Of a DNA stretch of 37,649 bases, positions 1-37,649 are shown in pieces (within the stretch, counting starts at the first letter, position 1; each line of letters begins with the position of its first letter). The stretch is from the NCBI GenBank assembly GCA_937871435.1, contig CALMQM010000096.1, positions 1 to 37,649 on the forward strand, written 5' to 3'. The translations under genes and the position numbers were made by a program. This DNA is from an uncultured Bacteroidota bacterium. Lineage in GTDB: Bacteria > Bacteroidota > Bacteroidia > AKYH767-A > 2013-40CM-41-45. The notes under the pieces are model-generated. The model searched no databases. It saw nothing but the letters and a program-made list of their open reading frames with translations, and had not been told where the DNA came from.

Positions 1-817
1 ATGTGAGATAATAAGGGTCAACACCAATACAATGTCCACCAACCAACCCAGGTTGAAATTTGATAAAATTCCATTTGGTTCCTGCGGCTTCCAGTACATC
101 ATAGGTATTAATACCCATTTTGTTGAAGATGATGGAAAGTTCATTCATCAAAGCAATATTTACATCACGCTGAGTATTCTCAATGATTTTAGCAGCTTCC
201 GCCACTTTGATGGAACTTGCTTTATAGACACCGGCTTTGACGATGATCTCATAGGTTTTCGCGATTTCATCTAACGATTCTGCATCACATCCTGAAACGA
301 CTTTTAGAATTTTCGAAATGGTATGTTCGCGATCGCCCGGATTGATGCGTTCCGGAGAATATCCAACTTTAAAATCTGTTTTGAATTTCAATCCTGAAAG
401 TTCTTCCAAAATAGGAATACAATCTTCTTCAGTGCAGCCAGGATAAACAGTAGATTCGTATACTACGTAATCGCCTTTCTTGAGAGCCTGTCCGATGAAT
501 TTTGTCGCCCCGAGAATTGGTTTCAGATCTGGGAGATTGTGCTCATCGATTGGTGTGGGAACTGTAACAATAAAAAAATTGGCTTCTTTCAGTTTCTCAA
601 CAGAAGAAGTAAATTCAATGTCGCACCCTTCAAAGGCAGACCTTTCAAGTTCACCACTCGGATCAATTCCTTCACTCATCTTTTGCAAACGTTCCTGGTT
701 GATATCAAAACCAATCACTTTAATTTTTTTTGCAAATTCTAATGCGATGGGTAAACCAACATAACCCAGTCCTAATACGGCCAGTTTTTTCTTTTTATCA
801 ATCAGCTCCTGCTGCAT
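1..817 (-). CDS. wbpA: UDP-N-acetylglucosamine 6-dehydrogenase, WbpA/TviB-type (3'-truncated by window edge)
   Basis: The first 272 codons of a nucleotide-sugar dehydrogenase run from ATG at 817 off the left edge. The N-terminus has the NAD-binding Rossmann motif GLGYVGLP, followed by VPTPID, ESTVYPG and [10 protein letters not shown], and the visible part ends in [13 protein letters not shown], whose cysteine (about residue 263) is the catalytic nucleophile of the family. This wording matches the TviB/VipA/WbpA branch, which oxidises UDP-GlcNAc to UDP-GlcNAc uronic acid in the cytoplasm, and differs from the UDP-glucose dehydrogenase further upstream in the same operon. It starts 21 bases after the wbpB-like gene ends and is probably cotranscribed with it. 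The companions wbpB, wbpD and wbpE make the UDP-GlcNAc substrate more likely than UDP-GalNAc, but sequence alone does not decide that. Confidence 0.88.
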
Positions 818-838
818 GTTTTGTATCTTCTGAATAAA

Positions 839-1876
839 TTAACGTTCCAGTTTTTTCAATTTGCGGAGAGAGTAAATCCGCTCTATAATGTCAACCACTT
901 TCAGTCCTTCCAACGCGTTGGTGGTCGCGATGGTGCGACCTTTTAATGTATCAATGACATTTTCAATAATAAAATGATGATTCGCTGCAGATCCTTTGTA
1001 GCTGCCATAGTCATTTGCCGGACTGGCAGGAGGAAGTTGCGGCATTGTGTAATTCTCAATGTGGCAGTATTCTACTTCGTTCATGTATTGTCCGCCAATT
1101 TTGATACTTCCTTTTTCTCCGATTATGGTAATACTGCTTTCCAGATTTTTATCCCACACACTTGTGGAATAATTAATGGAGCCCATTCCGCCATTTACAA
1201 AACTGAAATTGACAAAGCCTGAATCTTCGAATGCTGTGAGAGATCCATGAGTGAAGTCGTTGAATTTTCCCTGTATATCCGTAATGTCTCCGAACAACCA
1301 GTACATAATATCGATAAAGTGAGAAAACTGAGTGAACAAGGTTCCGCCATCGAGGTCTGCACTTCCTTTCCAGTTCTTTCCTGTATAGTATCTTTCATCA
1401 CGGTTCCAGTAACAATTCAACTGCACCATGTAAATATTTCCAAGCAGGTTTTTATCCACAACTTCTTTGATCCAAATAGAAGGAGGGGAGTAGCGATTTT
1501 GCATCACACAAAATACCTGACGGGAGACTTGCAGCGCTTTGAAAATAATTTTTTCACAATCCGCAACAGTGAGAGCCATGGGTTTTTCAATAACCACATG
1601 CTTTTTATTTTCAAGAGCAATCAGTGTATGTTCCGCGTGCAAACCATTGGGTGAGCAGACATTGACGACGTCAAAATCAATTCCGGAAGAGAAAAGTTCT
1701 TGTACAGAATTAAAAAAAGGCACATCAACATCTGAAAGACCAAGGTCATTTTTGGATTTGATGTCACACATTGCCACGAGTGTTGATTCCGGATTTCTAC
1801 GGATCATTTCCGCGTGTCGTTTTCCGATGTGGCCACTTCCCACAATCGCAAATCGTACTTTTCTGTTTTCTTCCAT
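839..1876 (-). CDS. wbpB: UDP-N-acetyl-glucuronate 3-dehydrogenase, WbpB/WlbA-like (Gfo/Idh/MocA family)
   Basis: A 345-residue Gfo/Idh/MocA oxidoreductase. The N-terminal Rossmann fold shows IVGSGHIGKRHAEM at about residues 11-24, then the family signature EKPMALT near residue 97, and a C-terminal substrate domain with WKGSADLDGGTLFTQFSHFID, where the His-Asp pair is typical of the catalytic region. WbpB/WlbA enzymes oxidise the C3 hydroxyl of UDP-GlcNAcA, giving the 3-keto sugar that the WbpE aminotransferase then uses. The assignment rests on family plus its position between wbpA- and wbpD-like genes; the family as a whole has many substrates. ATG at 1876 lies 8 bases after the stop of the acetyltransferase gene, so translation is probably coupled. 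Confidence 0.82.
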   Translation of the reverse strand: MEENRKVRFAIVGSGHIGKRHAEMIRRNPESTLVAMCDIKSKNDLGLSDVDVPFFNSVQELFSSGIDFDVVNVCSPNGLHAEHTLIALENKKHVVIEKPMALTVADCEKIIFKALQVSRQVFCVMQNRYSPPSIWIKEVVDKNLLGNIYMVQLNCYWNRDERYYTGKNWKGSADLDGGTLFTQFSHFIDIMYWLFGDITDIQGKFNDFTHGSLTAFEDSGFVNFSFVNGGMGSINYSTSVWDKNLESSITIIGEKGSIKIGGQYMNEVEYCHIENYTMPQLPPASPANDYGSYKGSAANHHFIIENVIDTLKGRTIATTNALEGLKVVDIIERIYSLRKLKKLER

Positions 1877-1884
1877 TCTGAAAC

Positions 1885-2463
1885 TTACTTGATCCGTCGT
1901 ACTTTATTTCCTTCGAGTTTGTATTCTTGTTTGCTCTCAGGACAAATCGCCACATTGTTCGCGTCGAACTTCAAACGGTGACCATATTCACTCATCCATC
2001 CGAGATGGCGGGCAGGATTTCCTACAACCAATGCATATGCCGGAACATTTTTAGTTACAACCGCACCGGCACCTATAAATGCATATTCTCCGATGTTATG
2101 TCCACACACTATTGTTGCATTGGCTCCGATAGTAGCGCCTTTTCCAACGAGTGTTTTCAGGTATTGATTTTTTCGAACAATGGCGCTTCTCGGATTGTTC
2201 ACATTTGTAAATACCATGGAAGGACCCAGAAACACATCGTCTTCACAAATTACACCGGTAAAAATGGACACGTTATTTTGAACCTTTACATTTTTGCCCA
2301 GGACTACATCCGGAGAAATAACCACGTTTTGTCCAATGTTGCAGTTTTCACCGATTGTACATCCTGCCATGATGTGGGAAAAATGCCAGATTTTCGACCC
2401 TTTACCGACCTGTGCTCCTTCATCAATGATTGCAGAATCATGAACAAAATATTCCTTTTCCAT
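1885..2463 (-). CDS. wbpD: UDP-2-acetamido-3-amino-2,3-dideoxy-glucuronate N-acetyltransferase, WbpD/WlbB-like
   Basis: A 192-residue left-handed beta-helix acyltransferase built from hexapeptide repeats (for example [36 protein letters not shown]). The stretches [27 protein letters not shown] and [13 protein letters not shown] are close to those of WbpD/WlbB, which transfer acetyl from acetyl-CoA to the 3-amino group of the UDP-sugar made by the aminotransferase. I chose ATG at 2463 ([11 protein letters not shown]), because the family begins at this point; an open frame reaches 14 codons further up to 2505 but has no family similarity. It follows uxs after a 94-base gap that contains an AT-rich inverted repeat. 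Confidence 0.88.
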
Positions 2464-2517
2464 TTTTCTATTTTTTTCGGTTTGTGTGAAGGTACAAAAA
2501 GCCAAGTCTAATTTATA

Positions 2518-2539
2518 ATGTATTTATTTTAAAATACAT
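2518..2539. repeat. AT-rich inverted repeat between uxs and wbpD
   Basis: Arms ATGTATTT (2518-2525) and AAATACAT (2532-2539) are perfect complements around a 6-base spacer. It lies in the 94-base gap between uxs and the acetyltransferase gene, the widest gap in this operon. No T-run follows, so it is not a typical terminator. It could be an operator, an RNA-processing hairpin or chance in AT-rich DNA. Confidence 0.35.
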
Positions 2540-2557
2540 AGATCAAAACGGTGAGGC

Positions 2558-3526
2558 TCAGCTAAATCTGTGCGCTGTGTTATACAGCTCTTCCGGAGAA
2601 AGGTTTTTGAAATATTCATAGGTTCTTTTCAGTCCTTCGGCGCGGTTTACTTTGGGCTCCCAACCCAGAATGGATTTAGCTCTGGTGATATCAGGCTGAC
2701 GTTGCTTGGGATCATCGGTTGGCAATGGATGATACGCTACTTTTTGTTTTGTACCAGTGAGCTTAATAATTTCTTCCGCGAATTCCGCGATGGTGATTTC
2801 GTCAGGATTTCCGATGTTGACCGGCAAATGGTAATCACTGAGCAACAATCTGTAAATTCCTTCGACAAGATCGTCGACATAACAAAAAGAACGGGTCTGA
2901 CTTCCATCACCGAAAACACTCAGGTCTTCACCACGTAAAGCCTGACCGATAAATGCAGGCAACACTCTTCCATCGTTCAGTCGCATGCGCGGACCGTAAG
3001 TATTGAAGATACGTATGATCCGAGTTTCAACATTGTGCACATTGTGATAAGCCATGGTGATTGCTTCCTGGAATCGTTTTGCTTCATCGTATACTCCGCG
3101 CGGTCCGATGGGATTTACATGTCCCCAGTAATCTTCGTTTTGCGGATGTACTAACGGATCTCCGTACACTTCTGATGTAGAGGCAACCAATATTCTTGCT
3201 CCTTTCACGCGTGCGAGTCCCAAAAGGTTGTGTGTTCCCAATGATCCAACTTTGAGAGTCTGAATGGGAATTTTGAGGTAATCAATCGGACTTGCAGGAG
3301 AGGCAAAATGCAGAATGTAATCGAGTGTTCCGGGAACGAAAACAAATTTTGACACATCGTGATGATAAAACTCAAATTCTTTTTTACCAAAAAGATGTTC
3401 AATGTTTTTTAAATCTCCCGTGATGAGATTATCCATACCGATCACGTAATATCCTTCTTTGATAAATCGATCACACAAGTGGCTACCGAGAAATCCCGCA
3501 GCTCCTGTAATTAGAATTCGTTTCAT
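2558..3526 (-). CDS. uxs: UDP-glucuronate decarboxylase (UDP-xylose synthase)
   Basis: A 322-residue extended short-chain dehydrogenase/reductase. It begins [17 protein letters not shown] (Gly-rich NAD site) and has the catalytic Tyr146/Lys150 in [10 protein letters not shown], together with STSEVYGDP and [10 protein letters not shown], wording characteristic of the UDP-xylose synthase branch rather than of GalE or RmlB. The enzyme oxidises UDP-glucuronate at C4, decarboxylates it and reduces the product to UDP-xylose. Its substrate would come from the Ugd encoded directly upstream (34-base gap). Length is normal for the bacterial family. The product presumably feeds a xylose-containing surface polysaccharide or O-glycan, which is inference. 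Confidence 0.9.
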
Positions 3527-3560
3527 AGGTTAATGAATTTCACCCTGGAGGTGATTGAGG

Positions 3561-4871
3561 TCAATTAATTTTTGTTCTACCTACTGAATAATAGGTGAAT
3601 CCTAATTCTTTCATTTGGTTCAGATCGTACAGATTTCTTCCATCAAAAATGATTTTCTGATTCATCAGATTGCTGATTCTTTCGAATTCCGGCGTTCTGA
3701 AAACAGACCATTCCGTGGCAATCACCAATGCATCTGCATTCTGAAGAATGTCGTATTCATCTTTTCCGAATATTACTTTTTCACCAATAACAGATTTCAC
3801 ATTGTTCATTGCTTCAGGATCGTAAGTAGCAATTTCAGCACCCATTGCCAATAACTCACGGATGATATCCAGAGCAGGAGCTTCACGAATGTCATCTGTA
3901 TCCGGCTTGAATGCCAAGCCCCACAAGGCGATCTTTTTTCCTTTCAGAGAATTTCCAAAATGCGATTTTATTTTTTCTACGATGGAAAGTTTTTGATTCG
4001 CATTTACCTGCATCACTGAGTCGAGGATACGAAAATCATAGTTGTAATCTTTGGATGTTTTTGCCAATGCGGCTACATCTTTAGGAAAGCAACTGCCGCC
4101 ATAACCGATTCCGGCAAACAGAAATCGTTTTCCGATTCTGTCGTCTGAGCCAATACCAATGCGCACGGCATCTACATTAGCTCCGGTTTTCTCGCAAAGG
4201 TTTGCTATTTCGTTCATGAATGAAATCTTGGTGGCGAGAAAAGCATTGGCAGCATATTTCGTGAGCTCAGCAGAACGTTCATCCATGAAATAAATCGGAT
4301 TTCCCTGGCGCACGAAAGGTGCATAGAGTTCGTTCATGATTTTTTTTGCTCTTTCAGAATGCGTACCGATCACGACCCGATCCGGCTTCATGAAATCATC
4401 AACAGCAAATCCCTCACGGAGGAATTCCGGATTTGAGATGACGTCAAATTCTGTTTTGCAATTTTTAGCGATAACATCGCGTACTCTTTCTGCTGTGCCA
4501 ACAGGAACAGTACTCTTATTGATCACAATTTTGTAGTCGCGTATCAGATGGCCAAGCTGATCAGCAACCTGCAGGACATATTTCAGATCAGCCGAACCAT
4601 CCTCACCGGGAGGTGTTGGTAAGGCAAGAAAAATAATCTGCGCTTCTTCTATTCCTTTAGCCAGATCTGTTGTAAAAAGCAAACGACCTTGTTTGATATT
4701 TCGTTCGAACAAGACATCCAGGTGTGGTTCGTAGATTGGAATTTCCCCATTCTTCAGACGTTCCACCTTTTGTTTGTCTATATCCACGCACACAACGTGG
4801 TTACCGGTTTCAGCGAAGCAAGTACCGGTTACCAAGCCCACGTACCCCGTTCCGACGACAGCAATTTTCAT
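3561..4871 (-). CDS. ugd: UDP-glucose 6-dehydrogenase
   Basis: A 436-residue UDP-glucose dehydrogenase. The start MKIAVVGTGYVGLVTGTC is the NAD-binding fold; NKSTVPVGT, SNPEFLREG and GYGGSCFPKD follow in the usual order, with the catalytic cysteine at residue 261. The C-terminal domain has LWGLAFKPDTDDIREAP and FDGRNLYD. It performs the two-step NAD-dependent oxidation of UDP-glucose to UDP-glucuronate. The gene lies 33 bases after the wbpE-like gene and 34 bases before uxs, so Ugd and UXS form a consecutive two-step path to UDP-xylose. It is a different branch from the WbpA-type dehydrogenase at the left edge. Confidence 0.95.
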   Translation of the reverse strand: MKIAVVGTGYVGLVTGTCFAETGNHVVCVDIDKQKVERLKNGEIPIYEPHLDVLFERNIKQGRLLFTTDLAKGIEEAQIIFLALPTPPGEDGSADLKYVLQVADQLGHLIRDYKIVINKSTVPVGTAERVRDVIAKNCKTEFDVISNPEFLREGFAVDDFMKPDRVVIGTHSERAKKIMNELYAPFVRQGNPIYFMDERSAELTKYAANAFLATKISFMNEIANLCEKTGANVDAVRIGIGSDDRIGKRFLFAGIGYGGSCFPKDVAALAKTSKDYNYDFRILDSVMQVNANQKLSIVEKIKSHFGNSLKGKKIALWGLAFKPDTDDIREAPALDIIRELLAMGAEIATYDPEAMNNVKSVIGEKVIFGKDEYDILQNADALVIATEWSVFRTPEFERISNLMNQKIIFDGRNLYDLNQMKELGFTYYSVGRTKIN

Positions 4872-4904
4872 TGTAATTTGTTTAAAGATTTTGAAATAAA
4901 TTGC

Positions 4905-6038
4905 TCAGGCTTGTTTTAAAAATTCAAGCACTTTAGATGTGATCAAATGAAGAACATCTTCGTTCATTTCCGTATGGATCGGCAATGAAATGACATTTGC
5001 ACACAACCATTCAGTAACAGGGAAACTTCCTTCAGTATAGCGGGGGTCGCGATAGGCTTTTTGTAAATGCAAAGGAACAGGATAATAAATCATGGATGGA
5101 ATATCCAGACCGGCAAGAAACTCACGCAATTTATTTCTGTCAGCTCCTTTGAGTACGAGAGTGTATTGATGGAATACATGATCCGAAGAAGCAAATCGTT
5201 TCGGCGTAATTATTTTCGGATGATTCGCGAAAGCAGCATCATAGTAATCAGCTACTGCTCGTCTGGCAGCGGCATATTCATCAAGATGACGCAATTTGAT
5301 ACGAAGTATAGCGGCCTGAATACTATCCAGTCGTGAGTTTACTCCAATTTCGTCGTGATAATATTGAACACTTTGTCCGTGATTGGCGATCATGCGGATT
5401 TTTTTTCCGAGAGCGTCATCATTGGTATACAAAGCGCCGCCATCACCATAACATCCCAGGTTTTTCGAAGGGAAAAATGAAGTACAACCAACAGTGCCCA
5501 TCGTGCCTGCTTTCTTCACTTCGCCTGATTTCAGTTTGTAATTCGCACCAATCGCCTGAGCCGTATCTTCGAAAACGTAGAGGTTATGTTTTTTCGCGAT
5601 CTCCATGATTGCATCCATATCGGCGCATTGTCCAAAGAGATGTACTGGAACAATCGCTTTTGTTTTCGGAGTAATGGCTGCTTCAATTGCTTTTGGATCA
5701 ATCGTGAAAGTTTCGGGATTGACATCCACCAATACCGGCTTCAGTTTGAGCAAAGCGATCACTTCAGCAGTGGCTACATAGGTGAAGTCAGCAGTGATCA
5801 CTTCATCACCCGGCTGAAGATCCACAGCCATCATAGCAATTTGCAAGGCATCTGTACCATTGGCACAGGGGATCACATGTTTTACTCCAAGGTATTTTTC
5901 CAGCTCTGCCTGAAAGGATTTTACTTCCGGACCATTAATAAACGCTGCTGAATGCATCACACCCAGAACAGCCTGATCTACTTCAGCCTGTATTTTTTGA
6001 TATTGACCAATAAGGTCAACCATTTGGATTTTTCTCAT
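4905..6038 (-). CDS. wbpE: PLP-dependent UDP-sugar 3-aminotransferase, WbpE-like (DegT/DnrJ/EryC1/StrS family)
   Basis: A 377-residue sugar aminotransferase. CANGTDALQIAM binds the PLP phosphate, EDTAQAIGA carries the Asp contacting the pyridine nitrogen, and SFFPSKNLGCYGDGGA holds the Schiff-base lysine at about residue 192; RLDSIQAAIL is the family substrate-loop motif. Wording is very close to WbpE, which transfers an amino group from glutamate to the 3-keto UDP-GlcNAcA intermediate. I chose ATG at 6038 (MRKIQMVDLIGQYQ) since family members start just before the VDL motif; an open frame extends 15 codons further to 6083 and ATG at 6023 is also possible. This is the first gene of the operon. 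A TACCTTCG sequence on the minus strand (6059-6066), one base from the TAnnTTTG consensus, lies 20 bases upstream and could be its promoter. Confidence 0.9.
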   Translation of the reverse strand: MRKIQMVDLIGQYQKIQAEVDQAVLGVMHSAAFINGPEVKSFQAELEKYLGVKHVIPCANGTDALQIAMMAVDLQPGDEVITADFTYVATAEVIALLKLKPVLVDVNPETFTIDPKAIEAAITPKTKAIVPVHLFGQCADMDAIMEIAKKHNLYVFEDTAQAIGANYKLKSGEVKKAGTMGTVGCTSFFPSKNLGCYGDGGALYTNDDALGKKIRMIANHGQSVQYYHDEIGVNSRLDSIQAAILRIKLRHLDEYAAARRAVADYYDAAFANHPKIITPKRFASSDHVFHQYTLVLKGADRNKLREFLAGLDIPSMIYYPVPLHLQKAYRDPRYTEGSFPVTEWLCANVISLPIHTEMNEDVLHLITSKVLEFLKQA

Positions 6039-6214
6039 TCCTTTATTCTGAAAGCATGCGAAGGTATTAATTATTTGGCTCAATCCTGAGCATGTACACA
6101 GGTTGAAATACCATTGAATTCAATTATAAATTATTGATTTTAAACTAAGTAAACTTACTGAGAAGGGTGCATTTGATTGACTCAAATCAACATAATATTT
6201 TTGGAGAGAAAGGC

Positions 6215-6222
6215 TATCTTTG
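6215..6222 (+). promoter_or_regulatory. Bacteroidota -7 box (TATCTTTG) for pdhA
   Basis: TATCTTTG matches the TAnnTTTG -7 element used by the main sigma factor of Bacteroidota. It ends 17 bases before the pdhA ATG, so the transcript would have a very short leader. I see no convincing TTG -33 element at the usual 19-21 base spacing. The 201-base gap to the divergent wbpE-like gene must hold both promoters. Confidence 0.55.
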
Positions 6223-6239
6223 TCAATTCCAAAAAATCT

Positions 6240-7235
6240 ATGGCTAAAGCAAAGTTTACAAAAGAGCTCTACCTGAAATGGTACGAGGATATGCTCCTGA
6301 TGCGCAAGTTTGAAGAGCGTGCCGGACAGTTGTACGGTATGCAAAAAATCAAGGGATTTTGTCATTTATACATCGGTCAGGAAGCTCTGGTTGCCGGAGC
6401 GATGTCAGTTTTGAAGCCTGAAGACAATATGATTACCGCCTATCGTGATCACGCTCACGCATTGGGCAAAGGAACCTCTGCCCGTGCGGTAATGGCAGAA
6501 TTGTATGGGAAAGCAACCGGTTGTTCGAAAGGAAAAGGTGGTTCCATGCACATGTTTGACAGCAAGAACCGTTTCTTCGGAGGACATGGTATTGTAGGTG
6601 GTCAAATTCCACTCGGTGCCGGGATAGCATTCGCTGAACAATATCTCGGAACCAGGAGTGTGACAGTTTGTTATATGGGTGATGGTGCTACCCGTCAGGG
6701 TGCCTTACACGAGACTTTCAATATGGCGATGACCTGGCAGATTCCCGTGATATTTATTATTGAAAATAATAATTACGCGATGGGAACTTCAGTAGAACGT
6801 ACAAGTAATGTGACGGATCTTTACAAGTTGGGTCTATCCTATGACATGCCTTCGGAACCTGTGGATGGAATGAGTGTGGAAGCTGTGCACGAAGCTATGA
6901 CAAAGGCTGCCGAACATGTTCGTTCCGGAAAGGGGCCGTATTTGTTGGAGATGAACACGTACCGTTACAAAGGACATTCCATGAGTGATCCTGCTAAATA
7001 CAGAACGAAAGAAGAAGTCGAAGCATACAAAGCAAAAGATCCTGTAGAAATGGTTTTGAAAACCATTCTGGATAAAAAATATGCGACCGAACAAGAGCTT
7101 TCCGCGATTCAGGAAAGAGTGAAAGATGTAGTGGAGGATTCAGTAAAATTCGCTGAAGAGTCACCGTATCCGGATCCTTCTGAATTGTATCAGGATGTAT
7201 ATGTTCAGGCTGATTACCCATACATCACAGAATAA
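6240..7235 (+). CDS. pdhA: Pyruvate dehydrogenase E1 component, alpha subunit
   Basis: A 331-residue E1 alpha subunit of the thiamine-diphosphate-dependent 2-oxoacid dehydrogenases. The cofactor motif is present as GDG (residues 147-149) through ENNNYAMG about 28 residues later; FCHLYIGQEA, YRDHAHAL and GSMHMFD are standard for the pyruvate-specific type. It decarboxylates pyruvate and reductively acetylates the lipoyl group of E2 encoded 45 bases downstream. I chose ATG at 6240 (MAKAKFTKELY); a TTG-started extension from 6177 would begin upstream of the likely promoter. No E1 beta gene is adjacent. A split arrangement with pdhB elsewhere is, to my knowledge, usual in this phylum. Confidence 0.94.
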   Translation: MAKAKFTKELYLKWYEDMLLMRKFEERAGQLYGMQKIKGFCHLYIGQEALVAGAMSVLKPEDNMITAYRDHAHALGKGTSARAVMAELYGKATGCSKGKGGSMHMFDSKNRFFGGHGIVGGQIPLGAGIAFAEQYLGTRSVTVCYMGDGATRQGALHETFNMAMTWQIPVIFIIENNNYAMGTSVERTSNVTDLYKLGLSYDMPSEPVDGMSVEAVHEAMTKAAEHVRSGKGPYLLEMNTYRYKGHSMSDPAKYRTKEEVEAYKAKDPVEMVLKTILDKKYATEQELSAIQERVKDVVEDSVKFAEESPYPDPSELYQDVYVQADYPYITE

Positions 7236-7280
7236 TTTTAGAGGCAAACTTTTAAATTAAATTTTAAAATATCTATTCGA

Positions 7281-8579
7281 ATGGCTGAAATTGTCAGGAT
7301 GCCTAAAATGAGTGATACCATGACCGAAGGTGTTGTGGCGAAATGGCATAAGAAAGTTGGTGATACTGTAAAAAGTGGTGAGTTGGTGGCAGAGATTGAA
7401 ACCGATAAAGCCACAATGGAATTCGAATCATATCAGGAAGGTGTACTCTTGTATCGTGGAGTAGATGAAGGCAAGTCAGCGCCGGTAGATGGGATTCTCG
7501 CCATCCTTGGAAAATCCGGAGAAGACTTCAAATCATTGCTCGAAGCGGAGCAAAGCAAGCCGGTAGTATCTGCTCCGGCTCCTGCACCTGCTGCCGAACA
7601 AAAACCTGTTGTATCAGCCCCTCCTGTAGCAGCGGCTGCACCTAAAAAAGAAAATGCTCCGGCGCCGGTTTCTGCTCCGGCTGCAAATGTAGTAGCATCT
7701 AACAATGACGGTCGGACAAAGGCTTCGCCATTGGCAAAAAAACTTGCGAATGAAAAAGGCATAGACCTGTCGCGTGTTGTTGGTAGCGGAGAGCAAGGAA
7801 GAATAGTAAAGAGAGATATTGACTGGTACAAGCCGGGAATGATGACTAATGGATCCGGTGTTGTTTCATCTTTTGCTGTTACTCAAGAAAGTTTCGAGGA
7901 AACACCGGTTTCTCAAATGCGCAAAACAATTGCGAAACGTCTTAGTGAAAGTATGTTTACCGCGCCGCATTTTTATCTGACGATGGAGATCGATATGGAT
8001 AACGCTATTTCAGCACGCGAGTCCATTATCGCTGTTACAAATTCCAGGATTTCTTTCAATGATTTAGTCATCAAAGCTGTTGCAGCTTCTTTGCGCCAGC
8101 ATCCAAAAGTGAATTCCAGTTGGCTGGGTGACAGAATTCGCACTAATCATCACGTGCACATTGGAGTTGCAGTTGCGGTAGAAGAAGGTTTGCTGGTACC
8201 GGTTGTACGTTTTGCAGATTCAAAAACTCTTCGTCAGATTAATGCCGAAGTGAAGACATTCGTTCAAAAGGCGAAGGACAAAAAACTTCAGCCTGCAGAT
8301 TGGGAAGGAAACACTTTTACTATTTCTAACCTTGGCATGTTTGGCATTGATGAGTTCACTGCTATCATTAATCCACCAGATGCATGTATTCTTGCTGTTG
8401 GAGGAATTCAGCAAAAACCTGTGGTGAAAAACGGACAAGTTGTCCCGGGCAATGTGATGAAAGTAACATTGAGTTGTGATCACCGGGTGGTAGATGGTGC
8501 AAGTGGTTCGGAATTCCTGAGAACACTGAAAGGATTACTTGAAAATCCTGTTGTTTTACTTGGAGAAATGGCGATTTAA
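7281..8579 (+). CDS. pdhC: Pyruvate dehydrogenase E2, dihydrolipoamide acetyltransferase
   Basis: A 432-residue E2 protein with one lipoyl domain (about residues 1-80, lipoylated Lys43 in ETDKATMEFES), an Ala/Pro-rich linker (about 95-145), a peripheral subunit-binding domain (about 147-178, SPLAKKLANEKGIDL ... GRIVKRDI) and a catalytic acetyltransferase domain ending with DHRVVDG, giving catalytic His401 and Asp405. It moves the acetyl group to CoA and forms the core of the complex. The linker's GC-rich Ala/Pro codons create a long reverse-strand open frame (7433-7831) that is not a gene. It follows pdhA in the same operon. No clear terminator is visible in the 34 bases before the convergent next gene. 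Confidence 0.95.
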   Translation: MAEIVRMPKMSDTMTEGVVAKWHKKVGDTVKSGELVAEIETDKATMEFESYQEGVLLYRGVDEGKSAPVDGILAILGKSGEDFKSLLEAEQSKPVVSAPAPAPAAEQKPVVSAPPVAAAAPKKENAPAPVSAPAANVVASNNDGRTKASPLAKKLANEKGIDLSRVVGSGEQGRIVKRDIDWYKPGMMTNGSGVVSSFAVTQESFEETPVSQMRKTIAKRLSESMFTAPHFYLTMEIDMDNAISARESIIAVTNSRISFNDLVIKAVAASLRQHPKVNSSWLGDRIRTNHHVHIGVAVAVEEGLLVPVVRFADSKTLRQINAEVKTFVQKAKDKKLQPADWEGNTFTISNLGMFGIDEFTAIINPPDACILAVGGIQQKPVVKNGQVVPGNVMKVTLSCDHRVVDGASGSEFLRTLKGLLENPVVLLGEMAI

Positions 8580-8613
8580 AATCGCATTCATTTCACACTT
8601 ATTCAACGTTCAC

Positions 8614-10017
8614 TTATTCTAAAGCCAATTTTATTATTTGTTTGTATTCTGCATTGACACCTTGCAGAAGATAAATTCCTTTGGCTAAATTTTCGGTGCT
8701 GATAGGCTTGAATTCACCGGTTTGTACACTAACATTTTCTCTCCACAAAATCTGCCCCTGTAGGTTATGTAATTGAATTTCTCCTTTAAATGATTGACTG
8801 AATTGCAAAATGAGAGAATTGTTTTTCTGATGATATCGGATAAAGTTTTGTGAAGCTGCTGTTTGAGGGATTCCGGTATTGATATCAGGGCCGAAAACTA
8901 TGATTTCTTCTGATGGGTAAGTATTTCCCTGATATGCAGCCATCGTTCCATTTCCCAGTTGATCCATGACAAGTTGTGCTGCATAGATATCCTGAGTATT
9001 AGTGAGGGCTGCAGCCATCCAGTTGGTTCCGGCGGAAGAGTAAATGACATTGCCGGTATAAATATTTCCACTCACTTCATTCAATACACAGGCAGGGCTG
9101 TGGTTCAAAACGAACAGGCAACCGGTTTCTGCACTGAATCCGGAAGCTACATCTACAGCATTTGTGAAAGTTCCGGAGCCGGGTAATTTAGCCATATAAA
9201 ATGCATGAGTGGGAAACCCGAAGCCGTCATTTCCTGAAACCAATAAATGCACCACGCTATCAGAACTTACAACAATGGAGGAAGATAAATCTTCCGCGTT
9301 GGGAGAAGTAGGAAAATCAAAATTCCAATTACTTCCGCCAATACTATCGTTGTAAGCATGATGGATTCGATAAGTTCCAAAATTTCCTCCGCGATATGCA
9401 ATGTGAGCAACACCGGAAGGATCCAGCGCCAATTGAGGAAGTGCTCCTGCACCGAATAGCCCTAGTTGACTATTTGCCAACGATTGTATCACCCAGCTTC
9501 CGCTTCTGTTTGTCGCGTAGTTTATTTTAAAATCTCCGGCTGTGTCGAGGCGAATCCAAGCCAGGTGAACAAAACCTTGGTTGTCAGTCGCGATAGATGG
9601 ACTCATGTCTTCATCCTGATTATTGGTAACCTGATCATGTACCCAGTTCGAACCAGCTCTCGAGTAAACCATGATTTCATAGTCATGCGAATCATATTCC
9701 ATACACGCTACGAATGGAATGGCATCTGTATTACTGACTGCCAGAGTAGGTTCGTTTGCTGGTCCGGTAAGCACAGTATCCTCAGTAGTCCATGTTCCGT
9801 TAGCAGGACGTTGAAAATACAAGATCATCCATCCTCCACCTGACAATGCTTGTTCAGAAATCAGGTGTGTCGTATTCCACTGATCAATGGCCAGTGACTG
9901 ATGATTCAGCTCATCTCTTTCTCCATTGTGGGTAAGAGTATCCATCACTGCATTTGTCCATTGTGCGTGACAGTTGAATGAAAACAAAAAGGAAAAGATC
10001 AGTATCCGGTTTTTCAT
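8614..10017 (-). CDS. Secreted protein with type A T9SS sorting domain, beta-propeller-like
   Basis: A 467-residue protein of unknown function. Residues 1-18 form a Sec signal peptide (likely cleavage after CHA). The body contains repeated segments such as SIATDNQGFVHLAWIR, LALDPSGVAHIAYRG and SSDSVVHLLVSGN, resembling sialidase/BNR-type beta-propeller blades. About 75 C-terminal residues (FIRYHQKNNS to the end, with GEIQLHNLQGQILW and LAKGIYLLQG) form a type A C-terminal domain, the signal by which the type IX system carries cargo across the outer membrane. It is likely surface-attached or released. It lies 87 bases after another T9SS cargo gene but behind a strong terminator, so it is probably transcribed separately. 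No catalytic motif was recognised. Confidence 0.82.
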   Translation of the reverse strand: MKNRILIFSFLFSFNCHAQWTNAVMDTLTHNGERDELNHQSLAIDQWNTTHLISEQALSGGGWMILYFQRPANGTWTTEDTVLTGPANEPTLAVSNTDAIPFVACMEYDSHDYEIMVYSRAGSNWVHDQVTNNQDEDMSPSIATDNQGFVHLAWIRLDTAGDFKINYATNRSGSWVIQSLANSQLGLFGAGALPQLALDPSGVAHIAYRGGNFGTYRIHHAYNDSIGGSNWNFDFPTSPNAEDLSSSIVVSSDSVVHLLVSGNDGFGFPTHAFYMAKLPGSGTFTNAVDVASGFSAETGCLFVLNHSPACVLNEVSGNIYTGNVIYSSAGTNWMAAALTNTQDIYAAQLVMDQLGNGTMAAYQGNTYPSEEIIVFGPDINTGIPQTAASQNFIRYHQKNNSLILQFSQSFKGEIQLHNLQGQILWRENVSVQTGEFKPISTENLAKGIYLLQGVNAEYKQIIKLALE

Positions 10018-10050
10018 GATTCTATGTTTTGGGGTATCTCAAAAATAAAA

Positions 10051-10086
10051 AAAAAGATCCCGCTGCAGTAGCAACGGGATCTTTTT
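10051..10086 (-). terminator. Rho-independent terminator of the 1180-residue T9SS cargo gene
   Basis: Perfect 12-base arms AAAAAGATCCCG (10051-10062) and CGGGATCTTTTT (10075-10086), extended by TGC/GCA inside the loop. Read on the minus strand the hairpin is followed by a long T-run (10041-10056 on the plus strand is nearly all A). It lies just after the stop at 10105. Confidence 0.9.
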
Positions 10087-10104
10087 AACAAATTATAGAA
10101 TTGC

Positions 10105-13100
10105 TTATTCGAGAACAATCCGGTGCATACTCATTCCGTGTACAGAACGTAAACGAATAAAGTAGACGCCTCTTGAAAAATCAGACAAATCGAAATTCCG
10201 TTGTTGAGTACCGGTTAATTTCGAAATCTGTTCTTGTATCAATACTCTTCCTTGTGCATCCATGAATTCAATTGATACATCAGTTGATGTTCCGGCTGCC
10301 AATTCAAGGGCAACTGTGTTGTGAGCAGGATTCGGATATACACGAACCTGATCCACTGCAGGCAGGCCATCAATTCCGGTAAAGATTGTTGCATTGATGG
10401 TGTCAGAATTGAAACAACCATTGGTGTCCTGAACAGTTACAGCATATGTTCCAGTACTATAGATCATAATAGACTGTGTTGTCTGTCCAAGTGGTGACCA
10501 TGCATACAATACAAATCCAGGACCCGCATCAAGCAAAGTAGAATCATTGGCAATGACATCCGGACCAAGATCAACAACTGGCAATGGAGCGATAGCGGCT
10601 ACAACCGGAGTGCGTGTTTGTGTCGGACAAATATTGCCGGTCTGAGCATAATAAGTTGTTGTTGCAGACAGGAAAGGAATGCTGAATGTATTTCCGACAA
10701 ACAATAAGTTACCACCTGTTGGAGCATCAAACCAGTAAATAGTATCGCTTGCAACCGCGCTGATCACGATTGGTCCGGCACCACAACGCTGACCACCGAG
10801 TCCGGATGGAGGATTTGGAACCTGTGCAATTGTATTTACAGTATTCAATGTATCATTGCTGTTATCCTGATCGGCAGAATAAGAAGTAAAGCTTGAGATT
10901 GTGAGGGCTCCACCACCGAGTGTGTTGATAGTTCCCATCACCAGAGTAACAGAACCTCCAACAGGAATTGAAGTCTGAATTGTATCAGTGAAGGATGCAG
11001 TAACTGCGCCTGTGATATCAATCTCAACCGGAATCACACTTGCAGGATTTGATCCGTAGTTGGTTACTTCAATTTCAACCTGAGCAGTTGCATTTTCACA
11101 ATCTCCGTCAAGTGGAGAAATCACTGCAGAAACACCCACATCAAACGGCTGAATGATTCCAACACAAACCACATCCGAAGCAGTACAACCAAAACTGTTG
11201 GAAACTGTTACTGTGTAGCAACCGGCAGTATTCACTGTAAGTGTTTGAGTGGTGATATTTCCGGGTGTCCACACATATGAACTGTAACCACTTCCCGGAT
11301 CAAGAGTTACCGAGTTTCCGAGAACAACTGAAGTATCGTTACCTAAACTTACTGAAGGAACAGGTTGAATTGTCGCTACAACAGCAACACGTCCACTTTC
11401 GCAGGTTCCTTTTGAAGAAACGTAAAAAGTTGTAGTCGCGCTGAGTACTGCAGTGGTAAACGGACTACCGGAACCCAACAGGTTTCCTCCACTCGGAGCA
11501 TCATACCAGAGCAAAGTGTCTGCAGATGTAGCGGTAAGTGTAGATGCGTTTCCAAGACATACGGTGTCTCCGTTTGTAGCTGTTGGAACTGCAGGAATTG
11601 CCAGCAGATTAAGGGATGTTGTCAGCGTATCATTGTTATGGAAATCATCTGTACTCAACGCGGTATAAGAGACAAAATTAAATGTTCCGCCAACTGAAGT
11701 ATTCAGAGTGAATGTGAGAGTAAGTGTATCGCTGCTGCCTGGTTGTAAAGTATCAGAATAAGGCTGGGTGAATGAAGAACTCACCGCGCCGGTAACATGT
11801 GTAATCACATTGAAACCTGTTTCAGGATAATCTCCGGTGTTGTTAATCACGAGAGTAATTTCAGTGCTGTCGCTGCCGCAAGTTCCATCAATTGGCGATA
11901 ACATTGCTGAAACCAGCATGTCATGGGCGATACCACCATATTCGTCGGCTCCGATATCCGGAGTAGAAGCATTTCTGATTTCGCCGTCGATATCATCTGT
12001 AACCGACGCAAGGTGTGTTCCCTTGTTGTCCATCGACAAAGAAGAAGCATGCAGATCGGTCGGTGAAAGGAAGTTTGGATTATAGCTGACAGAATGAGAG
12101 TCTTTTGCAAATGCCGCTATCCAGTCGCTAAGGGCTACCTTTTGTGATCCATTGAAAGAACCTACATGACCGCCTGTAGTATAGAGGTCGTTGTAGTCCG
12201 ACGCTGAGATCATAAAGGAAGCTGAGTCAGTAAGTACATAGCTATAACCACCGCCGGTGTTACTCAAAACGTTGTTCTTTACAATCATCCCAACTCCTGA
12301 ACCATGAACAAGCATGGCAGAAGAAGCAGCGTTGGTGCCGGTCATGTTAAGACTGTTATTCACGATGTCATTGTAATCCATATTGATCACAGAGATACAA
12401 GCAGAGTCAGAAACCTGAACGAAGTTGTTTGATACAATACCGTGAACCCCGGCAAGACCTGTACAATCTATCATGTAAATACCAGTTCCGGGAACACCGG
12501 AAATTTTATTCTTTGAGATCAACTGATTGCGTTGACAACGATCGAGATAAATCGCTGAATAGCCAAGATAGCTTGTGCTTGTAGTGAAGGTATTGTTCAG
12601 AACATTCAGGACTCCCTGGTTACTCATCTGAATTCCTTTAGAGTACTGGTTGTCGAAAACATTGTGTGAAATGGAAAGCGATTGCTCGAGATTCACTGTA
12701 TTGATTCCATTCATGTAAATACCCAGTGATCCATTGAGGATTCTGTTGTAAGTAAATGTATTCATGGAATCGTTGGTAGGAGAACTCGTAGTTGAATACA
12801 CGATAGCGGACAAACTGTTGGTTACGTTGTTCAGTGCTCCTTCCAGACTGCAATTGCTCACTGTGTTGTTGGTAGCGGTATTGATGAATTCCAATACACG
12901 ACCATAAGGCTGAATACCACTTCTGCGCATTGTGAGTTGGTGGAATGTAATGTAATCGGCACCATTCAGACGAATGAGGTAGTTTGTTGTAGTAAATGCC
13001 GGTTGGGAAGGATATACAAGTACCACTGCTGAACTATCACCTGTTTCCGATTGAAAACGAATAGTGTTCACTGCACTTGCGCCAACTACTTCGTCAATTA

Positions 13101-13647
13101 CTGCCTGAACTGTGTCTACGCCATCACGAATATTGAATACAACCGGACCACATACTCCATAAGAATTCAATGCTGTTACTGCAGCGGAGAAATTCGCGAA
13201 ATCAGGAGTTGTTCCACCGATTGTATACGTTCCGCTGAGTTGAACGCTTAACCCTCCGTTCACTGTTGTGTCATTGGAGGCATCTGCATCTGTTCCTCCG
13301 TTTGGTCCGGAAGTGAATGCACGGATATCATAGGTTGCCCCGCTGCTGAAATTGAATGTTCCGAGAATGACTGTATCGATATCGGAGCTAAGCAAAGTAT
13401 CCGAATAGGATGCAGCTGTCTGGCTGACACCATTCACATCCCAACCAACAGTGACTGAAAAGATGGTGTCAGTTCCATAGTTCTGAATGACTGCTTTCAC
13501 AGTCTGAGAACCTGGACAAATCGGGCTTATGGGAGTCGGAATGGAAATTGCGCCGGCATCAACTTGCGCCAAAGCATTGCTTCCCGAAAACAAGCCCGCG
13601 ACAATCATAAACAAGGTGATTGCCTTGGAGGTAAAACGTTTTCTCAT
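10105..13647 (-). CDS. Large secreted T9SS cargo protein: beta-helix plus duplicated CARDB/Ig-like/PKD-like module
   Basis: A 1180-residue secreted protein, function unknown. Residues 1-27 are a signal peptide (cleavage after ALA). Next come a CARDB-like beta-sandwich (about 29-130), a right-handed parallel beta-helix (about 135-565) with short repeats rich in Asn such as NTVSNCSLEGAL, IVNNSLNMTG and VKNNVLSNTGG, and ending DIGADEYGG, a frequent end motif of Bacteroidota beta-helix proteins. Two copies of a roughly 260-residue module follow (about 571-833 and 834-1089). Each has a CARDB-like part, an Ig-like part (LWYDAPSGGNLL / IYWFDAPTGGNLL) and a PKD-like part (YVWTPGNITTQTL / YAWSPLGQTTQSI). 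The last 80 residues (VRVYPNPAHN ... RGVYFIRLRS) are a type A T9SS sorting domain. Likely an adhesin or a polysaccharide-binding surface protein, by architecture only. Confidence 0.85.
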   Translation of the reverse strand: MRKRFTSKAITLFMIVAGLFSGSNALAQVDAGAISIPTPISPICPGSQTVKAVIQNYGTDTIFSVTVGWDVNGVSQTAASYSDTLLSSDIDTVILGTFNFSSGATYDIRAFTSGPNGGTDADASNDTTVNGGLSVQLSGTYTIGGTTPDFANFSAAVTALNSYGVCGPVVFNIRDGVDTVQAVIDEVVGASAVNTIRFQSETGDSSAVVLVYPSQPAFTTTNYLIRLNGADYITFHQLTMRRSGIQPYGRVLEFINTATNNTVSNCSLEGALNNVTNSLSAIVYSTTSSPTNDSMNTFTYNRILNGSLGIYMNGINTVNLEQSLSISHNVFDNQYSKGIQMSNQGVLNVLNNTFTTSTSYLGYSAIYLDRCQRNQLISKNKISGVPGTGIYMIDCTGLAGVHGIVSNNFVQVSDSACISVINMDYNDIVNNSLNMTGTNAASSAMLVHGSGVGMIVKNNVLSNTGGGYSYVLTDSASFMISASDYNDLYTTGGHVGSFNGSQKVALSDWIAAFAKDSHSVSYNPNFLSPTDLHASSLSMDNKGTHLASVTDDIDGEIRNASTPDIGADEYGGIAHDMLVSAMLSPIDGTCGSDSTEITLVINNTGDYPETGFNVITHVTGAVSSSFTQPYSDTLQPGSSDTLTLTFTLNTSVGGTFNFVSYTALSTDDFHNNDTLTTSLNLLAIPAVPTATNGDTVCLGNASTLTATSADTLLWYDAPSGGNLLGSGSPFTTAVLSATTTFYVSSKGTCESGRVAVVATIQPVPSVSLGNDTSVVLGNSVTLDPGSGYSSYVWTPGNITTQTLTVNTAGCYTVTVSNSFGCTASDVVCVGIIQPFDVGVSAVISPLDGDCENATAQVEIEVTNYGSNPASVIPVEIDITGAVTASFTDTIQTSIPVGGSVTLVMGTINTLGGGALTISSFTSYSADQDNSNDTLNTVNTIAQVPNPPSGLGGQRCGAGPIVISAVASDTIYWFDAPTGGNLLFVGNTFSIPFLSATTTYYAQTGNICPTQTRTPVVAAIAPLPVVDLGPDVIANDSTLLDAGPGFVLYAWSPLGQTTQSIMIYSTGTYAVTVQDTNGCFNSDTINATIFTGIDGLPAVDQVRVYPNPAHNTVALELAAGTSTDVSIEFMDAQGRVLIQEQISKLTGTQQRNFDLSDFSRGVYFIRLRSVHGMSMHRIVLE

Positions 13648-13782
13648 AGGTTATTTTTTTGAATGATTTAGTGAATTCAATCTAAGTGGCGTAAAGGTAC
13701 GTCACAACGCTGGCTGCCCTCTTGAAATGAGAGCAAAACTTATCAGGAAATGAATGTTGAAAAGCCTGTAAAAAATGTTGGC

Positions 13783-14565
13783 TTAAAGTGGCTCCGAATC
13801 CTGTTTTTTCTCAGGTTTTTTTTCTTGTTCCACAAAGTCGTACTTGATCACTAAAGGAGCATGATTCTGAGCATCGCCATGAATCTTGCTTTCAGAGGAA
13901 TCTTGAATCTCTTCCGACACAATTCCAAGCTCTTCTTCGATTTCCCATTGTGCTTTAATTCGTTGCGGACCTTCCTTCCTGTAGTAAAAAGCAGCAAAAA
14001 GTCCGGCCACCGAACCGAAGAAGTGGGATTCCCATGAGATACTCTGGTCAACCGGTAATATTCCCCACACCATACTTCCGTAAAGGAAAGTAACCAACAT
14101 GGAAATAGCCATGAGTCTGGTATCTTTACGTAAGAGTCCGCTGAAAAACAGAAACACCACAAATCCATAAATCAAACCGCTGGCACCGATGTGTGAATCA
14201 GGCCTGGCAGCAAGCCATACCCAGAATCCTGTGAATAACCAAACCATTAAGATGACTTGTCTTGCAATGCTCCCATAGAAATACAAAAGCCCGGCTCCAA
14301 CAACAAGTAATGGCATGGTGTTCGAAAGTAAATGTTCAATACCTGCATGCACAAGAGGGCCTGTAAGGATTCCAGGGATTCCTCTTACTGTCCTCGGAAG
14401 AATTCCGTACTCGGTGAGTCGGAAATGAAACCACTGCTGAAGGCCTTCCACAAGCCAGAGAAAAATGACAAACAGGAGAGGCAATACCAGCACTTTCCTC
14501 AAGGAAGGTTCCTTCGGAATGACTTGTTTTCCTTTTTGAATTGGAATAATTTCAGGAATGGACAA
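13783..14565 (-). CDS. Rhomboid-family intramembrane serine protease
   Basis: A 260-residue polytopic membrane protein. HAGIEHLLSNTMPLL is the rhomboid His...Asn motif of TM2, HIGASGLIYG holds the catalytic Ser129 and WESHFFGSVAGL the catalytic His181, so the Ser-His dyad is intact. About six hydrophobic segments lie between residues 25 and 195. The N-terminal 25 residues and a C-terminal tail of about 65 residues, rich in Glu, Lys and Gln, are soluble. Rhomboids cleave membrane proteins near the top of a TM helix; the substrate is unknown. The only usable start in frame is TTG at 14565 (no ATG or GTG occurs before the first TM). It is divergent from recG with 110 bases between the starts. 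Confidence 0.85.
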   Translation of the reverse strand: MSIPEIIPIQKGKQVIPKEPSLRKVLVLPLLFVIFLWLVEGLQQWFHFRLTEYGILPRTVRGIPGILTGPLVHAGIEHLLSNTMPLLVVGAGLLYFYGSIARQVILMVWLFTGFWVWLAARPDSHIGASGLIYGFVVFLFFSGLLRKDTRLMAISMLVTFLYGSMVWGILPVDQSISWESHFFGSVAGLFAAFYYRKEGPQRIKAQWEIEEELGIVSEEIQDSSESKIHGDAQNHAPLVIKYDFVEQEKKPEKKQDSEPL

Positions 14566-14660
14566 TTCAGTGCTTGTTGTGAAAATGGATAATCAAAGAT
14601 ATTCAATCATGCAATTCAATTTCCTGCATTCATGCTGTTCAGGTATTTCTTGGCAAAGTG

Positions 14661-14668
14661 TACTTTTG
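14661..14668 (+). promoter_or_regulatory. -7 box (TACTTTTG) for recG
   Basis: TACTTTTG fits the TAnnTTTG consensus. It ends only 7 bases before the recG ATG, so the message would be nearly leaderless. A TTC at 14638-14640, one base from TTG, sits 20 bases upstream of the box. Confidence 0.45.
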
Positions 14669-14675
14669 TCAGCGA

Positions 14676-16781
14676 ATGCATGTTGATTTTCTAGATACAT
14701 CAATTGAATACCTCAAAGGTGTGGGTCCTCAAAGAGCGGAATTGCTCAAGAAGGAATTAGGGATCTTTACCTTTGGTGATTTGCTGCACCATTTTCCGTT
14801 TCGGTATGTCGACCGTACCAAGTTTTATACCGCCAGGGAAGCAACTGCCGATTTGCCATATATTCAACTCAAAGGTCAGATCCGGAGCCTTGTCATGAAA
14901 GGTGATAAACGGAAGAAATACCTCACCGGTCGGTTTGAAGATTCTACGGGAAGTATTGAACTTAAATGGTTTCAGGGAGCAAAGTGGATTTTGTCGTCGA
15001 TAAAATTGAATACCGAATATATTTTATTTGGAAAACCGACAGAATTTAACGGACAAATTAATATCATTCATCCGGAGTTGGAACTGTCATCGGAAGCAGC
15101 CACCGGTGTTGCAAGTAATCTACAGGCAGTTTATAATACCACTGAGAAATTAAAATCCAAAGGTTTGGATAGCAAGGGGATTCTCCGACTGCAGAAAAAT
15201 CTTCAGCTTATTTTTCCGAGCTATTTCGCTGAAACTCTCTCGCCGGAAATTATCAGCGAAAATCATCTGATGAACAGGAAAGATGCTTTTGTAAATGTGC
15301 ATTTTCCGGAATCCGTTCAAAGACAAAAACAGGCGGAAGTGAGGATAAAATTTGAAGAGTTGTTTTTTCTACAATTAAAATTGTTGAGACAAAAATTACT
15401 CAGAACAGAAAAGTACAAAGGAATTTCTTTCACAAAAGTTGGAGAGTTTTTTAATTCATTCTATAAAGACTATTTACCATTTCCTCTGACAGAAGCCCAG
15501 AAGAGAGTGATCCGTGAGATCCGTCAGGATTTTGGTTCGGGCAAACAGATGAATCGTCTCCTTCAAGGGGATGTGGGTTCGGGTAAAACTGTTGTTGCAC
15601 TGATGTGTATGCTCATGGCTATTGACAATGGATTTCAGGCGAGCATGATGGCCCCAACAGAAATTCTCGCCAACCAGCATGCGCAAAGCCTGCGTACTTT
15701 GCTTGGAGATATGGGAGTAAATATTGCTTTGCTGACCGGTTCAACAAAAGCAGCTCAGCGGAGGAAAATTCTGGAAGAATTAAAAGCCGGTACAATACAT
15801 ATTCTCGTTGGTACCCATGCATTGATCGAGGATAAAGTTCAGTTCGACAAACTGGGCTTTGTGGTAATTGATGAGCAGCATCGCTTTGGAGTGGAACAAA
15901 GAAGCAAACTCTGGACAAAAGGACAGCAGGTCCCTCATGTGCTTGTGATGACAGCCACTCCGATTCCAAGAACTTTGGCAATGACACTTTATGGAGATCT
16001 GGATGTTTCTGTAATAGATGAAATGCCACCCGGTCGAAAGCCGATACAAACAGTTCACCGTTTTGATTCACATCGTTTACAGGTATGGGGCTTTTTGAAA
16101 AAGCAGATTGAAGCCGGAAGACAAGTGTATGTTGTGTATCCATTGATTGAAGAATCGGAAAAAATGGATTTGAAAAATCTGGAAGATGGTTACCATGCAA
16201 TCTGCAAGGATTTTCCTCCACCGAAATACAGAGTGAGTATTCTTCATGGGAAAATGAAAGCTTCTGATAAGGATTTCGAAATGCAGCGATTTGTCAGAAA
16301 TGAAACGCATATCATGGTAGCAACTACCGTCATTGAAGTGGGAGTGAATGTCCCCAATGCATCTGTTATGGTTATCGAAAACGCGGAACGATTCGGATTG
16401 TCACAGTTGCACCAACTGCGAGGCAGGGTAGGAAGAGGAGCCGATCAATCCTATTGTATTCTGATGACCGGTCATAAATTGGGAAATGACGGAAGACTGC
16501 GAATTAAAACCATGTGCGACAGCAATGATGGTTTTAAAATCGCGGAGGCAGATCTTTTGTTGCGTGGACCCGGAGATACAGAAGGGACAAGACAAAGCGG
16601 CATGCTGGATTTGAAACTTGCGGATATCAGCAAAGATCAGCAGATCGTATTGATGGCCAGAGACGCCGGTATTCGGTTATTGAAGGAAGATCCTCATATT
16701 GAGGCTCCGGCGAATAAAGCTGTCAGGGAAAAATTATCGGTGATCATGAAACGTTCCGGAAACTGGAGCAGAATCAGCTGA
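14676..16781 (+). CDS. recG: ATP-dependent DNA helicase RecG
   Basis: A 701-residue RecG helicase. The N-terminal wedge/OB domain (about 1-250, beginning IEYLKGVGPQRAELLKKELG) binds branched DNA. Superfamily 2 motor motifs follow: LLQGDVGSGKTVVA (Walker A, about residue 297), APTEILANQH, VIDEQHRFGV (motif II, about 398), MTATPIPRTLA (motif III), VATTVIEVGVNVPNA and QLRGRVGRG (motif VI). RecG regresses stalled forks and processes Holliday junctions. I chose ATG at 14676 (MHVDFLDTS); a GTG-started frame from 14658 would begin inside the promoter-like box. Length is normal. pheT follows 70 bases later behind its own promoter-like box, so the two need not form an operon. Confidence 0.97.
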   Translation: MHVDFLDTSIEYLKGVGPQRAELLKKELGIFTFGDLLHHFPFRYVDRTKFYTAREATADLPYIQLKGQIRSLVMKGDKRKKYLTGRFEDSTGSIELKWFQGAKWILSSIKLNTEYILFGKPTEFNGQINIIHPELELSSEAATGVASNLQAVYNTTEKLKSKGLDSKGILRLQKNLQLIFPSYFAETLSPEIISENHLMNRKDAFVNVHFPESVQRQKQAEVRIKFEELFFLQLKLLRQKLLRTEKYKGISFTKVGEFFNSFYKDYLPFPLTEAQKRVIREIRQDFGSGKQMNRLLQGDVGSGKTVVALMCMLMAIDNGFQASMMAPTEILANQHAQSLRTLLGDMGVNIALLTGSTKAAQRRKILEELKAGTIHILVGTHALIEDKVQFDKLGFVVIDEQHRFGVEQRSKLWTKGQQVPHVLVMTATPIPRTLAMTLYGDLDVSVIDEMPPGRKPIQTVHRFDSHRLQVWGFLKKQIEAGRQVYVVYPLIEESEKMDLKNLEDGYHAICKDFPPPKYRVSILHGKMKASDKDFEMQRFVRNETHIMVATTVIEVGVNVPNASVMVIENAERFGLSQLHQLRGRVGRGADQSYCILMTGHKLGNDGRLRIKTMCDSNDGFKIAEADLLLRGPGDTEGTRQSGMLDLKLADISKDQQIVLMARDAGIRLLKEDPHIEAPANKAVREKLSVIMKRSGNWSRIS

Positions 16782-16815
16782 TGCTGAGGGGATGTGCTAA
16801 TTTCATTCATTCCTC

Positions 16816-16823
16816 TATCTTTG
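16816..16823 (+). promoter_or_regulatory. -7 box (TATCTTTG) for pheT
   Basis: An exact match to TAnnTTTG, ending 28 bases before the pheT ATG. A GTG at 16794-16796, one base from the TTG -33 element, is 19 bases upstream. It suggests pheT is transcribed separately from recG. Confidence 0.55.
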
Positions 16824-16851
16824 CAATCTCCGGATTAATCGGAATTTGTCT

Positions 16852-19302
16852 ATGAAAATATCTTACAACTGGCTTAAAAAATATTTACCTGTCACACTCC
16901 CTGCCGGGGAAACTGCACATTTGCTTACGCATTGCGGCTTAGAAGTAGAAGGGATAGAATCTTTTCAATCCATGAAAGGTGGACTTGAAGGACTTTTTGT
17001 TGGCGAGGTAAAAACTTGCACAAAGCATCCAAATGCTGATAAGCTCAGCCTCACCACAGTTGATACAGGCGATGGGACTCTGCTTTCAATTGTATGCGGT
17101 GCTCCGAATATAGCAGCCGGCCAGAAAGTAATCGTAGCAAAAGTAGGCGCCACTTTATATCCGGTTACCGGTGAACCATTTGAAATAAAGAAGTCGAAAA
17201 TTCGCGGAGAATTGTCTGAAGGAATGATTTGCGCAGAGGATGAGATCGGACTCGGTACTTCCCATGCCGGCGTGATGGTACTTCCTCAGGATACACGCAT
17301 CGGAATGCCGGCAGCGGAATATTTTAAAATTGAAAATGACCAGGTTTTCGAAATCGGACTTACACCAAACCGTGCGGATGCTGCTTCACATCTGGGGGTA
17401 GCAAGAGATTTGTATGCTGTCTTGATAAATAAATCCTCAACAGATACATCCGCAGTTCCTCCTGTTACTCGTGTTGCAGTGGATACATTCACAATTGACT
17501 CAAATGCATTGCCTGTCAAAGTGGAAGTGCAGGATCCCATTGCCTGTCCTCGTTATTCTGCCATTACCATCAGCGGAGTGCAGGTGGGAGAATCTCCTGA
17601 ATGGTTGAAAAACCGTTTACGGTCTATCGGTGTTGGACCGATCAACAATATTGTTGACATCACCAATTTTGTTCTGCATGAATGTGGTCAGCCACTGCAT
17701 GCTTTTGATGCTGCTGCCATTAAAGGAAATAAAGTTGTAGTTCGTTCTGCCCGGGAAGGCGAAAAGTTTGTGACATTGGATCAGGTAGAAAGAACATTGG
17801 TTCTTGGCAACCTTATGATTTGTGATGAAGAAAAGCCTATGTGCCTGGCAGGTGTTTTTGGAGGAATTGGTTCCGGAATCAGTAATACTACTACAAATGT
17901 TTTTCTGGAAAGTGCCTATTTTAATCCTGCTTCCATTCGAAAAACGAGCAAGCTTCATGGATTGAAAACTGATGCCTCTTTTCGTTTTGAGAGAGGAACA
18001 GATCCGGAAATGACTTTGTATGCATTGAAACGTGCCGCTTTGCTTATCCGTGAAATCGCGGGCGGAAAAATCAGTTCAGAAATAATTGATATTTATCCTG
18101 AACCTATTTTACCCGGAGAAATTGTATTGAATTACAATTACCTGAATCGTTTTTCGGGGGAAGAGCTGGATAGAAATAAAGTGAAGAAAATTCTTCTTGC
18201 TCTCGGACTTGAGATAGTTTCTGAAGATGCCGGTAGCGCTGTACTCCGGGTTCCTACATTTAAAGTGGATGTTACGCGTCCGGTGGATGTTGTCGAAGAA
18301 ATTCTGCGTGTGTATGGATACAATAACATTCCGATTCCGAAAAAACAGAATGTGTCATTGCCGGCCATTGTTGATTTTGACCGCGATAAACTGCTGAATA
18401 AAGTTAGCGATTACCTCGCGTCAAATGGATTTAATGAAATTTTATCCAACTCTCTTTCTAAAAGTCGTTATACTGAACTCGCCGGATGGAATGCGGAACA
18501 GAATGTGAAAGTTCTCAATCCGCTTAGCCAGGATCTCGAAATATTGCGCAGAAATATGTTGTATACCGGACTCGAAGCAATAGAATACAACAGAAACCGT
18601 AAGCATTCAGATCTGCGTTTGTTTGAATTCGGAAAAACGTATTCCAAAGAAGATTCAAAATACAAAGAGTTCTACCATTTGTCATTATTCATCAGTGGTA
18701 GAAAAAGTGAAGAAAGATGGAACGGCGATACTTCTCCTGTAAGTTTTTATTTTCTCAAATCATACGTTGAGAATTTGCTTCGGATCTGTGGTGTTGGTTC
18801 TTCTAATCTGAACACAGAAGTTTATGCCGATACATTTTTCGCATCCGGATTACAAATAAAGACTGGAAATAAAGTATTGGTGACTTTTGGAAGTATTAAA
18901 AAGAATCAACTCAAGCCTTTTGATATTTCGAACGAAGTTTTTTATGCTGATTTTGACTGGGATGCACTGATTAAAATTGCCGGCAAAAAATCCGTTCAGT
19001 ATGTGGAGGTATCAAAATTTCCTGTAGTCAGAAGAGACTTGTCAATGTTGATTGATCGCCAGGTTACCTATGCGCAGATCGAAGCCATTGCATACAAAAC
19101 TGAAAGAAAGTTGCTGCGTGAATTGCGACTCTTCGATGTATACGAAGGAGAAAAAATTGAAGCCGGGAAAAAATCTTATGCTGTTACATTTTTGTTGAAT
19201 GACGATGAACAGACACTCACGGAGAAACAGATTGATAAAACGATGGAGCGATTAATGCTCGCTTTGGAAAAAGAAGCAGGAGCGGTTATTCGTAAAGGGT
19301 AG
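16852..19302 (+). CDS. pheT: Phenylalanine-tRNA ligase, beta subunit
   Basis: An 816-residue PheT, the usual length for bacteria. It starts KISYNWLKKYLP; the EMAP/OB-type tRNA-binding domain (about 40-150) contains GLFVGEVKTCTKHPNADKL and IVCGAPNIAAGQKV; the B3/B4 editing domain contains NIVDITNFVLHECGQPLHAFD; the B5 domain and the catalytic-like fold follow; and the C-terminal anticodon-binding FDX-ACB domain holds KFPVVRRDLSMLID. With PheS it charges tRNA-Phe in the cytoplasm. pheS is not adjacent, so the subunits are encoded apart here. I chose ATG at 16852 over an in-frame TTG two codons upstream. It is convergent with yajQ, with only 14 bases between the stops and no terminator hairpin with a T-run. 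Confidence 0.97.
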   Translation: MKISYNWLKKYLPVTLPAGETAHLLTHCGLEVEGIESFQSMKGGLEGLFVGEVKTCTKHPNADKLSLTTVDTGDGTLLSIVCGAPNIAAGQKVIVAKVGATLYPVTGEPFEIKKSKIRGELSEGMICAEDEIGLGTSHAGVMVLPQDTRIGMPAAEYFKIENDQVFEIGLTPNRADAASHLGVARDLYAVLINKSSTDTSAVPPVTRVAVDTFTIDSNALPVKVEVQDPIACPRYSAITISGVQVGESPEWLKNRLRSIGVGPINNIVDITNFVLHECGQPLHAFDAAAIKGNKVVVRSAREGEKFVTLDQVERTLVLGNLMICDEEKPMCLAGVFGGIGSGISNTTTNVFLESAYFNPASIRKTSKLHGLKTDASFRFERGTDPEMTLYALKRAALLIREIAGGKISSEIIDIYPEPILPGEIVLNYNYLNRFSGEELDRNKVKKILLALGLEIVSEDAGSAVLRVPTFKVDVTRPVDVVEEILRVYGYNNIPIPKKQNVSLPAIVDFDRDKLLNKVSDYLASNGFNEILSNSLSKSRYTELAGWNAEQNVKVLNPLSQDLEILRRNMLYTGLEAIEYNRNRKHSDLRLFEFGKTYSKEDSKYKEFYHLSLFISGRKSEERWNGDTSPVSFYFLKSYVENLLRICGVGSSNLNTEVYADTFFASGLQIKTGNKVLVTFGSIKKNQLKPFDISNEVFYADFDWDALIKIAGKKSVQYVEVSKFPVVRRDLSMLIDRQVTYAQIEAIAYKTERKLLRELRLFDVYEGEKIEAGKKSYAVTFLLNDDEQTLTEKQIDKTMERLMLALEKEAGAVIRKG

Positions 19303-19316
19303 GAACGAACCGGGAA

Positions 19317-19805
19317 TTACCGGTAATTGTCATATTGTAAAGGAATCCCAACCGGAGATTTTTCCATCAATGTAATTATTTCCTGCAAGTCGTCGATTTT
19401 TTTTCCGGTAACTCGAACTTGTTCATCCATAATGGAAGCCTGAACTTTCTTTCCGCTGTCTTTGATTATTTTAACAATCTTCTTGGCGGTATCTTTATCG
19501 ATTCCCTGCTTCACTTTGATGTCCTTCTTCACCATGTTTCCGGAAGCATAGATTTCTTTACCAAAATCCAGTGATTGTGTATCGAGTCCCTGCTTTACCA
19601 TTCGCGAAATGATAATGCCTTCAACTGTTTTCATTCGCATATCATTCTCCGTTAACACATGAATCATCATCTCTTTTTTGTCGAGTTCAATAGTTGTTTT
19701 GGAATGATTGAAATCAAAACGATTGGTGATTTCTTTGCTGGCAACGTTAATTGCATTGTCGAGGCGCTGTAAATCAGTTTTACTTACAATATCGAATGAA
19801 GGCAT
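19317..19805 (-). CDS. yajQ: YajQ family cyclic-di-GMP-binding / nucleotide-binding protein
   Basis: A 162-residue YajQ (formerly UPF0234) protein, covering the full family length. It begins MPSFDIVSKTDLQRLDNAIN, followed by EITNRFDFNHSKTTIELD, and ends with QVRVTGKKIDDLQEII and GIPLQYDNYR, all diagnostic of the family. Members fold as two ferredoxin-like domains; some Xanthomonas and Pseudomonas homologues bind cyclic-di-GMP and affect transcription. Whether this one binds cyclic-di-GMP is not visible from the sequence. It is convergent with pheT and has no operon partner on its strand within 200 bases. Confidence 0.93.
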   Translation of the reverse strand: MPSFDIVSKTDLQRLDNAINVASKEITNRFDFNHSKTTIELDKKEMMIHVLTENDMRMKTVEGIIISRMVKQGLDTQSLDFGKEIYASGNMVKKDIKVKQGIDKDTAKKIVKIIKDSGKKVQASIMDEQVRVTGKKIDDLQEIITLMEKSPVGIPLQYDNYR

Positions 19806-20012
19806 AACAGGGATGGAGGGTTAGATGTATCAGCGGAAGGTGAAAGTGAATCAGAGGGCTAATTTACAGGATTTCCTGCAAATTGTTCGAAATGAAATAT
19901 AGGCTCGTAAAATGAATTCAAACTTTTGGATTTTGGCTTAACTTTCACCGAAATTCAATAGAGGAGAAAGGTCATTTTACTTCCATCCGGAATGGGTTTT
20001 CTTTCAAAACCG

Positions 20013-20020
20013 TATATTTG
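20013..20020 (+). promoter_or_regulatory. Possible -7 box (TATATTTG) before the FG-GAP cargo gene
   Basis: TATATTTG fits TAnnTTTG but ends only 3 bases before the ATG at 20024, which would make the message leaderless or start inside the gene. There is no TTG at the right distance. Either a leaderless message or a chance match. Confidence 0.25.
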
Positions 20021-20023
20021 AAC

Positions 20024-22297
20024 ATGAGAAAAATTATTTCACTTCTGTTGTGCATGCAGATCGGAGTTTTCTTTACTGTGGCTCAAAACAGATTCGATCG
20101 TAACGATACTATTCCTGTTTACATTGGGGGTGTTCCTTTATTAAATCCATGGGCAGGTGGAATTAATTTTCCTCTTATGAGTGAGATTGATTTGAATGGT
20201 GACGGTCTCCATGATATATTTATATACGAGCGCGACAATAACAGAATTCTTACTTTTTTGAATAATGGTGATACGACAGTGAATGCCTGGAGATATGCAC
20301 CACAATACGCACGGCAATTTCCACCGGTAAATAAATGGGCTTTTCTGTATGATTACAATTGTGATGGGAAAGCGGATTTTATGACATTGTCCAGTGTCCT
20401 TCCATCAGGAATTGCTATTTATCGAAACGATTACACTCCCGGCAATGGACTTCAGTGGACACTTGTCAATCCATTTGTGTCGGAGACGTTCGGTGCGATT
20501 ACAACAAATATTTTTGCCAGTGGTGTTTCGCTTCCTGCATTTAGTGATATTGACAATGATGGTGACATGGATATTCTCGGGTATAATTCTGTTCCTGATG
20601 GAAGAATTATCTATCACCAGAATCTCTCAATGGAAACTTATGGTGTTTGCGATTCATTGAAATTTAATTATGCCTCCGGTTGTTGGGGAAATTTTGCCTT
20701 GCTTATCGGAGGCACGAATTCAGTTGGCTGCTTTCATTGTCCATGCCGGATTGCTGCTCCCGGATCAGGTGCAACTTATGATAAAGCAGAGCCTGAGACA
20801 GTGATCTATGATCCCACTGAAGCTGCACGCAGAGATGATACAATCTCCAGTATTTTTCCGATTGATCTGGACGGTGATGGTGCCAAAGAATTGTTGGTTG
20901 GTGACATCTCTTCTCAGAATACTCTCATGATTCGCAATGGCGGAACCGCTTCTGCTGCAGAGATGGTAACTGAAGATACTTCTTATCCAAGCGCGGATGT
21001 TCCTGCTTTGTTTAACGGGTTTCACTTTCATGCTTACATAGATGTGAACAATGATGGCAAGAAAGATTTGATTGTAATGCCAAGTGAATACGAGAATCTT
21101 CACGGACTCTGGTGGTACAGAAATTCAGGAACGAATGATCACCCGAGTTTTCATTTTCAGGGAGCGTCATTTCTTCAGGATAATATTCTTGACGTTGGAG
21201 AAAATGCCAGCCCTGTAGTGTATGATTATGACAACGACGGGTTGAATGACCTGGTGGTGGGAGCAAGTGTTTACGATAATTCATTGTTAGCATACAAAAC
21301 CGGATTATATCTTTTTAAAAATACAGGCACAACTTCTAATCCTCGATTTGACCTGATGACGAATGATATTGCAAACATTAGCTCTCTCAATTATACCGCT
21401 CCATTGTATCCCGCGTTTGGTGATATGGATGGTGATGGTGATAAGGATATGATTCTGGGAACAGACGATGGTAAGTTGCAATACTTCAACAACGCCGGTG
21501 GTGCCGGGAATCCATCTAATTTCCAGTTAGCCGTTCCCAATTACATGAGCATTGATATCGGTGGAGTGAGCACTCCCCAAATTATAGATCTTAACAGAGA
21601 TGGATTGTTGGATTTGGTAATTGGCGAAAAAAATGGTTTCGTTAACTATTATCAAAACACCGGAACCACAAGCAGTGCATTTTTCTCGAATGTTCCTACC
21701 AATGATACTTTAGGTTGTATAGTCCGTCAGGCAGGAGGTTTTCCGGATGGTTATACTGTTCCATTTGTTTATGACACAGCGGGAAAATACCGCATGATGG
21801 TTTCCAACATGGCTGGTAATATTTTCTTGTATAGCAATATCGACAATAACATCGGGGGTTGTTTTGCACTTGTAGATTCTGTGTTTCGCCCTGCGGAATC
21901 TTACCGCATCAAATACAATTTGACTGTGAGTGGTGGTGATTTGAATGGCGACAATTTAACTGATCTTGTTGTCGGACAGGCTCCTGGTGGTGTACAGGTT
22001 TTTTTCATGCATGATCCATTTGTCGGTGTGCAGGAAACAAATAATATAAAGGCCACTTTTGATCTCTTCCCGAATCCGGCACGAGATTATTTCAAATTAC
22101 ATTTCTACCATGTATCTCCGTCGGCCTTCAATGAATTGAATGTGTTCGATAATCTTGGAAAGAAAATTCTTTCACAGAAAGTGAGTGGTGAAGAAATGAA
22201 TGTATCTACGGATGGCTGGCCGGCTGGAATTTATTTTGTACAACTAAATAATTCAGAATCCAGTAGCAGCATCAAACTAATGGTGCAACACAAATAA
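20024..22297 (+). CDS. Secreted FG-GAP/VCBS-repeat protein with type A T9SS sorting domain
   Basis: A 757-residue secreted protein. Residues 1-20 form a signal peptide (cleavage near TVA|Q). The body has at least eight FG-GAP/VCBS calcium-loop motifs: DLNGDGLHD (about 56), DIDNDGDMD (174), DLDGDGAKE (280), DVNNDGKKD (339), DYDNDGLND (400), DMDGDGDKD (466), DLNRDGLLD (521) and DLNGDNLTD (639). These are usually arranged as an integrin-like beta-propeller with bound calcium. The C-terminus (DLFPNPARDYFKLHFY ... PAGIYFVQLN) is a type A sorting domain for type IX secretion. I chose ATG at 20024, giving a clean signal peptide, over a TTG two codons upstream. Function unknown; binding or adhesion is plausible from the fold. 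The next gene is convergent, 25 bases away. Confidence 0.85.
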   Translation: MRKIISLLLCMQIGVFFTVAQNRFDRNDTIPVYIGGVPLLNPWAGGINFPLMSEIDLNGDGLHDIFIYERDNNRILTFLNNGDTTVNAWRYAPQYARQFPPVNKWAFLYDYNCDGKADFMTLSSVLPSGIAIYRNDYTPGNGLQWTLVNPFVSETFGAITTNIFASGVSLPAFSDIDNDGDMDILGYNSVPDGRIIYHQNLSMETYGVCDSLKFNYASGCWGNFALLIGGTNSVGCFHCPCRIAAPGSGATYDKAEPETVIYDPTEAARRDDTISSIFPIDLDGDGAKELLVGDISSQNTLMIRNGGTASAAEMVTEDTSYPSADVPALFNGFHFHAYIDVNNDGKKDLIVMPSEYENLHGLWWYRNSGTNDHPSFHFQGASFLQDNILDVGENASPVVYDYDNDGLNDLVVGASVYDNSLLAYKTGLYLFKNTGTTSNPRFDLMTNDIANISSLNYTAPLYPAFGDMDGDGDKDMILGTDDGKLQYFNNAGGAGNPSNFQLAVPNYMSIDIGGVSTPQIIDLNRDGLLDLVIGEKNGFVNYYQNTGTTSSAFFSNVPTNDTLGCIVRQAGGFPDGYTVPFVYDTAGKYRMMVSNMAGNIFLYSNIDNNIGGCFALVDSVFRPAESYRIKYNLTVSGGDLNGDNLTDLVVGQAPGGVQVFFMHDPFVGVQETNNIKATFDLFPNPARDYFKLHFYHVSPSAFNELNVFDNLGKKILSQKVSGEEMNVSTDGWPAGIYFVQLNNSESSSSIKLMVQHK

Positions 22298-22322
22298 AGG
22301 GCACCTCTGAAATTGTAAAAAA

Positions 22323-23732
22323 TTAATTTTCCCTGATCAGCAATTCAGCCAGTTGTTTCGCCTGATTGCGTAATTCGGGTACTGCTGTACTCTCCCACAA
22401 TCTTCCTTTTAGTAAAGAGCCAAGAGTGAAAAGTTGTCTGGAAGGTCTTCCGTCTTTTTGAATTATACTGCCTTCAACATTTGCATGAATACCCAGGCGC
22501 ATGTCATCTGCCAGGATCAGTTCCCGTTTGATCAGATTTTGAAAAAGAAGTGAATTGAATTTCGTAATGTCTGTCTGTGGTCCGGTACAATTGATAACTC
22601 TTGCAACATGCAACTTTTCTTCCTGTTGTTCTTTTCTCCTTCGGATTTTTAAAGTAAGCAAACCATTTTCTTCATACGCGTCAAGAATACGACCGGCAAT
22701 AATTTCCAGTTTACCGTTTTCAATTAACTGCTGAATCTGAGTGTGGATTGTGCCGGGTAAACGATGCCGGGCTACTCCCCAGAGATGGCGGACGTGCGAC
22801 ATGAATCGTTGCTTGTCTTTCAATTCAAGAGATTGCCAGATTTCCGGAGTCTTCGATCTAACCGCATCCACAACTGTTTCTCCGCTTTCTCCATGTTGCC
22901 AGGCTTTGTGAACGAATTTTCTGAACAGTTGAAAAAGTTTATCCAATTCGTAGGGAGGTGCCAGTTCGTCCAAAATCTCACGCTGCGGATGGTGTGGACG
23001 ATGCGCAAGAATATTGAAGCCTTTCGGTGAAAGAGCATAAATTTTATTCTGAAAATTTTTCTCGTGTAATCCTAATACAACATCCACCATTGTAAGACCA
23101 GTACCAATGATACAGACAGGAGACTGGTTGTCAAGCCCTGTTACAGATTCTTCATTCCAGGGATTGGGAAAATAAAGACGGCTGCTTAGTCCATCCATAC
23201 CATTCATCGCATTGTGACCTGGAAGGTGATTGCCTGTGGCTATCACTACTTTGTGTGCCAGTACAGAAGAGCCATCACGACAAAAGATTCTGTAGTGATC
23301 ACCTTCCTGCTGCATGTCTGTCGCTTCTGAATGTGTGAAATAAACATTGACATGATGAGGAAGATGAATGAGTGCATCACGGTATACTTCAGAAAGGTAT
23401 TGACCGTAAATATTCCTTGATAAATATTGAAATGGAAGTTCGTCCGCAGTGTATTGCGTACATGTTCCGGATTGTATACACCATTTTACAAAATGATCAG
23501 GCTGATCAGGAAAAGCACTCATGTTACGCGCCTCTACATTCAATACATGTTTGTTTGAATATGTAGCATATGCAACTCCTTTTGCCATCAACTCATCTTT
23601 GTGAATCAGGGTAATATGCAACGGTTTGATTGCTGACTTCAACAGATTTACAAGTGTCATGACGCCGCAAAATCCGCCACCAATGATGGCAACGTGTAAA
23701 GCATGCGAGGATTGGGAAGTAGAAGGGCTCAT
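22323..23732 (-). CDS. FAD/NAD(P)-binding protein, YdhS-like (COG4529-type)
   Basis: A 469-residue flavoprotein of the group often described as uncharacterised FAD/NAD(P)-binding proteins. The N-terminal FAD motif is VAIIGGGFCGVMTL (about residues 14-27), followed by KGVAYATYSNKHVLNVEARNMSAFPDQP, a stretch characteristic of this group. A second dinucleotide motif VCIIGTGLTMVDVVLGL is near residue 210, and VINCTGPQTDI closes the FAD fold. The architecture suggests a flavin-dependent oxidoreductase or N-hydroxylating-type monooxygenase relative, but no substrate can be named. It stands alone: convergent with the FG-GAP gene at its end, and 285 bases downstream of aconitase on the same strand behind a terminator. 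Confidence 0.8.
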   Translation of the reverse strand: MSPSTSQSSHALHVAIIGGGFCGVMTLVNLLKSAIKPLHITLIHKDELMAKGVAYATYSNKHVLNVEARNMSAFPDQPDHFVKWCIQSGTCTQYTADELPFQYLSRNIYGQYLSEVYRDALIHLPHHVNVYFTHSEATDMQQEGDHYRIFCRDGSSVLAHKVVIATGNHLPGHNAMNGMDGLSSRLYFPNPWNEESVTGLDNQSPVCIIGTGLTMVDVVLGLHEKNFQNKIYALSPKGFNILAHRPHHPQREILDELAPPYELDKLFQLFRKFVHKAWQHGESGETVVDAVRSKTPEIWQSLELKDKQRFMSHVRHLWGVARHRLPGTIHTQIQQLIENGKLEIIAGRILDAYEENGLLTLKIRRRKEQQEEKLHVARVINCTGPQTDITKFNSLLFQNLIKRELILADDMRLGIHANVEGSIIQKDGRPSRQLFTLGSLLKGRLWESTAVPELRNQAKQLAELLIREN

Positions 23733-23968
23733 AAGCGCAAAAAATCTTGTCTGTAGATTGCTTAAAGAACGAAAGGATTAGCGAATTGTTGAATATTTAC
23801 GAATGTACATATTTTTTTTAGCCATTGCTAAATCCTTTTTTCAAATACAGGGGTAAAACAGAAAAAAACTATACAGCTTTGCAATGAGAAGAATCAGGTG
23901 TGAATGGAAAGTGCTGGTTCTTAATCAAAGATTATTTTTCTGTATTTAACATTAAAAAAAATCGGGCA
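23733..23968. other. Intergenic stretch between the flavoprotein gene and the aconitase terminator
   Basis: A strongly AT-rich stretch with no credible reading frame. It must contain the promoter of the flavoprotein gene on the minus strand, but I see no exact TAnnTTTG box near the start. No RNA gene recognised. Confidence 0.5.
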
Positions 23969-24009
23969 AAAAAAAAATGCTGCCGGATCTCCGACAGCAT
24001 TTTTTTTTG
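23969..24009 (-). terminator. Rho-independent terminator after aconitase
   Basis: Stem ATGCTG/CAGCAT (23977-23982 and 23995-24000) continued by CGG/CCG (23984-23986 and 23991-23993) with one mismatch, flanked by an A-run on the left and a T-run on the right, so the minus-strand transcript ends in a U-run. It starts 9 bases after the aconitase stop. Confidence 0.88.
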
Positions 24010-24017
24010 TTCCGGCA

Positions 24018-26285
24018 TTATGCGTTTACCTGGGAACGAATAATATTCAGTGCACCACCTGCTTTAAACCATTCGATCTGGTTTTCGTTGTATGTGTGAT
24101 TGACAGGAAATTGTTCACTCTTACCGTCTGCGTGATTCAGTCGAATCGTGAGTTGTTTTCCTGGTGCAAAAGTAGTGAGACCCAAAATGTCGATCACATC
24201 GTCTTCGCGGATTTTGTCGTAGTCTGCTTTGTCAGCAAACGTGAGTGCAAGCATTCCTTGTTTTTTCAGATTCGTTTCATGAATTCTTGCAAAAGATTTT
24301 ACCAAAATCGCCCGAACTCCGAGATGTCTTGGCTCCATCGCCGCGTGTTCACGTGATGAACCTTCGCCATAATTTTCATCACCCACTACTATCGAACCGA
24401 TTCCCGCGGCTTTGTATGCACGTTGTACAACAGGAACTCCGGCATATTCACCTGTCAGTTGATTTTTTACTGAGTCCGTTTTTTCATTGAAGAAATTCAT
24501 CGCTCCAATCAACATATTGTTGGAGATGTTGTCGAGATGACCGCGGAACTTCAGCCAGGGTCCGGCCATTGAAATATGGTCAGTTGTACATTTACCTTTT
24601 ACCTTGATCAGAAGTTTGAGACCATTCAAATCTGTTCCTTCCCATGGACGGAATGCATCGAGTAATTGCAGACGTTCTGAAGTAGGGGAGACCAACACCT
24701 GAACTTTACTTCCGTCTTTCGCAGGTTCCTGATAACCGGCATCTTCAACCGAATATCCTTTCGCAGGAGCCTCCAGTCCTTCCGGAGCTTTCAGTTTTAT
24801 TTTCTCTCCTTTTGAATTAGTGAGTGTATCAGTGATCGGATTAAATGTCAGATCACCGGCGATAGCCAGTGCAGTCACAATTTCAGGAGAAGCAACAAAA
24901 GCGTGGGTGTTCGCATTGCCATCATTACGTTTTGCAAAATTTCTGTTGAAAGAGGTAATGATAGAATTTTTTCTGTTCGGATCAGTCGTATGTCTTGCCC
25001 ATTGTCCGATACATGGTCCGCAGGCATTGGCCAATACCACTCCGCCCATTTTTTCAAATGTTCCAAGGAATCCGTCGCGCTCAACAGTGTAACGCACCAG
25101 TTCGGAACCCGGAGTGATAGTGAATTCCGACTTAGCTTTAATACCGGCATCAACAGCCTGTTTAGCGAGTGAAGCGGCACGCATGATATCTTCATAGGAA
25201 GAGTTGGTGCAGGAGCCAATCAAACCGACTTCTAATGTGGAAGGCCATCCGTTTTCTTTCACTGCGGCAGCAAATTTACTCAGCGGCCAGGCAAGATCTG
25301 GAGTGAATGGTCCATTAATATGTGGTTCGAGTTCATCCAGATTTATTTCAATCACTTCATCGAAATATTTTTCCGGTTGTTCGTAAACTTCTTTGTCACC
25401 TCTCAAATTGGCTGCAACAGTATCGGCAGCATTTGCGATCTCGGTTCTACCGGTGCTCTTCAGGTAATCAGCCATTTTGTTGTCGTAGCAGAAAATGGAA
25501 GTTGTCGCACCGATTTCTGCACCCATGTTGCAGATGGTTCCTTTTCCTGTACAGGATAAACTGTCTGCACCCGGACCGAAATATTCAAGAATTTTATCTG
25601 TCCCGCCTTTTACCGTAAGTATTCCGGCTACTTTCAGAATCACATCTTTTGCAGAAGCCCAACCGTTTAATTTACCGGTGAGTTTCACTCCGATCAGTTT
25701 CGGAAATTTCAATTCCCATGGTAAACCTGCCATCACGTCGCAGGCATCAGCTCCACCAACACCGATGGCAATCATTCCCAATCCTCCTGCATTCACAGTG
25801 TGTGAATCAGTGCCAATCATCATTCCTCCGGGGAAGGCATAATTTTCAAGAATTACCTGGTGAATAATTCCTGCTCCCGGTTTCCAGAAACCAATGCCGT
25901 ATTTGTTAGAAACTGAAGCAAGGAAATCGTATACCTCTTTATTTTTATCCAGAGCAGTATTTAAATCTGCAACAGCTCCTGTTTTTGCCTGTATCAGGTG
26001 ATCGCAATGTACCGTTGACGGAACTGCAACTTTCATTCTACCTGCCTGCATAAATTGCAGCAGTGCCATCTGAGCAGTAGCATCCTGCATGGCCACACGA
26101 TCCGGGTTAAAATCTACATACGATACACCCCGAACAAAAGGCTTGGCGGGCAATCCTTCCGTGAGATGAGAGTAAAGAATTTTTTCTGTCAGCGTGAGCG
26201 GACGGCCCACAAATTTTCTTGCAGCTTCAATACGTGTATTCAACTGCGCGTACACTGCCTGGATCATATCAACATCAAAAGCCAT
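24018..26285 (-). CDS. acnA: Aconitate hydratase (mitochondrial/AcnA-like type)
   Basis: A 755-residue aconitase. The three [4Fe-4S] cysteines lie in [10 protein letters not shown] (about residue 357) and [11 protein letters not shown] (about 420 and 423). [31 protein letters not shown] and [14 protein letters not shown] are substrate and swivelling-domain motifs. It isomerises citrate to isocitrate in the citric acid cycle. Length and wording resemble the mitochondrial-type enzymes (about 750-780 residues) more than the longer bacterial AcnA or AcnB. I chose ATG at 26285 ([12 protein letters not shown]); a GTG-started frame adds 7 residues from 26306. A TACCTTAG sequence on the minus strand about 20 bases upstream is one base from the -7 consensus. 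The gene stands alone and has its own terminator. Confidence 0.95.
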
Positions 26286-26466
26286 TTTCCTGAGAATTTT
26301 GGGCACTAAGGTAGCTATATTGCATTAAATTATTGGACAAATTGACCTGATATTTTTTCATGATTTTGATGGTAATCCAATTCCGGCATTCAGGATTAAA
26401 CAGTCAGGAAAGTGCAGGAGTGTAAGGTTTAAGTTCATATTCCGTCCTCCTCTTGTCACGGCGGTA

Positions 26467-26474
26467 TAATTTTG
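26467..26474 (+). promoter_or_regulatory. -7 box (TAATTTTG) before a 56-residue reading frame
   Basis: TAATTTTG fits TAnnTTTG and ends 8 bases before the ATG at 26483. No good TTG element is found at 19-21 bases. The distance to the start resembles that of recG and folK. Confidence 0.35.
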
Positions 26475-26482
26475 TATGCAGT

Positions 26483-26653
26483 ATGAAGGAAAGCACGCAC
26501 CGGAATTATTTACGTAATTACTACAAAATCAGAGGGAAAGTGTTTACTGCAACCTTCCTGCTTTTTCAATTGGTCTTTTGCTCCATTTTGCTTTACTACA
26601 TTTTGAAGAAGCATCAGGTAAATCTTGATTTTTTAGGGCAGATTTTTAATTGA
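26483..26653 (+). CDS. Possible single-span membrane microprotein, 56 residues
   Basis: I do not recognise this protein. From ATG at 26483 it has a basic N-terminus (KESTHRNYLRNYYKIRGK), one hydrophobic helix (about residues 19-41, TATFLLFQLVFCSILLYYIL) and a short tail ending GQIFN. The positive-inside rule would place the N-terminus in the cytoplasm. Support for a real gene: a promoter-like box 8 bases upstream, a coherent membrane segment, a hairpin overlapping the stop, and position in an otherwise gene-free 940-base gap. Against: short length, no known family, AT-rich context that readily yields hydrophobic codons. Confidence 0.4.
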   Translation: MKESTHRNYLRNYYKIRGKVFTATFLLFQLVFCSILLYYILKKHQVNLDFLGQIFN

Positions 26654-26669
26654 TGCACCAAGGGTGCAT
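26653..26669 (+). repeat. Perfect hairpin overlapping the stop of the 56-residue frame
   Basis: ATGCACC (26653-26659) and GGTGCAT (26663-26669) pair around a 3-base AAG loop; the first base is the last base of the TGA stop. No T-run follows, so termination would be weak. It may be an mRNA stabiliser or chance. Confidence 0.4.
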
Positions 26670-26800
26670 AACCTTAACATTTCTTCAATTTCTTACAGTA
26701 CATTTCATCCTGAATCCGTCCTTGTGATGGCTCTTTTTCAATCCGTTCATCCGATTACTCAAAGAATTTCTGTTCAAATCAAGTATGTCTTACAACTGAA

Positions 26801-27064
26801 ATGTTTTCTCTTGCTTTAAAAATCAGTGAGAAACAATCTGCGTATGAACAGAAAAGATTTTTCATGCAGGAAAACTACTCGTCTCAATCTTATTTTCAGG
26901 AAAAACCACGCAGAATTCTGGGCATTCCGGAAAAAACAATCTATCGGATTGGTGTCCTGGTATTTTATATCCTCCTGTTTTTTGCCATCAGTTTCTTTTC
27001 AAAGAAGGTTCAAATACCTCAGAATGAGACGTATAATTCGTCTGTTCAAAATGGCAAACCCTGA
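26801..27064 (+). CDS. Possible single-span membrane protein, up to 87 residues, upstream of secDF
   Basis: Not recognised. From ATG at 26801 there are 87 codons; ATG at 26864 would give 66 (MQENYSSQSYFQEK...). It has a soluble N-terminus with PRRILGIPEKT, one hydrophobic helix (about residues 49-67 of the long form, RIGVLVFYILLFFAISFF), then basic SKK and a polar tail ending VQNGKP. A second open frame overlaps it (26826-27089) but is basic and lacks protein-like structure, so I prefer this one. It lies 160 bases before secDF on the same strand, but secDF has its own promoter-like element in between. Confidence 0.35.
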   Translation: MFSLALKISEKQSAYEQKRFFMQENYSSQSYFQEKPRRILGIPEKTIYRIGVLVFYILLFFAISFFSKKVQIPQNETYNSSVQNGKP

Positions 27065-27144
27065 GCAGGGCGTCCTCCTTATTGCTTAGATTAGAATAAT
27101 GTTTTACAGGGCTTTTTTGACCCTAAATGCGTTTTTAGCTTAAA

Positions 27145-27174
27145 TTGGAAATTACGCTGGTTATTCTATCTTTG
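27145..27174 (+). promoter_or_regulatory. Promoter of secDF (TTG-N19-TATCTTTG)
   Basis: TTG at 27145-27147 and TATCTTTG at 27167-27174 are 19 bases apart, the full two-part pattern of the Bacteroidota housekeeping promoter. The box ends 50 bases before the secDF ATG, giving a leader of roughly 45 bases, longer than for other genes in the window. Confidence 0.7.
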
Positions 27175-27224
27175 CACGCTCAAAAAAAATACCTGAACTT
27201 ATTAATTAAACTACTTCATTATCC

Positions 27225-30200
27225 ATGCAAAGCAAAGGCGCTGTAAAGTTATTTGCGATTCTTCTGGCACTGGTATGTTTATACCAACTTTCATTCACGT
27301 TTGTAACACGTGGAGTTGAAAATGACGCGAGAGAATACGCAAACGGAGATCCGGCGAAGGAAAAGGCCTACCTCGATTCGATCAACACCCAAGCGGTGTA
27401 CCCACTCCTCGGTCTCAGCTACAAAAAATGTAAAGAGAACGAAATCAACCTTGGTCTTGACCTGAAAGGCGGTATGAACGTTACGATGGAAGTTTCCCTC
27501 GTTGACCTCATCCGTTCTATGGCCAACAACAGCAATGATCCGACATTCAACAAAGCGCTGGCAAATGCTCAGACTGCTCAGGCGAACAGTCAGAAAGATT
27601 TCGTTTCACTCTTCGTGGATGAATTTCAAAAGCTTGATCCGAATGCAAAACTCGCTGCTATTTTCGCGACCAAAGAATTGCAGGACAGAATTAATTTTAA
27701 TTCTACGAATGATCAGGTAAAAGCTGTGATCCAAAAGGAAGCAAATGCTGCTTTTGATCGTACTTATCAAATCCTCAAAACCCGTATTGACAAGTTCGGA
27801 GTTACTCAGCCGAATGTACAGAAGTTGGGCAATGGCCGTATTCTCGTAGAGTTGCCGGGTATTAAAGAACCGGATCGTGTACGTAAACTTCTCCAGGGTA
27901 CAGCGAAGCTGGAATTCTGGGAAACTTACGACAACCGTGATATGTATCCGATGTTGGAAGAGGCGAACAAAACTCTTCGCTTGCTTGTGACTCCGGATTC
28001 TGCCTCAACTACTGCTCAGATCAACACTGACAGTATGAAGGTAAGCCCCGACACATTGAAGGCTGCCACAGCATCTGCTGATTCTACCGCTAAGGATAGC
28101 ACCAACAAAAGTCTGATGTCACAGCTCTCAGGTGGCAAAGGTGATTCTGCCGCGAATGACACTTCAAAAGCTGCACAATCATTTGAGAAGTTTTCAAAAG
28201 AGAATCCTCTTTTTGCTTTGCTGCAACCTTCCATTCAACAGAATGAACAAAATCAAAGTGAACTCCGCAAAGGACCGGTTATCGGTTCTTCTTTCGTGAA
28301 AGATACTGCGAAAGTTAACGCGTATTTTGCTATGGAACAGGTTCGTTCAAAGTTCCCTCGTGAATTCAAACCTTTGTGGTCAGTTAAATCCATTGACAAA
28401 GAAGGAAAAGTAGTTCAACTGATCGCGATTCGTATGCCGGCTCGAGATTTCCAGGCCCCACTTGACGGTTCTGCTGTTGTGGATGCACGTAAACAAAAAG
28501 GTCAGTTCACTGACAACTGGGAAATCGGCATGACTATGAATGCGGAAGGCGCGAGAGTATGGAAACGACTCACACACGATAACGTAAACAAATCCATCGC
28601 GATTGTACTCGATGATTATGTGTATTCTTATCCAAATGTTATTCAGGAAATTTCCGGAGGAAGTTCAAGTATCACCGGTAATTTCACACTGGAAGAAGCG
28701 GATGACTTATCGAACATTTTGAAAGTTGGTAAACTTCCGGCTCCTGCACGCATCGTGGAGGATACAGTTGTTGGACCAACACTGGGTCAGGAAGCAATCA
28801 ACTCCGGTTTGTTGTCTTTCGTGATCGCCCTGATCCTTGTCCTCTTGTTCATGGTGTCTTATTACAGCAATGCAGGTCTTGTTGCTGACATCGCATTGTT
28901 TGCCAACGTATTTTTCATCATGGGTATCCTCGCCTCATTGGGAGCGGTACTTACACTTCCCGGTATTGCCGGTATCGTATTGACCATCGGTCTTTCAGTA
29001 GATGCGAACATCCTGATCTTTGAACGTGTACGTGAAGAACTTGCTTTGGGTAAGGGAATCCGGTTGGCGGTTAGCGATGGATTTAAACACGCTTATTCTT
29101 CTATCATCGACTCCAACATCACTACGCTTATCCTTGGTATTATCCTGTATACGTTCGGAACAGGACCTATCCAGGGTTTTGCTACAACATTGATCGTTGG
29201 TATTCTTACATCTTTGTTCTGCGCGATCTTTATCAGCCGGTTGATTTTTGACTGGATGCTTGCGAAAAACAAGGATATCCGTTTCTGGAACAATGCAACC
29301 AAAGGAGCATTCAAGAACATTCACATCAACTTCGTTGACAAGAGAAAAGTCTATTACGCTATTTCCGGTACCATCATCGCCATCGGTATTGCTGCCTTCG
29401 TGATGAAAGGACTCAACTTTGGTGTTGACTTCGAAGGTGGTCGTAGTTATGTGGTACGTTTCGATAAACCAATTCCGACAGTTCAGGTAATTGATGCGTT
29501 GAAAGGTCCATTTGTAAAAGCCCCTGAAGTTAAAACTTTCGGAGCTTCAAGTCAGGTGAAAATCACAACTACCTATCTGATTGATGATGCGTCTGTAGAT
29601 GTGGAACAAAAAGTAAGTGATAAGCTGAATGAAGGATTAAAATCCATTCCAGGTTATACCTATACCATTCAGAGTTCACAGAAGGTTGGACCGACTATCG
29701 CGGATGATATCAAATCTTCTGCAGTGTGGGCGATCCTTGTTGCCTCTATCCTGATGTTTATCTACATCCGGATTCGTTTCAAAAAATGGCAATATGGATT
29801 GGGTGCTGTGATCGCTCTCTTACACGACGCGATTGTGGTACTTTCATTCTTCGCCATATTCAATGGTATCCTGCCGTTTTCTCTGGAAATTGACCAGGCT
29901 TTCATCGCGGCGATTCTGACGGTAATGGGTTACTCCATGACTGACACGGTGGTGGTATTCGACCGTATCCGTGAATTTGTGGGTGTTCACCACCATGCGG
30001 CAGATCAGAAGAAGGTAATCAACGATGCCTTGAATGCTACATTGAGCAGAACGATCAATACTTCACTTACAATCTTCTTCGTACTCCTTGCGATCTTCAT
30101 CTTCGGTGGTGAAGTTATCCGTGGATTTACATTCGCTCTGTTGATTGGTATCGTGATCGGTACTTATTCATCTATCTGTATCGCTACACCAATTGTGGTT

Positions 30201-30227
30201 GATTTCAGTAAGAAAGACAAAGCCTGA
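27225..30227 (+). CDS. secDF: Protein translocase subunit SecDF (fused)
   Basis: A 1000-residue fusion of SecD and SecF, usual in Bacteroidota. SecD half: TM1 (about 7-27), LGLDLKGGMNVTMEV, a large periplasmic P1 region, GPTLGQEAINSGLLSF, then TM2-TM6 (about 525-665) with SVDANILIFERVREEL. SecF half: TM near 710, LNFGVDFEGGRSYVVRF, VGPTIADDIKSSAVW, and TMs with GYSMTDTVVVFDRIREF. The RND-type complex uses the proton gradient to pull exported proteins out of the SecYEG channel on the periplasmic side. Within P1 there is a low-complexity Ser/Thr/Ala/Asp/Lys-rich insert (about 255-322) that looks disordered. It is monocistronic: own promoter and a strong terminator 18 bases after the stop. Confidence 0.97.
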   Translation: MQSKGAVKLFAILLALVCLYQLSFTFVTRGVENDAREYANGDPAKEKAYLDSINTQAVYPLLGLSYKKCKENEINLGLDLKGGMNVTMEVSLVDLIRSMANNSNDPTFNKALANAQTAQANSQKDFVSLFVDEFQKLDPNAKLAAIFATKELQDRINFNSTNDQVKAVIQKEANAAFDRTYQILKTRIDKFGVTQPNVQKLGNGRILVELPGIKEPDRVRKLLQGTAKLEFWETYDNRDMYPMLEEANKTLRLLVTPDSASTTAQINTDSMKVSPDTLKAATASADSTAKDSTNKSLMSQLSGGKGDSAANDTSKAAQSFEKFSKENPLFALLQPSIQQNEQNQSELRKGPVIGSSFVKDTAKVNAYFAMEQVRSKFPREFKPLWSVKSIDKEGKVVQLIAIRMPARDFQAPLDGSAVVDARKQKGQFTDNWEIGMTMNAEGARVWKRLTHDNVNKSIAIVLDDYVYSYPNVIQEISGGSSSITGNFTLEEADDLSNILKVGKLPAPARIVEDTVVGPTLGQEAINSGLLSFVIALILVLLFMVSYYSNAGLVADIALFANVFFIMGILASLGAVLTLPGIAGIVLTIGLSVDANILIFERVREELALGKGIRLAVSDGFKHAYSSIIDSNITTLILGIILYTFGTGPIQGFATTLIVGILTSLFCAIFISRLIFDWMLAKNKDIRFWNNATKGAFKNIHINFVDKRKVYYAISGTIIAIGIAAFVMKGLNFGVDFEGGRSYVVRFDKPIPTVQVIDALKGPFVKAPEVKTFGASSQVKITTTYLIDDASVDVEQKVSDKLNEGLKSIPGYTYTIQSSQKVGPTIADDIKSSAVWAILVASILMFIYIRIRFKKWQYGLGAVIALLHDAIVVLSFFAIFNGILPFSLEIDQAFIAAILTVMGYSMTDTVVVFDRIREFVGVHHHAADQKKVINDALNATLSRTINTSLTIFFVLLAIFIFGGEVIRGFTFALLIGIVIGTYSSICIATPIVVDFSKKDKA

Positions 30228-30244
30228 TAATTTTTAAGAAATGG

Positions 30245-30283
30245 AAAGGCCTGTTTGCTATGCAGACAGGCCTTTTTATTTTT
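30245..30283 (+). terminator. Rho-independent terminator after secDF
   Basis: Arms AAAGGCCTGT (30245-30254) and ACAGGCCTTT (30266-30275) are perfect, extended inward by a G-U pair and TGC/GCA to a TAT loop, and are followed by TTTATTTTT. It starts 18 bases after the secDF stop. Confidence 0.93.
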
Positions 30284-30285
30284 AA

Positions 30286-30533
30286 CAAATTTGAGGAGTA
30301 TGAATGAAATGAAGGAGTAGGAGGAAAAAAAATTTTCTTTTCAATTGCTTAAAGTTATTTTAGAGAATAGTTAAACCCGCTGCAGGTTCGATAATTTCCG
30401 GATTCTGTTTTTCGGGAAAAGGCTGATTGGAGATCAAAAATGTAGAATTAGAATAATTTCTGGTTCATAGACGATGATCTGTCACCACTTATTATTTCAT
30501 CAATAAAACATCCATGCTTCATGAATTTCACTC
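30286..30533. other. Intergenic stretch between secDF terminator and tatA promoter
   Basis: An AT-rich stretch with a purine-rich segment (30293-30332) and an A-run next to a T-run (about 30327-30341). No reading frame with protein character, RNA gene or repeat recognised. Confidence 0.5.
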
Positions 30534-30541
30534 TATCTTTG
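30534..30541 (+). promoter_or_regulatory. -7 box (TATCTTTG) for tatA
   Basis: An exact TAnnTTTG match ending 15 bases before the tatA ATG, the same spacing class as pdhA. No clear TTG is found at 19-21 bases upstream. Confidence 0.55.
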
Positions 30542-30556
30542 TAAAAATTAATTCCC

Positions 30557-30841
30557 ATGAAACTTTTATTCCTCAATCTCGGCGGTGGTGAGATCTTCGT
30601 GATCCTTCTAGTTGTCTTGTTGTTCTTCGGTTCTAAAAGAATTCCGGAACTGGCGAAAGGCCTGGGAAAAGGAATGCGTGAATTTAAAGATGCAATGAGT
30701 GGCATTGAAAGTGAAGTAAGAAATGCCGCGAACGAAGCTCCCAAAAGCCCGAATCAAAACTCAACACCAGCAGCAAATATTCCTGCTTCAGGAACCGCAG
30801 CTGATGGCGCCGTGGAAGAGCCAAAGAAAACACAGGAGTGA
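30557..30841 (+). CDS. tatA: Sec-independent (twin-arginine) translocase protein TatA/E
   Basis: A 94-residue TatA-family protein. A short N-terminal TM helix (about residues 10-24, [15 protein letters not shown]) ends in the conserved Phe-Gly, followed by the amphipathic helix [22 protein letters not shown]. The acidic, Pro/Ala/Asn-rich tail (about 55-94) is disordered and variable in the family. TatA oligomers form the pore for folded twin-arginine substrates together with TatC, which is not in this window. The gene is monocistronic, convergent with the PolX-like gene, 49 bases between the stops, no hairpin with T-run seen in that gap. Confidence 0.93.
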
Positions 30842-30890
30842 TCCGGAATTTAAAGAGTTAATTGATCGTCTTTCCAGATTGCTCTGCAGA

Positions 30891-32564
30891 CTATTTTTTG
30901 TCAAAACGTTTCGCGATTTCTTCCCGTGAAAAAGCATTGAACGTCATCGCAGCAGTCAGCCCGCCTTTTCGTGCTACACAAATTCCGTAATGCATATCGT
31001 GGTAGCCTTCTTTTCTGTGCGCGTCCGGGTTAATTGAAATCATCACATTTTTTTCCAGCGCATAAGGAATGTATCTCCAATCCAGATCCAGTCTGTATGG
31101 ATTTGCATTTAATTCCATCACAACATTGTTTGCCGCGCAGGCATCAATCACTTTTTTATAATCTATAGGATATCCTTCCCGAGCAAGGAGAAGTCGTCCT
31201 GTAGGATGTCCGAGAATGGTAGTATAAGGATTTTCAATCGCTTTAATCAGTCGTTGCGTTGCTTTTTCCTTGTCCATCCTGAGGATGGAATGGACTGAAG
31301 CAACAATAAAATCGAACGACTTCAGTATTTCCTCCGGATAGTCGAGTGAGCCATCCGCCAGGATATCGGATTCTATTCCTTTGAAAATTTTGAAGGGAGC
31401 AAGCGATGCATTCAGTTTCTCAATCTCCTGATGTTGCTGCAGGATTCGTTCCGGTTGCAAACCATTTGCATAAAAAGCGGTTTTGCTGTGATCACATATT
31501 CCGAGATACTGATATCCGAGTTCCTTGCAATAAACAGCCATCTCTTCGAGTGTGTGTGCACCGTCACTGTATGTACTGTGATTGTGGAGAATACCTTTCA
31601 GATCACTGTCAGTTACCAGAACCGGAAGTTTCCCGTCTTTGAGAAAAGTGAACTCGGCAGCTCCTTCTCTTAATTCAGGTTCAAAATAGGGTAACTGTAC
31701 CGAAGCATATATTTCCTCTTCCGATTTAGCCTGAATGTTTTCTTTCCAATTGTAATTTTCCTTTAGTAATCGAATGTGTTCCGGATTTCCGGTAGTATCA
31801 AACAGGAGGGAAGCGTAATTTTCTTTTGTGCCGATGAATATATTGAGTGGTAATTTACCTGCTATGTTTGCGCTGATAGAATTATTTTCAGAGCGAAATG
31901 AATCTTTATCCATTAATGGATGTGATTGAATGAATTCAGCCAATGCTGCGTGATCATCACAGGCCACAACCATGTCGATTTGTGTTTGTACTTCAAGTTT
32001 TCTTCTGAAGTCTCCGGAATAAGAACATTCACTCACCAGTCCGCTGTTGCGCAAATCCTGGAATAATTGCAAAGCGATCGGTTCAATCACCGCGTACAAA
32101 TATTTCCCCTGATTCGCTTCAGCGTATTCAATTGCCTGTTTGATTTGCAATTGTGTTTTCTCGCCAAAACCTTTTAATTCAACAAGTCGGTTTTCATTAC
32201 ACGCGTAAAGCAATTCACCGGTTGATTCAATGCCAAGTTCCTTCCACAATGTGCGCACTTTCTTTGGGCCGATTCCTTTTACTCCAAGCAAATCGATCAC
32301 ACCTTTCGGAGTTTGTTGCAACATTTCATCCATTTCCTGGAAAGAATTCCGACTCAACAAATCACTGATTTTTGCCTGAATACTTTTTCCAACTCCTTCG
32401 ATACCTCCGATTTCCTCAATACTCATTTTTTCAATCGGAACAGGATGACGTTCCAGTTTGAACGCGGCATTCTGAATGGAACGCACTTTGAATGGATTCT
32501 CGTCATGGAGTTCCATCAATTGAGCAGTCAGTTTAAAAGCTTTCGCGATTTCTTTGTTTGACAT
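30891..32564 (-). CDS. polX: PolX-like protein: helix-hairpin-helix, degenerate polymerase domain and PHP nuclease domain
   Basis: A 557-residue PolX-family protein with full domain order. Residues 1-~160 are the Pol-beta-like 8-kDa and helix-hairpin-helix region (NPFKVRSIQNAAFKLER, GIEGVGKSIQAKISD, GVKGIGPKKVRTLWKELGI, LKGFGEKTQLQI). Residues ~165-310 correspond to the nucleotidyltransferase palm. Residues ~320-557 are a PHP phosphoesterase domain with HNHSTYSDG (His327, His329), ICDHS, GIESDI, ASVHS, GHPTGR and NPDAH, all metal ligands present. In active PolX the palm has GS...D-x-D and a third Asp. Here the equivalent positions read TQIDM (Gln195, Asp197) and LNIFIG (Asn241), so DNA synthesis is doubtful while 3'-5' exonuclease or phosphatase activity seems kept. 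The gene lies 48 bases after sppA on the same strand and is probably cotranscribed. Confidence 0.88.
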   Translation of the reverse strand: MSNKEIAKAFKLTAQLMELHDENPFKVRSIQNAAFKLERHPVPIEKMSIEEIGGIEGVGKSIQAKISDLLSRNSFQEMDEMLQQTPKGVIDLLGVKGIGPKKVRTLWKELGIESTGELLYACNENRLVELKGFGEKTQLQIKQAIEYAEANQGKYLYAVIEPIALQLFQDLRNSGLVSECSYSGDFRRKLEVQTQIDMVVACDDHAALAEFIQSHPLMDKDSFRSENNSISANIAGKLPLNIFIGTKENYASLLFDTTGNPEHIRLLKENYNWKENIQAKSEEEIYASVQLPYFEPELREGAAEFTFLKDGKLPVLVTDSDLKGILHNHSTYSDGAHTLEEMAVYCKELGYQYLGICDHSKTAFYANGLQPERILQQHQEIEKLNASLAPFKIFKGIESDILADGSLDYPEEILKSFDFIVASVHSILRMDKEKATQRLIKAIENPYTTILGHPTGRLLLAREGYPIDYKKVIDACAANNVVMELNANPYRLDLDWRYIPYALEKNVMISINPDAHRKEGYHDMHYGICVARKGGLTAAMTFNAFSREEIAKRFDKK

Positions 32565-32612
32565 CAGGTGAAAAATATCAGATTCAAAAAAAATTTTATT
32601 TCCATTGAAGAT

Positions 32613-34385
32613 TTATTCAATCTCAATTCCCACAGGCATTCTCGCAAGAACACCATTCTGCCTCACGGCATTTTTGATGTTTTCAAAATAATTGTATTGT
32701 TCGCCAAGTTCCTGCTTCAGTATTCCGGTTCTGGCTTCCGCATTAAGGTCTTCCACAATTTTTTCAAAGAATTCTTTTTGTTCCGGTAATGCAATTGTTC
32801 TGTAATTATCCAGGTGAGCCTTTTTCGCTGCGATATCAATCGCTGTCTGTATGCCTCCGATTACATCTACTAATCCCAGATCCAAAGCTTCTACACCGCT
32901 CCACACACGACCTTGCCCGATACTGTCAACTTTCGCCTTGTCAATTCCTCTGCCTTCTGACACATGCGAAATAAATGTCTCGTAGATATCATCTACTTCA
33001 GATTGTACAATCTCACGTTCATCGGCACGAAGCGGGCGAGTGGAAGAGCCAATGTCGGCATAGCGTGCGGTTTTCACTGTGTCGAATGTAATCCCAAGTT
33101 TGTTGTTGAATAATTTCTGAGCGTTGAACATGAGTCCAAATACTCCTATGCTTCCTGTAATTGTATTTGGCTGCGCAACGATTGTATCGGCAGCACAGGA
33201 AATATAATAGCCACCGGATGCGGCATAGTCTCCCATGGAAACAATCAAAGGTTTGGCCTGACGGGCGAGTACTGTTTCTCTCCAGATAACATCAGAGGCC
33301 AAAGCACTTCCACCGGGTGAATTCACACGCAAAACAATAGCTTTGATCGAAGAATCCAATCGGGCCTTGCGGATAGAGGCTGCGAGTTTGTCGGAACCAA
33401 TTTCATCTTCCTGTCCTTTGCCACTCACAATATCTCCGGCAGCATAAATCACGGCAATTTTCTGATTGCTCCATTCCTTTTCCGCCTTCACAAAAGCTTT
33501 GTCATATTTTCGAATGGCGATGAACCGCACATTGTCTTTTTCATTTTGCCCGGTTACTTTTCTAAAATCGGATAACACCTGATCATAATAAGAAATCTTG
33601 TCAACCAGCCCTGATGCCAGTGCGCCATTCGCATTTCTGCAGGCATATTTGTCTGCAATTTCCTGAACCTGATCAACAGATAATTTTCTTGCAACCGCGA
33701 TATTGCTGACCGTATTCGACCACAATGCGCTGACCATGTCGTTCATTTGTTCCCTGTTTTCCGGACTCATTTTATCGAGGAGAAATGGCTCGACGGCGCT
33801 TTTGTATTTTCCGTGACGGATAATTTGTGGTTCTATTTCCAGTTTATCCAGTGTGCCTTTGAAGAACATCAGTTCAGCATGCAAGCCTTTAAAATCAACA
33901 CTTCCTGTCGGGTTCAGGTAAATCCTGTCGGCAACAGAAGCCAGGTAATACGCGCCCTGACTGTATCCTTCACTGTATGCATAAATGATTTTCCTGCTTT
34001 GTTTAAAATCGAGTAAAGCATTTCGGATTTCTTCCACAGTTGCCATACCTGCCTGCAATGAAGTAAGGTCAAGGTAAATTCCTCTGATACGGGAATCGCG
34101 TTTTGCTTTTTTAATATTCTTTAAAATATCATCCAGACCCAGATCTCTTTCCGGTACCAGGTTACCAAGATCAAATCCTTCAAAAGGATTATTTGTAGAA
34201 CGTTCTTTGATTTCCCGGTTAAAGGTCAGCTGCAAAATTGAATTATCCTGAACAGAAATTTCCGTATCGCTTTTTACTGCTGACACAACACCTGAAATAA
34301 CTATGATGGATACAATCATGATAAGAAAAAGGGAAAGGAAAAAGCCCAGCATGGAGGCAAACATGAATTTAAAGAATTGTTTCAT
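32613..34385 (-). CDS. sppA: Signal peptide peptidase SppA, 67-kDa type
   Basis: A 590-residue SppA of the long, internally duplicated type. An N-terminal TM anchor (about 9-38) is followed by two ClpP-like S49 domains. The N-terminal half supplies the general base Lys195 in GKYKSAVEP, the C-terminal half the nucleophile Ser390 in GDYAASGGYY, matching the Ser-Lys dyad of E. coli SppA. GSIGVFG and VRVNSPGGSA are also standard. It degrades cleaved signal peptides in the membrane, facing the periplasm. It is the first gene of a likely sppA-polX operon and is divergent from folK (247 bases between the starts). Confidence 0.95.
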   Translation of the reverse strand: MKQFFKFMFASMLGFFLSLFLIMIVSIIVISGVVSAVKSDTEISVQDNSILQLTFNREIKERSTNNPFEGFDLGNLVPERDLGLDDILKNIKKAKRDSRIRGIYLDLTSLQAGMATVEEIRNALLDFKQSRKIIYAYSEGYSQGAYYLASVADRIYLNPTGSVDFKGLHAELMFFKGTLDKLEIEPQIIRHGKYKSAVEPFLLDKMSPENREQMNDMVSALWSNTVSNIAVARKLSVDQVQEIADKYACRNANGALASGLVDKISYYDQVLSDFRKVTGQNEKDNVRFIAIRKYDKAFVKAEKEWSNQKIAVIYAAGDIVSGKGQEDEIGSDKLAASIRKARLDSSIKAIVLRVNSPGGSALASDVIWRETVLARQAKPLIVSMGDYAASGGYYISCAADTIVAQPNTITGSIGVFGLMFNAQKLFNNKLGITFDTVKTARYADIGSSTRPLRADEREIVQSEVDDIYETFISHVSEGRGIDKAKVDSIGQGRVWSGVEALDLGLVDVIGGIQTAIDIAAKKAHLDNYRTIALPEQKEFFEKIVEDLNAEARTGILKQELGEQYNYFENIKNAVRQNGVLARMPVGIEIE

Positions 34386-34590
34386 TCTGAGTTTAGATTA
34401 ATGAGTGAATTCGATTGCACTACTGAACTGATACATCAGTAATTATATCAGAGACGAATGACGTGGTTTTTTATTGGAAAAATCTCCGCATACAAGTTAC
34501 ATAAAATGTCTGGGATCAAACCAGTACTAACAGCTATTCATAAAATAAGTGCAAGGGAATCAAAGGCTTCTGTTTCACCCTGAAAAACGG

Positions 34591-34621
34591 TTGTCAGTTC
34601 CTGATAATTCCAGTAGGTTTG
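34591..34621 (+). promoter_or_regulatory. Promoter of folK (TTG-N20-TAGGTTTG)
   Basis: TTG at 34591-34593 and TAGGTTTG at 34614-34621 are 20 bases apart, fitting the Bacteroidota consensus. The box ends 11 bases before ATG 34633, which supports that start over the longer open frame from 34549. Confidence 0.6.
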
Positions 34622-34632
34622 AAGAAAATCTC

Positions 34633-35133
34633 ATGCACAGGACTTTGTTATTGTTGGGTACCAATGTGGGAAACAGGAAGGAGCATCTTCTTGACGCATG
34701 TGAGGCGATTCAACAACACATCGGGTCAGCGGAGCTGAAGTCATCAGTGTACGAAACAGATGCGTGGGGAAAAGAAGATCAGCCTGCATTTTTAAATCAG
34801 GTCATACTCGTAACAACGACATTGACTCCCGAACAGGTGCTGGATGAAATTCTGAAGATTGAAAAGCAAATGGGCAGAGTGAGAGGAGAAAAATGGGCTT
34901 CACGAATTATTGATATCGATATTCTTTTCTTTGATAATGAAGTGATAGAAAAGAATAAATTAAAAATACCACATCCCTTTTTGCATGAGAGAAAATTCAC
35001 ACTTGTTCCATTGGCAGAACTCGTTCCTCAGTTCATGCATCCGGTATTGGGAAAAAGCATGGGGCAATTACTCCGTGAAGTGAATGATCCTCTCGAAGTT
35101 CGTCCCTATGTTGAACCATCCTCTTCATCATGA
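34633..35133 (+). CDS. folK: 2-amino-4-hydroxy-6-hydroxymethyldihydropteridine diphosphokinase
   Basis: A 166-residue HPPK. It starts HRTLLLLGTNVGNRKEHL, the family's opening motif, and contains YETDAWG and QPAFLNQV, followed by EKQMGRVRGEKWASRIIDIDILFFD, the signature with the two metal-binding Asp residues, and IPHPFLHERKFTLVPLAEL. It transfers pyrophosphate from ATP to hydroxymethyl-dihydropterin in folate synthesis. I chose ATG at 34633 because the family motif follows at once and a promoter lies between this ATG and the upstream in-frame start at 34549. A deoxynucleoside kinase gene follows after 73 bases, probably in the same transcript. Confidence 0.95.
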   Translation: MHRTLLLLGTNVGNRKEHLLDACEAIQQHIGSAELKSSVYETDAWGKEDQPAFLNQVILVTTTLTPEQVLDEILKIEKQMGRVRGEKWASRIIDIDILFFDNEVIEKNKLKIPHPFLHERKFTLVPLAELVPQFMHPVLGKSMGQLLREVNDPLEVRPYVEPSSSS

Positions 35134-35206
35134 GTAAATAAATTCTGTCAGTAAAATCTGATTACACTATTATCCGATTCTCAATAATTTTCACCTACCT
35201 GTCAGC

Positions 35207-35857
35207 GTGCAAAAATCTCTGAAATACGATTACATAGTCATTGAAGGAAATATCGGAACCGGGAAAACATCCCTGGCGTCAAGGATAGCGGAGGATTTTA
35301 GCACCCGATTGGTACTGGAAAGATTTGCTGACAATCCCTTTCTTCCTCTGTTTTATGAAAACTCCAACCGTTATGCTTTTCCACTGGAGTTGTCTTTCCT
35401 TGCCGATCGGTACCAACAACTTAATGATGAATTGGCACCACAGGAACTTTTCAGACAACAAACGGTTTCTGATTACATTCTTAGCAAGTCTCTGATTTTT
35501 GCCAGTATTACTCTAAAAGATGCCGAATTTCAATTGTATCAGCGTCTTTTTCAGATCATAAATCCACATCTTCCCAAACCGGATTTATTGGTGTATTTGC
35601 ATAAAGATGTTAAAAATCTGAAAACAAATATCCGTAAGAGAGGACGCGATTATGAGCAAAATATAGAGGACGATTACCTTTTTAAGCTGGAAAGGGGATA
35701 TTGGGACTTTTTCAAACAACAAAGTGGAATCCGCATCCTTGTACTTGATACCAATGAAGTCGATTTTGTTGGAAATCAGAACGATTATCAGGAAATTCTG
35801 GGCCTCCTTGACAAGGATTATGAGCCCGGAATTCATCGGGTGATTCTTCGGCAATAG
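35207..35857 (+). CDS. Deoxynucleoside kinase (deoxyadenosine/deoxyguanosine kinase family)
   Basis: A 216-residue deoxynucleoside kinase. The P-loop GNIGTGKTSLA is at about residues 14-24; then ERFADNPFLPLFYEN, FLADRYQQL, and a LID-like RKRGRDYEQNI that contacts phosphate. These are typical of the bacterial dAK/dGK group, which phosphorylates purine (or several) deoxynucleosides for dNTP salvage; base preference cannot be read here. It begins with GTG at 35207, as no ATG occurs in the N-terminal part. It lies 73 bases after folK. TAATTTTC (35185-35192), one base from the -7 consensus, is 14 bases upstream of the start and could give it a separate promoter. Confidence 0.9.
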   Translation: MQKSLKYDYIVIEGNIGTGKTSLASRIAEDFSTRLVLERFADNPFLPLFYENSNRYAFPLELSFLADRYQQLNDELAPQELFRQQTVSDYILSKSLIFASITLKDAEFQLYQRLFQIINPHLPKPDLLVYLHKDVKNLKTNIRKRGRDYEQNIEDDYLFKLERGYWDFFKQQSGIRILVLDTNEVDFVGNQNDYQEILGLLDKDYEPGIHRVILRQ

Positions 35858-35890
35858 TGGCTGAATCCCGCATCCACAGCCAATTATAGC

Positions 35891-35920
35891 TTGTTTTGTA
35901 AGGTAGAAATGATAATTTTG
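35891..35920 (+). promoter_or_regulatory. Promoter of the OmpA-family gene (TTG-N19-TAATTTTG)
   Basis: TTG at 35891-35893 and TAATTTTG at 35913-35920 are 19 bases apart, the full consensus pattern. The leader to ATG 35975 would be about 50 bases. An in-frame extension from 35891 would start inside this promoter and is rejected. Confidence 0.7.
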
Positions 35921-35974
35921 CAACTTACCCGGCTTGCTCCCGTTTGGATATTACAGAATCAAAATCATTTTATC

Positions 35975-37444
35975 ATGAGAATCTTTACCCGCTTGTTAAC
36001 GTTCGCCATATGCTTCGGTTTATTTGCCGGTGCAAATGCGCAATCTGTTCAACGCGACAGTATGCACGTGGATATAAAAAGTGGCAAAATGCCGCGTTCA
36101 AGAGAATTCAATACCTGGGATTTTTCTTTGCATGGAGGTATTTGTATACCAAACACTGACATCGCTTCAAGCGATCTGAATGGAAGTAATGCCAAGCAAC
36201 ATCTGGGATATGGATTGAGTGTGACGAAATTTATTTCCCACACTTTCGCTCTGCAGGCGCAATTTGTTCGTGCAAAACTCGAAGGTGAAGACAGCAACAA
36301 ACCATTGTACAGATTTACTACCGATATTGATTATGACATTTCATTGAATGCATTGTTCCAGTTTGGTAATGTGGCATTCCTGAAACGCACACCGAATCTT
36401 GCTTTCTATGGATACGTCGGAATCGGAATGATCAAATTCAGTCCTACTACTTCCAAAGATGGCGGATTGACTTATGGAAATTATTATGTACAGGATGGTC
36501 GACTGGATCAGGTCGATTATCAAAATACTTCTGAGCTTGTAATTCCGATTGGTGTTGGTTTGAAATACCGTTTGTCAAAGAATTTTTCTCTCAGTGCTGA
36601 ATACAGTTTGCGTACAACCAATTCCGATAAACTGGATGGCTGGTATCGTTTGTTATCTGAAAATGATAATTACAATTATTTCAACCTGGGATTGACATAT
36701 CACTTCGGTGCGAAAGACAAAGTAATCGAGTGGGTGAATCCGCTTTCTACCATCTATGCTGATCTCTACGATATGAAAGATCGTGTGGATATGCTGAGTG
36801 GTGATAAAGATAAAGACGGCGTTGCCGATATGTTCGATAAAGAACCGGATACTCCTGAAGGAGCAAAAGTTTATGGTGACGGTACTTCAGTGGATACTGA
36901 TGGCGACGGTGTTCCGGATGTAAAAGACTCTGAACCTTTCTCAGCCAAAGGAGCCAAAGTGGATGCCAATGGTCATGAGATTGATACTGACGGCGACGGA
37001 ATTCCAGACAGCCGCGACCTCGAGCCGACTACTGCTAAAGGAAGTCTGGTTACCAATACAGGAGTTACTATTCCTACCGGTCCGGCCAACAAAGGTGGTG
37101 CAAGTTCTATCCTTGCCGCCAACGGATATTTGCCTTCAATTTTCTTTGATCTGAATAGTTCTGTCATCGCTCCGAAATACAATGAAACACTTGCTTCCAT
37201 TGCTCTTGTGATGCGCAACAATCCGGATATTAAATTTGATATCAGTGGTAACTGCGATTCACGCGCGAGTGATGATTACAATGTGAAACTCGGAAAACGC
37301 CGCGCTGAAGCAGTGAAAAATCACCTTGTGAAAAAATACAATATCGACGCAAGCCGTTTGAACATCACTTCACTTGGAAAGAAAGAACCAATCACAAAAG
37401 ATCACCCGATGAATCGTCGTGTTGACTTCAAAGTTTCTGAATAA
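35975..37444 (+). CDS. OmpA-family outer membrane protein with TSP3-type calcium repeats
   Basis: A 489-residue outer membrane protein. Residues 1-22 are a signal peptide (cleavage near ANA|Q). Residues about 45-250 are an eight-stranded-type beta-barrel with alternating hydrophobic strands ending GLTYHFGA. A linker (about 270-350) carries thrombospondin type 3-like calcium loops: DKDKDGVADMFD, DTDGDGVPDVKD and DTDGDGIPDSRD. The C-terminal OmpA domain (about 385-489) has LNSSVIAPKYNETL, GNCDSRASDDYNVKLGKRRAEAVKNHL (with the Asp and Arg that bind diaminopimelate) and NRRVDF, anchoring the barrel to peptidoglycan. The role is envelope structure and perhaps porin activity. Own promoter and terminator, so monocistronic. 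Confidence 0.92.
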   Translation: MRIFTRLLTFAICFGLFAGANAQSVQRDSMHVDIKSGKMPRSREFNTWDFSLHGGICIPNTDIASSDLNGSNAKQHLGYGLSVTKFISHTFALQAQFVRAKLEGEDSNKPLYRFTTDIDYDISLNALFQFGNVAFLKRTPNLAFYGYVGIGMIKFSPTTSKDGGLTYGNYYVQDGRLDQVDYQNTSELVIPIGVGLKYRLSKNFSLSAEYSLRTTNSDKLDGWYRLLSENDNYNYFNLGLTYHFGAKDKVIEWVNPLSTIYADLYDMKDRVDMLSGDKDKDGVADMFDKEPDTPEGAKVYGDGTSVDTDGDGVPDVKDSEPFSAKGAKVDANGHEIDTDGDGIPDSRDLEPTTAKGSLVTNTGVTIPTGPANKGGASSILAANGYLPSIFFDLNSSVIAPKYNETLASIALVMRNNPDIKFDISGNCDSRASDDYNVKLGKRRAEAVKNHLVKKYNIDASRLNITSLGKKEPITKDHPMNRRVDFKVSE

Positions 37445-37466
37445 ATTTTTTACGAAAGTATAATGA

Positions 37467-37498
37467 GAGGGAGTCTGTTGAGGGCTCCCTTTTTTTTT
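37467..37498 (+). terminator. Rho-independent terminator after the OmpA-family gene
   Basis: AGGGAG (37468-37473) and CTCCCT (37485-37490) pair around an 11-base loop, followed by a run of eight T (37491-37498). It starts 23 bases after the stop. Confidence 0.85.
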
Positions 37499-37500
37499 GG

Positions 37501-37556
37501 TTGTTGGTTGATGGTTGATGGTTGTTGGTTTCGTGTTTCGGGTTTCGTGTTTCGTG
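37501..37556. repeat. Eight in-register heptanucleotide repeats (TTGWTGG and TTTCGKG families)
   Basis: The tract reads as eight consecutive 7-base units: TTGTTGG, TTGATGG, TTGATGG, TTGTTGG, TTTCGTG, TTTCGGG, TTTCGTG, TTTCGTG. The two sequence families share one register, and it follows the terminator's T-run almost directly. Reverse-strand translation gives a frame (from 37588) that is repeat-encoded and not a gene. Confidence 0.9.
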
Positions 37557-37587
37557 TGGTATGCAGTTGTTAGGCCAAAGTCCCTCA

Positions 37588-37649
37588 TACCTAGTACCTA
37601 ATACCTAATACCTAATACCTAATACCTAATACCTAATACCTAATACCTA
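37588..37649. repeat. Tandem TACCTAA heptanucleotide array reaching the window edge
   Basis: Eight full 7-base units and a partial one run to the last base; the first unit is TACCTAG, the rest TACCTAA. It is separated from the first heptamer tract by 31 non-repeated bases. The true length is unknown because the window ends inside the array. Confidence 0.95.

Follow-up and report, generated by a model that had tools for sequence, protein, structure and literature searches.

Heptanucleotide repeats of the type described here already form a known class, with TAACTGA and GGGNATC among the published units. In many bacterial genomes seven bases is the commonest unit of the long simple sequence repeats, and slippage has been proposed as the cause (Mrazek et al. 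2007, as reported in PMC4679880 and PMC4692102); these second-hand accounts give no polarity rule. In Xanthomonas and Nostoc the GGGAATC and GGGGA(Y)T heptamers are described as dispersed and intergenic, with 70 convergent pairs in Xcc and 75 in Xac, and as lying closer to the gene on their 5′ side, irrespective of the way in which that gene runs (Rehm et al. 2015, PMC4692102). There is one family per genome according to that text, and the units contain GGG runs that form quadruplexes. TAACTGA heptamers occur in Beggiatoaceae, Cyanobacteria and Bacteroidetes (MacGregor 2015, PMC4679880). That account gives them a different unit from ours and a position, in the main genome, mostly just before start codons, where they were read as possible regulator sites. 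It also gives features that are shared with the present arrays: they are intergenic 7-base direct repeats, patchy over phyla, some contigs end in them, in Microcystis and certain Bacteroidetes they stand among other heptamers, and relatives lack them at the corresponding site.

The arrays studied here are likewise 7-base head-to-tail units in many, mostly intergenic, copies genome-wide, which places them in the LSSR/STRR class. They resemble what is described of the GGGAATC system in their intergenic 7-base units, convergent pairs and position bias, but at least seven families are present in a genome and are mixed within a cluster, the units mostly contain GG only, and paired arms usually belong to different families. 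Several heptamer families within one cyanobacterial genome were reportedly found by Mazel and co-workers in 1990 (cited in PMC4692102) as the STRR heptamers of Calothrix, which are alike in this respect. What is added here is a polarity that holds across families, phyla and unlike arms; it is partly known from Xanthomonas, and no general statement of it was found in the literature listings and paper sections consulted.

The cluster and its genome

The window, meaning the whole 37,649-nucleotide stretch of DNA that was analysed, is an entire contig (C96). When all of it was submitted to Tandem Repeats Finder, only three of the ten rows returned scored above 50; all three were of period 7 and lay at the right end, and the remaining rows scored 33 or less. 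The features of this cluster are collected in Table 1.

Table 1. Features at the right end of the window (TRF, Tandem Repeats Finder)
Feature	Positions	Strand	Remarks
OmpA-family outer membrane protein gene	35891..37444	+	PF00691, E 3.7e-16; PF13505, E 9.4e-09; start codon uncertain
Terminator-like hairpin and T run, directly before the cluster	37465..37493	+	1 found against 0.3 expected in shuffles
Left arm, family 1: GGTTGWT units	37499..37528	+	G-rich strand on +; unit reading and TRF row (37497-37530, TTGGTTG, 4.9 copies)
Left arm, family 2: KGTTTCG units, register continuous with family 1	37527..37557	+	G-rich strand on +; TRF row 37528-37557, GTTTCGT, 4.3 copies
Junction between arms, 31 bases	37557..37587	.	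Sequence
Lone GTCCCTC unit within junction, CGTCCCT / GGGACGA family	37580..37586	-	Family forms its own arrays elsewhere in the genome
Right arm: TACCTAR units, GGTATTA family, truncated by contig end	37588..37649	-	G-rich strand on -; TRF row 37583-37649, CCTAATA, 9.6 copies

The three arrays, their order and register, the spacer and the end of the contig inside the last array had all been described in an earlier note made from the letters of the window, and were confirmed. From position 37499 the left arm reads in unbroken 7-base register as GGTTGTT, GGTTGAT, GGTTGAT, GGTTGTT, GGTTTCG, TGTTTCG, GGTTTCG and TGTTTCG, and the TACCTAA array reaches the last base. The length given for the spacer was right, but the spacer contains the lone GTCCCTC unit. 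As regards phase-variation repeats, which sit in the promoter or reading frame of a surface gene and vary in length, the cluster lies downstream of the stop codon of the OmpA-family gene. The PF00691 match and the terminator-like hairpin are in line with an ompA terminator before the arrays. A reverse-strand peptide string of the kind foreseen, TRNTKPETR, was also found. The reading of these tracts as dispersed heptamers that share a mechanism is supported in part: the right arm has its G-rich strand on the opposite strand to the first two arrays, and this orientation, which had been overlooked, is the informative part. None of the window units GGTTGWT, KGTTTCG and GGTATTA contains GGG, and TAACTGA differs from all of them. 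The cluster folds no better than shuffled sequence (z 0.15). A PolX-type DNA polymerase gene, with HHH_8 and PHP matches and a weak pol-beta thumb match, lies about 5 kb from the cluster (30891-32564, - strand).

The genome to which the window belongs (G000; 4,362,936 bases in 128 contigs) was searched for further heptamer tracts, and they were found in number. The outcome that the earlier note had named as refuting, a genome free of further heptamer tracts, did not come about. The 14-base pattern TACCTAATACCTAA gave 150 exact matches against 0 for the reversed pattern, and GTTTCGKGTTTCGKG gave 19 against 1 for the reversed control. Three units of GGTTGWT gave 92 matches and the reversed control 30, these last probably being other heptamers that fit the pattern. 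The KGTTTCG family is also present elsewhere, and at least seven families were recognised in all (G-rich strand: GGTATTA, GGTTGWT, KGTTTCG, GGTTCCT, GGGACGA, AGTGAAT and AGTTGTT). Four long contigs (398,000 bases), picked for length and for holding a pattern match, contained 11 clusters. In the same 398 kb there were 19 arrays of period 7 and at most 11 of any other period from 5 to 12, and none of period 7 in one block-shuffled copy. The corresponding counts were 47 against 6 or fewer in G008 and 41 against 5 or fewer in G042, two other array-rich genomes sampled in stretches that were selected around pattern matches. That period 7 is the commonest in these stretches agrees with the earlier proposal of a common mechanism rather than chance.

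The proposal that the repeats are dispersed and intergenic also held: besides the genome-wide TACCTAATACCTAA matches, there were 140 arrays in the stretches sampled, of which 15 run into a called open reading frame (ORF), several of these ORFs probably being over-called. As had been suggested, arrays coincide with contig breaks, 13 of 23 inspected contig ends lying within 5 bases of one, a count from ends mostly chosen for a nearby pattern match; most of the clusters read stand within contigs and are flanked left and right by unique sequence. At two loci of G000 (L235, 2939-3414; L236, 2305-2797) composite clusters of mixed families are themselves repeated in tandem two to three times, so larger units duplicate as well.

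Distribution

Among 61 genomes searched, three units of TACCTAA were found only in G000, GGTTGWT in five genomes and three units of GTTTCGN in five. The last pattern gave 327 matches in G042 and 32 in G008; G042, a 7.2 Mb genome of the same class, has by far the most of the 61. A scan of named genomes for four units of TACCTAA returned at least 112 stretches. The 80 for which a title was given belong to Bacteroidota, Ignavibacteria, Chloroflexota, Cyanobacteria, Proteobacteria, Bacillota and other groups, and metagenome bins are numerous among them. Clusters of the same kinds also occur within a single 2.7 Mb contig of G008, and records whose titles name isolates, e.g. Taibaiella koreensis and Bizionia, carry them too. 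Units of the form RGTWNYD were matched in 184 of 386 genomes of the class, a figure which shows spread and not grammar, since the reversed control also fits real heptamers. With a virus origin in mind, a viral collection was scanned; heptamer arrays were rare there, with four units of TACCTAA in one stretch and three of GTTTCGG in 23 (contigs L327-L350, some of which may be host DNA).

Two cluster-bearing sites of G008 were compared with its sisters G001 and G010, at about 70% identity, for spacer length only. The spacer with the cluster is about 292 bases long at the first site, against about 80 in the sisters, and about 203-245 bases at the second, against 42 or 93. A palindrome of the type CCTGCC..AAGCTTTAGC..GGCAGG recurs in G008 at the centre of, or between, heptamer arms (L261, L264).

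Polarity of arms and single arrays

For a count of orientations, arrays were called where at least 12 of 14 bases matched at distance 7, simple sequence being removed, and were signed by G/C skew (0.3 or more either way); arrays 200 bases or less apart were joined as a cluster. This gave 313 clusters: 60 from 913,575 bases of G000, 34 from 160,000 of G042, 20 from 120,000 of G008 and 199 from 112 loci of named genomes. The stretches were mostly chosen for holding a heptamer pattern, a selection that is neutral between the two possible orders. Both orientations were present in 77 clusters, of which 73 run from G-rich to C-rich, one is reversed and three are C-rich at both ends. The G-rich-first clusters comprise 21 in G000, 5 in G042, 11 in G008 and 36 in named loci, these 36 spanning at least 21 assemblies by title. 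The single C-rich-first cluster is in a named genome (L104, Moorena), there being none in G000, G042 or G008, and the three with like ends are all in G000. Under five alternative settings there were never more than three reversed clusters; the loosest array threshold gave 94 G-rich first, 3 C-rich first and 8 with like ends.

In each arm, then, the strand rich in G and poor in C tends to point 5′ to 3′ away from the flanking gene and towards the spacer, which sets two-armed clusters head to head. This polarity is independent of the direction of the flanking genes. The 73 clusters are flanked by genes in the ++ arrangement in 18 cases and -- in 24; 10 lie between convergent and 9 between divergent genes, and in 12 a flank is missing. 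All ten two-armed clusters with unlike ends in convergent-gene spacers are G-rich first. A TAACTGA heptamer before a start codon would present its C-rich strand, which would fit the same rule.

Arm order in fresh stretches was a test fixed beforehand. At the main settings the first set of new stretches held no informative cluster (38 clusters, none two-armed), and the second gave one G-rich-first and no reversed cluster among 13. At looser settings the first set gave six G-rich-first clusters among 70, at least one of them doubtful (L353), and none reversed; the second gave one G-rich first and one G-rich at both ends.

Nor does the polarity need the arms to match. The mean best-register distance between left and right arms was 2.82 in G000, against 2.52 after random re-pairing, 3.45 against 2.89 in G008 and 2.17 against 2.49 in named genomes. 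Matching arms were found at 5 of 28 junctions in G000, 2 of 11 in G008 and 12 of 36 in named genomes, much as in random pairing. In G042 four of five pairs match; one family dominates there and the real and random distances are both low. Paired arms are thus usually of different families and are no more alike than random pairs. This, with the failure of the window cluster to fold better than shuffles, means that hairpins or inverted duplication do not explain the order.

A lean in the same direction is seen for single arrays, whose position was taken relative to genes from simple ORF calls. Of 379 arrays, 285 have their G-rich strand beginning beside whichever gene is nearer, and so do 100 of 137 in spacers with exactly one signed array, including 26 of 36 between convergent genes. 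In a separate count by set the ratio was 61:28 in G000, 21:7 in G042, 34:8 in G008 and 133:53 in named loci. Non-repeat windows lean the same way in 56-58% of cases upstream of, or between, co-directional genes, and in 52 of 116 between convergent genes. Arrays of other periods show the lean in 42 of 65, and the effect may therefore be peculiar to heptamers only in part. Array position was the secondary measure in the new stretches and gave 32:0 in the first set and 11:4 in the second at the main settings, and 52:9 and 21:8 at looser ones. The polarity of single arrays is much weaker than that of two-armed clusters, perhaps in part because of the crude gene calls.

Two further regularities were sought. 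A common unit grammar, RGT followed by NNNN, was examined over 110 distinct units; the best register carried 2.96 bits, against 2.74 in shuffles (sd 0.08, largest of 20 2.87), and GT was present in 75 units against 69.1 expected, and the RGT grammar is not claimed. No gradient of unit decay along arms was detected in 318 arrays (Wilcoxon p 0.39); the sign counts of 82 against 154 were distorted by uneven halving and were set aside.

Origin of the arrays

Telomere fusions and end-tailing at breaks have the look of a process that works from two facing 3′ ends. The reading that we prefer, with a probability of about 0.38, is that the spacer is broken and that G-rich repeats are synthesised from each of the 3′ ends. 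A break or gap would leave two 3′ ends facing each other, and from each of them a DNA polymerase would re-copy the last seven bases repeatedly, with a preference for units that are rich in G, poor in C and unable to self-fold. The extended ends would then be sealed, leaving a short unrelated junction, and ordinary slippage would afterwards add and remove units. The seven-base step may correspond to the length of duplex held by the polymerase, as has been suggested in print, and the persistence of the arrays would require no function.

The evidence counted for this reading is the arm order in 73 of 77 clusters, the lean of single arrays, also in the new stretches, the greater length of the G008 spacers relative to those of its sisters, and the convergent pairs and position bias published for Xanthomonas. 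A polarity set by gene side against spacer side, and not by transcription, agrees with synthesis that starts at the two facing 3′ ends, and arms no more alike than random pairs are what independent extension of those ends should give. Against it we count the lack of a decay gradient, such as terminal addition might produce, the lack of a candidate gene shared by the array-rich genomes, the similar lean of arrays of other periods, the weaker polarity of single arrays, the want of an informative cluster in the first set of new stretches at the main settings, and the chance that both orientations arise and one of them disappears. What leads from the layout to the mechanism is our inference.

Candidates for the enzyme were sought among the array-rich genomes. 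No RVT_1 match to a reverse transcriptase was present in G008 (6 contigs, 99% complete), Ku was absent from G000 and G042, and G042 had no match to the PolX-type HHH_8. Each of the three is therefore missing from at least one array-rich genome and was rejected as the maker. The reason for including PolX was solely the PolX-like gene in the window; family X polymerases act at DNA ends. The RGTWNYD pattern was found in 36 of 50 genomes with Ku and in 148 of 336 others (Fisher p=0.0002, without correction for genome size or kinship).

Ordinary polymerase slippage in either orientation anywhere, followed by selection for orientations harmless to neighbouring transcripts, is in our view only slightly less probable. 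Slippage is the published cause of heptamer abundance (Mrazek 2007, as reported in PMC4679880 and PMC4692102), and the weak lean of background spacers upstream of, or between, co-directional genes is in its favour. However, the polarity persists between convergent genes, in two-armed clusters and single arrays alike, where the background has no such lean, and leaders rich in C and trailers rich in G would both have to be selected for simultaneously.

The Chi sites that are known are rich in G and act in one direction. Protection of DNA ends in the manner of Chi, by which degradation from a break in the spacer is halted before the gene and only the protecting orientation is kept, would account for the observed polarity, which is the one that faces such a break. 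To our knowledge Chi is a single sequence in each species, and the seven or more unit families in one genome make this explanation improbable.

Addition of repeats copied from a small RNA by a telomerase-like reverse transcriptase related to DRT10 seems to us very improbable, even though G-rich repeats growing from 3′ ends would, once joined, give a head-to-head layout. DRT10 does make tandem-repeat DNA on an RNA template (PMC12632851), and G000 has a single reverse transcriptase match (L182; C54:32-526, - strand), in a gene cut by the contig end whose best PADLOC models are Drt3a. But in the best-studied case the DRT10 products have a 9-base repeat; they are primed by protein, and entry into the chromosome is not known. 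The arrays here are of many families, not tied to one RNA, so that seven or more would need equally many templates, and array-rich G008 shows no RVT_1 match.

Pairing of the inverted arms as a hairpin or cruciform, serving as a terminator or recombination site, is highly unlikely; the arms are inverted and mostly match in G042, but they seldom match in G000, G008 or the named loci, the window cluster shows no excess folding, and a hairpin does not require the G-rich arm to come first. An assembly artefact is barely credible: many arrays stand at contig ends, one of which truncates the last array of the window, but most of the clusters read are contig-internal and such clusters recur within the 2.7 Mb contig of G008 and in isolate records.

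If arrays do form by extension from both ends of a break, a wider reading is that a DNA-end process present in many phyla writes G-rich 7-base repeats onto 3′ break ends, and that head-to-head arrays are the scars of repair. This we regard as unlikely as matters stand. If it were true, an enzyme would be responsible for the 7-base step as well as for the strand bias, while the sequence present at the break end would determine that of the unit. Such clusters break short-read assemblies, and the polarity across families and phyla is worth a proper survey. A near-absolute orientation rule that is blind to gene direction, unit and phylum is a strong constraint which slippage alone does not predict, and with it the origin of the arrays becomes testable, as extension of a break from two 3′ ends or as orientation-dependent loss.
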